DNA from: Goekera deserti
Lineage (GTDB): Bacteria; Actinomycetota; Actinomycetes; Mycobacteriales; Geodermatophilaceae
DNA: 64,000 nt
Direction of reading: 5' to 3'
Assembly: GCF_010685995.1 (NCBI RefSeq)
Contig: NZ_JAAGWK010000009.1
Location: 434,001-498,000, forward strand
The position numbers were made by a program, and so were the translations under genes. Below, piece after piece: positions 1 to 64,000 of the stretch; positions within the stretch are counted from its first letter, which is position 1; each line of letters starts with the position of its first letter. The notes beneath the pieces were generated by a model. It was not told the DNA's origin. It saw only the letters and a program-made list of their open reading frames with translations, and searched no databases.

Positions 1-24
1 TCCCGGAGACCGCCGGAGGTGACC

Positions 25-384
25 TCAGCCGGGCGGCCAGCCGAGGTCCCGGCCACCCAGGACGTGCAGGTGCAGGTGGTGCACCGACTGGCCCGCGGCC
101 GGGCCGGTGTTGGCCACCAGCCGGTAGCCGGGCTCCGGGCCGTCGGCGCTGGCCAGCCCCTCGGCGACGGCGACCGCGTGCGCGGCGGCCACGACCTCGG
201 CCATCAGCGCCGGGTCCGCGCCCACGAGCGCGCCCGCCGTCGCGTGGTGGTCCTTGGGCACCACCAACACGTGCGTGGGCGCCTGCGGGGCGATGTCGCG
301 GAAGGCGAGGGTGCGCTCGGTCTCGTGCACGGCGTCGACCGGGATCTCCCCGGCGACCATGCGGCAGAACAGGCAGTCGGTCAC
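25..384 (-). CDS. HIT-family nucleotide-binding protein
   Basis: A 119-residue HIT (histidine triad) protein, a family of small cytosolic nucleotide hydrolases or transferases acting on AMP-linked substrates. The signature lies near the C terminus as H103-L-H105-L-H107 followed by V-L-G-G, and the N terminus has a C4-L-F-C7 pair common in bacterial HIT proteins. The length matches the family. I chose the GTG at 384 because the family begins TDCLFC and a TATCGT hexamer (393-398) sits 8 bases upstream. The same frame stays open to 681, but that extension is arginine-rich and lies antisense to the next gene's leader. The gene is divergent from the transporter that starts at 536. The exact substrate cannot be told from sequence. 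Confidence 0.9.
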   Translation of the reverse strand: MTDCLFCRMVAGEIPVDAVHETERTLAFRDIAPQAPTHVLVVPKDHHATAGALVGADPALMAEVVAAAHAVAVAEGLASADGPEPGYRLVANTGPAAGQSVHHLHLHVLGGRDLGWPPG

Positions 385-392
385 GTCGGGAG

Positions 393-398
393 ACGATA
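393..398 (-). promoter_or_regulatory. -10 hexamer TATCGT, probably leaderless
   Basis: TATCGT on the minus strand ends 8 bases before the GTG of the HIT gene. It fits the TAnnnT pattern seen upstream of several other genes here, which suggests a transcript starting at or next to the start codon. No convincing -35 box was seen. Confidence 0.45.
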
Positions 399-535
399 GG
401 GCGTGCAACCTGCACGCACGGGCCCGGCGGGCGGCGACCCCTCGCCTGCGCGGAGGATCGGCTGCGGTCCCCAGCGCCGGGACCGCCCCCCCGTCGACCG
501 AGGAGATCGTCGATGAGCCCGTCCAGGACGCCGTA

Positions 536-1528
536 GTGCCCCGCCCCCGCGCCGCCCGGTCGGGCGGCCCCGAGCACGCCCGCACCGCCATCGGCCGTCC
601 CGCCCCCCGCCGCCCCGGCCCCGGCCCCGGCCGCCCCACCTTCGGCCGCCGCGGCTTCCTCACCGGCAGCGCCCTGGCCATGGCCGCCGCGCTCGCCGGC
701 TGCGGCGACCGGCGCTCGCCGGTCGGCCCGGCCCCCTCCGGCGCGCTGTCCGTCGGCGCGATCCCGGACCAGGACCCGGAGGTGCTCGCCCGGCTCTACG
801 GCACGGTCGCCGACGCGATGTCCGCGGCCCTGGACCTGGAGGTCGTGTACCGGCCGGTCACCGACTACGCCGCCGCGGTGTCGCTGTTCCGCACCGGCGA
901 CCTGGACCTGGTCTGGTTCGGCGGCCTGACCGGCGTGCAGGCCCGGCTGCAGACCCCCGGCGCCGTGCCGGTCGCCCAGCGCGACGTCGACGCCGCCTTC
1001 CACTCCGTGTTCGTGGTCGACGCCGCGACCGGGCTCGCCCCGGCCGACGACCTGCGCGCCCTGGCGCCGCTGCGCTTCACCTACGGCAGCGAGACGTCGA
1101 CGTCGGGCCGGCTGATGCCGGCGTGGTTCCTGCGCCGGGCCGGCGTCGACCCGCAGGGCTTCCCGGGCGGGCCCGGCTTCTCCGGCTCGCACGACGCGAC
1201 CCTGGCCCTGGTCGGCTCGGGCAGCTACCAGGCCGGCGTGCTCAACGAGCAGGTGTGGGCTGCGCGGACCGCGGACGGGAGCGTCGCCCCATCGGTGGTG
1301 GAGTACGCCCGGACCCCGGCGTACCACGACTACCACTGGCTGCTGGGGCCCGCGGCCGTGGACCGCCTCGGCGCCGACCTGCCCGACCGGGTGCGCTCCT
1401 GGCTGCTGGGCCTGCCGCCCGGCGACGAGGTGCTGGAGCTCTTCGGCGCCGGGTCGTTCCTGCCCACCGACGCCTCGGCCTACGACCAGATCGAGGCGAT
1501 CGGCCGCGAGCTGGGGCTGATCACCTGA
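536..1528 (+). CDS. PhnD-like ABC transporter substrate-binding lipoprotein (possible selenium oxyanion binder)
   Basis: Periplasmic-binding-type protein of the phosphate/phosphite/phosphonate (PhnD) superfamily, 330 residues from GTG 536, which has an AGGA seven bases upstream. The N terminus carries a twin-arginine motif (FGRRGF, residues 36-41), a hydrophobic stretch and a lipobox LAGC with Cys56, so it is probably a Tat-exported lipoprotein. The body has family features such as the D-L-V-W-F-G segment and the HDATLALV region. It is followed by a PhnC-like ATPase and a double PhnE-like permease with overlapping ends, so the three form one importer. One clade of this superfamily is annotated as a putative selenate binder because it occurs near selD. 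With selA, selB, selD and tRNA-Sec in this window, a selenium oxyanion is a reasonable inferred ligand, but phosphonate or phosphite is not excluded. Confidence 0.8.
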   Translation: MPRPRAARSGGPEHARTAIGRPAPRRPGPGPGRPTFGRRGFLTGSALAMAAALAGCGDRRSPVGPAPSGALSVGAIPDQDPEVLARLYGTVADAMSAALDLEVVYRPVTDYAAAVSLFRTGDLDLVWFGGLTGVQARLQTPGAVPVAQRDVDAAFHSVFVVDAATGLAPADDLRALAPLRFTYGSETSTSGRLMPAWFLRRAGVDPQGFPGGPGFSGSHDATLALVGSGSYQAGVLNEQVWAARTADGSVAPSVVEYARTPAYHDYHWLLGPAAVDRLGADLPDRVRSWLLGLPPGDEVLELFGAGSFLPTDASAYDQIEAIGRELGLIT

Positions 1529-2271
1529 GCGCGGCCCTGGAGCTGCGCGGGGTCGCGGTGCGGTACGGCCCGAGCACCGCCCTGGACGGCGTGGACCTGA
1601 CCGTGCGGGCCGGTGAGCGGGTGGCGGTGGTCGGGGCCTCCGGTGCCGGCAAGTCCACGCTGCTCGCGGTGGCCAACGGCACGGTCGCGGCGTCGTCGGG
1701 GTCGGTGCGGGTGCTGGGCGCCGACCCCGCGGCGCTGCGCGGCCGGGAGCTGCGCCGGCTGCGCGCCCGGGTGGGCACTGTGCACCAGCACCTGCAGCTG
1801 GTCGGCCCGCTGCGGGTGGTGCACAACGTCAACGCCGGCCGGCTGGGCAGCTGGTCCGGGCCGCGGGCGGCGTGGTCGCTGCTGCACCCGCAGGGCGTGG
1901 CCGAGGTGGCCGAGGCGCTGGACCGGGTGGGGCTGGCGGGGCGGCTGCACGAGCGCACCGACCGGCTGTCGGGTGGCCAGCAGCAGCGGGTGGCGCTGGC
2001 CCGGCTGCTGGTGCAGCGCCCGGAGCTGGTGCTGGCCGACGAGCCGGCCTCGGCGCTGGACCCGGCGCTGGCCGACACCGCGCTGACCCTGCTGGCCGGT
2101 CTGGCCGGCGAGCGCGGCGGCGCGCTGCTGGCCTGCCTGCACGACCCGGCCCTGGCGCTGCGGCACTGCGACCGGGTGGTCGGGCTGGTCGGCGGCCGGG
2201 TCGTGCTGGACGCCCCGGCCGGCACGCTCACCGTCGCGGGGCTGGAGTCCTTCTTCGGGGTGCACCGGTGA
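1525..2271 (+). CDS. PhnC-like ABC transporter ATPase
   Basis: ATP-binding subunit of the importer formed with its two neighbours. Walker A is GASGAGKST (residues 37-45), the signature is LSGGQQQR, Walker B is LVLADEP followed by the D-loop SALD, and the switch histidine lies in CLHDP. The protein is about 248 residues, as usual for PhnC. The start is uncertain. Homology calls for residues SAALELRGVAVRYG, which would need the CTG at 1525 overlapping the TGA of the upstream gene (CTGA). The next conventional start, GTG 1558, would cut off the first beta strand. The stop overlaps the permease start as GTGA (2268-2271), so translation of the three genes is probably coupled. Confidence 0.85.
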   Translation: MSAALELRGVAVRYGPSTALDGVDLTVRAGERVAVVGASGAGKSTLLAVANGTVAASSGSVRVLGADPAALRGRELRRLRARVGTVHQHLQLVGPLRVVHNVNAGRLGSWSGPRAAWSLLHPQGVAEVAEALDRVGLAGRLHERTDRLSGGQQQRVALARLLVQRPELVLADEPASALDPALADTALTLLAGLAGERGGALLACLHDPALALRHCDRVVGLVGGRVVLDAPAGTLTVAGLESFFGVHR

Positions 2272-3878
2272 CCACGGTGCTGGAGCGCCCACCCGTGCTG
2301 CGGCCGGCACGGGACCGGGCGCGGCTGCTGTGCGGGCTGGGCGCCGGCGCGCTGCTGCTGTGGTCGCTGGCCGGCAGCGGTGTGCTCGGCGGTCCGGTGC
2401 TCAACCCGGCCGGGGTCGGCCAGCTCACCCGGTTCGCCGCCGGCGCGCTGCACCCCGACCTCTCCGGCGAGCTGCTCGGGGTGCTGGCCCGGGCCACCCT
2501 GGTGACCGTCGCCTACGCGGTGCTCGGTGCCGGGCTGGCCGTGGCGCTCGGTGCGCTGGGCGCCGTGGCCGCCGCCCGCACCACCTGGGGACGGCGGCGG
2601 GCCGGGTGGGTGGCGGTGCGCGGCGCGCTGGCCGTGCCCCGCGGCCTGCACGAGGCGGTGTGGGGGCTGCTGCTCGTCGGCGTGCTGGGCCTGGACCCGT
2701 GGGTCGGCGTCCTGGCGATCGGCGTGCCGTACGGGGCGGTGACCGCCCGGGTGTTCGCCGACCTGCTCGACGAGGCGCCGCACGGCGGGTACGAGGCGCT
2801 GCGCGCGGCGGGCGCCGGGGCCGGGGTCGCCGTCCTGTACGGGCTGGTGCCGGAGGCCTCGGGCGGGATGCTGTCCTACGCCTTCTACCGGCTGGAGTGC
2901 GCGGTGCGCTCGGCCGTGGTGCTGGGCCTCATCGGTGCCGGCGGGCTGGGGCAGGAGCTGGCGCTGTCGTTCACCTCGCTGCGCTGGGAGCAGGTGTGGT
3001 CGGCCGTCTACGCCCTGGCCGCGCTCTGCCTGCTGGCCGACGTCGCCGGCCGGGCGGTGCGCCGCCGGGTCGCCGCGCCGCCGCCCCGGGCCACCGGCCG
3101 CCGCGACCCGGTGCTCACCGGCGCCGTGCTGGCCACGGCGGCGCTGGCGCTGTGGTCGGCCTGGTTCCTGGCGCTGCGCCCGGCGACGTTGGTCGACGGG
3201 CGCACCCTGGACCAGCTGGGCACGCTGCTGCGCGCCGCCTGGCCGCCGGCCGGCGACGGGCCGCTGCTGAGCGAGATCGCCGTCCGGGCGGTGGAGACGG
3301 TGCAGATGTCGGTGCTGGCGATCGCGGTGGCCGTCGCGGGGTCACTGGTGCTGGCCGGTGTCGCGGCCCGGGCACCGCGCGGCACGGGCGCCGTCCGGTG
3401 GGCCGCCGGTGCCGCGGTGCGCGCCGGGCTGCTGCTGCTGCGCGCGGTGCCGGCGCCGGTCTGGGCGCTGGTGTTCGTCTTCGTGCTGCTGCCCGGCCCG
3501 CTGCCCGGCGCGCTGGCGCTCGGCGTGCACACCCTCGGCGTGCTGGGCCGGCTGAGCGCCGAGGCAGTGGAGGAGCTGGACCCGCGGCCGGTCGCCGCGC
3601 TCACCGCGCTCGGCGCGGCCCCGCTGGGCCGCTGGCTGTACGGGGTGCTGCCCGGGGTGGCCCGGCCGGCGACGGCGTTCGCCCTGTACCGCTGGGAGGT
3701 GGCGCTGCGGGACACGGTGCTCGTCGGCCTGCTGGGCGCCGGCGGGCTGGGCGTGCTGCTCAGCGCGCGGCTGGCCGCCTTCGACTGGCCCGCGGTGGCC
3801 ACCGTGCTGGCCGCGACGGTGCTGCTCACCCTCGCCGTCGACCTGGTCGGCGCCCGCGTCCGCGCCGTCCTGCGCTGA
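2268..3878 (+). CDS. Double-domain PhnE-like ABC transporter permease
   Basis: Integral membrane subunit of 536 residues, about twice the length of a usual PhnE. Two homologous permease halves can be read. The first runs to about residue 265 and ends with a GLIGAGGLGQELALSF-type segment. The second ends with GLLGAGGLGVLLSARL. Both are the coupling-helix region of BPD-type permeases, and each half has about six hydrophobic segments. A single polypeptide could thus supply both transmembrane halves of the transporter. The GTG at 2268 overlaps the ATPase stop. Actinobacterial PhnE-like proteins of this fused type occur next to PhnD/PhnC homologues. The gene ends 15 bases before the convergent rsmE. 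Confidence 0.85.
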   Translation: MTTVLERPPVLRPARDRARLLCGLGAGALLLWSLAGSGVLGGPVLNPAGVGQLTRFAAGALHPDLSGELLGVLARATLVTVAYAVLGAGLAVALGALGAVAAARTTWGRRRAGWVAVRGALAVPRGLHEAVWGLLLVGVLGLDPWVGVLAIGVPYGAVTARVFADLLDEAPHGGYEALRAAGAGAGVAVLYGLVPEASGGMLSYAFYRLECAVRSAVVLGLIGAGGLGQELALSFTSLRWEQVWSAVYALAALCLLADVAGRAVRRRVAAPPPRATGRRDPVLTGAVLATAALALWSAWFLALRPATLVDGRTLDQLGTLLRAAWPPAGDGPLLSEIAVRAVETVQMSVLAIAVAVAGSLVLAGVAARAPRGTGAVRWAAGAAVRAGLLLLRAVPAPVWALVFVFVLLPGPLPGALALGVHTLGVLGRLSAEAVEELDPRPVAALTALGAAPLGRWLYGVLPGVARPATAFALYRWEVALRDTVLVGLLGAGGLGVLLSARLAAFDWPAVATVLAATVLLTLAVDLVGARVRAVLR

Positions 3879-3893
3879 CCGCGCCCGGGCGGG

Positions 3894-4652
3894 TCAGGCC
3901 CAGCGGGTGCGGGCGCTCAGCGCGGCGAGGGCGGCGGCGCCGGCGGTGGAGGTGCGCAGCACCTCCGGGCCCAGCCGGACCGGGGTCGCCCCGGCCGCCC
4001 GGAAGGCCACGACCTCGCCGTCGGTGAGCCCACCCTCCGGGCCCACGACCACGACGACGGTGCCGGAGGTCGGCAGCGCGAGCCCGGCCAGCGGGGTGCG
4101 GGCCTGCTCGTGCAGCACCACGGCCAGGTCGACGTCGGCCAGCACGCCGCACACCTGCCGGGTGGTCATCGGCTCGGTCACCTCGGGCACCCGCGGACGC
4201 CGGGACTGCTTGGTGGCCGCGCGGGCGGCGGCCCGCCACTTCCCCACGCCGCGGGCGACCCGGTCCTCGGTCCACCGCGTCACGCAGCGCGCCGCCTGCC
4301 AGGGCACCACGCGGTCCACGCCCAGCTCGGTGGCCAGCTCCACCGCCAGCTGCCCGCGGTCGCCCTTGGGCAGCGCCTGGACCAGCACGAACTCCGGGTC
4401 CGGCGCCTCCAGCTCGTGCCGGGTGAGCACCCGCACCTGCAGCCGGCCCGGGGCGGTGGACACGACCTCGCACTCGGCGAGCACGCCGTCGCCGTCGCCG
4501 ACCCGCACCCGCTCGCCGGCACCGAGCCGCAGCACGTCGACGGCGTGCTTGCCCTCGGGGCCGGCGACGGTGATCAGGTCGGTGTCGGGCACCTCGTCCA
4601 GCAGGAACAGCGGCGTCCCGTCCGGTGCGGGGCCGGGGTCGGCGGCGGACAC
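3894..4652 (-). CDS. rsmE: 16S rRNA (uracil-1498-N3)-methyltransferase
   Basis: SPOUT-class methyltransferase that modifies U1498 of 16S rRNA in the ribosomal decoding region. The 252-residue length is typical. The N-terminal PUA-like part is followed by family motifs VQALPKGDR, ATELGVDRV, the VVGPEGGLT glycine-rich loop, and the C-terminal knot LGPEVLRTSTAGAAALA that binds S-adenosylmethionine. It starts at GTG 4652, 5 bases after the dnaJ stop, so it is the last gene of a hrcA-dnaJ-rsmE operon, an order conserved in actinobacteria. It probably shares heat-shock control with those genes. Confidence 0.95.
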   Translation of the reverse strand: MSAADPGPAPDGTPLFLLDEVPDTDLITVAGPEGKHAVDVLRLGAGERVRVGDGDGVLAECEVVSTAPGRLQVRVLTRHELEAPDPEFVLVQALPKGDRGQLAVELATELGVDRVVPWQAARCVTRWTEDRVARGVGKWRAAARAATKQSRRPRVPEVTEPMTTRQVCGVLADVDLAVVLHEQARTPLAGLALPTSGTVVVVVGPEGGLTDGEVVAFRAAGATPVRLGPEVLRTSTAGAAALAALSARTRWA

Positions 4653-4657
4653 CGGGC

Positions 4658-5800
4658 TCAGCGGCCGTTGAAGGCGTCGCGGACCCGGGAGAACAGCCCG
4701 CCCTGCGCCTCCCGGTGCGAGTCGGCCCGGTCCTCCCCGCGCAGCGCGGCGAACTCGCGGAGCAGCCGCTCCTGCTCCTCGTCCAGGCGGGTGGGCGTCT
4801 GCACGTCGACGTGCACCACCAGGTTGCCCCGGCCGGTGCCGCGCAGCCGGGGCGCGCCGTGCGCCCGCAGCGTGATCAGGCTGCCGGCCTGGGTGCCGGG
4901 CTTGACGTCGATCTCCTCGTCGCCGTCCAGGGTCTTCAGGTTCAGCGTGGTGCCCAGCGCGGCGGAGCTCATCGGCAGCGTGACCCGGCAGTGCAGGTCC
5001 TCGCCGTCGCGGGTGAACACGTCGTGCGGGCGCTCGTGCACCTCGATGTAGAGGTCGCCGGCCGGGCCGCCGCCGGGGCCGACCTCGCCGTGCCCGGTGA
5101 GCCGGATGCGCATGCCGTCCTCGACCCCGGCCGGGATCTTCACCGGGATGGTGCGCCGCGCGCGGACCCGGCCGTCACCGCCGCACTGCGAGCACGGCTC
5201 CGGGATGACCTGGCCGGTGCCGGTGCAGGTCGGGCAGGGCCGGCTGGCCACGACCTGGCCGAGGAAGGAGCGCTGCACGCTCTGCACCTCACCGCGGCCG
5301 TTGCAGGTGGTGCACGTGGTCGGGTGGGTGCCCGCGGCGGTGCCGGCGCCGGCGCACAGGTCGCACAGCACGGCGGTGTCCACGGTGATGTCGCTCGTCG
5401 TCCCGAAGACGGTCTCGTCGAGGTCGAGGTCCAGGCGCAGCAGGGCGTCGCCCCCGGCCCGGGTGCGGCTGCGCGGGCCGCGCGCCGCGCCACCGGCACC
5501 ACCGAAGAAGGCGTCCATGATGTCGCCGAGGCCACCGAAGCCGGCCGCGCCGCCGCCGAACGGGCTGCCCCCACCCCCGCCGGTCTCGTACGGGTCGCCA
5601 CCGAGGTCGACGATCCGGCGCTTGTCCGGGTCGGTCAGGCACTCGTAGGCGCGGCTGACCTCCTGGAAGCGCTCCTTGGCCTCGGGCGCGGGGTTCACGT
5701 CCGGGTGCAGGTCGCGCGCCAGCTTGCGGTAGGCGCGCTTGATGTCGGCGTCGGTCGCTCCCTGGGAGAGACCGAGCACGCCGTAGTAGTCGGTTGGCAC
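4658..5800 (-). CDS. dnaJ: Molecular chaperone DnaJ (DnaJ2 type)
   Basis: Hsp40 co-chaperone of 380 residues that stimulates DnaK ATPase. The J domain has HPD at residues 32-34. A Gly/Phe-rich linker follows at about residues 75-105. Four CxxCxGxG zinc modules come next ([32 protein letters not shown]), then the substrate-binding C-terminal domains. The start is GTG 5800, giving [11 protein letters not shown], the family N terminus. The frame is open much further upstream, but that part overlaps hrcA and has no family match. It lies 14 bases downstream of hrcA and is probably controlled by the CIRCE element at 6931. It is likely the second DnaJ of the genome, since actinobacteria usually keep another with dnaK-grpE. 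Confidence 0.97.
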
Positions 5801-5814
5801 GTGGTTCTCGCCCC

Positions 5815-6837
5815 TCAGCTCTCGGCCAGCAACTGGCCGACGTAGCGGGCCACGGCTCGTACCGCGGCCATGTTCCCTGCGTAGTCCATGCGGGTGGGCC
5901 CGACGACACCGAGCCCACCGAGTGCCCGGTCGCCCGAGCCGTAGCCCACCGACACCACCGAGGCGCCGGTCAGGGCCTCGTGCGCGTTCTCCTCGCCGAT
6001 GCTCACGAAGACCGTGCTGGGGTCCACCTCGCCGATCAGGCGCAGCACGATGACCTGCTCCTCCAGCGCCTCCAGCAGCGGGCGGACCGTGCCCGGGAAG
6101 TCCAGGGCGCTGCCGCGGGTCAGGTTGGCCGTGCCACCGACGACCAGCCGGTCCTCGCCGGGCTCGACGAGCGTCTCGACCAGCGTGGCGCCCACCGTGG
6201 CCACCAGCGCGCGCAGGTGCGGGGGCGCGTTCTCGACCAGGTCGGGCACCGTGGAGCTGGCCTCGGCCAGCTTCGCCCCGACGAAGGCCGAGTTCAGCAG
6301 GGTGCGCAGCTCCGCGACCGCCTCGGCACCCACCTCGGCCGGGCACTCCACCACGCGCTGCTCGACCCGGCCGGTGTCGGTGATCAGCACGACCAGCAAC
6401 CGGTGCGGGCCCAGGTGCACCAGCTCCAGGTGCCGGACGGCGCTGCGCGACAGCGTCGGGTACTGGACGACGGCGACCTGGCGGGTCAGCTGGGCCAGCA
6501 GCCGCACGCTGCGCCCGAGCACGTCGTGCAGGTCGACCGCGCCGTCCAGGAACTTCTCGATCGCGCGGCGCTCGGCCACCGACAGCGGCTTGACCGCCGA
6601 CAGCCGGTCGACGAAGAAGCGGTAGCCCTTGTCGGTGGGCACCCGCCCGGCGCTGGTGTGCGGCTGGGTGATGTACCCCTCCTCCTCCAGCACCGCCATG
6701 TCGTTGCGGATGGTGGCCGGGGAGACGCCGAGGTCGTGCCGGGCGGCCAGGGCCTTGCTGCCGACCGGGTCGTTGGTGGAGACGTAGTCCTGGACGATGG
6801 CACGCAGGACCTGGAGACGGCGGTCGTCGTGTGCCAC
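5815..6837 (-). CDS. hrcA: Heat-inducible transcription repressor HrcA
   Basis: Repressor of 340 residues that binds CIRCE operators and is activated by the GroE chaperonin. The N-terminal winged helix includes the segments [18 protein letters not shown] and [12 protein letters not shown], all diagnostic of HrcA. A GAF-like dimerisation part follows, then the C-terminal conserved segments VIGEE-like (VSIGEEN) and VGPTRMDY. The GTG at 6837 begins [15 protein letters not shown], the family start. A perfect CIRCE lies about 95 bases upstream, so the gene is autoregulated. It is first in the operon with dnaJ and rsmE. Confidence 0.97.
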
Positions 6838-6930
6838 TCCTGACACCTCCCGTACCGGTCGACGTGCGTGCGGGGCGGCCGTCCGGGCCGGCGGCCACGG
6901 GCGGGCCATCCGGGGCGGACCCCTCGGAGA

Positions 6931-6957
6931 CTGGCACTCCGCAGGGCAGAGTGCCAG
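6931..6957 (-). promoter_or_regulatory. CIRCE operator (HrcA binding site)
   Basis: CTGGCACTC, nine bases, GAGTGCCAG: a perfect 9-9-9 inverted repeat that matches the CIRCE consensus (TTAGCACTC-N9-GAGTGCTAA) in its GCACTC/GAGTGC core. It lies between a TATGCT hexamer and the hrcA start, where HrcA would block transcription of hrcA-dnaJ-rsmE. Confidence 0.95.
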
Positions 6958-6960
6958 CCC

Positions 6961-6966
6961 AGCATA
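6961..6966 (-). promoter_or_regulatory. Candidate -10 hexamer of the hrcA operon
   Basis: TATGCT on the minus strand lies three bases upstream of the CIRCE element, so the transcription start would fall inside the operator. No clear -35 box was found at the usual distance. Confidence 0.45.
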
Positions 6967-7059
6967 CGACCGGACCGCTCCGGCGCGCTGTGGCGCGCGG
7001 CACCGGCCCACCCCCGGGGACCACCCCGACCGCGCCGCCGCCGGCCTCTCGACGGCCAC

Positions 7060-7065
7060 TAGGGT
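7060..7065 (+). promoter_or_regulatory. Candidate -10 hexamer TAGGGT
   Basis: TAGGGT lies in the divergent intergenic region, about 60 bases before the inferred CTG start at 7123 and 12 bases before a GTG at 7078. It is followed by a small inverted repeat, AGGG...CCCT. It could drive the conserved gene downstream. Confidence 0.3.
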
Positions 7066-7122
7066 GGGGTCCCTACCGTGACCCCAGACGCGGGGACCCG
7101 GGCTGGACGCGGAGGTCGGTCC

Positions 7123-7443
7123 CTGATCTTCAAGGCGGTTCGAGACGGGCGCCCCTACCCCGACCACGGCTTCTCCACCAAGGACTGGGCTCTGATCCCG
7201 CCCCGGCAGGTCCGGCTGGACACCATGACCACCACCAAGCGCGAGCTGGCCCTGGACGCGCTGCTGGCCGACGACTCGACCTTCTACGGCGACCTGTTCC
7301 CGCACGCGGTGCAGTGGCACGGCGAGCTCTACCTGGAGGACGGGCTGCACCGCGCGCTGCGGGCCGCGCTGCAGCAGCGCAACGTGATCCACGTGCGGGT
7401 GCTCGACCTCGACGCCCTCATGCCGCCCACGCCCGTCGGGTAG
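7123..7443 (+). CDS. Conserved actinobacterial protein (Rv2375-like)
   Basis: A 106-residue protein conserved next to hrcA in actinobacteria. The mycobacterial counterpart sits divergent from hrcA and is often labelled VapB-like without functional proof. Homologues begin [15 protein letters not shown]. Here that segment is preceded by CTG 7123, with a perfect GGAGG seven bases upstream, so a CTG start is likely. The alternative is GTG 7078, which adds 15 unrelated residues. Readable features are [24 protein letters not shown] and [17 protein letters not shown]. It ends in TAG, one of few such stops in the window. No toxin partner follows it, so I do not call it an antitoxin. Its function is unknown. 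Confidence 0.8.
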
Positions 7444-7503
7444 CCGCCAGCCGCGGCGGAAACCCCGTTGCGACGCAGCCGGGGGCCGTGCGGGACTGGG
7501 CGG

Positions 7504-8235
7504 GTGGACGGCTTCGACCCCCTGGCCAGCTTCGGCGAGCAGACCGCCGCCACCTACGACGACGCGCTGCGCGGGGACGAGCAGCAGACCGTCGACTGCC
7601 TGCAGCGGTGGGCCCGCGGTGGCCCGGCCCTGGAGCTGGCCGTCGGCACCGGCCGGATCGGGCTGCCGCTGGCCGCCCGGGGCGTGCCGGTGGACGGCAT
7701 CGAGCAGTCGGCGGCGATGATCGCCCGGCTGCGCGCCAAGCCGGGCGGGGACCGGCTCACCGTCGCGCACGGGGACATGGCGACCGAGCGGCTGCCCGGG
7801 CGCTACCGGCTGGTCTACCTGGTCTACAACACGCTCTACAACCTGCTCACCCAGGACGGTCAGGTGCGGTGCTTCGAGAACGCCGCCGCCCACCTCACCG
7901 AGGACGGCGTCTTCCTGGTCGAGGCGCAGGTGCCCGCGTTCCTCTACCGGCTGCGCGAGGACCAGTACGTGGACGCCGAGGCCGTCGGCCTGTCCTCGGT
8001 CACCCTGGACGTCGGCCGGTTCGACCCGGCCACCCAGCTGCTCGACGAGTGCCACGTCACCCTGGGCGCCGGCGGTGTCCGGGTGGCACCGATCGTCACC
8101 CGCTACGTGTGGCCCAGCGAGATGGACCTGATGGCGCGGATCGCCGGGCTGCGGCTGGTGCAGCGCTCGGCGGGCTGGGCGGGCGAGCCGTTCGACGGCC
8201 GCAGCACCCGGCACGTGTCGGTCTACGGGCGCTGA
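7504..8235 (+). CDS. Class I SAM-dependent methyltransferase
   Basis: A 243-residue protein with a class I methyltransferase fold. Motif I reads [15 protein letters not shown] (about residues 45-59), the acidic end of beta2 is in VDGIEQS, and an H-G-D-M segment corresponds to motif II. The segment [13 protein letters not shown], with a C-terminal all-beta part, resembles methyltransferases of small molecules. GTG 7504 was taken as start because the frame before it has no homology-like content. The gene is convergent with the response regulator at 8243. The substrate is unknown. Confidence 0.8.
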
Positions 8236-8242
8236 GGCCGGG

Positions 8243-8848
8243 TCACAGCCAGCCCTTGTCCTCGGCCACCCGCGCCGCCTCCACCCGGGTGCGGGCGCCG
8301 GTCTTGCCGATCGCGTTGGACAGGTAGTTGCGCACCGTGCCCTCGGACAGGTAGAGCGACCGGGCGATGTCTGCCACGGTGGCACCGTCGGCGGCGGCCC
8401 GCAGCACGTCGGCCTCCCGGGTGGACAGCGGCGTCGCCCCCATGGCCAGCGCGGCGGCGGCCAGGTCGCGGTCGATGACCCGCTCGCCGGCCACCACCTT
8501 GCGGATGGCCACCGCCAGCTCGGCGACCGGGGAGTCCTTCACCAGGAACCCGGCGGCACCGACCTCCATGGCCCGGCGCAGGAAGCCCGGGCGCCCGAAC
8601 GTGGTGAGGACGACGACACGGCAGTCCGGCAGTGCCGCGGTGAGCTCGCGGGCGGCCTCGATGCCGTCCCCGCCGGGCATCTCGATGTCCAGCAGGGCGA
8701 CGTCGGGCAGGCAGGTGCGGGCGGCGGGCACCACCTCGTCCCCGCGGCCGACCTCGCAGACGACCGAGATGTCGTCCTCCAGGTCCAGCAGGGTGCGCAG
8801 CGCCCCGCGCACCATCGCCTGGTCCTCGGCCAGCAGCACCCGGATCAC
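8243..8848 (-). CDS. LuxR-family response regulator
   Basis: A 201-residue NarL/DesR-type regulator. The receiver domain has D54 in [13 protein letters not shown] as the phosphate acceptor, with D8-E-type acidic residues at E8/D9, T82-type in VVLTTFG, and the conserved K in FLVKD. The C-terminal LuxR helix-turn-helix reads [22 protein letters not shown]...[11 protein letters not shown]. Its GTG start overlaps the TGA of the kinase gene (GTGA, 8845-8848), so the pair is translationally coupled. It is the last gene of the operon beginning at 11697 and probably controls the ABC exporter encoded there. Confidence 0.95.
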
Positions 8849-9990
8849 CGGGCGGCCCCGCTCGGCGCCGCGGCGGCCACCGGTGCCGCCTCCGGCACCG
8901 GCACCCGCGCGGTCAGCCGGAAGCCGCCGCCGGGCGCCGGCGAGGTCGCCAGGCTGCCGCGCAGCGCCTCGACCCGCTCGCGCAGGCCCCGCAGCCCCGA
9001 CCCGGCCTCCCGGGTGGGCCCGCAGCCGTCGTCGTCCACGACCAGCTCGACGGCGTCCGCGGCCCGGGAGAGCCGGACGGTGACCCGCCGGGCGCCGCTG
9101 TGCCGCAGCACGTTGGTGGTGGCCTCGCGCACCACCCAGCCCAGGGCGACGTCGACCTCGGCGGGCAGCTGGGGCAACCGGGCCGGGACGTCGGTGGCGA
9201 TGCCCGCACCGGACAGCGCCGACCGGGCCTCGGCCAGCGACTGCGCGACGCTCACCTGCCGGTAGCCGCTGACCGCCTCGCGCACCTCGGTGAGCGCCTG
9301 GCGGGCGACCTGCTCCACGTCGGCCATCTCGCGCAGCGAGGCCGCCGGGTCACGCTCGCCGAGCCGGCGGGCCAGCTCGCTCTTCAGCACGATCAGCGAC
9401 AGGCTGTGCCCGAGCAGGTCGTGCAGGTCGCGGGAGAAGCGCAACCGCTCCTCGGCGATGGCGGTGCGTGCCAGCTCCTCCCGGGCCGCCCGCAGCTCGC
9501 CGTTGACCTGGACCAGGTAGCGGGTGCCGCGCATGGCGAAGCCGGTCAGCACCGCGATGCCGGGCAGGAACAGCAGCCCGATGCCCTCGGCGCCGGCGGA
9601 CAGCAGCACCCAGGCACTGACCACGGAGCACACCCCGGTCACCCACCACGCCGTCCGGTTGGGCAGCACCATCGCGGCGGCCACGCTGACGTAGATGCAC
9701 AGCCCGGTCCAGTTGATCCCGAAGCCGACCGCCAGCGACGAGCCGAGGACGGCGACCGCCCAGACGCCCAGCTCCTGCAGCCACGCCGGCGTCATCGGGC
9801 CGCCGTCGGCGATGTCGGCCAGCGGGCCGGTCCAGCTGATCACGTAGGCGGCGACGAAGGCCAGCAGACCCACGCCGCCCAGCGCCACGGCCCAGCCGGG
9901 ACGGGGCGTGGACACGAGGTCCTCGACCGGGAACCACAGGAAGAACAACCACGGTGCCGCCCACCCGAAGCGGCGCAGCCAGGCGATCAC
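8845..9990 (-). CDS. Sensor histidine kinase (HisKA_3 type)
   Basis: A 381-residue membrane kinase of the DesK/LnrJ group. About six hydrophobic segments fill the first 160 residues with no large extracellular loop, as in kinases that sense the membrane or intramembrane ligands. The dimerisation and phosphoacceptor region is RLRFSRDLHDLLGHSL, with the first His as acceptor. The HATPase part has the N-box REATTNVLRHS and the G-boxes DDDGCGP and GSGLRGLRERV. The start is GTG 9990. It partners the response regulator with which it overlaps, and it lies downstream of an ABC exporter in the same operon, as in linearmycin-resistance loci. Confidence 0.93.
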   Translation of the reverse strand: MIAWLRRFGWAAPWLFFLWFPVEDLVSTPRPGWAVALGGVGLLAFVAAYVISWTGPLADIADGGPMTPAWLQELGVWAVAVLGSSLAVGFGINWTGLCIYVSVAAAMVLPNRTAWWVTGVCSVVSAWVLLSAGAEGIGLLFLPGIAVLTGFAMRGTRYLVQVNGELRAAREELARTAIAEERLRFSRDLHDLLGHSLSLIVLKSELARRLGERDPAASLREMADVEQVARQALTEVREAVSGYRQVSVAQSLAEARSALSGAGIATDVPARLPQLPAEVDVALGWVVREATTNVLRHSGARRVTVRLSRAADAVELVVDDDGCGPTREAGSGLRGLRERVEALRGSLATSPAPGGGFRLTARVPVPEAAPVAAAAPSGAAR

Positions 9991-10015
9991 GTGCCGACCG
10001 TAGCCACTGCGGGCC

Positions 10016-10777
10016 TCACCCGGACACCGCGAACAGCGGCCGCCGCCGGGACACCAGCCCGGCCAGCGCGGCGAACAGCACCGCGGCGGCGGCCAGCAGC
10101 AGCACGGCGCCGGCACCGGGGACGCCGTCGGCGGCCGCCCCGCGGCCCAGCTCGCCGTACCAGTAGGAGGGCAGCAGGTGGGCCACCGAGCGCAGCACCG
10201 GCGGGAACAGCTCGGCCGGGAACCACAGCCCGCCGAGCGCGGCGAGCACCACGCCGAGGATGCCGATGGCCGCACCGGCGGCCTGCTCGTCCAGCGCCAG
10301 GCCCAGCAGCAGACCCAGCGCCACGAACGGCGCGGCACCGGCCCACATGACCCCGACCAGCACCACCCAGGTGCCCAGCGGCAGCTGCACGCCGTTGACG
10401 AACCGCCCGACCAGGGCCACGACGAGCACGCTGGGCAGCGCCAGCAGCATGCCGACGGCGATGTCCACCCCGACGATGCGCGCGGTGGGCACCGGGGTGA
10501 CCCGCAGTTGGCGCAGCCACCCGGAGTGCCGGTCGAAGGCCAGCCGCACCGTCGCGCCCAGGGCGGCGCCGATCGCGCCGTAGGCCATCATCGAGACCAT
10601 GTAGTCGGTGGCGTACCGCTGGAAGTCGGCCCGGTCCTGCGCGGTGCCGCCGGCCGCCTGTCCACCGAACACCTGGGTGAAGAAGACGGTGAACGCGGCC
10701 GGCAGCAGCACGCTGAACAGCACGAACTGCCAGTTGCGCAGCACCCGGCGGAGCTGGAAGACGAGCAGGTCGGTCAT
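10016..10777 (-). CDS. ABC-2 type transporter permease
   Basis: A 253-residue ABC-2 permease with about six membrane segments. The conserved C-terminal part GLWFPAELFPPVLRSVAHLLPSYWYGEL is the typical ABC-2 signature for drug or lipid exporters. The ATG start overlaps the ATPase stop as ATGA (10774-10777), and the gene ends 26 bases before the kinase start. In related operons such as LnrLMN the ATPase and permease export amphiphilic compounds. The substrate here is unknown, but envelope-active antibiotics or lipids are plausible. Confidence 0.9.
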   Translation of the reverse strand: MTDLLVFQLRRVLRNWQFVLFSVLLPAAFTVFFTQVFGGQAAGGTAQDRADFQRYATDYMVSMMAYGAIGAALGATVRLAFDRHSGWLRQLRVTPVPTARIVGVDIAVGMLLALPSVLVVALVGRFVNGVQLPLGTWVVLVGVMWAGAAPFVALGLLLGLALDEQAAGAAIGILGVVLAALGGLWFPAELFPPVLRSVAHLLPSYWYGELGRGAAADGVPGAGAVLLLAAAAVLFAALAGLVSRRRPLFAVSG

Positions 10778-11697
10778 CGGGGGTCCCCTGCGGTGGCGGT
10801 GGGGGTGGCGGTGGTGACGGCGGCTGCGGTCAGGCTGACGAAGGCGTCCTCCAGGCTGGCCCCGCGCACCTCCAGGTCCGGCAGCCGGTCGTGCCGGGCG
10901 AGCAGTGCCCGCAGCGTGGTCTCCGGGTCGGCGGTGCGCAGGGTGACGCTGGTGCCGTGCCACTGCTCGTCGGTCACCGCGGGCAGCCCGCCGAACCGGG
11001 TGGCGGGGTCGGCGGTGAACCGGATGGTGCGCCCGGACGCCGAGGCCTTGACCTGGGCTGCGGAGCCGTCGGCGACCACCCGGCCGCCGGCGACGACGAC
11101 CACCCGGTCGGCGACGGCGTCGGCCTCCTCCAGGTGGTGGGTGGCGAACACGACGGTGTGCCCGCGGGCGGCGAGCTCGCGCATCGTCGTCCAGAAGCTG
11201 CGGCGGGACTCGACGTCCATGGCCGCGGTGGGCTCGTCCAGCACGAGCAGTGGTGGGGTGCCGGCCAGGGCCAGGGCCAGCATCACGCGCTGCCGCTGAC
11301 CGCCGGAGAGCTGGTCGACGCGGCGGTCGACCAGCCCGGCGACGTCGGTCACCACCAGCAGGTCCTCGGCCGGCCACGGGCTCGGGAACGACCTCCGCAC
11401 CAGCCGCACCACCTCACCGACCCGCGCCTGGGACGGCAGCCCGCCGTGCTGGAGCATGACGCCCACGCAGCCGGCCTCGACGGCCTCGCGGGGGCGCCGG
11501 CCGAGCACCCGGACCTGCCCGGCGCTGGGCGGCACCAGGCCGAGGACGGCGTTCACCGTGGAGCTCTTGCCGGCGCCGTTCGGGCCGAGCAGGGCGACGG
11601 TCTCACCGGCGGCGAGCTCCAGGTCCAGGTCGTGCACGGCGGTCACGTCGCCGTAGCGGACGGTCAGGCCGGTGATCTCCAGTGCCGGTGCGGTCAT
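10774..11697 (-). CDS. ABC transporter ATPase (exporter, LnrL/CcmA-like)
   Basis: ATP-binding subunit of 307 residues for the ABC-2 permease. Walker A is GPNGAGKSS at about residues 39-47, the signature is [10 protein letters not shown], Walker B is [12 protein letters not shown], and the H-loop is FATHH. A C-terminal extension of about 90 residues after the ATPase core is usual for DrrA/LnrL-type exporters. It starts at ATG 11697 and is the first gene of a four-gene overlapping operon: ATPase, permease, kinase, regulator. The short gap to the divergent recQ (about 150 bases) must hold both promoters. Confidence 0.93.
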
Positions 11698-11833
11698 GGT
11701 CCGAGCCTCGCGGGCGGGCGTGCCCGCCGACCAGTGCGAGACGTCGTCGGCCGCGTCTGACGTCTGTCACGCGCGCCGGCGGGCGTCGTCCCCAGGTGGT
11801 GCGCGGGCCGGGCGTCGCGTCGTCCCCGGCACC

Positions 11834-11839
11834 TACGAT
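11834..11839 (+). promoter_or_regulatory. -10 hexamer TACGAT of recQ, probably leaderless
   Basis: TACGAT ends six bases before the recQ ATG at 11846, which implies a transcript starting at or next to the start codon. Confidence 0.5.
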
Positions 11840-11845
11840 CGCGGC

Positions 11846-13726
11846 ATGCCCGTGCCGGGGACCGTCGCCGTCCCGACCCCCTCCGTCCCGTCGCCCACCG
11901 GCGCCGGGACGGACGCGGCACTGGAGGTGCTGCGCCGGGTCTTCGGCTACGACGCCTTCCGCGGCGACCAGCGCGCGGTGGTCGACCACGTGGTCGCCGG
12001 CGGGGACGCCCTGGTGCTGATGCCCACCGGCGGCGGGAAGTCGCTGTGCTACCAGGTCCCGGCACTGGTGCGCGAGGGCGTCGGGGTGGTCGTCTCACCG
12101 CTGATCGCCCTGATGCAGGACCAGGTCGACGCGCTGCGGGCGCTCGGTGTGCGGGCCGGCTTCCTCAACTCCAGCCAGGACCGTGAGGCGCGCCGGGAGG
12201 TCGAGCAGGCGTTCCTGTCCGGCGATCTGGACCTGCTCTACGTGGCGCCGGAGTCCCTGGGCGGCGGCTCGTCACCGACCGTGCGGCTGCTCGAGCGGGG
12301 CCGGATCGCGCTGTTCGCCATCGACGAGGCGCACTGCGTGGCCCAGTGGGGGCACGACTTCCGGCCGGACTACCTGACCCTGTCGATGCTGCACGAGCGC
12401 TGGCCCGACGTGCCCCGGGTGGCGCTGACCGCCACCGCCACCAGCGCCACGCACGCCGAGATCGCCAGCCGGCTGAAGCTGGAGGACGCCCGGCACTTCG
12501 TCGCCAGCTTCGACCGGCCGAACATCCAGTACCGGATCGCGCCGAAGAACGAGCCACGCAAGCAGCTGCTGGACCTGCTGCGCACCGAGCACCCCGGGGA
12601 CGCCGGCATCGTCTACTGCCTGTCCCGCGCGTCGGTGGACAAGACCGCCGAGTTCCTGGTGCGCAGCGGCATCCCCGCCCTGCCGTACCACGCCGGTCTC
12701 GACCAGGGCACCCGCGCGACCAACCAGTCCCGGTTCCTGCGCGAGGACGGCCTGGTGATGGTGGCGACGATCGCGTTCGGCATGGGCATCGACAAGCCCG
12801 ACGTCCGCTTCGTGGCCCACCTGGACCTGCCGAAGTCGGTGGAGGGCTACTACCAGGAGACCGGCCGCGCCGGCCGCGACGGGCTGCCGTCGACGGCGTG
12901 GCTGGCCTACGGCCTGCAGGACGTCGTGCAGCAGCGCAAGATGATCGACTCCTCCGAGGGCGACCTCGCGCACCGGCGCGGGCTGGCCGCGCACCTGGAC
13001 GCGATGCTGGCGCTCTGCGAGACGGTCGAGTGCCGGCGGGTGCGACTGCTGGCCTACTTCGGGCAGGACAGCGGGCCGTGCGGCAACTGCGACACCTGCC
13101 TCACCCCGCCGGAGAGCTGGGACGGCACGATCCCGGCGCAGAAGCTGCTGTCCACGGTGCTGCGGTTGCAGCGCGAGCGGGGCCAGTCCTTCGGCGCGGG
13201 GCAGTCGATCGACATCCTGCTCGGCCGGCGCACCGAGAAGGTGGCCCAGCACGCCCACGACGAGCTGACCACCTTCGGCATCGGCACCGACCTGTCGGAG
13301 TCGCAGTGGCGCGGCGTCGTCCGGGCGCTGCTGGCTCAGGGGCTGCTGACCGTGCAGGGCGAGTACGGCACGCTGGTGCTCAACGAGGCCAGCGGCACCG
13401 TGCTGCGCCGGGAGCGCACGGTGCTGATGCGCCGTGAGCCGGAGCGGCCGGCGCGCTCCTCGGGCCGCAGCCCGCGGGGCGACCGGGCAGCGGCGCCCGA
13501 GCTGCCGCCGGAGGCGTCCGCGGCGTTCGAGCGGCTGCGGGCCTGGCGGGGCGCCACGGCCAAGGAGCAGGGCATCCCGGCCTACGTCGTCTTCCACGAC
13601 GCCACGCTGCGGCAGATCGCCACCGAGGCCCCGGCCGACCTGGCCGCGCTGGGCACGATCAGCGGCGTCGGGGCGGCCAAGCTGGAGAAGTTCGGGCCGC
13701 AGGTGCTGGACGCCCTGCACGAGTGA
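11846..13726 (+). CDS. recQ: ATP-dependent DNA helicase RecQ
   Basis: Superfamily 2 3'-5' DNA helicase of 626 residues acting in recombination and replication repair. The Q motif and motif I ([13 protein letters not shown], about residues 57-69) are followed by motif II in DEAH form with the RecQ-specific loop ([16 protein letters not shown]), motif III TATAT, and motif [12 protein letters not shown]. The zinc-binding region has [11 protein letters not shown] and CGNCDTC. A winged-helix RQC part follows, then a C-terminal HRDC domain ([25 protein letters not shown]). The ATG at 11846 fits the promoter pattern. The stop TGA shares its last base with the ATG of the next gene, so the downstream putative antitoxin may be translated by coupling. 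Confidence 0.97.
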
Positions 13727-13905
13727 TGCTCGATGTCAGCGCTCAGGTCGTGCACCTGCGTCGACGGGAGACGCTGGAGCAGACCGCCCGGCGGCTGGCT
13801 GACGGCCCGGCGGTGCCCGACGCGGAACGGGCCGCCGTGCTGGACGTCATCGCCGTCGAACAGGACGCCGATGCCCGGCGGTCCGCCGACCGTGCTGGTA
13901 CGTGA
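13726..13905 (+). CDS. Putative antitoxin of a VapBC-type pair
   Basis: A 59-residue protein encoded directly after recQ (TGATG overlap) and overlapping the following PIN-domain reading frame by GTGA (13902-13905). It is mostly helical and charged, with HLRRRETLEQTARRLAD and a C-terminal VEQDADARR segment. I see no ribbon-helix-helix or AbrB motif that I can name with confidence. The assignment rests on size and on its position immediately before a VapC-like frame. GTG 13723 is an alternative start. Because the toxin is broken, this may be a remnant. Confidence 0.5.
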   Translation: MLDVSAQVVHLRRRETLEQTARRLADGPAVPDAERAAVLDVIAVEQDADARRSADRAGT

Positions 13906-14317
13906 TCGTCGACGCTTCGTTCGTCATCGACGCGGTGACCGATGCCGGACCCCGGGGCGTCGCCGCCCGCGACCCTCGGCGCCGTACCGGCCACCGGACG
14001 ACGGACCGCCCCGGGACACCTGGCCATCGAGGTGCCGTCCGGGCTGGCCGCGGCAGCAGGCCGGCCCGGGCACCCGCTGGGTGTCGAGCAGGTGGAGCAG
14101 GCCGTCGACGACGCCGCCGGCCTGGGCATCCGGATCGAGTCCACGCCCTGGGCCGACGTCCGCCGGGCGCGGGTCCTCGCGGGCAGGTCGCTCAGGTACG
14201 CCGACACCCTGTGCGTGGCGGCCGTGGAGTGGCAGCAGACCTCGTTGCTGACCGCCGACGCGCGAATCCGGTGCGCCGATGACCTCCACGGTCGTGACGG
14301 TCCGACCACCGGCGTGA
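13902..14317 (+). pseudogene. VapC-like PIN-domain toxin, broken by two frameshifts
   Basis: A PIN-domain ribonuclease can be read only across three frames. The N terminus VIVDASFVIDAVTDAGPRGVAAR lies in the frame of 13902. The middle, from about 13990, shifts to a frame reading APGHLAIEVPSGLAAAAG and on to RSLRYADTLCVAAVEW and LLTADARI. The end shifts again to read ESGAPMTSTVVTVRPPA, with a TGA at 14315-14317. The acidic residues of the PIN site (D in VDAS, E in AIEV, D in YADTL, D in TADAR) are all still present, so the breaks look recent or could be sequencing errors. The expected product is about 137 residues. It follows its putative antitoxin with a four-base overlap. Confidence 0.7.
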
Positions 14318-14338
14318 CCCCAGGTCCCATGCCTCTCG

Positions 14339-14685
14339 CTACTCCTGGCGACACTCGAGGGCACCCGCATGTGCACCATGCGCGTCATCGACGCTCACCG
14401 AGGGCAACGGCGTCGTCGGCGGATCGAACTCGACGCCCCATTCGATGACGGTGGGATCGTCCCAGCCGCTCGTGGGGCCACTCGAGGAACGGTCTCGTAC
14501 CAGATGTGGTCGACGCGCTGGAAGTACGTCCAGTAGCCGTAGTCGCCGTTCACCAGGAGGGCCACCTCGGCGCGGTGTCCCGTGATGGCAACGGACACGA
14601 CCTGTGCACCGGCGGTCGGGGACCAGCCTTCGAGAGCGAGACGCTGCAGCACGCGTCGGTCCTCGGCTCGGTCCTCCTCCGGCAT
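14339..14685 (-). pseudogene. Frameshifted small hypothetical gene
   Basis: A coding-like stretch on the minus strand begins at ATG 14685 and reads RVLQRLALEGWSPTAGAQVVS, then GDYGYWTYFQRVDHIWYETV. Near 14480-14490 the sensible reading moves to another frame, SSSGPTSGWDDPTVIEWG, ending in ECRQE and TAG (14339-14341). The two parts together give about 114 residues. The family is not recognised. A GTG following GAGG within the first 15 codons is a possible later start. It is convergent with the broken PIN gene, with 21 bases between the ends. Confidence 0.5.
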
Positions 14686-14824
14686 CCGACGAGCGTTCCA
14701 GCCAAGACGTCCCGGAACAACCCACTCAGGGCGACGACCCTGGGGGCGCCAGCGCAGCGCGACGTCGGCGGAGGTGGCATCAGCTCGGTGTCAACGCCAG
14801 AACGATCTATCGTCGAGAGGTGGG

Positions 14825-15520
14825 ATGGCTGTCGACGGGCAGGGGTCGGGCCGAGCCCCGCATGATCACGCGCCTGGCCGAGTACCGCCGGGCGCAGCCC
14901 ACGTCGCCCTGGCGGCGACTCAACTCGGAGGCGACCACAGCCGGTCCGAGGCCCGGCGCATCGTCGACGAGTGGGTGGAGTTCTTCGGTACCGCCCCCTC
15001 CCCGATCCGCGACCTGAGGTTCGTCAGCCGGACCTCGAAGCGAATGTTCGAGGCGCTGCGCGGGCAGACGCAGCTCGAGGCACTGTCGGTCAAGTGGGGC
15101 GACTACGCCGATCTCACACCGCTCGCCGCGATGACCCACCTACGGGAGTTGCACCTCCGCGGCGCCTCCTCGGTCGAGGATCTCCAGCCGCTCGCCGGTC
15201 TGTCCTGTGTCGAGGACCTGCTGATCGAGGGACTCCGGCGGGCGAGGGACCTGTCGCCCATCGGGGACATGATCGGCGTGAAGCACCTGGAACTCGGTGG
15301 TGACTGGATGACACCCCGCGTCGTTCATGTCGAGTCGTTCGGCTTCCTCCGGAAGATGCCGCAGCTGCGCTCACTGCTGCTGCACTCCATCGCTGCTGAC
15401 GACCTGGACTACGCGCCTCTTCTCGCGCTGCCGAACCTGACCTCGGTGCGCGTGATGGAGGTCAGGGGCATGCGCCCCAGCATCCACGTGCTGAAGGCCG
15501 AGACCCCGTGGTCGGAGTGA
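14825..15520 (+). CDS. Leucine-rich-repeat-like hypothetical protein
   Basis: A 231-residue protein with about five leucine-rich-type repeats from about residue 85 onward: QLEALSVKWGDYADLTPLAAMTH..LRELHLRG, VEDLQPLAGLSCVEDLLIEG, DLSPIGDMIGVKHLELGG, MPQLRSLLLHSIAADDLDYAPLLALPNLTSVRVMEV. Such repeats usually mediate protein contacts. ATG 14825 has GAGAGGTGGG just upstream. The first 45 residues look like non-native sequence, while an alternative frame starting at ATG 14861 reads MITRLAEYRRAQP, so the N terminus may also be frameshifted. The base composition is less extreme than that of neighbouring genes. The family is not recognised. Confidence 0.6.
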   Translation: MAVDGQGSGRAPHDHAPGRVPPGAAHVALAATQLGGDHSRSEARRIVDEWVEFFGTAPSPIRDLRFVSRTSKRMFEALRGQTQLEALSVKWGDYADLTPLAAMTHLRELHLRGASSVEDLQPLAGLSCVEDLLIEGLRRARDLSPIGDMIGVKHLELGGDWMTPRVVHVESFGFLRKMPQLRSLLLHSIAADDLDYAPLLALPNLTSVRVMEVRGMRPSIHVLKAETPWSE

Positions 15521-15610
15521 TCAGAGGCAGCTGCCGCGAGCCAGCCAGAGGTTCGAGCCCAGGCGAGAGACAAGCCAGCACACATGCTGTCCGATCGCCT
15601 CTGGGTCGGC

Positions 15611-16855
15611 CTAGTCGGTGAGGTCGCGGACGACCGCGTCGGCGAGCAGGCGTCCCCGGGCGGTCAGCACGGCGCGGCCGCGGCTCCAGGGCGTGGCCTC
15701 CAGCAGCCGCTCGTGCACCAGCTCGGCAGCCCGCACCCGTCCGGCGTCCGACAGGTGCTCCAGGGGCAGCCCGTCGCGCAGCCGCAGGCCGAGCATGACC
15801 CGCTCCATGGCGCGCTGGTCGCCGTCCAGCAGTTCCCGGTCGTGCTCCGGGCTGTAGCCCTGCAGCAGCCGGTCGGCGTAGGCCGCGGGGTGCTTGACGT
15901 TCCACCAGCGCAGCCCGCCGACGTGGCTGTGCGCCCCGGGGCCGACGCCCCACCAGTTGCCGCCGGCCCAGTACAGCTCGTTGTGCCGGCAGCGGGCCGC
16001 CCGGCCGGTGGCCCAGTTGCTCACCTCGTACCAGCCCAGCCCGGCCGCGTTCAGCCGGCGGTCGGCCCGCTCGTAGCGGTCGGCGAGGACGTCGTCGTCG
16101 GGCATGGCGTGCTCGCCGCGGGCGATCTGCCGGGCCAGCCGGGTGCCGTCCTCGACGATCAGCGCGTACGCCGACACGTGGTCCACCGGTGCGGCGAGCA
16201 CCGCGTCCAGCGAGGCGTCCCAGTCGGCGTCGGTCTCCCCCGGTGCGCCGTAGATGAGGTCCAGGTTGACGTGCTCGAAGCCGGCCGCGCGGGCCTCGGC
16301 GGCGGCCTGCGCCGGCCGGCCCGGCGTGTGCCGCCGGTCGAGCACGGCCAGCACGTGCTCCACCGCCGACTGCATGCCGAGGCTCAGCCGGGTGAAGCCG
16401 GCCTCGCGCAGCCGCGCCAGCGACGCCGGGGTCACCGACTCCGGGTTGGCCTCGGTGGTCACCTCCACGTCGGCGGCGACCGGGAACAGGTCGCGCACCT
16501 CGGCGAGCACCGCCGCCAGGTCGGCGGCCGGCAGCAGCGTGGGCGTGCCGCCCCCGACGAACACGGTCTGCACGGTGGGCAGGTCCGGGCCCAGCACGTG
16601 GGCGGCCATCCGCAGCTCGCTGATCGCGGTGTCGGCGTACTCGCTGCGGCTGGCGCCGGGCCCCAGCTCGTCGGAGGTGTAGGTGTTGAAGTCGCAGTAG
16701 CCGCACCGGGTCGCGCAGAACGGCACGTGCACGTACAGACCGAACGGCGTCGTGGCCAGCTGCTCCCGCGCCGACGCCGGCAGCCAGGACGGGCCCGGCC
16801 GGCTGTCCGGCGGGGGCGGCTCGGGCGCCGGCAGCAGGGGCAGGTGGGTGCTCAT
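15611..16855 (-). CDS. hemW: HemW, radical SAM heme chaperone (CPO-III-like)
   Basis: A 414-residue radical SAM protein of the HemW family, formerly called oxygen-independent coproporphyrinogen III oxidase-like. The cluster motif is C47-ATR-C51-GY-C54 in HVPFCATRCGYCDFN. Next come VGGGTPTLL, EANPESVT, the SLGMQSA segment and NLDLIYGAPGET, all typical of HemW, and a C-terminal HemN-type domain. HemW transfers heme to target proteins in the cytosol. The start at ATG 16855 follows a GGGAG sequence. It ends in TAG (15611-15613), notable because the tRNA-Sec here reads UAG. Reading through would add only about 28 unrelated residues, so TAG acts as a normal stop. Confidence 0.93.
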   Translation of the reverse strand: MSTHLPLLPAPEPPPPDSRPGPSWLPASAREQLATTPFGLYVHVPFCATRCGYCDFNTYTSDELGPGASRSEYADTAISELRMAAHVLGPDLPTVQTVFVGGGTPTLLPAADLAAVLAEVRDLFPVAADVEVTTEANPESVTPASLARLREAGFTRLSLGMQSAVEHVLAVLDRRHTPGRPAQAAAEARAAGFEHVNLDLIYGAPGETDADWDASLDAVLAAPVDHVSAYALIVEDGTRLARQIARGEHAMPDDDVLADRYERADRRLNAAGLGWYEVSNWATGRAARCRHNELYWAGGNWWGVGPGAHSHVGGLRWWNVKHPAAYADRLLQGYSPEHDRELLDGDQRAMERVMLGLRLRDGLPLEHLSDAGRVRAAELVHERLLEATPWSRGRAVLTARGRLLADAVVRDLTD

Positions 16856-16894
16856 CTGCTCCCAGTGTGACCGCCCCACGGGGACGACGGCAGG

Positions 16895-17695
16895 ATGCCT
16901 GCTGTGAGCTCCGACGACGTACTGCAGGTGCGGGTGGACGGTGGTGTGGCCACGCTGACCCTCGACTCCCCCGCCAACCGCAACGCCCTGTCCCGCGCGA
17001 TGCGCGCCCGGCTGCGCGCCGCGGTGACCGACGCGCTGGCCGACGACGCCGTCCGGGTGCTGGTGCTGGACCACACCGGCCGGGTGTTCTGCTCCGGGAT
17101 GGACCTCACCGAGGGCTCCGGCGGGTCCGCCGCCGAGCAGGGCGTCAACGAGTTCCCGGCGCTGCTGGAGCTGCTGTGGCAGGCGCCCAAGCCGGTGATC
17201 GCCGCCGTCCGCGGCCCGGCCCGCGCCGGCGGCGTGGGCCTGCTGGCGGCCTGCGACGTCGTGGTGGCCGGGGCGTCGGCCACGTTCGCGTTCAGCGAGG
17301 TGCGCATCGGGGTGGTGCCGGCGGTGATCTCGGCGGTGTGCCTGCCCCGGATGCTGCCCAACGTGGCGCACCGGCTGATGCTGACCGGTGAGGTGTTCGA
17401 TGCCGCCACGGCCACCGCCGGTGGGCTGGTCGACCTCGCCGTGGCCGACGACGAGGTGTCGGCCACCGTCCAGGCGCAGGTGCGGGCCCTGGCCGCCGGC
17501 GCCCCCACCGCGCTGGCGGAGACCAAGCGGCTGCTGCGCAGCGAGCGCAGCGGCCCGATCGCCGACCAGTTCGCCGGCCTGCTGGGCCTCTCGGCCCGGT
17601 TCTTCGCCGGCGAGGAGGGCCAGGAGGGCATGGCGGCGTTCCGCGAGAAGCGCCCCGCCCGCTGGGTCCCCACCGACCACCTGCAGCACCCGTGA
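16895..17695 (+). CDS. Enoyl-CoA hydratase/isomerase family protein
   Basis: Crotonase-fold protein of 266 residues. The oxyanion-hole segments are FCSGMDL and the AAVRGPARAGGVGLLAACDVVV stretch, and a FSEVRIGVVPAVIS segment follows. The residue equivalent to the first catalytic Glu of hydratases is not obvious in GGVGLLAACDV, and the second segment carries VPAVI, so the reaction could be hydration, isomerisation or another CoA-ester chemistry. ATG 16895 and GTG 16904 are both possible starts. The stop lies 14 bases before the SDR gene, whose strong ribosome site is between them, so the two are co-transcribed, probably in fatty-acid or branched-chain acyl-CoA catabolism. Confidence 0.88.
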   Translation: MPAVSSDDVLQVRVDGGVATLTLDSPANRNALSRAMRARLRAAVTDALADDAVRVLVLDHTGRVFCSGMDLTEGSGGSAAEQGVNEFPALLELLWQAPKPVIAAVRGPARAGGVGLLAACDVVVAGASATFAFSEVRIGVVPAVISAVCLPRMLPNVAHRLMLTGEVFDAATATAGGLVDLAVADDEVSATVQAQVRALAAGAPTALAETKRLLRSERSGPIADQFAGLLGLSARFFAGEEGQEGMAAFREKRPARWVPTDHLQHP

Positions 17696-17709
17696 CCGGA
17701 GGAGAGCAC

Positions 17710-18543
17710 ATGACCGAGACGAGCCTGGCCGGCCGCACCATCGTGATGTCCGGCGGCAGCCGCGGCATCGGACTGGCCGTCGGCATCGCCGCCGGGCGGC
17801 TCGGGGCCAACGTCGTCCTGCTGGCCAAGACCGACGTGCCGCACCCGCGGCTGCCCGGCACGGTGCACACCGCGGCCGCCGAGATCGAGGCCGCCGGCGG
17901 TCAGGCCCTCGCCGTCGTCGGCGACGTGCGCGAGGAGGAGTCGGTCGACCGGGTGGTGGCCCTGGCCGTCGAGCGCTTCGGCGGCATCGACGTGTGCGTG
18001 AACAACGCCAGCGCCCTGGCCGTGGACAAGACCGAGGACCTCAGCGTCAAGAAGTTCGACCTGATGCAGCAGATCCAGCTGCGCGGCACCTTCCTGCTCA
18101 CCCGGGCCTGCCTGCCGCACCTGCGCCGCTCGGCCAACGGGCACGTGCTGACCTTCTCCCCGCCACTGAACCTCAGCCCGCGCTGGATGGGCGCGCACCC
18201 GCCGTACACCCTGGCCAAGTACGGCATGACGCTGCTAGCGCTCGGCTGGGCGGCGGAGTACGCCGAGGCCGGGGTCGCGTCGAACACCCTGTGGCCGGAG
18301 ACCACCATCAAGACCGCCGCGGTGGCCAACCTGCTGGGCGGCGAGGAGCTGACCGCCCGGTCCCGCGAGCCGGAGATCATGGCCGACGCCGCGATCGAGG
18401 TGCTCACCAAGCCGGCCCGGGAGCACACCGGCCACACCCACCTGGACGTCGACGTCCTGCGCGCCGCCGGTGTCACCGACTTCGCCCGCTACGGCGGCGG
18501 CGAGGACCCGGAGTACGACGTCTACGTCGACCCGCCGGCCTGA
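17710..18543 (+). CDS. SDR-family oxidoreductase (HSDL2-like)
   Basis: Short-chain dehydrogenase/reductase of 277 residues. The dinucleotide-binding motif is SGGSRGIG at about residues 13-20, followed by NNAS and by the YTLAKYG active-site Tyr-Lys pair. The segment after it (WPETTIKTAAV) and the C-terminal extension ending EDPEYDVYVD match the HSDL2-like group, which uses the early insertion DVPHPRLPGTVHTAAAEIEAAGG. ATG 17710 has GGAGGAG seven bases upstream, which decides the start against the GTG at 17692. Co-directional with the enoyl-CoA hydratase. Cofactor and substrate cannot be told from sequence. Confidence 0.9.
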   Translation: MTETSLAGRTIVMSGGSRGIGLAVGIAAGRLGANVVLLAKTDVPHPRLPGTVHTAAAEIEAAGGQALAVVGDVREEESVDRVVALAVERFGGIDVCVNNASALAVDKTEDLSVKKFDLMQQIQLRGTFLLTRACLPHLRRSANGHVLTFSPPLNLSPRWMGAHPPYTLAKYGMTLLALGWAAEYAEAGVASNTLWPETTIKTAAVANLLGGEELTARSREPEIMADAAIEVLTKPAREHTGHTHLDVDVLRAAGVTDFARYGGGEDPEYDVYVDPPA

Positions 18544-18634
18544 GCAGCCCGCACAGCGGACCTGCAGGGACCTCGCAGCGGGCTGACCGGCCGTTCCCCG
18601 GGAGCGTCCAGCCGCCGTGGCCAGTCTCGCCTGC

Positions 18635-18805
18635 ATGACCTCGACGCAGACGGCCCCCGCGCCCACCGATCGCTACCGCCGGCTGCCGGAGCCGGTGCCG
18701 CTGGACCAGTTCACGATCAGCGTGAACGTCGTGCAGACCCCGGCCGGCCAGGAGCCGGACGACCGGGAGGCGGTGCTCCGGCTGACCGGCTGGGGTCCGC
18801 TCTGA
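18635..18805 (+). CDS. Small uncharacterised protein, RYRxLPEPV family, copy 1
   Basis: A 56-residue protein that resembles its downstream neighbour at 18883: both share D/T-RYR-x-LPEPV near residue 13 here, then an acidic tract (EPDDREAVL here, DPADARERVL there) and a short glycine-containing tail. The repeated pattern on two adjacent genes is the evidence that both are coding. There is no signal peptide, membrane segment or known motif. It follows the SDR gene by 91 bases. Function unknown. Confidence 0.55.
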   Translation: MTSTQTAPAPTDRYRRLPEPVPLDQFTISVNVVQTPAGQEPDDREAVLRLTGWGPL

Positions 18806-18882
18806 CCCGGGCGCGGCGCGACCTGGCGCGGGGCGCGGCGCCGGGCCTGGCGCCGGGCGGGCCGCGGGTGGACGCTGCACCC

Positions 18883-19038
18883 ATGACCCAGGACGACCCG
18901 CGCACCCGCTACCGCAACCTGCCCGAGCCGGTCCGGCCGGCCGACGTGGTCGAGAGCGTCGACACCCGCCGGCTGCCGGACGGCGACCCGGCCGACGCGC
19001 GCGAGCGGGTGCTGCTGGGCCCGGGCGCCGCGGGCTGA
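18883..19038 (+). CDS. Small uncharacterised protein, RYRxLPEPV family, copy 2
   Basis: A 51-residue protein starting at ATG 18883: MTQDDPRTRYRNLPEPV, then RLPDGDPADARERVLLGPG near the end. It is a diverged tandem paralogue of the gene at 18635, 77 bases upstream. It ends 10 bases before the stop of the convergent selB. It is acidic and proline-rich, with no signal or membrane segment. Function unknown. Confidence 0.5.
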   Translation: MTQDDPRTRYRNLPEPVRPADVVESVDTRRLPDGDPADARERVLLGPGAAG

Positions 19039-19048
19039 CCGGAGACGC

Positions 19049-20794
19049 TCAGCGCAGCCGGCGGGTGGTGTCCGGCAGCCGCTCGGTCACCCCGCGGGCG
19101 TCCAGCCACTCGGCCAGCGGCACCGCCACCCGGCGGCTGGTGCCCCACGCCTGCCGGGCCTGGCTGAGCGTGAACGGCTGGGGCAGTGCCGCCAGCCGGG
19201 CCCGGGCCTCCCGCTCCACACCGGGGGCCAGGTGCACCCCGTCGGCGATGCGCAGCAGCTGGCCGTCCCGGACCGCCGCCGCCAGCTCACGCGGACCCAG
19301 CCCGGCGGCGGCGAGCTCGTTGGCGTCCGGCGCGGCGAACGGTGCCTCGGCCAGCCGCGCCCGGACACCGTCCACCGCGCGCTGCACCGCCGGCGGCAGC
19401 GCGGCCTCGGCGGCCACCACCCGGCCCTCGCGCAGCGCCAGCGGGGGCCGCACCACCGCCGGCACCAGGTCCACGTCGGGCAGCTCCAGTGCCCGGCGGA
19501 CCACCTCGGCGGGCGGCCCGGGCTCCAACGGGCGCAGCTGCCGGTAGCGGGTCACCACCTGCGGCACCCGGGCGGCCAGCTCGTCCACCAGCCCGGCCGC
19601 CAGCAGCCACGGACCCACGGCGGTGGCGTCGGCGGGCACCGGCCAGCCCATCGCGGTGAAGTCCGCGGCCCGCACCACCCGGCGGCGGGCCAGCTCCGCA
19701 CCGGCCGCCGCCCCACCCGGTGCCCGCCCGGCCAGCTCGGCACCGCGCAGCCGCGCCGAGCCGCGGCGGCGCAGCTCCGGCGGGTCGACGTCGCGCACGT
19801 CGGCGCCCAGCACGGTGCGGGTGCCCGGGTCCCGCAGCAGCACCCGGTCGCCCACCCGCAGCGGCAGCGGTGCCGCCAGCCGCAGCCGCGCCGCGCCGGC
19901 GTCCAGCGGGCGCAGCCGGGTGGCCACCGTGGCCGAGCCCACGTGCAGCACCGGCTCGGCCGGCAGGGTGCCGGCGTCCCCGCTGGTGAGCACGACGTCC
20001 AGCTCCGACGTCGCGCGGAAGGCCCCCGGGGTGAGCAGGGCGTCGCCGCGGGCGACCTGCTCCACGGCCACGCCACGCAGGGCGAGGGCCACCCGGGCGG
20101 TGGCGCCGGCACGCTCGACCGGCTCGCCCAGGGCGTGCATCCCGCGGACCGTCACCTCCCGGCCGCCCAGCACGAGCCGGTCCCCGACCGCGACCGAGCC
20201 CGCCGCGAGCGTGCCGGTCACCACCGTGCCGGCTCCCCGGATGGTGAACGCCCGGTCCAGCCAGATCCGGACCGGCGCCGACCGGTCCGGCGCCGGCAGG
20301 CCGGCGAGCAGCTCCTCCAGGGCGGCCGCGAGCTCCGGCACCCCCCGCCCGGTCGGCGCGGCGACGGGCAGCCCGCGCACCCGCCCCATCGACGTCGCGG
20401 CCAGCCGCGCCACGGCGTCGGCGAGGACCGGGCCGGGGTCGGCGACGTCGGCCTTGGTGACCGCCAGCAGCGCGTGCCGAACCCCGAGCGCGTCCAGCAC
20501 GGCGACGTGCTCGGCGGTCTGCGCCGACCAGCCGTCGTCGGCGGCCACCACCACCAGCGCCGCGGGCACCGACCCGACGCCGGCCAGCATGTTGCCCACG
20601 AACCGCTCGTGCCCCGGCACGTCGACCATCGCGACCGTGCGCCCGCCGTCGAGCGTCGTCCAGGCGAAGCCGAGGTCGATGGTGAGCCCGCGGCGTCGCT
20701 CCTCGGCCCACCGGTCGGGCTCCATGCCGGTCAGGGCACGGACCAGGGTGGACTTCCCGTGGTCCACGTGCCCCGCCGTCGCGACGACGTCCAT
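19049..20794 (-). CDS. selB: Selenocysteine-specific elongation factor SelB
   Basis: A 581-residue translational GTPase that carries Sec-tRNA to the ribosome and recognises the SECIS hairpin of selenoprotein mRNAs. G1 is AGHVDHGKST (residues 7-16). The TIDLGFAW segment, DVPGHERF and the TKAD guanine-binding motif follow. Domains II and III resemble EF-Tu (GAGTVVTGT), and the last 250 residues form winged-helix modules that bind SECIS RNA. Start ATG 20794 lies 10 bases after the selA stop. Because the tRNA-Sec here has anticodon CTA, this SelB should act at UAG codons. The codon is read by the tRNA rather than by SelB, so no sequence change in SelB is needed. Confidence 0.96.
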   Translation of the reverse strand: MDVVATAGHVDHGKSTLVRALTGMEPDRWAEERRRGLTIDLGFAWTTLDGGRTVAMVDVPGHERFVGNMLAGVGSVPAALVVVAADDGWSAQTAEHVAVLDALGVRHALLAVTKADVADPGPVLADAVARLAATSMGRVRGLPVAAPTGRGVPELAAALEELLAGLPAPDRSAPVRIWLDRAFTIRGAGTVVTGTLAAGSVAVGDRLVLGGREVTVRGMHALGEPVERAGATARVALALRGVAVEQVARGDALLTPGAFRATSELDVVLTSGDAGTLPAEPVLHVGSATVATRLRPLDAGAARLRLAAPLPLRVGDRVLLRDPGTRTVLGADVRDVDPPELRRRGSARLRGAELAGRAPGGAAAGAELARRRVVRAADFTAMGWPVPADATAVGPWLLAAGLVDELAARVPQVVTRYRQLRPLEPGPPAEVVRRALELPDVDLVPAVVRPPLALREGRVVAAEAALPPAVQRAVDGVRARLAEAPFAAPDANELAAAGLGPRELAAAVRDGQLLRIADGVHLAPGVEREARARLAALPQPFTLSQARQAWGTSRRVAVPLAEWLDARGVTERLPDTTRRLR

Positions 20795-20804
20795 CAGCCC
20801 CGGC

Positions 20805-22148
20805 TCACCGGCGGGGGACGGCGGCGTGCCGGGACGGCGCGGCGAGCCGGTCGGCGGTCTCCAGCACCGCCGCGGCCAGCGCGTCGTCGTCCTGCGGGAG
20901 CACGCTGCGCAGGTCGAGCAAGGTGCTCCCGTCGGCGACGTGACCCACCACCGGGTGCGAGCCGGCGCGCAGTGCCGCGGCGTACGCCGCCGGCAGCGCG
21001 ACGGCGGCGCTGGGCAGCGGGAACTCCGGCGCCCCTCCCCCACCGATCCGCGCCGTGCTGCTCACCGCCGCGGCGGCGACCCCGGAGGCGACCAGCCGGT
21101 CGGCCAGCCGCTCGGCGCGCGCCCGGAGCCCCGCGACGTCGGCGGCGAGCATCTGCGGCACCGGGGGCGTGGGGCCGCGCAGCGTCGCCTCGAGCGCGGC
21201 CAGCGTCGTCTTATCCACCCGCAGTGCCCGGTACAGCGGATGCCGGCGCAGCCGCTGCACCAGCTCGACCCGGCCCAGCAGCAGCCCGGCCTGGGGCCCG
21301 CCGAGCAGCTTGTCGCCGCTGCACACGACCAGGTCGGCGCCGTCGGCCAGGGTGGTCTGCAGGTCGGGCTCGTCGGGCAGCAGCGGGTGCGGCCGGAGCA
21401 GCCCGGAGCCGACGTCGGCCACCAGGGGCACGCCGGTGCCGGCGAGCACCGGGGCCAGCTCGGCGACCTCGACCGACCGGGTGAACCCGCGCACCACGAA
21501 GTTGGACGGGTGCACCTTGAGCACCGCGCCGGTGTCCGGGCCCAGCGCCGCGCGGTAGTCCGCGACCGACGCCCGGTTCGTCGTCCCCACCTCGCGCAGC
21601 CGGGCGCCGGTGGAGGTGAGCAGCTCGGGGATGCGGAACCCGTCGCCGATCTCGACCAGCTCACCGCGGGCGATCACCAGCTCCCCGCCGAGGGCGGTGG
21701 CGACCAGGGCCAGCGCCGCCGCGCAGTTGTTCACCACGATCGCGGTCTCCGCCGCCGGCACCGCGGCGAGCAGCGCGCCGATCGCTCCCTCCCCGCGCGG
21801 GCCGCGCCGGCCGGTGCCCAGGTCCAGCTCGACGTCGGTGGTGCCGCTGGCCGCGGTCATCGCCTGCACGGCGGCGGCCGACAGCGGTGCCCGGCCGAGG
21901 TTGGTGTGCACCAGCACGCCGGTGGCGTTGAGCACCGGGCGCAGGCTCCCGGCGCTGCCCGGCAGGCCGGCGACGGCGGCGGCCACCGCGTCGTCCGGGT
22001 CGAGGTCGCCGGTCCGGACCCGCTGCTGGACGTCGTGCAGCGTGGCCCGCACCAGGTCCCGGCCCAGCCGGTCGACGGCGGCCGCGATCGGCGGCTCGGC
22101 GAGCAGGGCGTCGGTGCGCGGCACGGCACGGCGCGGGTCCGGGTTCAC
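20805..22148 (-). CDS. selA: L-seryl-tRNA(Sec) selenium transferase SelA
   Basis: PLP enzyme of 447 residues that converts Ser-tRNA(Sec) to Sec-tRNA(Sec) using selenophosphate. The N-terminal helical tRNA-binding part is followed by NATGVLVHTNLGRAPLS, the VVNNCAAAL segment, REVGTTNR, KVHPSNF, DVGSGLL and the PLP-binding lysine K280 in CSGDKLLGGPQAG. All are diagnostic of SelA. Start GTG 22148 gives VNPDPRRAVPRTDALLAEPP. It lies 85 bases downstream of the tRNA-Sec gene on the same strand and just before selB, so selC-selA-selB probably form one unit. Confidence 0.97.
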   Translation of the reverse strand: MNPDPRRAVPRTDALLAEPPIAAAVDRLGRDLVRATLHDVQQRVRTGDLDPDDAVAAAVAGLPGSAGSLRPVLNATGVLVHTNLGRAPLSAAAVQAMTAASGTTDVELDLGTGRRGPRGEGAIGALLAAVPAAETAIVVNNCAAALALVATALGGELVIARGELVEIGDGFRIPELLTSTGARLREVGTTNRASVADYRAALGPDTGAVLKVHPSNFVVRGFTRSVEVAELAPVLAGTGVPLVADVGSGLLRPHPLLPDEPDLQTTLADGADLVVCSGDKLLGGPQAGLLLGRVELVQRLRRHPLYRALRVDKTTLAALEATLRGPTPPVPQMLAADVAGLRARAERLADRLVASGVAAAAVSSTARIGGGGAPEFPLPSAAVALPAAYAAALRAGSHPVVGHVADGSTLLDLRSVLPQDDDALAAAVLETADRLAAPSRHAAVPRR

Positions 22149-22233
22149 GGTGTGCTGCCCATCCCGGTCAGCGTAGGTGGGCCGATGGAGCCCCGCCGCC
22201 CGCCCGGTCGCGCACCGGGCGGGCGGGTGGAGG

Positions 22234-22329
22234 TGGCGGAGGCGGACGGGAATCGAACCCGCCTGACCGAGCTGCTCGGCCACGTCGGCTTTAGAGGCCG
22301 CGGGGGCCACCAGACACCCTGACGCCTCC
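22234..22329 (-). tRNA. selC: tRNA-Sec with anticodon CTA (reads UAG)
   Basis: A 96-base gene, 5' end at 22329, with encoded CCA (22236-22234) after discriminator G22237. The acceptor GGAGGCG pairs with CGCCTCC. The T arm GGCGGG-TTCGATT-CCCGTC is followed directly by the acceptor strand. The variable arm is long (GGCCGAG-CAG-CTCGGTC), and the D arm has a four-base loop (TGGT), all typical of tRNA-Sec. The anticodon loop at 22296-22290 is CTCTAAA between CGGC and GCCG, so bases 34-36 are C-T-A. Normal tRNA-Sec has CTTCAAA (TCA). The tRNA therefore pairs with UAG. Oddities: T8 faces C instead of a pairing partner, giving a 7+6 stack rather than 8+5; a G-A mismatch closes the anticodon stem; the D stem has one mismatch. 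Sec at UAG is known from Geodermatophilus and Blastococcus. Confidence 0.95.
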
Positions 22330-22520
22330 GAGGGCAGCCTACGTCCGCCCCGGGGTCCCACGCCCTCAGAGCCAGTGCGGGCGCCCAGACGGTGGCGAGG
22401 CGGGCGACCGCTCCCGCCACCGCGATCGTGCCGGCCCGTGCCACCGTCCGATCCGGCCCGTGCCGGCGCCCACCGAGCACGATGCGGGACGCTCCGGTCA
22501 CACCGATGAGCGTCCGTGTC

Positions 22521-22554
22521 CGCGCCCGCCCCGGCGGGTGCCGGGGCGGGCGCG
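22521..22554 (-). terminator. Strong hairpin downstream of the sugar transporter operon
   Basis: A perfect 15-base inverted repeat (22521-22535 and 22540-22554) with a GGGT loop lies 15 bases after the stop of the binding-protein gene. There is no T-run, as is common in high-GC actinobacteria. It would separate this operon from tRNA-Sec-selA-selB on the same strand. Confidence 0.75.
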
Positions 22555-22568
22555 AGTGGTACGCCGGG

Positions 22569-23951
22569 TCAGAGGTTGGGCTTGACGTCCCGGTCGTAGA
22601 TCGTGGTGAGGGCCGCCTTGAGCGCGCTCATCTCACCGGCCACGTCGGCCTGCTGGGTGAGGATGTTGGCGCAGGAGTTGGCCATCGCCTGGTCGGCGCC
22701 GGGGAAGAACACCCGGGCGCGGTCCTGGGTACGGGTGACCTCGAGCTGGTCGATGGCGATCTGCAGCAGCGGGTTGGTCGCCGTCAGCTGCGACACGTCG
22801 GCCGACTTCCGGACCGGGATGTAGCCGGTCGCGGCGGAGAAGGTGACGGCGTTCTCCGGCTCGGTCATGAACTTGATGAACTTCGCCGCGGCGAGCTGGT
22901 TCTCCTTCGGGATGTCCTTGGGGATCCCCATGCCGGCGCCACCGGTCATGCAGACCGGCGAGGTCTCCGCCGGGCCGCCGGGCAGGAAGCCGGCACCGAC
23001 GGGGAACGTCGCGGACTTCTGGATGCCGACGAGGTCACCCGTGGAGGAGATGGTGGCGCTCACGGCGGCAGCGGTGAGGTCGTTGGGCGCCGAGTTGCTG
23101 GCCACCCCCGCCCACCCGCCCTTGTAGACGGCGTCCTGGAGGAACTGCAGGGCGGCGATGGACTCCGTGGCGTCGCAGCGCACGTCGAAGTCGTCCGGGG
23201 ACCCCCAGCCACCGCCCCAGCCCCACAGGTTGTTCTGGAAGGTCCACCCGGCGTAGCCGGCCAGGGCGGGCAGCTGGAAGGCCGCCTGCACGCCGGTGCC
23301 GGCGGCGAGCAGCTTCGGCGCCCACTCCTCGAACTCCTGCCACGTCTCGGGCGCGCGGTCCTCCAGGCCGGCCTTCGACCAGTGGTCCTTGTTGTAGTAG
23401 AAGATCGGCGTCGACCGGGCCCACGGGATGGCCCACTGCGCACCCTCGTACTGGTAGTCGGCGACGAACTGGTCGCGGTAGTCGCCGAGGTCCATGTCGA
23501 CGGCCTCGGCGAGGCCGTCGAGCGGGATGATCGTCTTCTGCATGTAGTACCGGAACCACCAGACGTCGCTGAAGATCGTGACGTCGGGCAGCCCACCGCC
23601 TGCCTGCGCGGTCTGGAACTTCTGCGCGATCTCCTCGTAGTTGGCGCCGGCGGTCACCAGCGTCACCTTCGTCTCCGACTGCGACGCGTTGTAGGCGTCG
23701 ATCAGCTGCTGGGTGACTGCCTGCGAGGCGCCGGGGTTGCTGGACCAGAAGGTGATCGCCGCGGCCGGCCTCACCGTCGACCAGTCGGTGTCGTCGGTGG
23801 CAGCCGAGGCACCGGCACCGGAGGTGTCCGGCCCGCCGCTGCAGGCGGCGAGCGCGGCGGCGGACAGGCCGAGGCCGGCCAGGGAGAGGAACCGCCGGCG
23901 GTCGAGGCCCACGCCGGACAGCGGTGCGGGGCGGAACGGGTACTGGGACAT
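22569..23951 (-). CDS. Sugar ABC transporter substrate-binding lipoprotein (UgpB-like)
   Basis: Family 1 extracellular solute-binding protein of 460 residues. The N terminus has a twin-arginine-type motif (LDRRRFLSLAG, about residues 16-26) and a lipobox LAAC, so it is probably a Tat-exported lipoprotein. The body shows the usual carbohydrate-binding features, such as TFWSSNPG, PDVTIFSDVWWF and IPWARSTPIFYYNKD. It closes an operon behind two permease genes (25883 to 24022), the UgpA-E-B order for glycerol-3-phosphate or oligosaccharide uptake. No ATPase gene is present, so a shared MsiK-type ATPase encoded elsewhere is likely. The ligand is unknown. Confidence 0.9.
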   Translation of the reverse strand: MSQYPFRPAPLSGVGLDRRRFLSLAGLGLSAAALAACSGGPDTSGAGASAATDDTDWSTVRPAAAITFWSSNPGASQAVTQQLIDAYNASQSETKVTLVTAGANYEEIAQKFQTAQAGGGLPDVTIFSDVWWFRYYMQKTIIPLDGLAEAVDMDLGDYRDQFVADYQYEGAQWAIPWARSTPIFYYNKDHWSKAGLEDRAPETWQEFEEWAPKLLAAGTGVQAAFQLPALAGYAGWTFQNNLWGWGGGWGSPDDFDVRCDATESIAALQFLQDAVYKGGWAGVASNSAPNDLTAAAVSATISSTGDLVGIQKSATFPVGAGFLPGGPAETSPVCMTGGAGMGIPKDIPKENQLAAAKFIKFMTEPENAVTFSAATGYIPVRKSADVSQLTATNPLLQIAIDQLEVTRTQDRARVFFPGADQAMANSCANILTQQADVAGEMSALKAALTTIYDRDVKPNL

Positions 23952-24021
23952 GCGAGTGCTCCTCGGGTCTGGCGAGCTGGGGTCGGGACGAGGTGGCGCG
24001 GGAGGCGGGACCGCGGGCGGG

Positions 24022-24915
24022 TCAGTCCTTGACCGCCCCTTGGGTGAGGCCCGCGACGATGTAGCGCTGGAAGGCGGCGAAGACCAGCAGAACCGGGAGC
24101 ACGACCATCACCGTGGCGGCCATGAGGATGCCGTAGCTGTCCGCGCCGTTCTCGCTGTTGGTGAGCAGGGTCAGTCCGACCGGGAGCGTCATCATGTCCG
24201 GGTCGGTGACGATGACCAGCGGCCAGAGGTACTCGTTCCACTCGAACACGATGTTGACCAGGGCCACCGTCGCGATCGCCGGCGTCGAGATCGGGACGAC
24301 GATCTGGGTCATCCGCCGCCAGTGACCGGCGCCGTCGAGCTCCGCCGCCTCGATGATCGAGGCGGGCAGGCTCATGAACTGCTGGCGCAGCAGGAAGGTC
24401 CCGAACCCGGTGGCCAGGCCCGGCAGGATGATCCCCCAGTAGGTGTTGGCGCCGCCCAGCCCGACGATCAGCACGTAGTTCGGCACGACCGACACCTGCG
24501 GCGGCACCATCAGCGTCGCCAGGACCAGCCCGAAGACGACCTTCTTGAACGGGAAGCGCACGAACACCAGCGCGTAGGCGGTCATGATCGCCAGTACGAC
24601 CTTGATCGCCGACCCGACCGCGGTGACCACCAGCGAGTTGAGGAACAAGCGCCCGAAGGGCACCCGGTCGGCCGCCGTCGTGTAGTTCGTCGGGGCGAAG
24701 GAGCTCGGCAGCACGTCGAGCCGCTGCGTGAGCAGCTCCGAGGACGTCTTGAACGACGCCAGGACCATCCAGACCAGCGGCAGGACGACGACGAGCGTCG
24801 CCAGCACCAGGGGCACGTAGCCGGTCGTGATGGTGGCGACCAGGTTCGTGCGTGACAGCGGGCGCGGCCGGGGCGGCGGCTGATCGGCCGTCGCCGGCGT
24901 GAGGACGGCGGTCAT
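24022..24915 (-). CDS. Carbohydrate ABC transporter permease (UgpE/MalG-like)
   Basis: A 297-residue inner permease with about six membrane segments. The ATPase-coupling EAA loop reads EAAELDGAGHWRRMTQIVVP, the MalG-type signature. The N-terminal cytosolic part is proline-rich and is followed by LVATITTGYVPLVLATLVVVLPLVWMV as the first helix. Its ATG at 24915 overlaps the stop of the partner permease (ATGA). It ends 70 bases before the binding-protein gene of the same operon. Confidence 0.93.
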   Translation of the reverse strand: MTAVLTPATADQPPPRPRPLSRTNLVATITTGYVPLVLATLVVVLPLVWMVLASFKTSSELLTQRLDVLPSSFAPTNYTTAADRVPFGRLFLNSLVVTAVGSAIKVVLAIMTAYALVFVRFPFKKVVFGLVLATLMVPPQVSVVPNYVLIVGLGGANTYWGIILPGLATGFGTFLLRQQFMSLPASIIEAAELDGAGHWRRMTQIVVPISTPAIATVALVNIVFEWNEYLWPLVIVTDPDMMTLPVGLTLLTNSENGADSYGILMAATVMVVLPVLLVFAAFQRYIVAGLTQGAVKD

Positions 24916-25883
24916 CGGTAGTGCACCCGTCGCTCGAGCAGGACCAGTTGCACGATCGTCAGCACGACCAGCAGCCCGAACAGCACCGTGGAGATCGTCG
25001 CGGAGTAGCCGACCCGGTTGGACCCGGCGAACGCCTGCAGGTACGCCTCGTAGATCAGGGTGTTCGTCCCTCGCCCGAGCGGGTTCATGATGCGCAGAAG
25101 GTCGAAGGCCTGCAGCGAGTTGAGGATGCTGGTGAGCAGGACGAAGAAGGTCGTCGGTGAGAGCAGCGGCAGGACGATGGAGAAGAACGTCCGCCGCGGG
25201 CCGGCGCCGTCGATGGCGGCCGCCTCGAGCAGGTCCTTGTTGATCGACTGCAGCCCGGCGAGGTAGATCACCGCCACGTAGCCGAGGTTCTTCCAGACGT
25301 AGACGATGATCACCATCACCAGCGTCAGCGTCGGGTCGTTGAACCACTCGGGGCTGGTCCGGCCGACCGCCCGGAGCAGCGCGCCGATCACGCCGACGAC
25401 GGGGTCGAAGATGAACAGCCACACCAGGCCGACCCCGACACCGGACAGCACGAACGGCGAGAAGACCGCTGCCCGGGCGAAGCCGACGCCGCGGACCCGG
25501 CGGTTGAGGACCAGCGCCACCATCAGACCCAGCACCATCGAGCCGCCGACGGTCGCCACGGTGAACACCGCCGTGGTGGTGAGGATCGAGGCAGCGTCCG
25601 GTGAGGTGAAGAACTCCCGGTAGTTCGCCAGGCCCACCGACGTCGCCGTGGTGGCCCCGAGGGTCCAGTTCAGCGTCGAGTAGTAGATGTTCTCGAAGAG
25701 CGGCCGGTAGGTGAAGAGCGCGATCAGCACCAGGTTGGGTCCGGCCAGGGCGATGAACACCAGGTAGTCGCGCCGGTCCCGCGCGCTGGGTCCGCGGCGC
25801 CGGCGGCGGCGGCCGGCCGGGGTGGCGGTCGCGCCGGCCGGGGTGGTCGTGCCGGTGTCCGCCGGGGCGGTCACCGCAGCCAT
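24912..25883 (-). CDS. Carbohydrate ABC transporter permease (UgpA/MalF-like)
   Basis: A 323-residue permease with six membrane segments after an arginine-rich cytosolic N terminus (GRRRRRRGPS). The EAA loop is EAAAIDGAGPRRTFFSIVLP. The start is ATG 25883, with GGAG six bases upstream. It is the first gene of the three-gene uptake operon, divergent from selD over about 280 bases. Its position between selD and selA-selB is unusual, and nothing in its sequence links it to selenium. Confidence 0.93.
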   Translation of the reverse strand: MAAVTAPADTGTTTPAGATATPAGRRRRRRGPSARDRRDYLVFIALAGPNLVLIALFTYRPLFENIYYSTLNWTLGATTATSVGLANYREFFTSPDAASILTTTAVFTVATVGGSMVLGLMVALVLNRRVRGVGFARAAVFSPFVLSGVGVGLVWLFIFDPVVGVIGALLRAVGRTSPEWFNDPTLTLVMVIIVYVWKNLGYVAVIYLAGLQSINKDLLEAAAIDGAGPRRTFFSIVLPLLSPTTFFVLLTSILNSLQAFDLLRIMNPLGRGTNTLIYEAYLQAFAGSNRVGYSATISTVLFGLLVVLTIVQLVLLERRVHYR

Positions 25884-26152
25884 GACTGCTCCACCACCAC
25901 GCGTGAGGACTCCGCTCTCCGGGACGGCCGCCACCGCGGCGGCCGGAGGAGACGGTGCAGGTCGTGCGCGGCCGACCGACGACCGGCAGGTGACCGGTGG
26001 GCGAACTCGGGGCGTCCAGCCAGCGCCTGACCACCCGCCGGACGCGGGGCGCCGTGGACGACCCGGGCAGGGCAGCCGTCCCGTCGCGTCCCACCGTCGC
26101 GGGACCGGTCGCGTCGCGCTGACCACCGCAGGCCGACCGGCGGTGGGCGGCC

Positions 26153-26158
26153 TAGGTT
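26153..26158 (+). promoter_or_regulatory. -10 hexamer TAGGTT of selD, probably leaderless
   Basis: TAGGTT ends six bases before the GTG of selD, the same spacing as at recQ, nadD and degV in this window. Confidence 0.5.
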
Positions 26159-26164
26159 CGTCCT

Positions 26165-27163
26165 GTGACGACGACGGTCCGGCTGACCCAGTACGCGCAC
26201 GGCGGCGGGTGCGCCTGCAAGATCCCGCCCGGCGAGCTCGAGGCGGTCGTGGCCGGCCTGACCGGCACCGGACCCCGCGACCCGGCCACCGAGCTGGTCG
26301 TCGGGCTGGACGACGGCGACGACGCGGCCGTGGTGCGCCTGCCCGGGGGCCAGGGCCTGGTACTGACCACCGACTTCTTCACCCCGGTCGTCGACGACGC
26401 CCACACCTTCGGCCGGATCGCGGCAGCCAACGCGCTCTCCGACGTCTACGCCATGGGCGGCACCCCGGTCGTCGCGGTCAACCTGCTGGGCTGGCCGCGC
26501 GACGTGCTGCCGGCGGAGCTGGCCGCCGAGGTGCTGCGCGGCGGACTGGAGGTGGCCCAGGCGGCGGGCTGCCACGTGGGCGGCGGGCACTCCATCGACT
26601 CCCCCGAGCCCACCTACGGCATGGCGGTCACCGGGCTGGTCGACCTGGACCGGCTGATCCGCAACGACGCCGCCGAGGCCGGGACGGCGATCTCGCTGAC
26701 CAAGCCGCTGGGCGTGGGCGTGCTGAACAACCGGATGAAGGCCACCGGCGAGGTGTCCGCGGAGGCGATCGCCTCGATGACCACGCTCAACGCCGAGGCG
26801 GGCCGGGCCGCCGTGGCCGCCGGCATCCGCGCCGGCACCGACGTCACCGGCTTCGGGCTGCTGGGGCACCTCTACAAGATGGCCCGGGCCTCCGGCGTCA
26901 CCGCGGTGGTGGACGCGGCGTCGGTGCCCTACCTGACCGGCGCCCGGCAGGCCGTCGCCGCCGGGTACGTCGCCGGCGGCACCCGGCGCAACCTGGACTG
27001 GGTGCGCCCGCACACCGACCTGTCCGCGGCCAGCGAGGACGACGCCCTGCTGCTCGCCGACGCGCAGACCTCCGGCGGACTGCTGCTCGGCGGCGAGGTG
27101 CCCGGGGCGCCGGTGATCGGCGAGTTCGTGCCCCGCGGGGAGGCCGTCGTCGTCCTGCGCTGA
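26165..27163 (+). CDS. selD: Selenide, water dikinase SelD (selenophosphate synthetase)
   Basis: A 332-residue enzyme that makes selenophosphate from selenide and ATP for SelA. The catalytic region reads LTQYAHGGGCACK, with Cys16 and Lys19 matching Cys17 and Lys20 of the E. coli enzyme. In many organisms the first position is Sec, but here it is TGC, so this SelD does not itself need Sec decoding. Metal-binding segments follow (LTTDFFTPVVDD, ALSDVYAMGG), with CHVGGGHSID and TSGGLLL near the end. The GTG at 26165 gives the family N terminus TTTVRLTQY. It is on the opposite strand from selA-selB, about 4 kb from selA. Confidence 0.97.
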   Translation: MTTTVRLTQYAHGGGCACKIPPGELEAVVAGLTGTGPRDPATELVVGLDDGDDAAVVRLPGGQGLVLTTDFFTPVVDDAHTFGRIAAANALSDVYAMGGTPVVAVNLLGWPRDVLPAELAAEVLRGGLEVAQAAGCHVGGGHSIDSPEPTYGMAVTGLVDLDRLIRNDAAEAGTAISLTKPLGVGVLNNRMKATGEVSAEAIASMTTLNAEAGRAAVAAGIRAGTDVTGFGLLGHLYKMARASGVTAVVDAASVPYLTGARQAVAAGYVAGGTRRNLDWVRPHTDLSAASEDDALLLADAQTSGGLLLGGEVPGAPVIGEFVPRGEAVVVLR

Positions 27164-27165
27164 AC

Positions 27166-27196
27166 GGCCGGGCGGGGGACCCGACGCCCGGGCCGG
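27166..27196 (+). terminator. Possible terminator after selD
   Basis: CGGCCGGGCG and CGCCCGGGCCG form an imperfect GC-rich inverted repeat with a ten-base loop immediately after the selD stop and before the next promoter. There is no T-run. Confidence 0.4.
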
Positions 27197-27216
27197 GACG
27201 GCTCCGGCGGGTGTAA

Positions 27217-27222
27217 TACGGT
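27217..27222 (+). promoter_or_regulatory. -10 hexamer TACGGT, probably leaderless
   Basis: TACGGT, within TAATACGGT, ends six bases before the ATG at 27229. Confidence 0.5.
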
Positions 27223-27228
27223 CCGGCC

Positions 27229-28194
27229 ATGCTCGCAGCCTTCGTCTCCACCCCTGCCCCGAAGGACCCGCTCTCGGTGCTGGAGGTGGCGGACCGGCCC
27301 GCGCCGGAGGCCCCTGACGGCTGGACCACGATCACCGTCAAGGCCGCGTCGCTGAACCACCACGACCTGTTCAGCCTGCGCGGGGTGGGCCTGCCCGCCG
27401 AGCGGATGCCGATGATCCTCGGCTGCGACGCGGCCGGCCTCGACCCGGACGGCAACGAGGTGGTGGTGCACGCGGTGATCGCCAGCCCGGACTGGCAGGG
27501 CGACGAGACGCTGGACCCGAAGCGCTCGCTGCTGTCGGAGGTGCACCAGGGGGCGCTGGCCGAGCAGGTCGTCGTCCCGAAGCGGAACGTGCTGCCCAAG
27601 CCCGCCGAGCTCAGCTTCGCCGAGGCCGCCTGCCTGCCCACCGCGTGGCTCACCGCCTACCGGATGCTGTTCGTGAAGTCCGGGTTGCGCCCCGGGCAGA
27701 CGGTGCTGGTGCAGGGCGCCAGCGGGGGCGTGGCGACGGCGCTGATCGTGCTCGGCCGCACCGCGGGCCTGCGGGTGTGGGTGACCGGCCGCAGCGAGGA
27801 GAAGCGGGCCGCCGCCCTGGCCCTGGGCGCCGACCAGGCGTTCGAGACCGGTGCGCGGCTGCCGGCCCGGGTCGACGGCGTGATGGAGACCGTCGGGGAG
27901 GCCACCTGGTCGCACAGCATCAAGTCGCTGAAGCCCGGCGGCGTGCTGGTGACCTCCGGCGCCACCACCGGCTTCAACCCCGGCGCCGAGCTGAACCGGG
28001 TCTTCTTCACCCAGCTGTCGGTGATCGGCTCGACGATGGGCACCCGCGGTGAGCTGGAGTCGCTGGTCGAGCTGTGCCGGGTCACCGGCATCCGCCCGCA
28101 GATCGACGTCGAGCTGCCGCTGGCGCGCGCCCGCGAGGGCTTCGAGCGGATGCTCGAGGGCCGCACCGCCGGCAAGATCGTCTTCACCGTCTGA
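27229..28194 (+). CDS. Zinc-type alcohol dehydrogenase/quinone oxidoreductase family protein
   Basis: Medium-chain dehydrogenase/reductase of 321 residues. The N-terminal GroES-like domain has LNHHDLFSLRGVG and LGCDAAG. The nucleotide-binding motif is LVQGASGGVATALI (about residues 160-173), followed by VWVTGRSEEKRAAALALGAD, typical of NADPH-dependent quinone oxidoreductase-like members. The usual catalytic zinc cysteine is not seen, so it is more likely a zinc-free reductase. ATG 27229 fits the upstream TACGGT hexamer. It is monocistronic, between selD and the convergent P55 gene. Substrate unknown. Confidence 0.88.
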   Translation: MLAAFVSTPAPKDPLSVLEVADRPAPEAPDGWTTITVKAASLNHHDLFSLRGVGLPAERMPMILGCDAAGLDPDGNEVVVHAVIASPDWQGDETLDPKRSLLSEVHQGALAEQVVVPKRNVLPKPAELSFAEAACLPTAWLTAYRMLFVKSGLRPGQTVLVQGASGGVATALIVLGRTAGLRVWVTGRSEEKRAAALALGADQAFETGARLPARVDGVMETVGEATWSHSIKSLKPGGVLVTSGATTGFNPGAELNRVFFTQLSVIGSTMGTRGELESLVELCRVTGIRPQIDVELPLARAREGFERMLEGRTAGKIVFTV

Positions 28195-28213
28195 CCCCTG
28201 GCGCCCCGGGACC

Positions 28214-28239
28214 CGTCCCCCGCTCAGCGAGCGGGGACG
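28214..28239. terminator. Hairpin between convergent genes
   Basis: CGTCCCCCGCTC and GAGCGGGGACG form a stem with one bulged C and an AGC loop between the dehydrogenase and the MFS gene. The stem includes the last codons of the MFS gene, and the hairpin can work on both strands. Confidence 0.5.
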
Positions 28240-30008
28240 GCGACCGGTTGCGGTGCGGCAGCAGGCGCGCGGAGCAGGACCAGCGCGGCGACGGCGGCCA
28301 GCGCGGCGGCCACCGCGGCCCCGGCGAACACGGTGTGCAGCTGGGTGAGCACCGCGGCGCTGGTGGCCTGGTCGTAGACGGCGCAGTCGGTCGGCGAGTC
28401 CGGGCAGAGTTCGAACGGCGAGCCGATCGCGGTGACCTCGGCGGTGAACCGGCGCAGCGCGATCGCGGTGAGCAGCGAGAGCCCCACCAGCATGCCGATG
28501 GTGCGGGCGACGACGGCCAGCGCGCTGACGCTGCCGTGCACCGAGGCCGGGGTGACCGCCAGCAGCACGCTGGTCACCGGCGCGATGGCCAGGCCGAAGC
28601 CGAGCCCGGCGGCCAGCAGCGTGACGGTGGACCCCGCGCCGTCCAGCGAGCGCTCGCCCCACCCGGTCATGACGACGAAGGCCACCGTGGCCAGCAGCAT
28701 CCCGCCGGCGGCCACCAGCCGCGGGGGCACGGTCCGGCACAGCCACCCGCCGGCGACGGCGCCCACCGGCACCGCCACCAGCAGCTCCATCAGCACCAGC
28801 GCCGCACCGAGCTGGTCCCCGGGCTCGGTGGTGTTGCGGGCGAACAGCGGGATGTCGACCAGCGCCGCCACCAGCGCCACCCCGACGAACAGGTTGACCA
28901 GCAGCGCACCCCAGGCGGCGCGCGGGGTCAGTGCGTGCAGCGGGACGATCGGGTCCGCCGCCCGCCGCTCGTGCCAGGCGAAGGCGAGCGTGGCCACGGC
29001 GGCCAGCGGCAGCAGCACCGCGCCGTGCGCGACCACCTGGGTCTCCCCGTCGGCCGCGGCGAAGGCCCACACCAGGCTGCCCAGCGCCACGACGAGCAGC
29101 ACCGAGCCCAGCACGTCCACCTCGCCCGCCAGCCGGGGCAGCCCGCGCAGCGGCAGCGCCGCACGGGTGCTCTCCGGCACGGTCAGCGAGCGCACCACCA
29201 GCAGCACGGCGGCGCCGAGCACGACCAGCACCAGCGGCGTCGAGGCCGGCACCCCGTCGAGCAGCGGCAGGTAGGCCACGCCCAGGTCGACGTCGTCGAC
29301 CAGCGCGGCCGGGGCCGCCAGCTGCAGCGCGAGCGCACCGGCGGCGAGGCCACCGAGCAGCAGGCCGGCCCAGTCGGTGCGCCGGCCGGCCCGCTCCCCG
29401 GTGACCCGCAGGCCCACCGCGAGCACCGCGGCGAGCACCAGGTTCAGCCAGAAGACGGCCCGCCAGTCCGACACCGCGAGCACGGCGGCGCCGGCGAGCG
29501 GGCCCAGCACCGCGCCCGCCTCCTGCACCGCCCCGACGACGCCCAGCGGCACCGCCCGGCGCTCCGGCGGCCACCGGTCGGCGACCAGCGCCAGCGTGGC
29601 CGGCACCATGCCACCCGCGCCGATGCCCTGCAGGCCACGGCCGAGCACGACCGGCGCCAGGTCGCTCGCGGTGGCCGTGACCAGCGAACCCAGGGCGAAG
29701 AGCACCAGGCAGCCGACCAGCACGGGCACGCGGCCGCGCAGGTCGGCGAGCCGGCCGAGCAGCGGCAGGGTGGCGGTGTAGCCGAGCAGGAAGCAGCCGA
29801 CGATGGGGGTGGCGCGCTGCAGCTCGTCGACGTCGATCCCGACGCCGCTGAGGATGTCCGGGAACGCCAGGACGACGACGTAGGTGTCCGCCGCCGACAC
29901 CAGCACCGCCACCGCGGCCAGCACCACCGCGCCCAGGCCCGGGGCCCGCGGCGCCGTGCCCGCCGCGGCGGCCAGGTCAGCCGGTCGGGGGTGCGGTGAT
30001 CGTGACAT
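28224..30008 (-). CDS. MFS transporter of the P55 / DHA2 type
   Basis: A 594-residue major facilitator protein with about 14 membrane segments. The motif A-like loop is GRLADLRGRVPVLVG, motif C-like is VVGAVQEAGAVLGPLAGA, and GRGLQGIGAGGMVPATLALV is typical of the DHA2 group. Its start at ATG 30008 lies inside the 3' end of an LprG-like lipoprotein gene (32-base overlap). This pairing matches the mycobacterial lprG-Rv1410c (P55) operon, in which the lipoprotein carries triacylated lipids and the transporter exports them across the inner membrane. In mycobacteria P55 also affects drug susceptibility. The same role is inferred here. The protein is somewhat longer than mycobacterial P55. Confidence 0.9.
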   Translation of the reverse strand: MSRSPHPRPADLAAAAGTAPRAPGLGAVVLAAVAVLVSAADTYVVVLAFPDILSGVGIDVDELQRATPIVGCFLLGYTATLPLLGRLADLRGRVPVLVGCLVLFALGSLVTATASDLAPVVLGRGLQGIGAGGMVPATLALVADRWPPERRAVPLGVVGAVQEAGAVLGPLAGAAVLAVSDWRAVFWLNLVLAAVLAVGLRVTGERAGRRTDWAGLLLGGLAAGALALQLAAPAALVDDVDLGVAYLPLLDGVPASTPLVLVVLGAAVLLVVRSLTVPESTRAALPLRGLPRLAGEVDVLGSVLLVVALGSLVWAFAAADGETQVVAHGAVLLPLAAVATLAFAWHERRAADPIVPLHALTPRAAWGALLVNLFVGVALVAALVDIPLFARNTTEPGDQLGAALVLMELLVAVPVGAVAGGWLCRTVPPRLVAAGGMLLATVAFVVMTGWGERSLDGAGSTVTLLAAGLGFGLAIAPVTSVLLAVTPASVHGSVSALAVVARTIGMLVGLSLLTAIALRRFTAEVTAIGSPFELCPDSPTDCAVYDQATSAAVLTQLHTVFAGAAVAAALAAVAALVLLRAPAAAPQPVAVPAR

Positions 30009-30687
30009 CGGAGCCGTAGTCGGTGAGCTCGATGGTGTACGTGGCGTCCGTGCCGGCCTCGAAGAACGGGCCGGTCATCTGCACCCGTCGCAGCTGCCCG
30101 CTGTCGGCGACCACCGACAGCACGGCCTGCACCGGCGCGTCGGCGTCGGCGGTGGTGAGCAGCTGGTCGATCAGCTCGCCCGGCACGTCGGCCGTCACCT
30201 CGCGCACCACCTCGCCGTTGACCCGGGACTCCCCACCGAGCTGCGGGTCCTCGGCGGCGGTGAGCAACTGGGAGATGCCGGTGTCCGGGTCGATCAGGGC
30301 GCCCGGGTCCCCGAAGCCCAGGGTCGCCGGGTCGACGACGCTGAACGTCTGCGCGAAGGGCAGCTGGGCGTAGACGGTGCCGTCGATCGACACGACGTCG
30401 AGGTCGAAGGTGCCGGCGACCGACTGCACCTGCAGCGTGCCGTCGAAGGAGGACGGCCGGGCGATCGACCCGCGACCGCCGAGCACGGCCTGACCGCTGT
30501 CGGGGGCGCCCTCGCTGCTCAGCTCGAACGCCAGGCTGGGGGCGGCGTCCAGGGTGGTCTTGGCCCGGGTCAGCAGATCGGCCGCGGACTCCCCGCCGTC
30601 CTCGCCGTCGTCGCCCCCGCAGCCGGCGAGCACGCCGGCGCCGAGCAGCAGCGTGACGGCGGCGGTGACCAGTCGTCGGCCTCGCAT
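29977..30687 (-). CDS. LppX/LprAFG-family lipoprotein (LprG-like)
   Basis: A 236-residue lipoprotein. The signal peptide is RGRRLVTAAVTLLLGAGVLAGC, with the lipid-accepting Cys at residue 22-23. The mature part has the LppX_LprAFG pattern: DLLTRAKTTLDAAPSLAFELSSEG, GTLQVQSVAGTFDLDVVSIDGTVYAQLPF, and a C-terminal beta-rich stretch ending in ITAPP. Family members bind lipids in a hydrophobic pocket. ATG 30687 has GGGAGG upstream. It overlaps the P55-like transporter gene, so they act together in lipid or glycolipid export to the outer envelope. The presence of the pair outside mycolic-acid bacteria suggests that the cargo is triacylglycerol-like. Confidence 0.9.
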   Translation of the reverse strand: MRGRRLVTAAVTLLLGAGVLAGCGGDDGEDGGESAADLLTRAKTTLDAAPSLAFELSSEGAPDSGQAVLGGRGSIARPSSFDGTLQVQSVAGTFDLDVVSIDGTVYAQLPFAQTFSVVDPATLGFGDPGALIDPDTGISQLLTAAEDPQLGGESRVNGEVVREVTADVPGELIDQLLTTADADAPVQAVLSVVADSGQLRRVQMTGPFFEAGTDATYTIELTDYGSDVTITAPPTG

Positions 30688-30797
30688 GGGACCTCCCGGG
30701 ACAGGGGCCACGCGGGCCCGGACGGGGCGACGTGCCCCGGGACGGCGCCGTGCGGCGCGACGTCCGGCGCGGACAGTAGCGCGCCGGACGGTGCAGG

Positions 30798-31430
30798 TCA
30801 GCGCAGCCGGGCCGCGATCCGCTGCTCGAGCCGCGCCCGGTCCTTGACCGGCACGTACGGCAGCACCGGGGCCAGCTCGGCGACGCGGTGCTTCTGGAAC
30901 GTCGTGATCAGGAACTGCTCCCCGAGCGTGATGCCGTGGTCGGGGCGGGCGACCACCTGCACGGCGTCACCGGCCCCCAGCTCACCGGTCTCCAGCACCC
31001 GCAGGTAGGCCCCGGTCGCGCCGTGCCGGGCGAACCGCTTCACCAGGTCGGGCACGTCCCACCAGCGGGCGAAGTTGGCGCAGGGCGTGCGCGGCGCGGT
31101 CACCTCGAACAGCGCGGTGCCGATCCGCCAGCGTTCCCCCACCACCGCACCGACCAGGTCCAGGCCCTCGGTGCGCAGGTTCTCCCCGAAGCGCCCGGGC
31201 GGCAGTTCCCGGTCCAGCTCGGCCGCCCAGTGGTCGGCGTCGGCCTGGGCGTAGGCGTACACGGCCTGGCCCTCGCCGCCGTGGTGCTTCTTGTTGACCT
31301 GCACGTCGCCGTCCAGGCCGAGCTCGCCGACGGCGACCCGGCCGGCGACGGGCCGCTTGTCGATGCCGCTGGTGGCCGGTCGCTTCCCCGGCAGCGGGAG
31401 CAGCTCGCCGACCACGCAGACGGCGCTCAC
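30798..31430 (-). CDS. MOSC domain-containing protein (YiiM-like)
   Basis: A 210-residue MOSC protein, related to the C-terminal domain of molybdenum cofactor sulfurase. Features are GVAVGELGLDGDVQVNKKHHGGEGQAVYAY near the start, ENLRTEGLD, and TAPRTPCANFARWW with the conserved cysteine. YiiM-type members reduce N-hydroxylated compounds with molybdenum cofactor. The preferred start is GTG 31430, with GGGAG five bases upstream. GTG 31451, overlapping the lepA stop, is an alternative that would add seven residues. It is downstream of lepA on the same strand and probably co-transcribed with it. Confidence 0.88.
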   Translation of the reverse strand: MSAVCVVGELLPLPGKRPATSGIDKRPVAGRVAVGELGLDGDVQVNKKHHGGEGQAVYAYAQADADHWAAELDRELPPGRFGENLRTEGLDLVGAVVGERWRIGTALFEVTAPRTPCANFARWWDVPDLVKRFARHGATGAYLRVLETGELGAGDAVQVVARPDHGITLGEQFLITTFQKHRVAELAPVLPYVPVKDRARLEQRIAARLR

Positions 31431-31447
31431 GCGTGCTCCCGTGCCGC

Positions 31448-33295
31448 TCACTTCTTGGACGGCTCGGCGTTGGAGAGCGCGGCGACGAACGCCTCCTGGG
31501 GGACCTCGACGCGGCCGACCATCTTCATCCGCTTCTTGCCCTCCTTCTGCTTCTCCAGCAGCTTCCGCTTGCGGCTGATGTCACCGCCGTAGCACTTGGC
31601 CAGCACGTCCTTGCGGATGGCGCGGATGGTCTCGCGGGCGATGACCCGGGCGCCGATCGCGGCCTGGATGGGCACCTCGAACTGCTGGCGCGGGATCAGC
31701 TCGCGGAGCTTGCCGGCCATCATCACGCCGTAGGCGTAGGCCTTGTCCTTGTGCACGATCGCCGAGAAGGCGTCCACGGCCTCGCCCTGCAGCAGGATGT
31801 CCACCTTGACCAGCTGCGACTCCTGCTCGCCGGCCTCCTGGTAGTCCAGCGACGCGTAGCCGCGGGTGCGCGACTTCAGCGCGTCGAAGAAGTCGAAGAT
31901 GATCTCGCCCAGCGGCAGGGTGTAGCGCAGCTCGACCCGGGACTCGGACAGGTAGTCCATCCCGGTCAGCGCGCCGCGGCGGCCCTGGCAGAGTTCCATG
32001 ATCGCGCCGGTGTAGTCGCTGGGGGCGATCAACGTGGCCTTGACGATCGGCTCGAAGATCTTCTCCATCTTGCCGTGCGGCCAGTCGCTGGGGTTGGTGA
32101 CGACCAGCTCGGTGCCGTCCTCCATCACCACCCGGTAGACGACGTTGGGCGCGGTGGAGATCAGGCTCAGCCCACTCTCCCGCTCCAGCCGCTCGCGCAC
32201 GATCTCCAGGTGCAGCAGGCCCAGGAAACCGACCCGGAAGCCGAAGCCCAGCGCCGCCGACGTCTCCGGCTCGTAGACCAGGGCGGCGTCGTTGAGCAGC
32301 AGCTTGTCCAGCGCCTCGCGCAGCAGCGGGTACTCGCTGCCGTCGATCGGGTACAGGCCGGAGTAGACCATCGGCTTGGGGTCGCGGTAGCCGCCCAGGC
32401 TCTCGGCCGCCGCCTTGTGCTGCAGGGTGACGGTGTCCCCGACCCGGGACTGCCGGACGTCCTTCACCCCGGTGATGAAGTAGCCGACCTCCCCCACGCC
32501 GAGGGACTCCACCGGCTTGGGGTCCGGGGAGATGACGCCGATCTCCAGCAGCTCGTGGGTGACGCCGTTGGACATCATCTTGATCTTCTCGCGGCCGGAG
32601 ATCCGGCCGTCGACCACGCGGACGTAGGTGATCACGCCGCGGTAGATGTCGTAGACCGAGTCGAAGATCAGCGCCCGCGCCGGGCCGTCGGCGTCGCCGG
32701 TGGGCGCCGGGATCTTCGCCACGATCTCGTCCAGCAGCTCCGGGACGCCGACCCCGGTCTTGCCGCTGACCCGCAGCACGTCGTCGGGCTCGCAGCCGAT
32801 GATGTGCGCGATCTCCTCGGCGAACTTCTCCGGCTGCGCGGCCGGCAGGTCGATCTTGTTGAGCACCGGGATGATCGTGAGGTCGTTCTCCAGCGCCAGG
32901 TACAGGTTGGCCAGCGTCTGGGCCTCGATGCCCTGCGCGGCGTCGACCAGCAGCACCGCACCCTCGCAGGCGGCCAGCGACCGGGACACCTCGTAGGTGA
33001 AGTCGACGTGCCCCGGGGTGTCGATCATGTGCAGCACGATGCCGGCGTCGTCGGTGTCCGGCGCGGTGCGCCAGGGCAGCCGCACGTTCTGCGCCTTGAT
33101 CGTGATGCCGCGCTCGCGCTCGATGTCCATCCGGTCGAGGTACTGGGCGCGCATGTTGCGCCCCTCGACGATGCCGGTCACCTCGAGCATCCGGTCGGCC
33201 AGCGTCGACTTGCCGTGGTCGATGTGGGCGATGATGCAGAAGTTCCGGATGCGGGCCGGGTCCGTACGGGCTGGTTCAGTCACAGTGCCTGCCAT
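31448..33295 (-). CDS. lepA: Elongation factor 4 (LepA)
   Basis: A 615-residue translational GTPase that associates with stalled or assembling ribosomes. G1 is AHIDHGKST (about residues 23-31), the G2 region is RERGITIK, G3 is DTPGHVDF and G4 is NKIDLP. The EF-G-like domains III and V and the LepA-specific C-terminal domain follow, ending with [15 protein letters not shown]-type sequence. Length and motifs are normal. It starts at ATG 33295, divergent from the broken kinase gene at 33362 with only 66 bases between. Confidence 0.97.
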
Positions 33296-33361
33296 GGTCC
33301 CACGCCCGCGCGCGCGGTAAAGAGCTCGCCTCGCGGCGCGGCTCCCCGGATCCTGCTCGAC

Positions 33362-34312
33362 ATGCCCCCCGCCCTCCCCGGCAGCCCGCGCCTGCCCTAC
33401 GCCGCACTCCCGGCCGGGCTCCGTGCCGCGGTCGACGCCGCACTCGGGTCGCCGGTGACCGGCGTCTCACCCCGGCAGGGTGGCTTCTCCCCCGGCCCGG
33501 CCGCCGTGCTGACCTGCGCCGACGGCCGCCGGGCGTTCGTCAAGGCGGTCGGCACCCCGGTGAACGCCGACTCGGTGGACATCCTCCGGGCGGAGGGGCG
33601 GGTGACCGCCGCGCTGCCCGGCCGGCTGCCGGTCCCCCGGCTCCGCGACCAGGTCGAGTGGTCCGACGACGGCGGCGACTGGATCGCGCTGCTCTTCGAC
33701 GTCCAGGACGGCGCACCACCCGCCCTGCCCTGGACCACCGACCGCGCCCGGACGGCGATGCGGGCGGTCGACCGGTTCGGCCGCTCCGCCACCCCCTGCC
33801 CGGTGCCCGGACTGCGGTCGCTGGCCGAGGGCCTGGCCGGGCCGTTCGCCGGCTGGCGGGAGCTCGGCGACGCCCCGGACCTGGACCCGTGGGAGCGCGA
33901 CCGGCTGGACTGGCTGGCCGGTGCCGAGCAGCGGCTGGCCGACCGGGGTGGCCTGGAGGGCGACACCCTGGTGCACCTGGACCTGCGGGCGGACAACCTG
34001 CTGATCGCCCCGGACGGCGAACTCGTGCTCCTCGACTGAGAAAGGACCTCGTCCTCCCCACGACTCGCAAGCTCGCCGCGGGCCCCTGGACGAGGCCACG
34101 GCGGCGTGGACCCGGAGGAGCTGGTCGCCGCCAGCCCGCTGGTCTCCGCCGCCGACCCGGCCGACGTCACCGACCTGCTCGCCGGCCTGATGGGCATGTG
34201 GGCGCACCGGATGCGGCAACCGCCCCCGCCGGGGCTGCCGACGCTGCGGGCGTTCCAGCGCCGGTTCCACGACGCCTGCCTGGACTGGCTGGTGCGCCGC
34301 ACCGCCGGCTGA
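33362..34312 (+). pseudogene. Aminoglycoside phosphotransferase-like kinase, interrupted
   Basis: An APH/choline-kinase-fold gene with an internal stop. The first 225 codons are intact: GGFSPGPAAVL glycine loop, RAFVKAV lysine, and the catalytic loop LVHLDLRADNLLI followed by ELVLLD. The next codon is TGA (34037-34039), where relatives have Trp in LLDW. The following 60 bases form a palindromic element unlike the family. The same frame then resumes with VDPEELVAASPLVSAADPADVTDLLAGLMGMW and ends at 34312, the usual C terminus. The magnesium-binding segment after LLD is replaced, so readthrough would not restore a normal enzyme. The substrate family is unknown; APH-like proteins phosphorylate many small molecules. 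Confidence 0.75.
34040..34100. repeat. Palindromic element inside the broken kinase gene
   Basis: GGACCTCGTCC (34044-34054) and GGACGAGGCC (34088-34097) are inverted copies around a core containing ACTCGCAAGCTCGCCGCGGGCCCC. The sequence sits exactly where the reading frame is broken and resembles a dispersed REP-like or small non-autonomous element. No second copy was seen in the window. Confidence 0.55.
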
Positions 34313-34320
34313 CCCGCAGG

Positions 34321-36375
34321 TCAGCCGGCGGTCTCGCGCACCACCGCGGCACCTCGCGCCGGCACCGTGACCTCGCCGTCGACGGTGGCGCCGGTGATCA
34401 GCTCGACGCCCCGGGCGGCCACCCGCTGCTCGGCACCCGTGTGGTCCAGGCAGAACAGGTAGGAGCGCTCGCCGTCGGCCGACACCCGCCGGACGACCTC
34501 GACCCCGGCGGGCGCCACCGCTGCGGGGCCCACGCCGACCTCCTGCAGCACCCGGTCCAGCAGCGCAGCCCACGAGGCGTCGTCCAGCTGGGTGGCGACG
34601 TACCAGGCGGCGCCACCGCCGGGCAGCGGGCGGCGGGTGACCGCCGGCTGACCGGGCAGCGGGCCGGCGGTGACCCGGGCGACCACCTCGACGTCGTCGT
34701 CGACCGTGCCCTCCTCCGACCACACCGTGCCCGCCCAGCCGTTCTCCAGCTCCAGGCGCTCCCCGGCCGGCAGCGGGTGGAACTGGTCCATCCGCACGCC
34801 GGTCAGGTCGGCGAAGGCACCGGGGTAGCCACCCGGTCGCACGTGGTCGTCCTCGTCGACGATGCCGGAGGAGCAGGTGACGACCACGGTGGCGCCCGCC
34901 GCGGCCGCGTCGGCGACGGCGGCCGCCGTCGCGTCGGTGCACAGGTGCAGCGTCGGCACGACCACGACGCGGTGGGCGGCGAGCACCCCGGCGAGGTCCG
35001 GCGTCGCCACCGGCACCACGTCGGACGTCACGCCCGCGGCCCGCAGCGCGCGGTGCACCGCCCGGCCGGCGTCGGTGTAGCCCATCAGCTCGCTGGGCCG
35101 GTTCGGTGCGTCACACGCCCACCAGGCCTGGTGGTCGAACAGCTGCGCCACGTCCGCCTGCACCCGGGTGCCGCGGACCTCGTCGATGCTCCGCAGCGCC
35201 CGGCCGAGCTCGCGGACCTCCCGCCAGAGCCGCGTGCGGGTGCCGGCGTGCGGCAGCAGCGCGGAGTGGTACTTCTCCGCCCCGGCCACGCTGGCCCGCC
35301 ACTGGAAGAAGCAGACCCCGTCGGCGCCCCGCGCCACGTGCACCAGGCTGTCCCGCAGCGTCTCGCCGGGTCGCTTGGCCACGTTCACCGGCTGCCAGTT
35401 GACCGCGGAGGTCGCCTGCTCCATGAGCAACCACGGCCCCCCGCCGGCCAGGCCGCGGGTGAGGTCGGCGCAGAAGGACAGCTCGGCGTGCGGGTCGGGC
35501 AGCCGGTGGTCGAGGTAGTGGTCGTTGGAGACGACGTCCTGCCCGGCCGCCCAGGTGCCGTAGTCCATCGCCCACTGGTGGCTGGTCACCATGAAGTTCG
35601 TGGTGACCGGGACCTCGGGGGTGACCCGGCGCAGCACGGAGGCCTCGGCCTCGTACTGCTCCAGCAGCGCGTCGGAGGAGAAGCGCAGGAAGTCCAGCCG
35701 CTGCGTGGGGTTGCCGGTGGCCGTCGTCCGCCGGGGCACGCCGACCTCCGCCCAGTCGCCGTAGTGCTGGCTCCAGAACGCGGTGCCCCACGCCCGGTTC
35801 AGCTCGGCCAGCCCGGCCTCGCCGGTGCCGTACCGGCGCTGCAGCCAGGCCCGGAACGCCGTCGCCGACACGTCGCAGAAGCAGTGCACGTTGTGGCAGC
35901 CCAGCTCGTTGCTCACGTGCCACATCGCCAGGGCCGGGTGCTGCCCGTAGCGGGCGGCCAGCTGCTCCACGAGCAGCAGGGAGCGTTCCCGGTAGACCGG
36001 TGAGGACGGGCACCAGGTCTGCCGGCCGCCGATGGCGTACCGGGTGCCGTCCTCGGCGACCGGCAGCACCTCCGGGTGCAGCCGCGCCAGCCAGGGCGGC
36101 GCCGACGCGGTCGCGGTGGCCAGGTCGACGCGGATCCCGCCGGCGTGCAGCAGGTCCAGCACCTGGTCCAGCCAGCCGAACTCGTACCGGCCGGGCTCGG
36201 GCTCCAGCAGCGCCCAGCTGAACACCCCGACGGTGACCAGGTCGACCCCGGCCTCGCGCATGAGGGCGACGTCCTCGACCCAGACCTCCGGCGACCACTG
36301 CTCGGGGTTGTAGTCCCCGCCGAAGGAGATCGAGTCGGTGGGCCAGCGGCCCGCCGCCGGCCGCGCCACGCTCAT
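34321..36375 (-). CDS. GH42 beta-galactosidase
   Basis: Glycoside hydrolase family 42 enzyme of 684 residues. The TIM-barrel start has FGGDYNPEQW and WALLEPEPGRYEF. The acid/base Glu lies in WHVSNELGCHNVHC, and the nucleophile Glu in LLMEQATSAVNWQPVN. The cysteines CHNVHCFCD are typical of the zinc-binding cluster of some GH42 enzymes. A trimerisation domain and a C-terminal beta domain follow. No signal peptide is seen, so it works in the cytosol on imported galactosides. Its ATG 36375 overlaps the permease stop (ATGA), so it is the last gene of the galactoside import operon. Confidence 0.95.
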   Translation of the reverse strand: MSVARPAAGRWPTDSISFGGDYNPEQWSPEVWVEDVALMREAGVDLVTVGVFSWALLEPEPGRYEFGWLDQVLDLLHAGGIRVDLATATASAPPWLARLHPEVLPVAEDGTRYAIGGRQTWCPSSPVYRERSLLLVEQLAARYGQHPALAMWHVSNELGCHNVHCFCDVSATAFRAWLQRRYGTGEAGLAELNRAWGTAFWSQHYGDWAEVGVPRRTTATGNPTQRLDFLRFSSDALLEQYEAEASVLRRVTPEVPVTTNFMVTSHQWAMDYGTWAAGQDVVSNDHYLDHRLPDPHAELSFCADLTRGLAGGGPWLLMEQATSAVNWQPVNVAKRPGETLRDSLVHVARGADGVCFFQWRASVAGAEKYHSALLPHAGTRTRLWREVRELGRALRSIDEVRGTRVQADVAQLFDHQAWWACDAPNRPSELMGYTDAGRAVHRALRAAGVTSDVVPVATPDLAGVLAAHRVVVVPTLHLCTDATAAAVADAAAAGATVVVTCSSGIVDEDDHVRPGGYPGAFADLTGVRMDQFHPLPAGERLELENGWAGTVWSEEGTVDDDVEVVARVTAGPLPGQPAVTRRPLPGGGAAWYVATQLDDASWAALLDRVLQEVGVGPAAVAPAGVEVVRRVSADGERSYLFCLDHTGAEQRVAARGVELITGATVDGEVTVPARGAAVVRETAG

Positions 36376-37280
36376 CGGTCCGACCCGGCCGTGAGGCCCG
36401 CCTGCCAGTACCGCTGCAGCGCCAGGAAGGTGACGATCAGCGGGATCACGGAGACCAGCGAGCCGGTCACCGTGAGGATCTGCAGGGACGGGTCGCGGGA
36501 GACCTGCGACTGCCAGGAGAACAGGCCGTAGGTGATCGGCCACAGCTCGGAGCTGCGCAGCATGATCAGCGGCAGCAGGAAGTTGTTCCAGATGACCACG
36601 AACTGGAACAGGAAGATCGTCACCAGCGCCGGGCTCATCAGCCGCAGCCCGACCGTCACGAACACCCGCCACTCGCTGGCGCCGTCCAGCCGGGCCGCGT
36701 CGATCAGCTCGTCGGGCACCGAGGCGGCGGCGAAGATCCGGGACAGGTACACCCCGAACGGGCTGACCACGCTGGGCAGGAAGACCGACCAGTACGTGTC
36801 GGTGAGACCCACCCGGGCGAAGATCAGGAACAGCGGGAGCGCCAGCGCCGTCGCCGGCACGAGCACCCCGCCCAGGATCAGGGTGAACAGCGCCTCCCGG
36901 CCGCGGAAGCTGTACTTGGCCAGCGCGTAGCCGGCCATCGCCGACAGGAACGTGCCGACGGCGGCACCGAGCCCGGCGTACAGCAGGCTGTTGAGGCCCC
37001 AGCGCAGGAAGATGCCGTCGCTGCGGGAGAACAGGTCGGACAGGTTCCTGCCGAGGTTCCAGGTGCTGAACAGGAAGCCGTTGGACCCGATGAGGTCCGG
37101 CTGGGTCTTCGTCGCGTTGACGACCAGCCAGTAGATCGGCACCAGGAAGTACACGGCGGCGATGATCAGCAGCACCATCGCGATGCCGATGGCCAGCGGG
37201 GAGTCGGTGGTGGAGCGGCGGCCGTCCTGCCGGGCCGAGGCCTGCGCCCGGGACGCCCGCTGCGCCAGGCTGCCGCTCAC
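36372..37280 (-). CDS. Carbohydrate ABC transporter permease (MalG/LacG-like)
   Basis: A 302-residue permease with six membrane segments after a basic N terminus. The EAA loop reads DAARLDGASEWRVFVTVGLRLM. GTG 37280 overlaps the stop of the partner permease (GTGA), and its own stop overlaps the beta-galactosidase start. It works with the MalF-like permease and the binding protein encoded upstream. No ATPase gene is present, so a shared MsiK-like ATPase is likely. Confidence 0.92.
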   Translation of the reverse strand: MSGSLAQRASRAQASARQDGRRSTTDSPLAIGIAMVLLIIAAVYFLVPIYWLVVNATKTQPDLIGSNGFLFSTWNLGRNLSDLFSRSDGIFLRWGLNSLLYAGLGAAVGTFLSAMAGYALAKYSFRGREALFTLILGGVLVPATALALPLFLIFARVGLTDTYWSVFLPSVVSPFGVYLSRIFAAASVPDELIDAARLDGASEWRVFVTVGLRLMSPALVTIFLFQFVVIWNNFLLPLIMLRSSELWPITYGLFSWQSQVSRDPSLQILTVTGSLVSVIPLIVTFLALQRYWQAGLTAGSDR

Positions 37281-38227
37281 AGCCCGGCCCGCTTGGACGT
37301 CGAGCGCAGGAAGGTCGAGGACAGGATGAACGTCGCCAGGGCGAGCACCACCGACATGGCCGCCGCCAGCGGGTAGTTGTTCGCGCTGGCGGTGTTGAAC
37401 GCCAGCAGGTTGGGCGTGAAGTCCGACGGCACGTTGGTGGAGATGGCGCGGAAGACCACCGGTTCGGTGAACAGCTGGAGCGTCCCGATGATCGAGAAGA
37501 CGGCGGTGAGGACCAGCGCCGGCAGGACGAGCGGGACCTTGATCGACCAGGCGGTGCGCAGGGCACCGGCGCCGTCGACCTTGGCCGCCTCGTAGACCGA
37601 CTGCGGGATGGCCTGCAGGGCGGCGAAGATGATCAGCATGTTGTAGCCGGTGTAGGTCCAGGTCACCACGTTGGCGATGGACCACAGGATGGTGCCGGAA
37701 CCGAGGAAGTCGATGCCGATCCCCCCGTCGTCCAGCGCCTTGACGATCGGGCTCAGCTGCGGGCTGTAGAGGAAGGCCCACATCAGCGCCGCGATGACCC
37801 CGGGGATGGCGTACGGCAGGAAGTACGCGATCCGGAAGAAGCGGTTGAGCCGGGCCGCCGTGGAGTCCAGCAACAGGGCCAGCAGCAGGGCGAACCCGAG
37901 CATCACCGGCACCTGGACGACGCCGAAGAGCAGCACCCGCCCGACACCCTCGCGGAACCCCGGGTCGCTGAAGACCCGGCCGTACTGCTCCAGGCCGGCG
38001 AACCGGGTGGTCGCCTCGCCGAAGATGCCGCCGGTGCGCTCGGTCTTGGTGAGGCTCTGCCCGATCGCATAGCAGATGGGGACGACGTAGAAGAGCACGA
38101 AGGGGACGAGGAACGGCAGGACGAAGCCGATCCACGCGCGGTTGGAGCGGCCCGGCCGACCCGTCCGCCGGCGCGCGGGGGCGCCGGCGGACGGGTCGGC
38201 CGTGGCCGGTTCGATGACGGTGGCCAC
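37277..38227 (-). CDS. Carbohydrate ABC transporter permease (MalF/LacF-like)
   Basis: A 316-residue permease with six membrane segments. The N terminus is arginine- and proline-rich, then the first helix WIGFVLPFLVPFVLFYVVPICYAI. The EAA loop is EAAKVDGAGALRTAWSIKVPL. ATG 38227 is 22 bases after the stop of the binding-protein gene. It belongs to the galactoside importer. Confidence 0.92.
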   Translation of the reverse strand: MATVIEPATADPSAGAPARRRTGRPGRSNRAWIGFVLPFLVPFVLFYVVPICYAIGQSLTKTERTGGIFGEATTRFAGLEQYGRVFSDPGFREGVGRVLLFGVVQVPVMLGFALLLALLLDSTAARLNRFFRIAYFLPYAIPGVIAALMWAFLYSPQLSPIVKALDDGGIGIDFLGSGTILWSIANVVTWTYTGYNMLIIFAALQAIPQSVYEAAKVDGAGALRTAWSIKVPLVLPALVLTAVFSIIGTLQLFTEPVVFRAISTNVPSDFTPNLLAFNTASANNYPLAAAMSVVLALATFILSSTFLRSTSKRAGL

Positions 38228-38249
38228 GATGCTTCGGGTGTCGGCCGGG

Positions 38250-39587
38250 TCAGTCCGCGACCGGGACGCCCTGCGCCTCGAGCGACTCGCGCGACGCGGA
38301 CTCGGCAGCGGTGAGCGTGTCCACCAGGGTGCCCTGGCCGTTGAGCGCGTCGGTGAAGCCGTCGCTCATGGCGGTGTAGGTGTCGGTCATGGTCGGACCC
38401 CACGTGAAGTCGGTGTCGACCTCGCCGGCGGCGGCGTTGAAGACGTCGAAGATCGTCTGGCCGCCGTAGAACTCGATGCCCTGCTCCAGGGCGGGCAGGT
38501 CGGCACCGGCGGTCGCGGCCGGGTACAGGCCACCCAGCTCGTTCTCCAGCGCCAGCGCCTCGGGGTCGGTGTTCAGCCACAGCGCGAACTCCGCGGCCTC
38601 GGCCGGGTGGTCGCTGCTGGACAGCACCGCGGTGGTCGAGCCACCCCAGTTGCCGGCCGCCTGGTCACCCTCGGCCCACTGCGGCAGGTCGGCGACGGCC
38701 CACTTCCCGGTCGTGGAGGCGGCGTTGTCGCGGATGGTGGAGTAGCCCCACGCCGCCGACGGCCAGCTGGCCACCGACCCGTTGGTCCAGGCCGCGTACA
38801 GCTCCGGGGAGAAGCCCTGCAGGTTGGTGGCGACGAGGTCCTCGTCGATCATGCGCTGCCAGTACTGCGCCACCTCCTGCGCCTCGGGGCTGTCCACGGT
38901 GACCCGGACCTGGTCGCCGTCGAGCTCGAAGAGGCTGGCACCGCGCTGCCAGAGCAGACCGGTGAACCAGTTGGCGTCGGCCTGCGGGAAGTGCGTGATG
39001 TACGCGCCGGTCGCCTGCTTGAGCTGCTTGGCGGCCTCGTAGTAGGCATCCCAGGTCGTCGGCGGCGTGGTGATGCCGGCCTGGTCGAAGAGGTCCTTGC
39101 GGTAGTACAGGGCCATCGGGCCGCTGTCCTGCGGGATCGCGTAGACGCCGTCGTCGCCGAGCTTGGTCTGCTGCCAGGTCCAGTCCGCGAACTGGCCCTC
39201 GGCGTCCGCGACGCCCGGGCAGGCCGAGATGTCGGTCAGGCCGTCCTGCAGCCGGAAGCTGGACAGCGAGTCGTACTCGATCTGGCTGAGGTCCGGGGAC
39301 GTGCCGGCCTCCAGGCCGTTGAACAGGTTGTTGTACGTGCCCGCGTTGCCGGCCGGGGTCTCCTGCACCGTCACCTGGATGTCCGGGTTCTTCTGGTTCC
39401 ACAGCTCGACCACCTGGTCCATCCCGGGCACCCAGGTCACGAACGTCAGCTCGACGTCCTCACCCGACGGCTCGCACGCGGCCGCCGAGCCGCTGCCGCC
39501 GTCCGCGTCGTCACCACCACCGCCGCAGGCGGAGAGCAGGACCAGGGGGACGGCGGCGAGGGCCGCGGTCAGGGTGCGCCGGTACAT
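38250..39587 (-). CDS. Sugar ABC transporter substrate-binding lipoprotein
   Basis: Family 1 solute-binding lipoprotein of 445 residues. The Sec signal peptide YRRTLTAALAAVPLVLLSAC ends in a lipobox with Cys at about residue 21. The body has VTWVPGMDQVVELWNQKNPDIQV, QDSGPMALYYRKDLFDQAG and the tryptophan-rich SAAWGYSTIR typical of oligosaccharide binders. ATG 39587 has GGAG eight bases upstream. It lies between the alpha-galactosidase and permease genes, so the inferred ligand is an alpha- or beta-galactoside, such as raffinose, melibiose or lactose. Confidence 0.92.
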   Translation of the reverse strand: MYRRTLTAALAAVPLVLLSACGGGGDDADGGSGSAAACEPSGEDVELTFVTWVPGMDQVVELWNQKNPDIQVTVQETPAGNAGTYNNLFNGLEAGTSPDLSQIEYDSLSSFRLQDGLTDISACPGVADAEGQFADWTWQQTKLGDDGVYAIPQDSGPMALYYRKDLFDQAGITTPPTTWDAYYEAAKQLKQATGAYITHFPQADANWFTGLLWQRGASLFELDGDQVRVTVDSPEAQEVAQYWQRMIDEDLVATNLQGFSPELYAAWTNGSVASWPSAAWGYSTIRDNAASTTGKWAVADLPQWAEGDQAAGNWGGSTTAVLSSSDHPAEAAEFALWLNTDPEALALENELGGLYPAATAGADLPALEQGIEFYGGQTIFDVFNAAAGEVDTDFTWGPTMTDTYTAMSDGFTDALNGQGTLVDTLTAAESASRESLEAQGVPVAD

Positions 39588-39642
39588 CAGGGAGGACTCC
39601 ACAACGTCGAGAGAGGGATGTGTCCCACAGGTTGCGGAGACG

Positions 39643-39656
39643 TGACGATCGCGTCA
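39643..39656. promoter_or_regulatory. Candidate operator TGACG-N4-CGTCA
   Basis: A 14-base inverted repeat lies 56 bases upstream of the binding-protein gene in a 160-base gap of the galactoside cluster, a likely place for LacI-type control. No regulator gene lies in the cluster. Confidence 0.35.
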
Positions 39657-39747
39657 ATGGGCCGTCACCAGTCCGTGATCTGCGCGGACGGCGGGGGCCC
39701 TCCCCGACCGCCGGTCGGCCGGTCGGCGAGCGGGGAGTTGCGATCCC

Positions 39748-41196
39748 TCAGGGCACGAACGGGTCCACCGGACTGTCCGCCAGCAGCCGGCGCGTGGTCT
39801 GCAGACCCCACTCGTCGAGGTCGACCAGCCGGTCGCTGCTGGCCCGCAGGCCGCTGAACCGCTCGACGACGTCCGCCCAGTCCTCCCGTCGCTCCACGTG
39901 CGGCCCGGCGACGAGGCAGTCGGCGTCGTTGACCCAGAACCGGCCCTGCTGCCAGGCCCGCCAGCGGCTGTTCTGGGCGGCCGCCCGCTGGGAGGGCTGG
40001 GACAGGTCGCCGTCCGACGGCTCGTACCGGGCGTCGATGTCCGGCCCGATCCGCATGGCGTCGACCAGGCCCACGCTGGGCAGGACCGGGGCCCCGCAGC
40101 CGAGCAGGTAGGACTCCGGTCCGATGGCCTCGCGGATCACCTCGAGCCCGCGGCGGTAGGCCGGGACGCCGGTGACGGCCGGGTCGGCGCGCTGCCCCTC
40201 CATCGCCCCGGCGTACAGGAAGTCGATCTTGAAGTAGTCGATGCCGAGGGACCGCAGCGTGCCGAACACCTCACGCAGGTGGTCCTCCACCCCGGGGCTG
40301 GTGACGTCCAGGGCAGCCAGTGCCTGGTCCCAGCCCTCCGCGGGCTCCGCCCCGCCGACCAGCCACCCGGGGTGCTCGCGCGCCGTCGCCGACCGGGCAC
40401 CCACCAGGAACGGCGCGACCCAGATGCCGGCGCGCCGGCCCCGCGCCCGGATCCGGTCGACCACGTCCGCCAGGGAGGAGAAGCGGTCGGACAGGGTCAG
40501 CCAGTCCCCGATCTCGGCCTGGTACCCGTCGTCGATCTGCACGACGTCCACGGGCAGCGCGAGGTCCTCGATCGCCTGCAGGTTCTCCTCGACGTCGTCC
40601 TGGGTGACCCGCGTGTAGTAGTGGTACCAGGAGCACCACACCGTGGGCGCCGCCCGCAGCGGCGGCACGCCCGCGGTGCGGGCCACGCCGTCGGCCCAGC
40701 GGGCCAGCGCGACGTCCAGCCGGGTCGCGCCGGCCGGTGCGGTCGCCCCGACGGGGCCCGGGTCCACGACCTGGTGCGCGCACTCCCCGGTGCTGCGCAC
40801 GACCACGTGTCCGTCCTGCACCGTGGCGGTGACCTGCGGCACCGGCCCGGCCGGGTCCACCGCGCCGAAGACGTGGACGCCCTCCCCGGTGCCCGGGTCG
40901 ACGGCCAGCAGGCCCTCCCCGCAGAAGGCGCCCTGGGGCGCCGCCCGGTCGGGGTGGTAGTTGCCCACCCGGCGGAAGTCGCTGACCGGCCGGAACGGGT
41001 CCTCGTCGAGCCGGTAGGCAGCGGTCGGGCTCCACGACTGCCAGCCGTGCTCGTAGACCAGGGCGGCGTCCGGGTCGACCTCGACCTGCACCGTCGTGGC
41101 CGCAGCACCGCCGGGCCCCTGCCCGGACGTCATCGCAGGACCGCCCGTCCGGCTCGGTGGGAGCGGGCACACGGAGGCGTCGTCATGGTCGGTCAT
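39748..41196 (-). CDS. Alpha-galactosidase, clan GH-D (GH36-like)
   Basis: A 482-residue glycoside hydrolase of the GH36/GH27 clan. The barrel begins with [19 protein letters not shown], followed by [18 protein letters not shown] and [10 protein letters not shown]. The nucleophile is the Asp in [11 protein letters not shown], and the acid/base Asp is in AMRIGPDID. The N-terminal beta part includes [11 protein letters not shown]. It is shorter than large GH36 enzymes and matches the short bacterial group. No signal peptide is seen. The start is uncertain: ATG 41196 is given, and ATG 41133 is possible; neither has a good ribosome site. It heads the galactoside cluster and would release galactose from raffinose-type sugars. 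Confidence 0.9.
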
Positions 41197-41261
41197 GCTG
41201 GCACGGGCCCGCCTCACGGGCCGCACCCAGGCGCCTGTCCGTGAGGCCGGGGGGCGACGCC

Positions 41262-41309
41262 GCCCAGGTGCCGGGCGAGCAGCCGGCCCAGGTACCGGGC
41301 GAGCAGCCG
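41262..41309. repeat. Tandem 24-base direct repeat, two copies
   Basis: GCCCAGGTGCCGGGCGAGCA... at 41262-41285 is repeated at 41286-41309 with one base changed. It lies in the divergent region between the alpha-galactosidase gene and rpsT and could hold paired regulatory sites or be simple slippage. Confidence 0.7.
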
Positions 41310-41428
41310 GGTGTGCCGTGGTGACCACGTCACTGGTACCTTGGGAGACCGGTCCGCCGGCGGCTCGACGCTGGCCGCGGACGCACTGTCAGAAGTACAC
41401 CTCCCTGCGAGACAACCGAGGCTCACGC

Positions 41429-41689
41429 GTGGCGAACATCAAGTCCCAGATCAAGCGGATCAAGACCAACGAGATCGCGCGCCAGCGCAACGTCGCGGTG
41501 CGCTCCGCCCTCAAGACGTCGGTCCGGCGCTTCCGCACCGCGGCCGAGTCCGGTGACAAGGACGCCGCCACCACGGCTCTGCAGGCCACCAGCAAGATGC
41601 TGGACAAGGCCGCCAGCAAGGGCGTCATCCACCGCAACCAGGCCGCCAACCGCAAGTCGGCCCTGGCCAAGCGCGTCGCCGCTCTCTGA
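41429..41689 (+). CDS. rpsT: 30S ribosomal protein S20
   Basis: An 86-residue primary 16S rRNA-binding protein. The sequence [20 protein letters not shown], the helical [13 protein letters not shown] and the C-terminal [20 protein letters not shown] are diagnostic. The start is GTG 41429, giving VANIKSQ; a GAGG lies eight bases upstream. It is divergent from the sugar cluster and convergent with holA, the usual actinobacterial position next to the DNA polymerase delta subunit gene. Confidence 0.98.
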
Positions 41690-41718
41690 CCTCCCCGCCG
41701 CGCACGCGCGGTGGTGCC

Positions 41719-41751
41719 CGAGCCCCTGTCCCCCGTCGGGACGGGGGCTCG
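41719..41751 (+). terminator. Terminator hairpin after rpsT
   Basis: CGAGCCCCTGTCCC pairs with GGGACGGGGGCTCG through one G-T pair, loop CCGTC. It lies 30 bases after the rpsT stop and is followed by TCGCGTTCC. Confidence 0.8.
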
Positions 41752-41873
41752 TCGCGTTCCCGGCCCTGGAGCGGCAGGACGGCGTGCCCGGGCCCGGCGG
41801 CGTGCGGTGCTGCCCGGCACCACTGAGCGTCGCCGAGCGGCGTGGGACCGTGCTCAGCGGCGCCGGGCGGTGC

Positions 41874-42884
41874 TCAGCGGCGAGGTGGGACCCGGCCGGC
41901 GCGGGCCGCCGACGTGTCGGAGCGGATCGCGACGATCCGGCGCACCGCCCGCTCGAGCGCGTAGTCGGCGCTGGCGGCCATGCCCTTCACGTCGGCGTTG
42001 AGCTCGGCGGTGACCACCAGCGACTGCTGCAACCCCTCGATGGACCACCCGCGGGCCTGTGACTGGGCCTTCTTCACCTTCCACGGTGGCAGCCGCAGGG
42101 TGCGGGCCAGCTCGCCGACGTCCCGGCTGCCCACCGAGGCCACCCGGGCGGCGGTGCGCACCCCGTCGGCCAGCGCGTCGGCGATGAGCACGTGCGGGAC
42201 GCCGCGGTCCAGCGCCCAGCGCAGCATCTCGATCGACCCGGCGGTGTCCCCCACCAGGACGCGCTCGGCCACGGTGAACCCGGTGACCTCGGCCTGGCCC
42301 CGGTGGAAGCGCGCGACGGCCTCGGCGTCGACCACGCCGCCGAAGTCCGAGACGAGCTGGCCGGCGGCCGCCGACAGCGAGCGCAGGTCGTTGCCGACCG
42401 CCTCCACCAGGGCCGTGACGGCGTCCGGGGTGATCCGCCCGCCGTGCAGCCGCACCTCGTTGCGCACGAAGGCGATGCGCTCACCGGCGCTGGTCACCTT
42501 CGGGCAGTCGTCGACCGCCGCCCCCGCCGCGCGGAAGACCTTCACCAGCGCCTCGTTGCGCTTGCCGCCGTTGTGCACCAGCACCAGGGTCAGCGTCGGG
42601 TCCGGGTCCTTCGCGTAGGAGGCCAGCGCGTCGACCAGGGCGCCGGCGGCCTCGTGCACCCCGGTGACCACGACCAGCCGGTGCCCACCGAACAGCGAGG
42701 GCGCCAGCGCGTCGGCCAGCGTGCCCAGCGGGAGCCCGAGCGCGGCCATCTCGTGCTCCTCGGCGTCCGGGTCGCGGGCTCGGGTGGCTGCCCGGACGGC
42801 GGCGACCGCGCGGGACCGCAGCAGCTCCTCCTCACCCAGCACGACCCGCAGCCGGGACGTCGGTTCCACCGGGGTCGCAGCCAC
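41874..42884 (-). CDS. holA: DNA polymerase III subunit delta
   Basis: A 336-residue clamp-loader subunit that opens the beta sliding clamp. Typical segments are RLRVVLGEEELLRSRAVAAV at the N terminus, LFGGHRLVVVTGV, the domain-III part PHVLIADALADGVRTAARVAS, and LPPWKVKKAQSQARGWS near the C terminus, a hallmark of HolA. GTG 42884 gives VAATPVEPTSRLRVV. The frame before it remains open for kilobases only because of GC bias. It is overlapped at its 5' end by the unusually long comEC reading frame. A 13-base sequence containing the stop codon (GTGCTCAGCGGCG) is repeated 20 bases downstream. Confidence 0.95.
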   Translation of the reverse strand: MAATPVEPTSRLRVVLGEEELLRSRAVAAVRAATRARDPDAEEHEMAALGLPLGTLADALAPSLFGGHRLVVVTGVHEAAGALVDALASYAKDPDPTLTLVLVHNGGKRNEALVKVFRAAGAAVDDCPKVTSAGERIAFVRNEVRLHGGRITPDAVTALVEAVGNDLRSLSAAAGQLVSDFGGVVDAEAVARFHRGQAEVTGFTVAERVLVGDTAGSIEMLRWALDRGVPHVLIADALADGVRTAARVASVGSRDVGELARTLRLPPWKVKKAQSQARGWSIEGLQQSLVVTAELNADVKGMAASADYALERAVRRIVAIRSDTSAARAGRVPPRR

Positions 42885-45754
42885 CCGGGCATCGTGCCAC
42901 GCACCTCCGACGGCCCCGGCCGGGAACGCCTGCTCCCCCACCGGCCGGCCGGCCACGCCCGACCCCGCGCTGGCCACGGTCGTCGGTCGGGTGACCGGGT
43001 CGGGCTCCCCGGTGCCCGCGGCCAGGGGGCCTGCGGCGTCGACCGGGCCGTCGCCGTCGGTGACGCCGGTGGTCCGGGGGCGGGCGGCGTGGCAGCCCCG
43101 GGGGCGGCCCGCGGTGCCGTCCCGCGACCCCGTTCGGCCACCCCCCAGTCGCCGGCGGACCCGGCCACCGCCAGGTCGCCGCCCTGGTCGGTGCGCAGCA
43201 CCCGCATCCCGTCCCGGGCGAGCTCGGCGAGCAGCGTCGGCGCGGGGTGGCCGTAGGTGTTGTCCGCGGCGACCGAGATCAGCGCCACCGCGGCCCCGGT
43301 CGCGGCGAGGAAGTCCGGGTCGACGTCGCCGCTGCCGTGGTGCGGCACCTTGAGCACGTCGGCCCGCAGGTCGGCACCGGAGGCCAGCACCCGGCGCTCG
43401 GAGTCGGCGCCGAGGTCTCCGGTGAGCAGCACGCGCACCCCGCGCTGCGTGGCCCGGACCACCATGGAGAGGTCGTTGGGGTCCGCGGCGGCGGTCGCCC
43501 GTCCGGGATCGGGTGCGAGCACCTCGAACGTCGCGGTCCCGACCTGCCGGTGGTCCCCCGGCAGCAGGGTCACCCGCTCGACACCGGCGTCCCGGAGGAC
43601 TTCGTCCAGCGCCGGTACCCGCTCGTCGGACGGCGACAGCGCGCCGGTGGCCACCTCCCCCACCGTGCGGCCGTCCAGCGCGGCGGCCAGCCCGGTGACG
43701 TGGTCGGCGTCCAGGTGGGAGAGCAGCACCAGCGGCAGGGCGTCGATGCCCAGCCGGGTCAGGCAGGCGTCCACCAGGCCCGGGTCCGGGCCGGCGTCGA
43801 CGAGCACCCCGCTGCCGGGGCCGGTGGGCAGCACCAGCGCGTCGCCCTGCCCGACGTCGCACGCCACCACGACGGTGTCGGGCACCGGCCAGCCGCGGGT
43901 GACCTGCCGGACCGGCCAGCCGAGGGCCAGCACCCCGACCAGCGCGGCCAGCGACAGCGGCCGCAGCCGGGGCCAGCGCACCAGCGCCCACACCACCGCG
44001 ACGAGCACCACGGTCAGGGTCGCGGCGCCGAGCGTGCCGGCCGGCCAGCGGGCCGTGCCGTCGGGCACCGCGGCCGCACGCTCGGCCACCAGCACCAGCC
44101 ACCGGACCGGCCAGCCGGCGCACCAGGTCAGCAGGTCGCCGACGCCGGGCACCAGCGGCGCGAGCAGGGCGGCGAGCAGGCCCAGCACGGTCGCCGGCGC
44201 CACCGCCGGCGCGGCCAGCAGGTTGGCCGGCAGGGACACCAGGCTCACCTGACCGGAGAGGCCGGCCACCAGCGGGGCGGTCGCCGCCCCGGCGGCGGCG
44301 CTCACGGCCAGCGCGTCGGCGAGCAGTGCGGGCACGCCGCGCCGCCGCAGGCCCCGGGCCCAGCCCGGGGACAGCAGCACGATCGCGGCCGTCGCGGCCA
44401 CCGACAGCGCGAAGCCCGGGTCGGTCGCGAACCCGGGCCGGCCGAGCAGCAGCACCACGACCGCGGCGCACAGCGCCGGCACGGCGGCGCGGGGCCGGCC
44501 CGACGCGAGCGCCAGCAGGGTCACCCCGGCCATGGCCGCCGCGCGGACGACGCTGGCACTGGGCCGGGCGAGCACCACGAAACCCAGCACGCCGAGCGCA
44601 CCGGCCACCGCCTGCCAGCGCCGGTCGACCAGCCGCCGGCGCAGCGGCCACAGCAGCAGGGTGAGCACGATCGCCACGTTCGCCCCGGACACCGCGGTCA
44701 GGTGGGAGAGCCCGGCCGCCCGGAACTCGTCCTCCAGACCGGGGTCCATCTCGCTGGTGTCGCCGACGACCAGCCCGGGCAGCAGGCCGGCGGCCGGCGC
44801 GGGCAGCACCCGCTGCGCGGAGTCGGCCAGCGCGGAGCGTACGGCGCCGGCCAGCTCCTGCACCGAGCCCGCGTCCCCGAGCAGCTCCGGCGGGCCCTGC
44901 ACGGTCAGCACCGCGACGACGTCGCCGGGCTCCCGGGGCGCGGCGACCTCGGCCCGGACCCGCAGTTGCTGCCCCGGCAGCAGCCCCACCCACCCGTCGG
45001 CCGGGACGAACAGCAGCACCGGGTCGCCGCCGAGCCCGGTGCTGCGCCCGCCCTGGTCGAGCCGGGTCAGGTCGGCGTCGGCGATGGCGCGCCCCGGACC
45101 GGCGGTGGGCAGCGGCCGCGGGTCCGACCGCAGCACCAGCTCGGCGACCACCGTGCCACCGGCCGCGGCCACCGGGTGCACCGCGGACTCCCGCTGCAGC
45201 TGGCCCCGCACCGCCCCGAGCGCGCAGGTCACCGCGAGCGCGGTCAGCACCAGGGCCACGGCCGCCGGCCGCCGCCACTCCGGATGACGCCCGGCCCGGG
45301 GCCACCTCGGGCGCGCGGAGCCGAGCACCCGTGCGGCTGCGGCGCCCGCCCCCAGCGCCACCCCCGCGAGCACCACCGGCGACACCCGGGCGGCCGCGAG
45401 CGTGACGGCCCAGACGGTGGCCGCCGCCGGCACCAGCCGGGCGTCCAGCCACGACCACCGCCCGTCCGGCGCTGCCCGCCGCACCTGCGCCCCCTGCACC
45501 CTGGTCGCCCGCCGCCGAGCCGCCGGCTCCCGAGCCACCTGCCCCCGAGCTGCCTCTCCCCGAGCCACCGGTCCCCGAGAGCCCTGCCCCCCAGAGCCCT
45601 GCCCCCGAGCGCCCTGCCCCCGAGCGCCCTGCCCGCTGGTCCCTCGCACCCGGGTCCCCCGCGCCCGAGTCCCCGGCGCTGGAGTGCGCCACACGGCGAA
45701 CGGCCTGCCGGGGCGCCCGGGCGGTGCGGCGTCTCCGGCCGGCGGGCCGCTCAC
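42590..45754 (-). CDS. comEC: ComEC/Rec2 family competence protein
   Basis: Membrane channel for DNA uptake or export of nucleic-acid products. The competence domain has the family core LLPGLVVGDTSEMDPGLEDEFRAAGLSHLTAVSG, then about ten membrane segments. The C-terminal metallo-beta-lactamase-like part shows CDVGQGDALVL, LLSHLDADHVTG, DPNDLSMVVR, LLTGDLG and LKVPHHGSGD. The GTG at 45754 overlaps the comEA stop (GTGA). The first 100 residues are arginine/glycine-rich, and the recognisable protein ends near GDLAVAGSAGDWGVAERG (about 43120). The frame then runs 530 bases further to 42590, overlapping holA by 295 bases. That tail looks non-native, so a frameshift near 43100 is likely and the true end may be about 43100. 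Confidence 0.85.
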   Translation of the reverse strand: MSGPPAGDAAPPGRPGRPFAVWRTPAPGTRARGTRVRGTSGQGARGQGARGQGSGGQGSRGPVARGEAARGQVAREPAARRRATRVQGAQVRRAAPDGRWSWLDARLVPAAATVWAVTLAAARVSPVVLAGVALGAGAAAARVLGSARPRWPRAGRHPEWRRPAAVALVLTALAVTCALGAVRGQLQRESAVHPVAAAGGTVVAELVLRSDPRPLPTAGPGRAIADADLTRLDQGGRSTGLGGDPVLLFVPADGWVGLLPGQQLRVRAEVAAPREPGDVVAVLTVQGPPELLGDAGSVQELAGAVRSALADSAQRVLPAPAAGLLPGLVVGDTSEMDPGLEDEFRAAGLSHLTAVSGANVAIVLTLLLWPLRRRLVDRRWQAVAGALGVLGFVVLARPSASVVRAAAMAGVTLLALASGRPRAAVPALCAAVVVLLLGRPGFATDPGFALSVAATAAIVLLSPGWARGLRRRGVPALLADALAVSAAAGAATAPLVAGLSGQVSLVSLPANLLAAPAVAPATVLGLLAALLAPLVPGVGDLLTWCAGWPVRWLVLVAERAAAVPDGTARWPAGTLGAATLTVVLVAVVWALVRWPRLRPLSLAALVGVLALGWPVRQVTRGWPVPDTVVVACDVGQGDALVLPTGPGSGVLVDAGPDPGLVDACLTRLGIDALPLVLLSHLDADHVTGLAAALDGRTVGEVATGALSPSDERVPALDEVLRDAGVERVTLLPGDHRQVGTATFEVLAPDPGRATAAADPNDLSMVVRATQRGVRVLLTGDLGADSERRVLASGADLRADVLKVPHHGSGDVDPDFLAATGAAVALISVAADNTYGHPAPTLLAELARDGMRVLRTDQGGDLAVAGSAGDWGVAERGRGTAPRAAPGAATPPAPGPPASPTATARSTPQAPWPRAPGSPTRSPDRRPWPARGRAWPAGRWGSRRSRPGPSEVRGTMPGWLRPRWNRRPGCGSCWVRRSCCGPARSPPSGQPPEPATRTPRSTRWPRSGSRWARWPTRWRPRCSVGTGWSWSPGCTRPPAPWSTRWPPTRRTRTRR
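45581..45640. repeat. 15-base tandem repeat encoding Gln-Gly-Ala-Arg-Gly units
   Basis: Four units of GCCCTGCCCCCGAGC and variants lie at 45581, 45596, 45611 and 45626. On the coding strand they give the RGQGA/RGQGS repeats at the N terminus of ComEC. The unit keeps the frame, so copy number can vary without breaking the gene. Confidence 0.8.
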
Positions 45755-46737
45755 ACCCGGACCAGGGGGGCCAGCTCCTCGAACGCCACCGGGCCGATGC
45801 CCTCCACGTCGTCCAGCTGGTCGATCGAGGTGAACGGGCCCTCGCTGGTGCGGTGGTCGACGATCCGCTGGGCCAGCACCGGGCCGATGCCCGGCAGGGC
45901 GTCCAGGTCGGCCACCGTGGCCGTGTTCAGGTCGACCGGCCCGCTGGTGGCCGCGCCCGCCGCCGTCGGGGCCGCGGCCGCCCCGGGCACACCGACCGCG
46001 ATCTGCTGGCCGTCGACGACCAGCGCGGCCGCGTTGACCGACGCGGGGTCGGCCTCGGGCAGCAGGCCGCCGGCGGCGGTGAGGGCGTCGGCCACCCGGG
46101 AGCCCGTCGGCAGGGAGACCAGCCCGGGCGTCCGCACCAGCCCGACCACGGAGACCACCACCACTGCGGGCGTCGACGGGCCGACGCCTGCCTCGGTCCC
46201 CGGCGGCTGACCCGGTGCCGGCGCCTGGCCCGATGCGGGCGCCTGACCCGGCGCGGCGTCTGCCGTCGCCGCGGGCACCGTGTCGACGCCGGCGGGCACC
46301 GGTTCGACGTCCGGGCGGCCCAGCCAGCTCCAGCCGGCCACCGCCAGTGCAGCGAGCAGCCCGACGACCCACATCGCCCACGCCCCGGGCCGGCCGGGGT
46401 CGACCCGGGCCGCCGCACCCGGCGCCCGGTGCCTGCCCAGGCCGTCGGGCAGCGCCGCCCGCAGCCGGTCCACCCGCAGTCGGTCCACCCGCACCGGGCG
46501 CCCGGGCGCGTGCCGCCCCGCGGGGACCGGCACGGTCCCCGCGTCCCACGAGGCCTCGTCATCGTCATCGTCCGGTTCGTCGTCCGGGTCCGGCGCCGGG
46601 GCGAGCTCACCGACCAGCGCGGGGTCGTCCTCGTCGTCGGGCAGCCACCCGCGGGGCCCGCCGCCCTCGTCGAGCAGCACCCGCAGCCGGGCGCGGATCA
46701 CGTCGGCGTCGTCGGAGCGGCGTGGGGAGGTCAGCAC
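45751..46737 (-). CDS. comEA: ComEA-like DNA-binding competence protein
   Basis: A 328-residue membrane-anchored DNA receptor. An acidic and arginine-rich cytosolic part of about 130 residues precedes one membrane helix (AMWVVGLLAALAVAGWSWLG). A proline-rich linker leads to a SLBB-like domain (VVVVSVVGLVRTPGLVSLP, SRVADALTAAGG), and the protein ends with two helix-hairpin-helix motifs: LNTATVADLDALPGIGPVLAQRIVDHR and DQLDDVEGIGPVAFEEL. The tail GPFTSIDQL is diagnostic of ComEA. GTG 46737 lies seven bases after a TAGCGT hexamer. It overlaps comEC, so DNA binding and transport are encoded as one unit. Confidence 0.92.
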   Translation of the reverse strand: MLTSPRRSDDADVIRARLRVLLDEGGGPRGWLPDDEDDPALVGELAPAPDPDDEPDDDDDEASWDAGTVPVPAGRHAPGRPVRVDRLRVDRLRAALPDGLGRHRAPGAAARVDPGRPGAWAMWVVGLLAALAVAGWSWLGRPDVEPVPAGVDTVPAATADAAPGQAPASGQAPAPGQPPGTEAGVGPSTPAVVVVSVVGLVRTPGLVSLPTGSRVADALTAAGGLLPEADPASVNAAALVVDGQQIAVGVPGAAAAPTAAGAATSGPVDLNTATVADLDALPGIGPVLAQRIVDHRTSEGPFTSIDQLDDVEGIGPVAFEELAPLVRV

Positions 46738-46744
46738 CCGCCGG

Positions 46745-46750
46745 ACGCTA
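46745..46750 (-). promoter_or_regulatory. -10 hexamer TAGCGT of comEA, probably leaderless
   Basis: TAGCGT ends seven bases before the GTG start of comEA. Confidence 0.45.
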
Positions 46751-46830
46751 GGGGCGACGGGCGGGCAGCGGAGCCACCTGTGAGGATCTGTGGACGACGA
46801 CCCCGCATGTGGACAGGAGGAGCCAGCGCC

Positions 46831-48426
46831 GTGCCGTCTCGGTCCATCCTCCGGCGGTGCACCTCGACCCCCACCCGCCGCGCCGTCGCCGTCGCACTGC
46901 TGGTCGGCGTCCCGTTGGCGCTGGCCGTGCCACTGCTGCCGGTGGCCGGCGGCGACATCGTCGCCCAGCGCTTCTGGGCCGGCTGGGGCGCCTCCCACAG
47001 CGGCTCACCGGTCGACTTCAGCTGGTACGGCGGCACCCCGTCGGTGTCCTACAGCCTGGTGACGCCGTGGGTGATGGCGCTGGTCGGGGTGGCCGGGGCC
47101 GGGGTGGCCGGCACGGTGGTCGGCTCGGTGCTCACCGGGGTGCTGCTGGCGCGCTCGGGCACCCGGCGCCCGGCCGCCGGAGCGGCGGTGGCCGCGGTGA
47201 TGTTCGCCGCCGACCAGCTGTCCGGGCGGATCACGTTCGGCATGGGCGCGGCGGCCGGGGTGGGGGCGCTGTGCCTGCTGACGCTGCCGGCGCGCACCCG
47301 GGCCCGGCGGGTGGCGCGGTGCACCGGCGTGGCCGCGGCCGCGGCGCTCGCCGGGGCGCTGAGCCCGGTGGCCAGCGCGCTCCTGCTGGTGCCCGCGGGC
47401 GCCTGGCTGCTCGCCGGTGGGCGCGCGGGCGTCCGCGCCCGGCTGCCGGAGAGCGTCTGCCTGGCCGGTGGCGCGTTGGCGCCGCTGCTGGCGATGACGC
47501 TGCTGGGCGCCGCGCAGGGGCTCAGCGGTGCCAGCAGCCACCAGGTGCTGGGGATGGCGCTGGCGCTGCTGGTCGTCCTGGCCGCCGCCCGCGACCACCC
47601 CGCGGTGCGCGTCGGGGTGCTGCTCACCCTGCTGGCCCTGGTCCTGGTCTGGGTGCTGCCCGACCCGGTGGGGTCCAACCTGACCCGCATCGTGCTGCTC
47701 TTCGCACCGCCGTTGGTGGTGGCGATCGGTCCGCGGCGTCCGGTGGAGCTGGCGCTGGCGGCGGCGCTGGTGGTGTGGGTGCTGCCGCCGCTGGTCCCCG
47801 CCGACCTCAACGACGACGGTCCCCCGGTGGCCACCGCCCGGGCCGACGGCCTGCTGGCTGCGCTGCGCGAGCGCACGCCGGTCGGCCGGGTCGAGGTCGT
47901 CCCGCTGAACAGCCACCTGGAGTCCCAGGCCGTCGCCGAGGAGTTCCCGATCGCGCGGGGATGGCTGCGCCAGGTCGACATGGTCCGCAACCCGCTGTTC
48001 TACGACGGCTCGCTGGACCCGGCCAGCTACCGGGCCTGGCTGCTGGAGCGGGGGGTGGGCTACGTCGCCCTGCCGCGGGCCCGGGTCGACTGGCCCGACC
48101 ACCGGGAGGCCGCGATCGTCCGGGCCGGGCAGCCCTGGCTGCAGCAGGTGTGGCGCGACGCCGACTGGACGCTCTACGCCGTCCAGGGCGGCGACCTGGT
48201 GCAGGGCCCGGCGACGCTGGTGTCCTCCGACCGCGAGGGCCTGGTGCTGGACGTCGAGCACGCCGGGGTGGTCGACCTGTCGCTGTTCTGGAACCGGGCG
48301 CTGACCGTGCGCGGCCCGGACGGGTGCCTGCGCCCCGGCGACGGCGAGGGCCGGGTCCGGCTGGACGCCGCCGAGCCGGGCACCTACCGGGTCACCAGCG
48401 CCTGGCTGCCCTCCGGTCACTGCTGA
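46831..48426 (+). CDS. Polytopic membrane protein of unknown function
   Basis: A 531-residue protein with about nine to eleven hydrophobic segments in the first 330 residues and a soluble C-terminal part of about 190 residues with VEVVPLNSHLESQAVAEEF, YDGSLDPASYRAWLLERGVGYVALPRARVDW and a beta-rich end. This layout resembles membrane glycosyltransferase-like or polysaccharide-related proteins, but I cannot name the family. GTG 46831 has GGAGGAG eight bases upstream and is preferred to ATG 46807. It is divergent from comEA with about 90 bases between. Confidence 0.75.
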   Translation: MPSRSILRRCTSTPTRRAVAVALLVGVPLALAVPLLPVAGGDIVAQRFWAGWGASHSGSPVDFSWYGGTPSVSYSLVTPWVMALVGVAGAGVAGTVVGSVLTGVLLARSGTRRPAAGAAVAAVMFAADQLSGRITFGMGAAAGVGALCLLTLPARTRARRVARCTGVAAAAALAGALSPVASALLLVPAGAWLLAGGRAGVRARLPESVCLAGGALAPLLAMTLLGAAQGLSGASSHQVLGMALALLVVLAAARDHPAVRVGVLLTLLALVLVWVLPDPVGSNLTRIVLLFAPPLVVAIGPRRPVELALAAALVVWVLPPLVPADLNDDGPPVATARADGLLAALRERTPVGRVEVVPLNSHLESQAVAEEFPIARGWLRQVDMVRNPLFYDGSLDPASYRAWLLERGVGYVALPRARVDWPDHREAAIVRAGQPWLQQVWRDADWTLYAVQGGDLVQGPATLVSSDREGLVLDVEHAGVVDLSLFWNRALTVRGPDGCLRPGDGEGRVRLDAAEPGTYRVTSAWLPSGHC

Positions 48427-48472
48427 GCGGGTCGCGCGCCGGTCAGCCGGCGGCAGGGTCGGGGGCCGCCGA

Positions 48473-49405
48473 TCAGTCGTCGGACGGGGCGGCCGGTCGC
48501 TCGGCGCCGGAGCCGGCCGGTCCCGGGTGGGTGTCGCCGGCGCCGTCCGGCGGGCCCGGGCGGCGCGGCGCGTCCACCACGATGCCCACCGCACCGGGTC
48601 CGACGTGCGCGCCGATGGCCGCGCCCAGCTCGCTGACGTGCAGCTCGGTCAGGTGCGGCAGGCGCTCGCGCAGCTGCTCGGCGAGCCGCTCGGCGCGCTC
48701 CGGGGCGGCCAGGTGGTGCACCGCCACGGCGGACGAGTCCCCGGCCACCTCCACGGCGCGCTGCACCAGCCGTGCCAGGGCACGGGAGCTGGTGCGCACC
48801 TTCTCCAGCACGACGATCCGGCCGTCCTCCACGTGCAGCACCGGCTTCACCGCGAGCGCGGTGCCCAGCACGGCTGCGGCCGACCCGATCCGGCCGCCGC
48901 GGCGCAGGTGCTCCAGTGTGTCGACGACGAAGAACGTCCTGGTGCCGGCGGCCGTCTCCCGCGCCGCGGCCGCGACCCCGGCCGCGTCCGCACCGGCGGC
49001 GGCGGCCCGGGCAGCGGCCAGCACGGCGAAGCCACCGCCCATCCCGGCCGAGCGGGAGTCCACCACCGTGACGACGTGCTCCCCGACCTGCGCCGCGGCG
49101 AGCCGGGCGGCGTCCCACGTGCCCGACAGCTCACCGGACAGGTGCACCGAGACGATCGCGTCGGCGCCGGCGGCGAGCCGGCGCCGGTAGGCGGTGACGA
49201 AGTCGCCCGGGGTGGGCCGCGAGGTGGACACCTGCTGGCCGCGCACCGCCAGCGACTGGGCCACGTCGGCCGGGCTGACGTCCCGGCCCTCGGTGCCCGA
49301 CCGTCCGGCCAGCACCACGTAGAGCGGGACGACCTCGATGCCGTGCCGCTCGACCAGCTCCGGGGGCAGGTAGGCCGTGGAGTCGGTGACCACGGCGACC
49401 CGCAT
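48473..49405 (-). CDS. DegV family fatty-acid-binding protein
   Basis: A 310-residue DegV protein, the family that binds fatty acids and, in some Gram-positive bacteria, delivers them to the FakA kinase. The N terminus VAVVTDSTAYLPPELVERHGIEVVPLYVVL is diagnostic, followed by TSRPTPGDFVTAY, VSVHLSGELSGTWDAA, VVDSRSAGMGGGFAVL and VDTLEHLRRGGRIG. No FakA-like gene is adjacent. ATG 49405 follows a TAGCCT hexamer by six bases. The C-terminal 30 residues are proline/glycine-rich and probably disordered. Confidence 0.95.
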   Translation of the reverse strand: MRVAVVTDSTAYLPPELVERHGIEVVPLYVVLAGRSGTEGRDVSPADVAQSLAVRGQQVSTSRPTPGDFVTAYRRRLAAGADAIVSVHLSGELSGTWDAARLAAAQVGEHVVTVVDSRSAGMGGGFAVLAAARAAAAGADAAGVAAAARETAAGTRTFFVVDTLEHLRRGGRIGSAAAVLGTALAVKPVLHVEDGRIVVLEKVRTSSRALARLVQRAVEVAGDSSAVAVHHLAAPERAERLAEQLRERLPHLTELHVSELGAAIGAHVGPGAVGIVVDAPRRPGPPDGAGDTHPGPAGSGAERPAAPSDD

Positions 49406-49411
49406 CCGGTG

Positions 49412-49417
49412 AGGCTA
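49412..49417 (-). promoter_or_regulatory. -10 hexamer TAGCCT of the degV-family gene, probably leaderless
   Basis: TAGCCT ends six bases before ATG 49405. Confidence 0.5.
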
Positions 49418-49473
49418 TCGGTCCCGCGGCGCGCGCTCTCGCGGCATCGCTGCCCGGGCCCGCCACGGGGCCC

Positions 49474-50235
49474 TCAGCTGCTCGCGTCGGCGTCCTGCGC
49501 GGGGGCCGTGCCGTCGTCGACGGTCGCCGGTGCCCCGCCGACGTCGACGCCGACGTCCCCGCCGGAGCGCCGGTCGGGCAGGACGCTGCCGGTCGCGGTG
49601 CCCGGTGGCAGCCCGGTGTTGTGCTGGGTCAGCCGCCACCGTCCGTCCCGCGACCGCAGTTCGCTCCAGCGGCAGTTGCCCAGCGGCCCGAGCACCCGGC
49701 GCTGCTGCGACCCCAGCTCGAGCAGCGCCTCGATCATGCGCAGGCTGGTGCCCCCGTGGGTGACCACCACGGCGACCGGTGCCGGCGGCAGGTCGGCCAG
49801 CGCGGCCAGGGCGCGGGCGGCGACCTCGGGCGGCTGCTCACCGCCGCGCCCGGGCACCGGCCGCCCGGCCATCCAGTCGGCGAACTGGTCGGGGAAGCGC
49901 TCGGCCACCTCGTCCCGGGTCAGGCCCTCCCACGAGCCGAGCCCGTTCTCCCGCAGCCGCTCGTCGCAGCGCAGCGGCAGGCCCAGGAGGTCCCCGAGTG
50001 CGGTGGCCGTCTGCACCGCGCGCACCAGGTCGCTGCTGACCAGCACGGAGTCGGCCGCCCCCACCCCGGCGGCGGCCAGGAGCGGCGCGGTCTCCCGGGC
50101 CTGCTGGTGCCCGGTGGCGTCCAGTGGCGGGTCCAGCTGCCCCTGGAACCGGCCGGCGGCGTTCCACGCCGTCCGGCCGTGCCGCCACAGGACCAGCCGC
50201 GGGACGGCGATGTCCGGCAGCGGCCGGCCGCTCAC
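49474..50235 (-). CDS. Histidine phosphatase family protein
   Basis: A 253-residue phosphoglycerate-mutase-like phosphatase. The catalytic motif is LWRHGRTAWNAAGRFQGQLDPPLDATG, the second conserved region is VSSDLVRAVQTA, the acid Glu lies in RENGLGSWEG, and the second His in VVTHGGTSLR. The last 45 residues (VLPDRRSGGDVGVDVGG...) look disordered. GTG 50235 overlaps the rsfS stop (GTGA). Co-transcribed with nadD and rsfS, an arrangement common in actinobacteria. The natural substrate is unknown. Confidence 0.92.
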   Translation of the reverse strand: MSGRPLPDIAVPRLVLWRHGRTAWNAAGRFQGQLDPPLDATGHQQARETAPLLAAAGVGAADSVLVSSDLVRAVQTATALGDLLGLPLRCDERLRENGLGSWEGLTRDEVAERFPDQFADWMAGRPVPGRGGEQPPEVAARALAALADLPPAPVAVVVTHGGTSLRMIEALLELGSQQRRVLGPLGNCRWSELRSRDGRWRLTQHNTGLPPGTATGSVLPDRRSGGDVGVDVGGAPATVDDGTAPAQDADASS

Positions 50236-50714
50236 GGGCGGGGCTCGCCGCCCTCGGCGGTGACGGCCTCGCCGCTCGCGGGGTCGCCGCTCGCGGGGTC
50301 GCCGGCGTCGGTGACGGCCGGCGTGGCGTCGGGAGCGGCGGCACCGGTGGGCAGGGCCGAGTCGGTGAACGGGATCTGCGGGCAGTCCTTCCAGAGCCGC
50401 TCGAGGGAGTAGTACGCCCGCTCCTCGGCGTGCTGGACGTGCACCACGACGTCGACGAAGTCCAGCAGCACCCAGCGCGACTCGGCCACGCCCTCCCGGC
50501 GGACCGGCTTCACGCCGTGCGCCCGCAGGCGCTCCTCCACGCCGTCCACGATGGCCTGCACCTGGCGCTCGTTCGGCGCGGCGGCCAGGACGAAGGCGTC
50601 GGTGATGGCCAGCCGGTCGCTGACGTCGACGATGGACACGTTGGTGGCGAGCTTGTCCGCGGCAGCCTGGGCTGCCAGCAGCGCGGTCTCCCGGGCCTCG
50701 GTCGAGGCGGTCAT
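50232..50714 (-). CDS. rsfS: Ribosomal silencing factor RsfS
   Basis: A 160-residue Iojap-family factor that binds L14 and blocks joining of ribosomal subunits during starvation. Typical segments are [64 protein letters not shown] and [12 protein letters not shown]. The last 40 residues are an acidic low-complexity tail with a repeated GDPAS unit from a short DNA repeat near 50275. ATG 50714 overlaps the nadD stop (ATGA). Confidence 0.96.
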
Positions 50715-51496
50715 CGGGGCATCTCCTGCAGTTCGGGGGACGGCGGGTCCCCTGGCCGGTCGAGCTGGTCGGGTGCGGCACCGTCCACCGCGGGGTCGGG
50801 CGTCTCCGCGCCGGCCGGGCCGCGCGCGGGCAGCCCGGCGCCGGCCGGGGCCAGGTGCGGGGCGGTGCGCGCGGGGGTCTGCCCCGTGCCCGCCCGCTGC
50901 TGGGGCCGGCCGGTGCGGTACAGCCCGCGCTTCTCGATGTACTGGACGACGCCGTCGGGCACGAGGTACCAGACCGGCATCCCGCGGCCCACCCGCTCCC
51001 GGCAGTCCGTGGAGCTGATCGCGAGCGCCGGGATCTCCACCAGGCTCACCGCGCCCGCGGGCAGGTCGGTGTCCTCCAGCTGGTAGCCCGGGCGGGTGAC
51101 GCCGACGAAGCGGGCGAGGTCGAACAGCCGGTCGGAGTCGCGCCAGCCGACGATCTGGGCCAGCGCGTCGGCGCCGGTGATGAAGAACAGCTCGGCGTCC
51201 GGGCGCTGGCGGTGCAGGTCGGTGAGGGTGTCCACGGTGTACGTCGGGCTGTCCCGGTCGACGTCCACCCGGCTGACGGAGAAGCGCGGGTTGGAGGCCG
51301 TGGCGATGACGGTCATGAGGTAGCGGTCCTCGGCCGGGCTGACCTCGCGGTCGCTCTTCTGCCACGGCAGACCGGTGGGCACGAAGACGACCTCGTCCAG
51401 CCCGAACAGGCCGGCGACCTCGCTGGCGGCGACGAGGTGGCCGTGGTGGACCGGGTCGAAGGTCCCGCCCATCACGCCGAGTCGAGTGCCAGCCAC
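50711..51496 (-). CDS. nadD: Nicotinate-nucleotide adenylyltransferase
   Basis: A 261-residue NAD biosynthesis enzyme joining ATP to nicotinate mononucleotide. The nucleotidyltransferase motif is [17 protein letters not shown] (residues 10-26), and the second motif is [12 protein letters not shown] (ISSTxxR). [22 protein letters not shown] is also typical. A C-terminal extension of about 60 residues rich in Pro/Ala/Gly is probably disordered. GTG 51496 fits the TAGGCT hexamer just upstream. First gene of nadD-rsfS-phosphatase. Confidence 0.96.
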
Positions 51497-51502
51497 CGCC
51501 CG

Positions 51503-51508
51503 AGCCTA
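51503..51508 (-). promoter_or_regulatory. -10 hexamer TAGGCT of nadD, probably leaderless
   Basis: TAGGCT ends six bases before the GTG of nadD. Confidence 0.5.
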
Positions 51509-51790
51509 GCCCGGGGCCGCCACCGCGGGCCCGCGAGCACCCGGCCGGCGGCCCGGACCGGGCCGGCGGCCACCGGGTGGTGCGAGGCGACGCCACCCGC
51601 ACCCGGTCACCGGCCCCCCCGTGCGGTCGGTCGGACCCACGGTCGTGGGCCCGCGTCGCCGGCCCACCACCGCGTGGTGCGGGAGGGCGTCGCGCTCTCC
51701 GTCGTGCCCAACGCGTCCGGGGGCCCGGGGTTACGGGTCGGCACAGGTGCTGCTCGGGTTCGCGTGCCAGCACGGAGCGCCCGGGGTGGG
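51509..51790. other. Non-coding gap with a strong GC hairpin
   Basis: No gene was supported in this stretch between nadD and the VWA gene, both on the minus strand. A 14-base inverted repeat with one mismatch (51543-51556 and 51558-51571) could end transcription of the MoxR-VWA unit. A smaller inverted repeat near 51632-51650 (ACCCACG...CGTGGGC) is also present. Confidence 0.5.
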
Positions 51791-53206
51791 TCAGAGGGTG
51801 GTGACGAAGTCCGCCAGCTGGGCCGCCGTCCGGCACTCGACCATCGGGATCACCTCGCCGTAGCGGTCGGCGGCCGAGTCGCCGCTGCCCCACATCCGCC
51901 GCGGCTCGGGGTTCAGCCAGTAGGCCGAGCGGGACCGCCGCACCAGGTCCGCGAGGGCGGGCAACCCCGGCTGCCGGTAGTTGGTGCGCCCGTCGCCGAG
52001 CACCAGCAGCGACGTCTTGGGGCCCACGGCCGCCGGCCACCGCTCGGCGAAGACCTCCAGCGCGTTGCCGTAGTCGCTGTGCCCGTCGAAGGAGACGACG
52101 TCGGCCTCCCGGCCGATCCGGGCGATCGCGTCGACCACGTCCACGCCGGGTGAGAAGAAGCGGGTGACCTCGTCGGTGGAGTCCACGAAGGCGAAGGCGC
52201 GCACACCGGTGAAGTGCTCGCGCAGCGCCTGGGTGAGCATGAGCGTGAAGTGGCTGAACCCGGCCACCGAGCCGCTGATGTCGCAGAGCACGACCAGCTC
52301 GGGCTTGTGCACCGCCCGCGGCCGGTGGTGGGTCACCACGGGCACACCGCCGGTGGCCAGCGAGGCCCGGACGGTCGTGCGGAAGTCCAGCCGGCCCTCC
52401 CGGCCCAGCCGGCGCTTGGCGGCCAGCCGGGAGGCGAGCCGGCGCGCCAGCGGGGCGACCGAGCGGCGCAGCTCGGCCAGGTCGGCGGTCTGCGCGCGCA
52501 GGAAGTCGACCTGGTCGGCCAGCGGCTTCACCGCGGTCTTCGCCACCTTGTCCCGGCCCCGCTCGGCGGCGGTGCGCCGGCGCACCTCGGCCTCCACGGC
52601 CGCCCGGAACGCCGCCAGCCGCTCCTTGATCGCCTGCCGCGCCACCTGCTCGGCCAGCCCGCCGCGCTCGGCGTCCCCGAGCAGGCCGGCCAGCAGCTGG
52701 GCCACCAGGGTGTCCGGGGACAGGGCGCGCAGCACGCGGTAGGCGAAGAACGACTGGCCGGTCGGCGACGGCTGGCCCTGCCCGAGCTGGTCCACGGCCA
52801 GCCGGGCGAACCGGCGCAGTGCCTCCTCGTCGCCGTCCAGCAGCAGGTCGAGCAGCTCGTCGCGCAGCTGCCGGGCCAGCTCCGCGGGGTCCGGGGCCTC
52901 GCCCGGTGCGCCGTCGGCCTCGCCGTCGCCGTCGACTCCCGCGTCCGGCTCGGCCGCCACCGCCGGGCGGTCGGTCAGCGGCCACCAGAGGTCGAACAGC
53001 ACGTCGTAGGCGGGGCGCTGCGCGGCGCGGGTGAGCAGCACCGCGGCCAGGGCGTGCCGCAGCTGCTCCCGCTCCAGCAGGTCCACGACGGTGAGCACCT
53101 CGGCGGCGTCGACGGCTGCGCTGATCCCGACCGGGATGCCGGTCGCGCGCACCGCCCGCACGAAACCGTCCAGGTGCGCGGGCAGCCCGCCGGTGGTGGT
53201 GGTCAT
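51791..53206 (-). CDS. VWA domain-containing protein (CoxE-like)
   Basis: A 471-residue protein with a C-terminal von Willebrand A domain. The metal-dependent adhesion motif is CDISGSV (DxSxS) at about residue 305, with a threonine-type and D-G-H-S-D segments further on. The middle is helical and charged (RRRTAAERGRDKVAKTAVK). It pairs with the MoxR-type AAA+ ATPase encoded 15 bases upstream. MoxR-VWA pairs act as chaperones that assemble or insert cofactors or metals into target proteins. No carbon monoxide dehydrogenase or other obvious client gene is near, so the client is unknown. Confidence 0.9.
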   Translation of the reverse strand: MTTTTGGLPAHLDGFVRAVRATGIPVGISAAVDAAEVLTVVDLLEREQLRHALAAVLLTRAAQRPAYDVLFDLWWPLTDRPAVAAEPDAGVDGDGEADGAPGEAPDPAELARQLRDELLDLLLDGDEEALRRFARLAVDQLGQGQPSPTGQSFFAYRVLRALSPDTLVAQLLAGLLGDAERGGLAEQVARQAIKERLAAFRAAVEAEVRRRTAAERGRDKVAKTAVKPLADQVDFLRAQTADLAELRRSVAPLARRLASRLAAKRRLGREGRLDFRTTVRASLATGGVPVVTHHRPRAVHKPELVVLCDISGSVAGFSHFTLMLTQALREHFTGVRAFAFVDSTDEVTRFFSPGVDVVDAIARIGREADVVSFDGHSDYGNALEVFAERWPAAVGPKTSLLVLGDGRTNYRQPGLPALADLVRRSRSAYWLNPEPRRMWGSGDSAADRYGEVIPMVECRTAAQLADFVTTL

Positions 53207-53221
53207 CGCCGCGCCCCGTCC

Positions 53222-54124
53222 TCAGTTGAGCCGGAGCTCGGCGGCGGCCCGGGTCTGGTCGCTGGTGTGCTTGAGCACCACACCGAGCGTGGCCCGCACC
53301 GCCGAGGAGTCCAGCGTGTCGAAGCCCAGCGCCAGCAGGGTCTCGGCCCAGTCCAGGGTCTCCGAGATCGACGGCGACTTCTTCAGCTCCAGCGCCCGCA
53401 GCGCCCGGATGGTCCTGACCAGCTGGTCGGCCAGCGCCGGGGCCAACTCGGGCACCCGGGACAGCACGATCTCCCGCTCCCGCTCGGCGCTGGGGTAGTC
53501 CAGGGCCAGGTAGAGGCAGCGGCGCTTGAGCGCCTCGGACAGCTCGCGGGTCGCGTTGGAGGTGAGCAGCACCAGCGGGCGGCGGGTCGCGGCGATGGTG
53601 CCGAGCTCCGGGATGGTGACCTGGAAGTCGCTGAGCACCTCCAGCAGCAGACCCTCGACCTCGACGTCGGCCTTGTCGGTCTCGTCGATCAGCAGCACCG
53701 TGGGCTCCGAGCGCCGGATCGCGGTGAGCAGCGGCCGCGACATCAGGAACTCCTCGCTGAAGATGTCGTCGTGCACGCTGTCCCAGTCGGCGCCGTCCCC
53801 GGGGGTGCCGCTGCCGGACTGCGCGGCCTGGATGCGCAGCAGCTGCTTCTTGTAGTTCCACTCGTACAGCGCCCGCGCCTCGTCCAGGCCCTCGTAGCAC
53901 TGCAGCCGGATCAGCTCCGAGCCGGTGGCCGTGGCCAGCGCCTTCGCCAGCTCGGTCTTGCCGACACCCGCCGGGCCCTCCACCAGCAGCGGCTTGCCGA
54001 GCCGGTCGGCCAGGAAGACCGTGGTGGCGATCTGCTCGTCGGGCAGGTAGCCCGCCGCCGACAGCCGCGCGGTGACGTCCGCGACCGAGGCGAACTGGGC
54101 GGGCTGGGTGATCGGGCGCGGCAC
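53222..54124 (-). CDS. MoxR-family AAA+ ATPase
   Basis: A 300-residue AAA+ protein. Walker A is EGPAGVGKTELAKA at about residues 46-59, Walker B is VLLIDETDKAD, sensor 1 is LLTSN, and the arginine-finger region is LKRRCLYL. GTG 54124 has GGAG six bases upstream. It is followed by the VWA gene with 15 bases between, and is probably co-transcribed with it as a MoxR-VWA chaperone pair. Confidence 0.93.
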   Translation of the reverse strand: MPRPITQPAQFASVADVTARLSAAGYLPDEQIATTVFLADRLGKPLLVEGPAGVGKTELAKALATATGSELIRLQCYEGLDEARALYEWNYKKQLLRIQAAQSGSGTPGDGADWDSVHDDIFSEEFLMSRPLLTAIRRSEPTVLLIDETDKADVEVEGLLLEVLSDFQVTIPELGTIAATRRPLVLLTSNATRELSEALKRRCLYLALDYPSAEREREIVLSRVPELAPALADQLVRTIRALRALELKKSPSISETLDWAETLLALGFDTLDSSAVRATLGVVLKHTSDQTRAAAELRLN

Positions 54125-54185
54125 GGTGGCTCCAGTCGGTGGGTGGGGGGCGCGGGTCAGGTGGTGGACGCCCCAGCAGACCACG

Positions 54186-55442
54186 TCACGACCGCACGTG
54201 CCCAGCCCCGGTCACCACGTAGGTGGTGGAGGTGAGCTCCGGCAGCCCGAGCGGGCCCCGGGCGTGCAGCTTCTGGGTGGAGATGCCGATCTCGGCGCCG
54301 AAGCCGAACTCGCCGCCGTCGGTGAACCGGGTCGAGGCGTTGACCAGCACGGCGGCCGCGTCGACCCCGGCGGTGAAGTCGGCGATCGCTCGCGCCGAGT
54401 CGGCCACCACGGCCTCGCTGTGCCCGCTGCCCCAGGTGCGGATGTGCTCCAGCGCCTGGTCCAGGTCGTCGACCACCCGCACCGCCATGTCCATCGCCAG
54501 GTACTCGGTGGCCCAGTCCTCGTCGGTGGCCGGCAGCACACCGGGGACGGCGGCCCGGGCGGCGGCGTCGCCGTGCAGGGTGACGCCGGCGTCGGTGAGC
54601 GCGGTGAGCAGCCGCGGCAGGAACGCGACGTCGCGGTGCACCAGCAGCGTCTCGGCCGAGTTGCACACGCTGACCCGGTGCGTCTTGGAGTTGAGCACCA
54701 CCGCCTCGGCCATCGCGGCGTCGGCGGAGGCGTCGACGTACACGTGGCAGTTGCCCACGCCGGTCTCGATCACCGGCACCCGCGCCTCGGTCACCACCCG
54801 CTGGATCAGCGAGGCACCGCCCCGGGGGATGACCACGTCGACCAGGCCGCGGGCCCGCAGCAGCTCGGCGACCGAGGCCCGGTCGGCCGACAGCAGCGCG
54901 ATGGACCCGGCCGGCAGCCCGGCCTTCTCCCCCGCCTCGCCCAGCACCGCCACCAGCGCGGTGTTCGTGCCGTGCGCGGACGCCGAGCCGCGCAGCAGCG
55001 CCGCGTTGCCGCTCTTGACGCACAGCCCGGCGGCGTCGACGGTCACGTTCGGCCGGGCCTCGTAGACCATGCCGACGACGCCGAGGGGCACCCGCACCTG
55101 GCGCAGCGTCAGACCGTTGGGCAGCGTCGACCCGCGGACGACGTCACCCACCGGGTCCGGCAGCGCCACCAGGGCGCGCAGCGCGTCGGCCACGCCGGCC
55201 AGCCGGGCCTCGTCCAGGCGCAACCGGTCCACCATGGCGGCCGGGGTGCCGGCGGCGGTGGCGGCCGCGACGTCGGCGGCGTTGGCGGCGAGCACCTCGG
55301 CGGCCCGCTCCCCCAGCGCGTCGGCCATGGCGAGCAGGGCGGCGTCCTTGGCCGCGGTGGGCAGGGTGCGCAGCACCCGGGCGGCCTCGCGGGCACGCAG
55401 CGCGGGCGCGCCGATCAGCGGGAAGTCAGCGGTGTCGACCAC
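54186..55442 (-). CDS. proA: Gamma-glutamyl phosphate reductase
   Basis: A 418-residue NADPH-dependent enzyme for the second step of proline synthesis. The catalytic Cys is in [15 protein letters not shown]. The other signatures are [38 protein letters not shown] and [14 protein letters not shown]. Its GTG start at 55442 fits the TATCCT hexamer upstream. It lies near def and proB, so two proline-synthesis genes share the region, though proA has its own promoter signal. Confidence 0.97.
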
Positions 55443-55448
55443 CAGCCG

Positions 55449-55454
55449 AGGATA
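55449..55454 (-). promoter_or_regulatory. -10 hexamer TATCCT of proA, probably leaderless
   Basis: TATCCT ends six bases before the GTG of proA. Confidence 0.45.
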
Positions 55455-55471
55455 GGCGTACCGCGCCCGGT

Positions 55472-55954
55472 TCAGCTGTCGCGCAGGGCGCGGAGGGCCC
55501 GCTTGCGGGCCTCCCCGGTGAGCCGGTCGATGAAGACCGAGCCCGCGAGGTGGTCGACCTCGTGCTGCAGGCAGCGGGCCAGCAGCCCGGACCCGCGCAG
55601 GGTCAGCGGCTCACCGTGCACGTCGAAGCCCTCGGCCACGCAGTGCATCGCCCGCACCGTCGGGGCGTACAGCCCGGGGATGGACAGGCAGCCCTCGTCG
55701 CCGTCCTGCACCTCCTCCGACCGCTCGGTGATCGCCGGGTTGACCAGGTGCCCGATCACGCCGTCCACGTTGTAGGAGAAGACGCGGGCGCTGACCCCGA
55801 TCTGCGGTGCGGCCACGCCGGCGCGCCCGGGCAGCGTGACGGTCTCCTCGAGGTCGCGCACCAGGGCGGCGAGCTCCCGGTCGAAGGACCGGACGTCCTC
55901 GGCGGGGGTGCGCAGGACGGGGTCGCCGAGCAGGCGGATGGGACGGACGGCCAC
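55472..55954 (-). CDS. def: Peptide deformylase
   Basis: A 160-residue metalloenzyme that removes the formyl group from nascent proteins. All three family motifs are present: [16 protein letters not shown] and QHEVDHLAG. The start at ATG 55954 gives [19 protein letters not shown], the normal N terminus. It lies 12 bases downstream of proB on the same strand and is probably co-transcribed with it. It may be one of two deformylases in the genome. Confidence 0.96.
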
Positions 55955-55966
55955 GGGCCCAGTGTC

Positions 55967-57091
55967 TCAGGAGGCGGGGCGCCGGCCGACGAGGACCATC
56001 TCGTCGCGGTGCACGACCTCGCGGCGGTGCTCCGGGTCCAGGTCGGCGGTCTTGCGGCCCAGCAGTGCCGGCAGCTCGCGGGCGTCGTAGGCCACCAGCC
56101 CGCGCGCCACCACGACGCCGTCCGGTCCGACGAGGTCCACCGGGTCGTCGGCCAGGAACTCCCCGCTGACCCCGGTGACGCCGGCGGCCAGCAGCGAGGC
56201 CCCCCGCTCCCGCACCGCGGCGACCGCACCGGCGTCCAGCCGGACCTCACCGCGCGGGCGGCTGGCGTAGCGCAGCCAGAACTGCCGGGCCGAGGGACGG
56301 CGTCCGCGCACCGCGAACAGCGTGCCCACCGGCTCGCCGGCCAGCGCCGCCCCGGCCTGCTCGGCCGAGGTGACCACCACGGGCACCCCGGCGTGCGCGG
56401 CGATCATCGCGGCCTCCACCTTGGTGGCCATCCCGCCGGTGCCGACGCCGTTGCGGGACGCCGAGCCCAGCACGACGTGGGCCAGGTCGTCGGCGCCGTG
56501 CACGGTGTCGATCCGCTGCGCCGGGCCGACCCGCGGGTCGCCGTCGTAGACGCCGTCCACGTCGGACAGCAGCACCAGCGCGTCGGCGACGGCGACGTGC
56601 GCGACCAGCGCGGCGAGCCGGTCGTTGTCGCCGAACCGGATCTCCTCGGTGGCCACGGTGTCGTTCTCGTTCACGATCGGCAGCACGCCCAGGGCCAGCA
56701 GCCGCTCCACGGTCTGCCGGGCGTTGCGGTAGTGGCTGCGCCGGGTGAGGTCGTCGGCGGTGAGCAGCACCTGGCCGACGGTCACCCCGTGCCCGGCGAA
56801 GGCGTCGGCGTAGGTCTGCACCAGCCGCAGCTGGCCGACGCTGGCCGCGGCCTGCGCCGTCGCCAGGTCCCGCGGCTTGCCGGACAGCGCCAGTGGCGCC
56901 AGCCCGGCGGCGATCGCGCCGGAGGACACCAGCACGACCTCGCGGCCGCCGGCCCGCAGCGCACCCAGGACGTCGACCAGGGCCTGCAGCCGCTCGACGT
57001 CGAGCCCGTCGGCCAGGGTGGTGAGCGAGGAGGAGCCCACCTTCACCACGACGCGGCGCGCGCCGGCGATCTCCGGGCGCACCCCGCTCAC
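55967..57091 (-). CDS. proB: Glutamate 5-kinase
   Basis: A 374-residue enzyme for the first step of proline synthesis. The kinase domain begins ARRVVVKVGSSSLT, followed by VLVSSGAIAAG, NENDTVATEEIRFGDND, SDVDGVYDGDP and GTGGMATKVEAA. A C-terminal PUA domain begins at about residue 285 (PRGEVRLDAGAVAAV). GTG 57091 is given; a GTG nine bases later also fits. It follows obg by about 90 bases containing a perfect palindrome. Confidence 0.96.
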   Translation of the reverse strand: MSGVRPEIAGARRVVVKVGSSSLTTLADGLDVERLQALVDVLGALRAGGREVVLVSSGAIAAGLAPLALSGKPRDLATAQAAASVGQLRLVQTYADAFAGHGVTVGQVLLTADDLTRRSHYRNARQTVERLLALGVLPIVNENDTVATEEIRFGDNDRLAALVAHVAVADALVLLSDVDGVYDGDPRVGPAQRIDTVHGADDLAHVVLGSASRNGVGTGGMATKVEAAMIAAHAGVPVVVTSAEQAGAALAGEPVGTLFAVRGRRPSARQFWLRYASRPRGEVRLDAGAVAAVRERGASLLAAGVTGVSGEFLADDPVDLVGPDGVVVARGLVAYDARELPALLGRKTADLDPEHRREVVHRDEMVLVGRRPAS

Positions 57092-57112
57092 CCCGCGGCG
57101 CCCAGCACCACA

Positions 57113-57142
57113 CCCCCGCCAAGATGGCCATCTTGGCGGGGG
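57113..57142. repeat. Perfect 30-base palindrome between obg and proB
   Basis: CCCCCGCCAAGATGG followed by its exact reverse complement CCATCTTGGCGGGGG, with no spacer and a central GGCC. The flanks CACAC and GTGT extend the symmetry loosely. A perfect spacerless palindrome with no T-run is unlike an ordinary terminator and suggests a dispersed intergenic element or a protein-binding site. Confidence 0.85.
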
Positions 57143-57179
57143 GTTCGTGTCGATCGTGGCGCGGACCGGCGGCCGGCGG

Positions 57180-58703
57180 TCACGAGCGGTCGCCCTCGAG
57201 CGCGGCCCGCTGCTCGTCGTCCAGCTCGTCGGGGTCCAGGGCCTCCACCGGCCAGTCCTCGGCCACGCCGACCTCGTAGGGCACGCGGCGGGCCTTCTTG
57301 GCGGCCAGCCGCTCGTCGGCCCGCATGCGCGAGGGGCTGTCGAGCCGGGAGTCGCTGCCGCGGCCACCGAGCGACATGCTCTCCTCCGCGGTGAGCGTCC
57401 CGGCCGGCAGGCTGGGCTCCCAGTCGAAGGTGACGTCGCCGACCGTGATCGCGTCACCGGGCACCGCTCCGGCCTTGGCCAGGGCGTCCTCCACGCCGAG
57501 CCGGTTGAGCCGGTCGGCGAGGTAGCCGACGGCCTCGTCGTTGGTGAAGTCGGTCTGCCGCACCCAGCGGTCGGGCTTGACGCCACGGACCACCCAGCCG
57601 CCGGTGCGCGGGTCGGCCTCGACGGTGAAGCCGCCGTCGTCGACCGCCCGGGGGGTGAGCGTGATCCGCACCGGCTCCATCTCGGGCAGCTCGGCGCGGT
57701 GCCGCTCGACCGCGCTCGCCAGGGCGAAGCCGAGGGCGTCCAGGCCCTCGCGGGTGGCGACGCTGATCGGGAACACCAGCAGGCCGCGGTCCTCCAGCGT
57801 CGTGCGCACCAGGTCGACGAGCTCGCGGGCGTCCGGCACGTCGATCTTGTTCAGCACGGCGATCCGCAGCCGGCCGACGAGGTCCAGCTCGTCGCCGCCG
57901 TACTCGCGCAGCTCGTGCTCCAGCGCGGCGATGTCGCTCTCCGGGTCGCGCCCGGGCTCGATCGTCGCCATGTCGACCACGTGCACCAGCACGGCGCAGC
58001 GCTCGACGTGGCGGAGGAACTGCAGTCCCAGGCCCTTGCCGGTCGAGGCACCGGGGATGAGCCCCGGGACGTCGGCCATGGTGTAGGTGACGTCGCCGGA
58101 GCGGACCACGCCCAGCTGCGGGACGAGCGTGGTGAACGGGTAGTCGGCGATCTTCGGCCGGGCCGCGGACATGGCCGCCACCAGCGAGGACTTCCCGGCG
58201 GACGGGTAGCCCACCAGGCCGACGTCGGCGATGCTCTTGAGCTCCAGGACGGCGTCGACGGCCTCGCCGGGCTCGCCGAGCAGCGCGAAGCCGGGCGCCT
58301 TGCGCCGGGAGTTGGCCAGCGCGGCGTTGCCGAGCCCGCCGCGGCCACCGTGGGCGAGCACCACCCGGGTGCCGGCGCCCATCATGTCGGCGACGACCTC
58401 CCCGCCGACGGAGACCACGGTGCCGGGCGGGACCCGCAGCACGCGGTCCTCGCCCCGGCCGCCGTTCTTGAAGTCGCCGGCGGCCTGCTTGCCGTTGCCG
58501 GCCTTCTGGTGCGGCGAGTGGTGGAAGTCCAGCAGGGTGTGCACGTTGGGGTCGACCTCGAGGACGACGTCACCGCCGTCACCGCCGTTGCCCCCGTCGG
58601 GCCCGCCGAGCGGTTTGAACTTCTCGCGGTGGACCGAGCTGACACCGTGGGACCCGTTGCCCGCGGACACGTGGACCGTGACGCGGTCGACGAAAGCGGC
58701 CAT
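57180..58703 (-). CDS. obg: GTPase Obg/CgtA
   Basis: A 507-residue ribosome-assembly and stress GTPase. The glycine-rich Obg fold is at the N terminus ([29 protein letters not shown]). The G domain has [10 protein letters not shown], the switch [12 protein letters not shown], and NKIDVPD. A C-terminal OCT domain and an acidic tail follow, ending [14 protein letters not shown], which make it longer than E. coli Obg, as usual in actinobacteria. ATG 58703. It is in the standard rplU-rpmA-obg order, separated from rpmA by about 150 bases containing two hairpins. Confidence 0.97.
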
Positions 58704-58744
58704 GATCGCCGCCCTTCCTGTACTACGACTGCTGCGAATGGAAA

Positions 58745-58781
58745 CGCCGGTGGCGGCGCCGGGTCGACGCCGCCACCGGCG
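58745..58781 (-). terminator. Perfect 14-base hairpin between rpmA and obg
   Basis: CGCCGGTGGCGGCG and CGCCGCCACCGGCG (58745-58758 and 58768-58781) flank a nine-base loop, 42 bases before the obg start. It could act as a terminator or attenuator that lowers obg expression relative to the ribosomal proteins. Confidence 0.6.
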
Positions 58782-58824
58782 ACAGTGCTGATGCTGCTGG
58801 AGCGGCCCGTCAACAGGGCGACCC

Positions 58825-58852
58825 GGGACCCGTCCGCACGAGGACGGGTCCC
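58825..58852 (-). terminator. Hairpin directly after rpmA
   Basis: GGGACCCGTCC and GGACGGGTCCC (58825-58835 and 58842-58852) form an 11-base stem with a six-base loop two bases beyond the rpmA stop. Confidence 0.7.
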
Positions 58853-58854
58853 CG

Positions 58855-59130
58855 TCAGACGGAGACCGGGACCTGCGCGGCGACCGGGGTGATGGTGACC
58901 TCGCGGCGCCCGCGGCGGAACCCGAAGGTCACCGCGCCGGGGAGCAGCGCGAACAGCGTGTCGTCCTTGCCGCGGCCGACGCCGAGACCCGGGTGGAAGT
59001 GGGTGCCGCGCTGGCGGACGATGATCTCGCCTGCCTTGACGACCTGGCCACCGAAGCGCTTGACGCCGAGGCGCTGGGCGTTCGAGTCGCGACCGTTGCG
59101 GGAGGACGATGCGCCCTTCTTGTGTGCCAT
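58855..59130 (-). CDS. rpmA: 50S ribosomal protein L27
   Basis: A 91-residue ribosomal protein near the peptidyl transferase centre. The N terminus [28 protein letters not shown] is diagnostic, as is QRGTHFHPG. It lies 4 bases downstream of rplU and is followed by two strong hairpins. Confidence 0.98.
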
Positions 59131-59134
59131 GTCG

Positions 59135-59449
59135 TCAGCCCTTCGTGGAGATGTCGGTGACCCGGACGTCGGTCAGCGGCTGACGGTGCCCCTGCCGCTT
59201 GTGGTACCCGGTCTTGTTCTTGAACTTGTGGATCTTGATCTTCGGGCCCTTGCCGTGGCCGACGATCTCACCGGTCACGGTGACGGCGGCCAGGGCCGCG
59301 GCGTCGGTGGTGACGGTGTCCCCGTCGACCAGGAGCACGACGGGCAGGGCGACGGTGTCACCGGGCTCGCCTGCTCCGCGGTTGATGGTGAACGTGTCAC
59401 CGACGACCACCTTGTGCTGCTTGCCACCGGACTTGACGACTGCGTACAC
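59135..59449 (-). CDS. rplU: 50S ribosomal protein L21
   Basis: A 104-residue ribosomal protein. The sequence [19 protein letters not shown], the C-terminal [13 protein letters not shown]-type segment ([16 protein letters not shown]) and length are diagnostic. Two adjacent GTG codons can start the gene. GTG 59449 is preferred because an AGGAG lies six bases upstream, versus three for 59452. It is the first gene of rplU-rpmA. Confidence 0.97.
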
Positions 59450-59719
59450 CACTGACTCCTCGATCGGTTCTCGTGTCCTGCGCGCACGACCAGGTGCTCG
59501 GACCCGGGTGCTGGACGGCTGCGTCGCATCGTCGAGGGACACCCAGTGGTGCCCGGCCCGTGGCGATGCAGCCTGTCGAGCGTACCCGAGGCCCTGCGGC
59601 CCGGTCGAACCGCGGTGCTGTGGGGTCGAACTCCCGCCGGCCGGCCGTCGGGGCAGGCCGGGCGGGCCCCTGCCTGCCCCGCCGCGCGCCGGCGCGTCGG
59701 GACGGGCAGGGGTGCCTGC

Positions 59720-62700
59720 TCAGGCCGGCGGCCCGGCGGGACGGGATGCGGCGCGGCGCCGACGGGGGCGGGCCTGAGGTGCCGCGACCTCCACCGCGGG
59801 CTCCACCGCGGGCTCCACCGGCCCGGCGGCCGCCGGGCGCTCCGACGCCTCGGCCGCGGGGTCGACGGCGGGCTCCCGGGGCTCGGGACCGGACGGCGTC
59901 GTCCCGTCCTGGACCTCGCCCTGGACATCGCCCTGGACATCGCGCTGGACCTCGCCCTGGACGTCGGCCAGCCGGATCTCGGTGACGTAGGCGTCGGTGG
60001 CGTGCACCGGTGCCGGCACCTCGGTGACCTCCGGCTCGCCGGAGCCCTCGACCACCTCGGCCACGACCAGCTCCACGACCTCGGGCTCCCCGACGGGCGT
60101 CCCGGTCCCCTCGACCGGCGCGACCGCGTCCGGCACGTCGCCCTGGGGCCCCGGCACGGTCACGGCGTCGTCGACTACGGACGTGCCGGTGGCCGATGCG
60201 TCCGCGGCGGGCGCGTCGTCGACTGCCGTGTCGGCGGCCTGCGTGTCGGCGGCCTGGGTGTCGGCGGCAGCGTCGTCGCCGGTGGAGTCGACCGCGGTGT
60301 CGACCAGCTCCACGTCGTCCCCGAGGGTGGCGACGACCGCGGCGTCCTCGGCCGCCCGGGCCTCGCCGGACTGGCCGCGGTTGCGCCGGCCACGGCTGCG
60401 CCGGCTCCCGCTGCGGGGGATCTCCTCCACGACCTCCGCCTCGGTGCCGGCGTTCTCGGCGACGGCGACGACGTCCCCGGCCCCGGCCCCGTCACGGCCA
60501 CGTTCCTGCCCACGCTGGCGGCCGTTCTGCTCGCCACCGCGACCGGGGCCGGGCAGGGCCGGGCCCGACCCACTGCCACCCGAGCCACTGCCACCCGTGC
60601 CGTTGCCACCCGAGCCGTTGCCACCGGGACCGTTGCCGCTCGAGCGGCGACCGGGCTCCACCGGGTCGAGGTGCACGAGCACGCCGCGCCCGCGGCAGTG
60701 CTCGCAGGGCTCGGAGAAGACCTCGAGCAGGCCCTGGCCCACGCGCTTGCGGGTCATCTGCACCAGGCCCAGCGAGGTGACCTCGGCGACCTGGTGCTTG
60801 GTCCGGTCCCGGCCCAGGCACTCGGTCAGCCGCCGCAGCACCAGGTCGCGGTTGCTCTCCAGCACCATGTCGATGAAGTCGATGACGATGATCCCGCCGA
60901 TGTCGCGCAGCCGCAGCTGGCGGACGATCTCCTCGGCGGCCTCGATGTTGTTGCGGGTGACGGTCTGCTCGAGGTTGCCGCCAGAGCCGACGAACTTGCC
61001 GGTGTTGACGTCGACGACCGTCATGGCCTCGGTGCGGTCGATCACCAGCGAGCCACCCGAGGGCAGGTAGACCTTGCGGTCCAGTGCCTTCATCAGCTGC
61101 TCGTCGACCCGCAGGTCACGGAACACGTCGCCGGTGCCGGTGTAGCGCTGCAGCCGGGGCGACAGCTCCGGGGACACGTGCCCGAGGTACTGCTCGACGG
61201 TGTCGTACGCGTCGGCGCCCTGCACGACCAGGCGCTTGAAGTCCTCGTTGAAGACGTCGCGGATGACCCGGATGGCCAGGTCCGGCTCGCCGTACAGCAG
61301 GGCCGGGGCCTGGCTGCTGGACTCGGCCTTCTTCTGGATGACGTCCCACTGCGCCTGCAGCCGGGCCACGTCGCGGGTGAGCTCCTCCTCCGAGGCGCCC
61401 TCCGCCGCGGTCCGGATGATCACGCCGGCGTCCTCGGGGACGATCTTCTTCAGGATGTCCTTGAGCCGCTGGCGCTCGTTGTCGGGCAGCTTGCGGCTGA
61501 TCCCGGTCATCGAGCCGCCGGGCACGTACACCAGGAAGCGGCCCGGCAGGTTGATCTGCTGGGTCAGCCGCGCGCCCTTGTGCCCGATCGGGTCCTTGGT
61601 GACCTGGCAGAGGATCTTGTCCCCGGAGGAGAACGCCTGCTCGATCGACCGGGACTTGCCGGTCAGCCCGGCCGCCTCCCAGTTCACCTCACCGGCATAG
61701 ACCACCGCGTTGCGGCCCTTGCCGATGTCGACGAACGCCGCCTCCATGCTGGGCAGCACGTTCTGCACCCGGCCCAGGTACACGTTGCCGGCGAACGAGG
61801 TGGCCTGCGCCTGGGTGACGTAGTGCTCGACCAGGACGTCGTCCTCGAGCACGGCGATCTGGGTGCGGTCGCCCTGCTGGCGGATGACCATCGCCCGGTC
61901 CACGGCCTCGCGCCGGGCGAGGAACTCGGACTCGGACAGGATCGGGGCGCGACGGCGGCCGGTGTCCCGCCCGTCCCGGCGGCGCTGGCGCTTGGCCTCC
62001 AGCCGCGTGGACCCGGCGATCCCCCGGACGACGTCGTCCTCGCTGGTGCGGCCACCGCGGCCGGCGCGCTCGGGGCGCTCCTCGGTCTCCTCGACGGCGT
62101 CCTCGGTGGCGGTGCCGCTGCTCTCACCCCGGCGGCGACGGCGACGGCGACGGCGCGTGCTGGAGGCGGTCTCCGGCTCGTCGGCGTCAGCGGCGTCCCC
62201 GGTCTCGGGTGCCTCGTCGTCGGGCTCGCCGGCGGCCTGCTCGCCGGTGCGCGCGTCGTCGTCGGTGTCGTCCTCGCCGGCGTCCTCACCGGTGCGGCCA
62301 CGACCGCGTCCACGACGGCCGCGACGGCGCCGGCGGCTGGTGCCACCGGCGTTGTCCTCGTCGTCGCCGGCCTCGTCGGGGTCCTCGGTGGTCTCGGCGT
62401 CCTCCGACCGGTCCGAGGACGGCTCGTCGGCACCGTCGTCGACGACGGGGGTCTCGTCGGTCTCGTCCGCGACGGCGTCGGGGTCGATCGCGCGCCGGCG
62501 GGAGCGGCTGCGCCGGGGGGCCGGCCGGACCGGCTCCGGCGTCTCGTCCTGGACGTCGTCGACGTCCGGCTGGGCGGTCTCCCGCTCCTCCTCGCGGGCG
62601 GCGGCCGCACGGGCCGCTGCCGCCCCGCGGCCGCGGCGGGGTGCCCAGCGGGCGCCCTCCGGCGGGCCCTCGACCTCGGCGTCGGGCCGGCCGGCGGGCT

Positions 62701-63238
62701 CCACCACGGGCTCGGCCGGCTCGGCCGGGGTCTCGGCGGCGGTGCGGCGGCTGCGCCGGCGCGGGGCGACCGGCGCCTCCGCGGGCACCTCGGCCGGCGC
62801 CACGAAGGTGATGAAGGCGGGCAGCGTGGGTGCCGCGGAGGGAGCCGGCTCGACCGAGTCGGGGTCGGCGGCGAGCGCGGGACGGGTCGCGCGCCGGCGG
62901 GGGCGCGCGGTCACCGTGGTGGGCTCGGGCGAGCTGAACTGGGCACCGAAGCGGGGCGCGGCCGGCTCGCTGACAGCAGAGCGGACCGGGATCGCCGCCG
63001 CGGCGAGGGTCTCCTCGTCCGCGGTCAGCACCGTCGGGCCGGGGGCGGCCTCCCCTGCCGGCTCGGGCTCCGGCTCGGTCGGCGCCTCGGGCTCGCCGGG
63101 CGCGTCCTCGGCGGACGGCAGTCCGGTGTCGGCGGGGTCCTCACCCTCCAGGGGCGCGACGACCGCGTCCTGGGCCGGGCCGTCGGACGCCGGGTCCTCA
63201 TCGGCGGTGGGGGTGCTGTCGTTGTCCTGGTCGGCCAC
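59720..63238 (-). CDS. rne: Ribonuclease E/G family protein
   Basis: A 1172-residue endoribonuclease for mRNA decay and rRNA processing. The catalytic core lies at about residues 430-860 between two long disordered tails. The S1 domain contains NVYLGRVQNVLPSMEAAFVDIGKGRNA, the catalytic Asp residues are in TVVDVNTGKFVGSGG and GIIVIDFIDM, and the zinc-link cysteines are in CEHCRGRG. The N-terminal 400 residues are acidic with Arg-rich tracts ([13 protein letters not shown]), as in mycobacterial RNase E. The C-terminal 300 residues hold low-complexity repeats (GGNGSGG, QAADT, DVQGEVQ) that may bind partner proteins. GTG 63238 has GGAGG about ten bases upstream. It lies downstream of the DUF2344 gene, the usual actinobacterial order. 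Confidence 0.96.
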   Translation of the reverse strand: MADQDNDSTPTADEDPASDGPAQDAVVAPLEGEDPADTGLPSAEDAPGEPEAPTEPEPEPAGEAAPGPTVLTADEETLAAAAIPVRSAVSEPAAPRFGAQFSSPEPTTVTARPRRRATRPALAADPDSVEPAPSAAPTLPAFITFVAPAEVPAEAPVAPRRRSRRTAAETPAEPAEPVVEPAGRPDAEVEGPPEGARWAPRRGRGAAAARAAAAREEERETAQPDVDDVQDETPEPVRPAPRRSRSRRRAIDPDAVADETDETPVVDDGADEPSSDRSEDAETTEDPDEAGDDEDNAGGTSRRRRRGRRGRGRGRTGEDAGEDDTDDDARTGEQAAGEPDDEAPETGDAADADEPETASSTRRRRRRRRRGESSGTATEDAVEETEERPERAGRGGRTSEDDVVRGIAGSTRLEAKRQRRRDGRDTGRRRAPILSESEFLARREAVDRAMVIRQQGDRTQIAVLEDDVLVEHYVTQAQATSFAGNVYLGRVQNVLPSMEAAFVDIGKGRNAVVYAGEVNWEAAGLTGKSRSIEQAFSSGDKILCQVTKDPIGHKGARLTQQINLPGRFLVYVPGGSMTGISRKLPDNERQRLKDILKKIVPEDAGVIIRTAAEGASEEELTRDVARLQAQWDVIQKKAESSSQAPALLYGEPDLAIRVIRDVFNEDFKRLVVQGADAYDTVEQYLGHVSPELSPRLQRYTGTGDVFRDLRVDEQLMKALDRKVYLPSGGSLVIDRTEAMTVVDVNTGKFVGSGGNLEQTVTRNNIEAAEEIVRQLRLRDIGGIIVIDFIDMVLESNRDLVLRRLTECLGRDRTKHQVAEVTSLGLVQMTRKRVGQGLLEVFSEPCEHCRGRGVLVHLDPVEPGRRSSGNGPGGNGSGGNGTGGSGSGGSGSGPALPGPGRGGEQNGRQRGQERGRDGAGAGDVVAVAENAGTEAEVVEEIPRSGSRRSRGRRNRGQSGEARAAEDAAVVATLGDDVELVDTAVDSTGDDAAADTQAADTQAADTAVDDAPAADASATGTSVVDDAVTVPGPQGDVPDAVAPVEGTGTPVGEPEVVELVVAEVVEGSGEPEVTEVPAPVHATDAYVTEIRLADVQGEVQRDVQGDVQGEVQDGTTPSGPEPREPAVDPAAEASERPAAAGPVEPAVEPAVEVAAPQARPRRRRAASRPAGPPA

Positions 63239-63548
63239 TGAGGGCTCGCCTCCTCATGGCTCCCGGGCGCCGATCACGAGGACTGGCGGCCGCGCAGGAG
63301 CACGGTAGGGCGGGACGGGCGCACCGCACGGGTGCGGTGGGTCTGCCCGGCCCGCGAAGTCTGGGTGCGGCTACCGGCCGGTCGTGGTGCACAGACCGGA
63401 GCCGTGGTGCCGTTCGCGGTGGTGCCGTGGTGCTGTCGTGCAGAGCGTGTGTGGAGCGGTGGTGCAGAGCTGTGCGATGCGGGGCATCGGCGCGTCACGA
63501 CTGGCAGTCGTGGTGCTCGACGTCGCGGGCCACCCGGCTCCGCCCGTG
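63239..63548. other. Non-coding gap upstream of rne with GTGGTGC repeats
   Basis: No gene was supported. A TACCGT hexamer on the minus strand (63302-63307) is a possible -10 box for rne, with a leader of about 57 bases. Between 63380 and 63470 the heptamer GTGGTGC and close variants occur about six times at irregular spacing, which makes a direct-repeat patch of unknown use. Confidence 0.45.
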
Positions 63549-64000
63549 TCAGGCCGGGGTGCGCTCCCCCTGGCAGTGGGCGCGTACCTCTCGGTCCGGG
63601 TCGAGCGGATCGGCCACGTTCCCGGAACCGTCGAGCCGGCCTTGCGCCTCACGCACGGCCCGGGGGGGCAACGGCGGGTGCAGGTCGGCGACGGCCGCCA
63701 GGGCGGCCAACACGTCGTCGGGTCGTACGGTCGGCGTGAGCTGACGTACCACCAGCTGCAGTATGGCACAACCTGCTCCCCCGGCGACCTCGGCGCTGAC
63801 CACGGCGGCCCGGGCGTCGACGTCGCGGGTGCCGTCCTTGGTGCGCTTGGTGACCATCACGGCGTCGGCGGCGAGGAACGCCTCGACCGCCGCGCGGACG
63901 TCGTCCACCGGGGTGTCCACGAGCTCGACCCGCCAGCGGGAGGAGTCGATCCGCTCGGCCAGCGAACCGGTCCCCGCCTGCGCCTCCACGCAGTCGAGCA
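63549..64000 (-). CDS. TIGR03936/DUF2344 family radical SAM-linked protein (partial)
   Basis: The C-terminal 150 residues of a DUF2344 (TIGR03936) protein; the start is beyond the window edge. Typical segments are CVEAQAGTGSLAERIDSSRWRVELV, AADAVMVTKRTKDGTRDVDARAAV and PTVRPDDVLAALAAVADLHP. This domain is usually found next to, or fused with, a radical SAM B12-binding protein and precedes the RNase E gene in actinobacteria. Its function is unknown. The frame continues past 64000 without a stop. Confidence 0.88.
   Translation of the reverse strand, partial: LDCVEAQAGTGSLAERIDSSRWRVELVDTPVDDVRAAVEAFLAADAVMVTKRTKDGTRDVDARAAVVSAEVAGGAGCAILQLVVRQLTPTVRPDDVLAALAAVADLHPPLPPRAVREAQGRLDGSGNVADPLDPDREVRAHCQGERTPA

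Follow-up and report, generated by a model that had tools for sequence, protein, structure and literature searches.

A selenocysteine tRNA with a CUA anticodon in Goekera deserti points to selenocysteine at UAG, with candidates for a two-codon genome and a second origin in other bacteria

Goekera deserti carries a gene for a selenocysteine tRNA (tRNA-Sec) with a CTA anticodon. On sequence evidence, we put the probability at about 95% that this gene is the selC of a bacterial selenocysteine (Sec) system in which UAG has replaced UGA as the Sec codon. The gene lies in a stretch of 64,000 nucleotides, here called the window. Since UAG-encoded Sec has already been published for the Geodermatophilaceae, according to the account in PMC5330540, we regard the system as a member of the known variant, and UAG-Sec in G. 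deserti is a further case of it, in another genus. New here are a family-wide survey of the anticodon, a SelA tree requiring a single switch, a candidate genome with two Sec codons, and a candidate second origin. The last two, which go beyond the known UAG-Sec of this family, are of higher interest.

ARAGORN found a single tRNA in the window, with anticodon cta, and labelled it tRNA-Pyl. The Rfam model for tRNA-Sec (RF01852) matched at 22329-22238 on the minus strand at 65.4 bits (gathering score 47). It spans the full model (positions 1-91 of 91); several of the consensus pairs are non-standard here, and no family besides tRNA-Sec was reported by Rfam at this locus. Positions 22290-22296 of the plus strand read TTTAGAG, which corresponds to a minus-strand loop CTCTAAA with CTA at 22294-22292. 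The tRNA has a long variable arm, and G73 with an encoded CCA, by which membership of the class was judged, was found at 22237-22234. A pattern for tRNA-Sec(CTA) matched once in the window and in none of 100 shuffled versions. The gene departs from the usual tRNA-Sec in having CTA where a UCA anticodon is expected; this is no bar to membership because anticodon variants are known, as described in PMC5330540. The original prediction, which was made from the letters alone, gave the correct coordinates, loop and encoded CCA, as judged by the sequence and by ARAGORN, and its tRNA-Sec architecture with a CTA anticodon agrees with the full-length Rfam match and the long variable arm. ARAGORN gives the tRNA-Pyl label to tRNA-Sec(CTA) at every CTA locus where it finds the gene, which is a trap for annotation.

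The genes selA, selB and selD are all found in the window, each scoring above the curated cut-off of its family. The tRNA gene stands beside selA, as had been predicted, and selB follows on the same strand; selD is located 4 kb from selC. The start of selA was set at GTG, and upstream of it the open frame continues into the tRNA gene. The order selC-selA-selB is retained in most of the CTA loci that are long enough to show it. The features are listed in Table 1, together with those found in other genomes.

Table 1 Features of the selenocysteine systems described in the text.
Feature	Sequence	Position	Strand	Evidence
selC, tRNA-Sec with CTA anticodon, G73 and encoded CCA	Window	22234..22329	-	ARAGORN, Rfam RF01852, sequence
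Anticodon CTA (UAG-reading), loop CTCTAAA at 22296-22290	Window	22292..22294	-	Sequence
selA, Ser-tRNA(Sec) to Sec-tRNA(Sec) synthase	Window	20805..22148	-	TIGR00474 411.4 bits, cut-off 267.9; Pfam SelA 327.6 bits
selB, Sec-specific elongation factor	Window	19049..20794	-	TIGR00475 280.7 bits, cut-off 242.25; Pfam GTP_EFTU, SelB-wing_3
selD, selenophosphate synthase, without in-frame stop	Window	26165..27163	+	TIGR00476 380.4 bits, cut-off 125
TCA-only loci of the family, L166-L172	Genomes G070, G072, G073, G068, G066, G069, G074
tRNA-Sec(CTA), selA, selB, yedE and GrdA gene	L095	2319-2795 (GrdA) and 4293-7693	+
Second tRNA-Sec, anticodon TCA	Geodermatophilus sp. LHW52908, contig C17	L147:1169-1263	-	81.8 bits
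AhpD-like frame, 192 aa	Geodermatophilus sp. LHW52908, contig C17	L147:1579-2157	+	Pfam CMD 28.2 bits, cut-off 23

A second tRNA-Sec with a TCA anticodon would have spoken against the original prediction, and we searched the whole G. deserti genome (a draft of 4,841,546 bases in 61 contigs, 100% complete) with the Rfam tRNA-Sec model, scoring 150 of 1324 first-look candidates. Five matches resulted, of which the window gene scored 65.4 bits. The other four are called tRNA-Ser (tga, cga and gga) and tRNA-Leu (tag) by ARAGORN and were rejected; the tRNA-Ser(tga) scored 47.6 bits, barely above the cut-off of 47. The CTA gene is the only genuine tRNA-Sec among the candidates scored, and no second one with TCA was found.

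We then looked for proteins that could use the UAG codon. In a family-by-family search of G. deserti, formate dehydrogenase (FDH) was the only selenoprotein family found. One gene for the FDH alpha subunit scored above the cut-off, on another contig (G000:C57), and its one in-frame stop is a TAG. Read through this TAG, the protein has 1111 aa with Sec at position 197 (U197) and scores 1937.2 bits in the model NF041513 (formate_DH_Act, cut-off 1400). The TAG aligns to the Sec (X) of E. coli FdnG (1kqf). An FDH beta-related frame adjoins the gene, with a score below the model cut-off (169.2 bits against 334.7). Directly 3' of the TAG lies the sequence GGTCCCC-GGTCT-GGGGACC, which has the shape expected for a bacterial SECIS; 10 of 200 shuffles of this sequence fold equally well. 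The in-frame TAG and downstream hairpin that had been proposed for FDH alpha were both found, with the TAG at the FdnG Sec position. In-frame TGA codons, which would have pointed the other way, were found in none of the FDH, AhpC-TSA, SelD and UGSC families, nor with an AhpD query, and the SelD family search found no in-frame stop of any kind in the G. deserti selD.

To characterize the Sec site further, we compared 31 FDH loci, namely the 30 best-scoring ones of the family search and that of G. deserti itself. The Sec site is present in 30 of them, from 30 genomes, and the codon is TAG in all 30, within the motif ENQARI-TAG-HS. The 31st locus, L126 (G079:C12), has lost the site through a frame break; for want of an intact frame and a Sec site, the FDH fragment of G079, with its one TGA, was not accepted as a UGA-Sec gene. 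The hairpin was analysed over the 30 sites (21 distinct) as seven pairs against 500 shuffles, in a region that is also coding. In this set 99.3% of the cells are paired compared to 87.9% in the shuffles, none of which reached as high a value. Cells changed on both sides number 13 compared to 4.6 in the shuffles, and sliding the partner by 1-3 columns leaves 31-59% of the cells paired. Four of the pairs are invariant and two of the seven vary on both sides, a number matched by 428 of the 500 shuffles in this coding region.

Other proteins of the family also carry TAG at putative Sec positions. A search for the UGSC family in 112 Geodermatophilaceae genomes gave 95 matches in 54 genomes. One TAG is present in 72 of these matches, 23 have no stop and none has TGA. 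In the 20 UGSC loci fetched, the UGSC position is TAG in 12 and TGC in 8, and in every one of the 12 the TAG stands for the U of UGSC. An AhpC-like protein with one TAG (W-TAG-PYC, followed by a hairpin; L173, L174 and L175) was found in three of the six CTA genomes searched with AhpC-TSA. The same searches of G. deserti gave no UGSC match and six AhpC-TSA matches, all without an in-frame stop. Under default annotation the TAG will truncate the FDH gene of G. deserti, as well as UGSC and AhpC genes in related genomes.

UAG also continues to serve as a stop codon, as 3 of 35 roughly called genes of the window terminate at TAG. With similarly rough gene calls, made to see whether CTA genomes have fewer TAG stops, TAG ends 46 of 347 genes in CTA selC loci compared to 9 of 32 in the TCA loci of the family (Fisher p 0.03) and 13 of 57 in those of the order (p 0.07), between sets that also differ in G+C. 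In the CTA FDH loci the count is 23 of 72, a figure that wrongly includes Sec TAGs among the stops.

To determine how the anticodon is distributed, we searched the 112 Geodermatophilaceae genomes with a pattern for bacterial tRNA-Sec that allows any anticodon. The CTA tRNA was found in 101 genomes from nine genera, G. deserti and Geodermatophilus sp. LHW52908 (G059) included. TCA alone was found in seven genomes from three genera (g5, g6 and g7), whose assemblies consist of 190-550 contigs. The remaining four gave no tRNA-Sec match and are 67-82% complete, so they are uninformative. An extra match in G008 (loop CTGTGAA) was not accepted as tRNA-Sec. The CTA tRNAs differ from the TCA tRNAs of the family in having C-G, not U-A, beside the anticodon loop. 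For the order, we drew 397 genomes evenly, at least 253 of which had a match; outside the family, the matches listed are all TCA except for one CTA contig in the bin G230. This second tRNA of G230 is on the contig L033, in a bin 82% complete, and was taken for contamination.

A scan of the genome collection with the tRNA-Sec(CTA) pattern gave 92 stretches (L013-L104), 86 of them filed under Geodermatophilaceae. Two stretches, L050 and L084, are chance matches in which neither ARAGORN nor Rfam finds a tRNA. L024, L033 and L060 are filed under Bacillus, Jatrophihabitans and Frankiales, respectively. A tRNA-Sec(CTA) is present on both L033 and L060, and a cta tRNA on L024. The SelA proteins of all three are 75-77% identical to that of the window, for which reason we took them for misfiled Geodermatophilaceae contigs.

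Both anticodon states occur in the family, which allows the switch to be located phylogenetically. We constructed a SelA tree from 52 of 88 usable rows (39 CTA, 4 TCA of the family and 9 TCA of the order). The CTA rows fall on one side of a branch with an SH-aLRT support of 100, and one anticodon change is required. The four TCA rows of the family are not surely adjacent to the CTA rows, with L209, from another family, placed between them (94). No FDH above the cut-off was found in the TCA genomes of the family, and a change from UGA to UAG within one orthologous gene was therefore not observed. In one of these TCA genomes, G070, there is a peroxiredoxin-like frame (L176, G070:C104, minus strand) with SSFT-TGA-PGTASAG and a hairpin, which scores below the AhpC-TSA cut-off.

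In systems of this kind the anticodon sets the Sec codon, and charging by SerRS and SelA and delivery by SelB and SECIS proceed as in UGA systems. We infer charging, delivery and Sec insertion at UAG in G. deserti from homology with Geodermatophilus and Blastococcus. SerRS would charge the selC tRNA with serine, and SelA, using the selenophosphate made by SelD, would convert the Ser-tRNA to Sec-tRNA. SelB would then bring the Sec-tRNA to ribosomes stalled at a UAG with a SECIS hairpin immediately after it; a UAG without such a hairpin would stay a stop. In G. deserti the predicted client is FDH alpha, of the FdnG-like type, with U197 encoded by UAG. The original prediction that UAG followed by a SECIS is read as Sec is supported by the tRNA, the sel genes, the FDH TAG and the hairpin.

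We considered three other explanations. One is that the gene encodes a tRNA-Pyl serving PylRS-dependent insertion of pyrrolysine at UAG, as the ARAGORN label and the CUA anticodon would have it. We consider this extremely improbable: a true tRNA-Pyl has a variable arm of three nucleotides, as described in PMC7609411, whereas the arm here is long, the tRNA-Sec model is matched in full and no other Rfam family was reported. The gene also adjoins selA and selB, and the FDH TAG lies at a known Sec position. The window tRNA shares codon and label with the pyrrolysine system and differs from it in shape, neighbours and client proteins. Hardly more credible is a general suppressor of amber codons, serine-type and allo-tRNA-like, which would act through EF-Tu and place Ser or Sec at many UAG codons. 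PMC7609411, in the part concerned, does describe tRNAs that are shaped like tRNA-Sec without being so. However, TAG still terminates genes, the Sec TAG is followed by a conserved SECIS hairpin, and an intact selB is adjacent, with the selC-selA-selB order kept in most CTA loci reaching far enough.

The third explanation holds that the FDH TAG is a nonsense mutation or a sequencing error and the tRNA a decayed relic. UAG is normally a stop, and the FDH copy of L126 is degenerate at the Sec site, both of which fit such a reading. It is nevertheless about as improbable as pyrrolysine, since TAG, with a downstream hairpin, occupies all 30 readable Sec sites in 30 genomes and 101 of the 112 family genomes retain the CTA tRNA.

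UAG-decoding tRNA-Sec of Geodermatophilus and Blastococcus was reportedly the subject of Mukai et al. 2016 (doi 10.1002/anie.201511657). PMC5330540 (2017) credits that study with the description of Sec codons other than UGA and with the report of FDH and UGSC-motif selenoproteins with UAG, and itself records tRNA-Sec with CUA in three Geodermatophilaceae genomes. According to other accounts, the variant Sec codons comprise UAG, UAA and ten sense codons (PMC10778597), and Blastococcus is named for UAG (PMC5133445). The statement in the original prediction that UAG-Sec was described in 2016 for Geodermatophilus and Blastococcus is upheld by the accounts in PMC5330540 and PMC5133445. Going by the former, these genera share the family, the anticodon and the UAG-encoded FDH with G. 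deserti, which differs in belonging to another genus, of which it is the sole member among the 112 genomes, and in that UGSC was not found. Blastococcus saxobsidens DD2 has an AhpC with Sec-TAG and a bSECIS (PMC5330540), whereas the AhpC-TSA family search found no UAG-encoded AhpC in G. deserti. Santesmasses et al. 2017 (PMC5330540) likewise describe tRNA-Sec(CUA) and TAG-Sec with bSECIS, for three genomes as far as their account goes, compared to 101 of 112 here, together with TCA genera, one switch, a putative two-codon genome and a possible second origin. The canonical UGA system of E. coli and most actinobacteria likewise has selC, selA, selB, selD, a SECIS behind the codon and an FdnG-like FDH; in G. 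deserti the anticodon is CTA instead of TCA.

One stretch of the collection scan points to a UAG-Sec system of separate descent. The contig L095 is filed as Coriobacteriia bacterium S32M_St_metabat_43 and has 35% G+C. Its tRNA-Sec(CTA) scores 64.2 bits and lies directly behind selA (614.6 bits) and selB (379.5 bits), and its SelA and SelB are 33% and 27% identical, respectively, to those of the window. The contig also encodes YedE, YedF (in a cut frame that scores below its cut-off), component C alpha, and a thioredoxin with its reductase, which are associated with selenium and glycine reductase metabolism. One gene is identified as glycine reductase selenoprotein A (GrdA; NF040748, 274.6 bits, cut-off 130) and has a TAG at residue 44, in the context ECFV-TAG-TSAGAMDLENQ. 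We take this position to be where GrdA has its Sec. Downstream of the TAG, the RNA folds no better than shuffles (z -0.24). The organism is unsure because the contig comes from a metagenome bin, and the thioredoxin and tRNA look clostridial. We found no report of UAG-Sec in Coriobacteriia in the open literature. If L095 is what it seems, it represents an independent UAG-Sec system and a second origin, and UAG-Sec would be a recurrent change, not a one-off.

Within the family, Geodermatophilus sp. LHW52908 appears to use two Sec codons. Where its contig C11 and NZ_QVQH01000019.1 overlap, the 200-base blocks compared are identical. This genome has a native tRNA-Sec(CTA), FDH and UGSC genes that both contain TAG, and a second tRNA-Sec with anticodon TCA on contig C17. 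An AhpD-like gene, 300 bases from the TCA tRNA, contains one in-frame TGA (CFY-TGA-MESH). No such AhpD-like TGA gene was found elsewhere in the family, the other listed matches being at most 40% identical and without a stop. In 396 genomes of the phylum there are six AhpD matches at E <= 1e-25 (35-41% identical), each with one TGA, at the same residue in all six. TGA is thus the rule among the closest kin of this gene and not a fresh mutation. A hairpin with loop GGTCT, like that of the FDH SECIS, is present in three of the six (L182-L184) and indistinct in the other three. In LHW52908 the hairpin ACGCAGA-GTT-TCTGCGT has an energy at chance level (z -0.74, with 44 of 200 shuffles as good). No selA or selB was found on C17 by tblastn, so those of the host would need to serve both tRNAs.

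The second tRNA lies in a stretch of C17 rich in insertion sequences (IS). The first 5 kb of C17 have 64% G+C compared to 74% for the contig, with transposase genes around. Copies of these IS recur at 92-99% identity on the LHW52908 contigs C71, C56, C44, C48 and C34, making foreign DNA in the assembly less likely. For C17:24000-30000, nothing beyond 68% identity was found in four congeners, so this comparison did not place C17 in the core chromosome. Among the tRNAs compared, the TCA tRNA is nearest to plasmid ones, from Tsukamurella (85%) and Arthrobacter (81%), and these plasmids carry selD, selA, selB and an FDH gene close by. We opened three of the six plasmid matches to tRNA-Sec, all tca, and found that such genes do occur on plasmids in the phylum. 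The three plasmids (L216, L217 and L218, from Arthrobacter, Tsukamurella and Streptomyces) carry tRNA-Sec(TCA), selA, selB and selD; two adjoin an FDH gene and one has a Tn3 transposase nearby. A search for the UGA-encoded AhpD gave distant matches on plasmids, the best at about 34% identity, and none on viral contigs, where an exact search for the TCA tRNA also found nothing. One viral-contig match, L215 (IMGVR_UViG_3300017492_000040), was not taken for tRNA-Sec, being 90 nt long and 56% identical to the TCA tRNA. It is a short cta tRNA at 1928-2017 on the plus strand, perhaps a phage amber suppressor, in AT-rich surroundings with small phage-like genes.

According to PMC5330540, 18 genomes, eight of them bacterial, have two tRNA-Sec genes, and nothing was found in its account on different anticodons in such genomes. 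We found no paper in the open-licence literature that describes the putative two-codon genome, an absence that carries little weight.

Taking these observations together, we judge the chances to be somewhat better than even that the Sec codon of actinobacteria is modular and set by the tRNA-Sec that an organism holds. In such a case LHW52908 would read UAG by its native tRNA, in FDH and UGSC, and UGA by an acquired tRNA-Sec(UCA) that travels with the AhpD-like gene, using one SelA and one SelB, and L095 would mean that the switch to UAG occurred at least twice. A tRNA gene that travels with its selenoprotein gene would explain how a UGA selenoprotein could be taken up by a lineage in which UGA has ceased to mean Sec. 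LHW52908 would then provide a natural test of whether one SelB can support two coexisting Sec codons.
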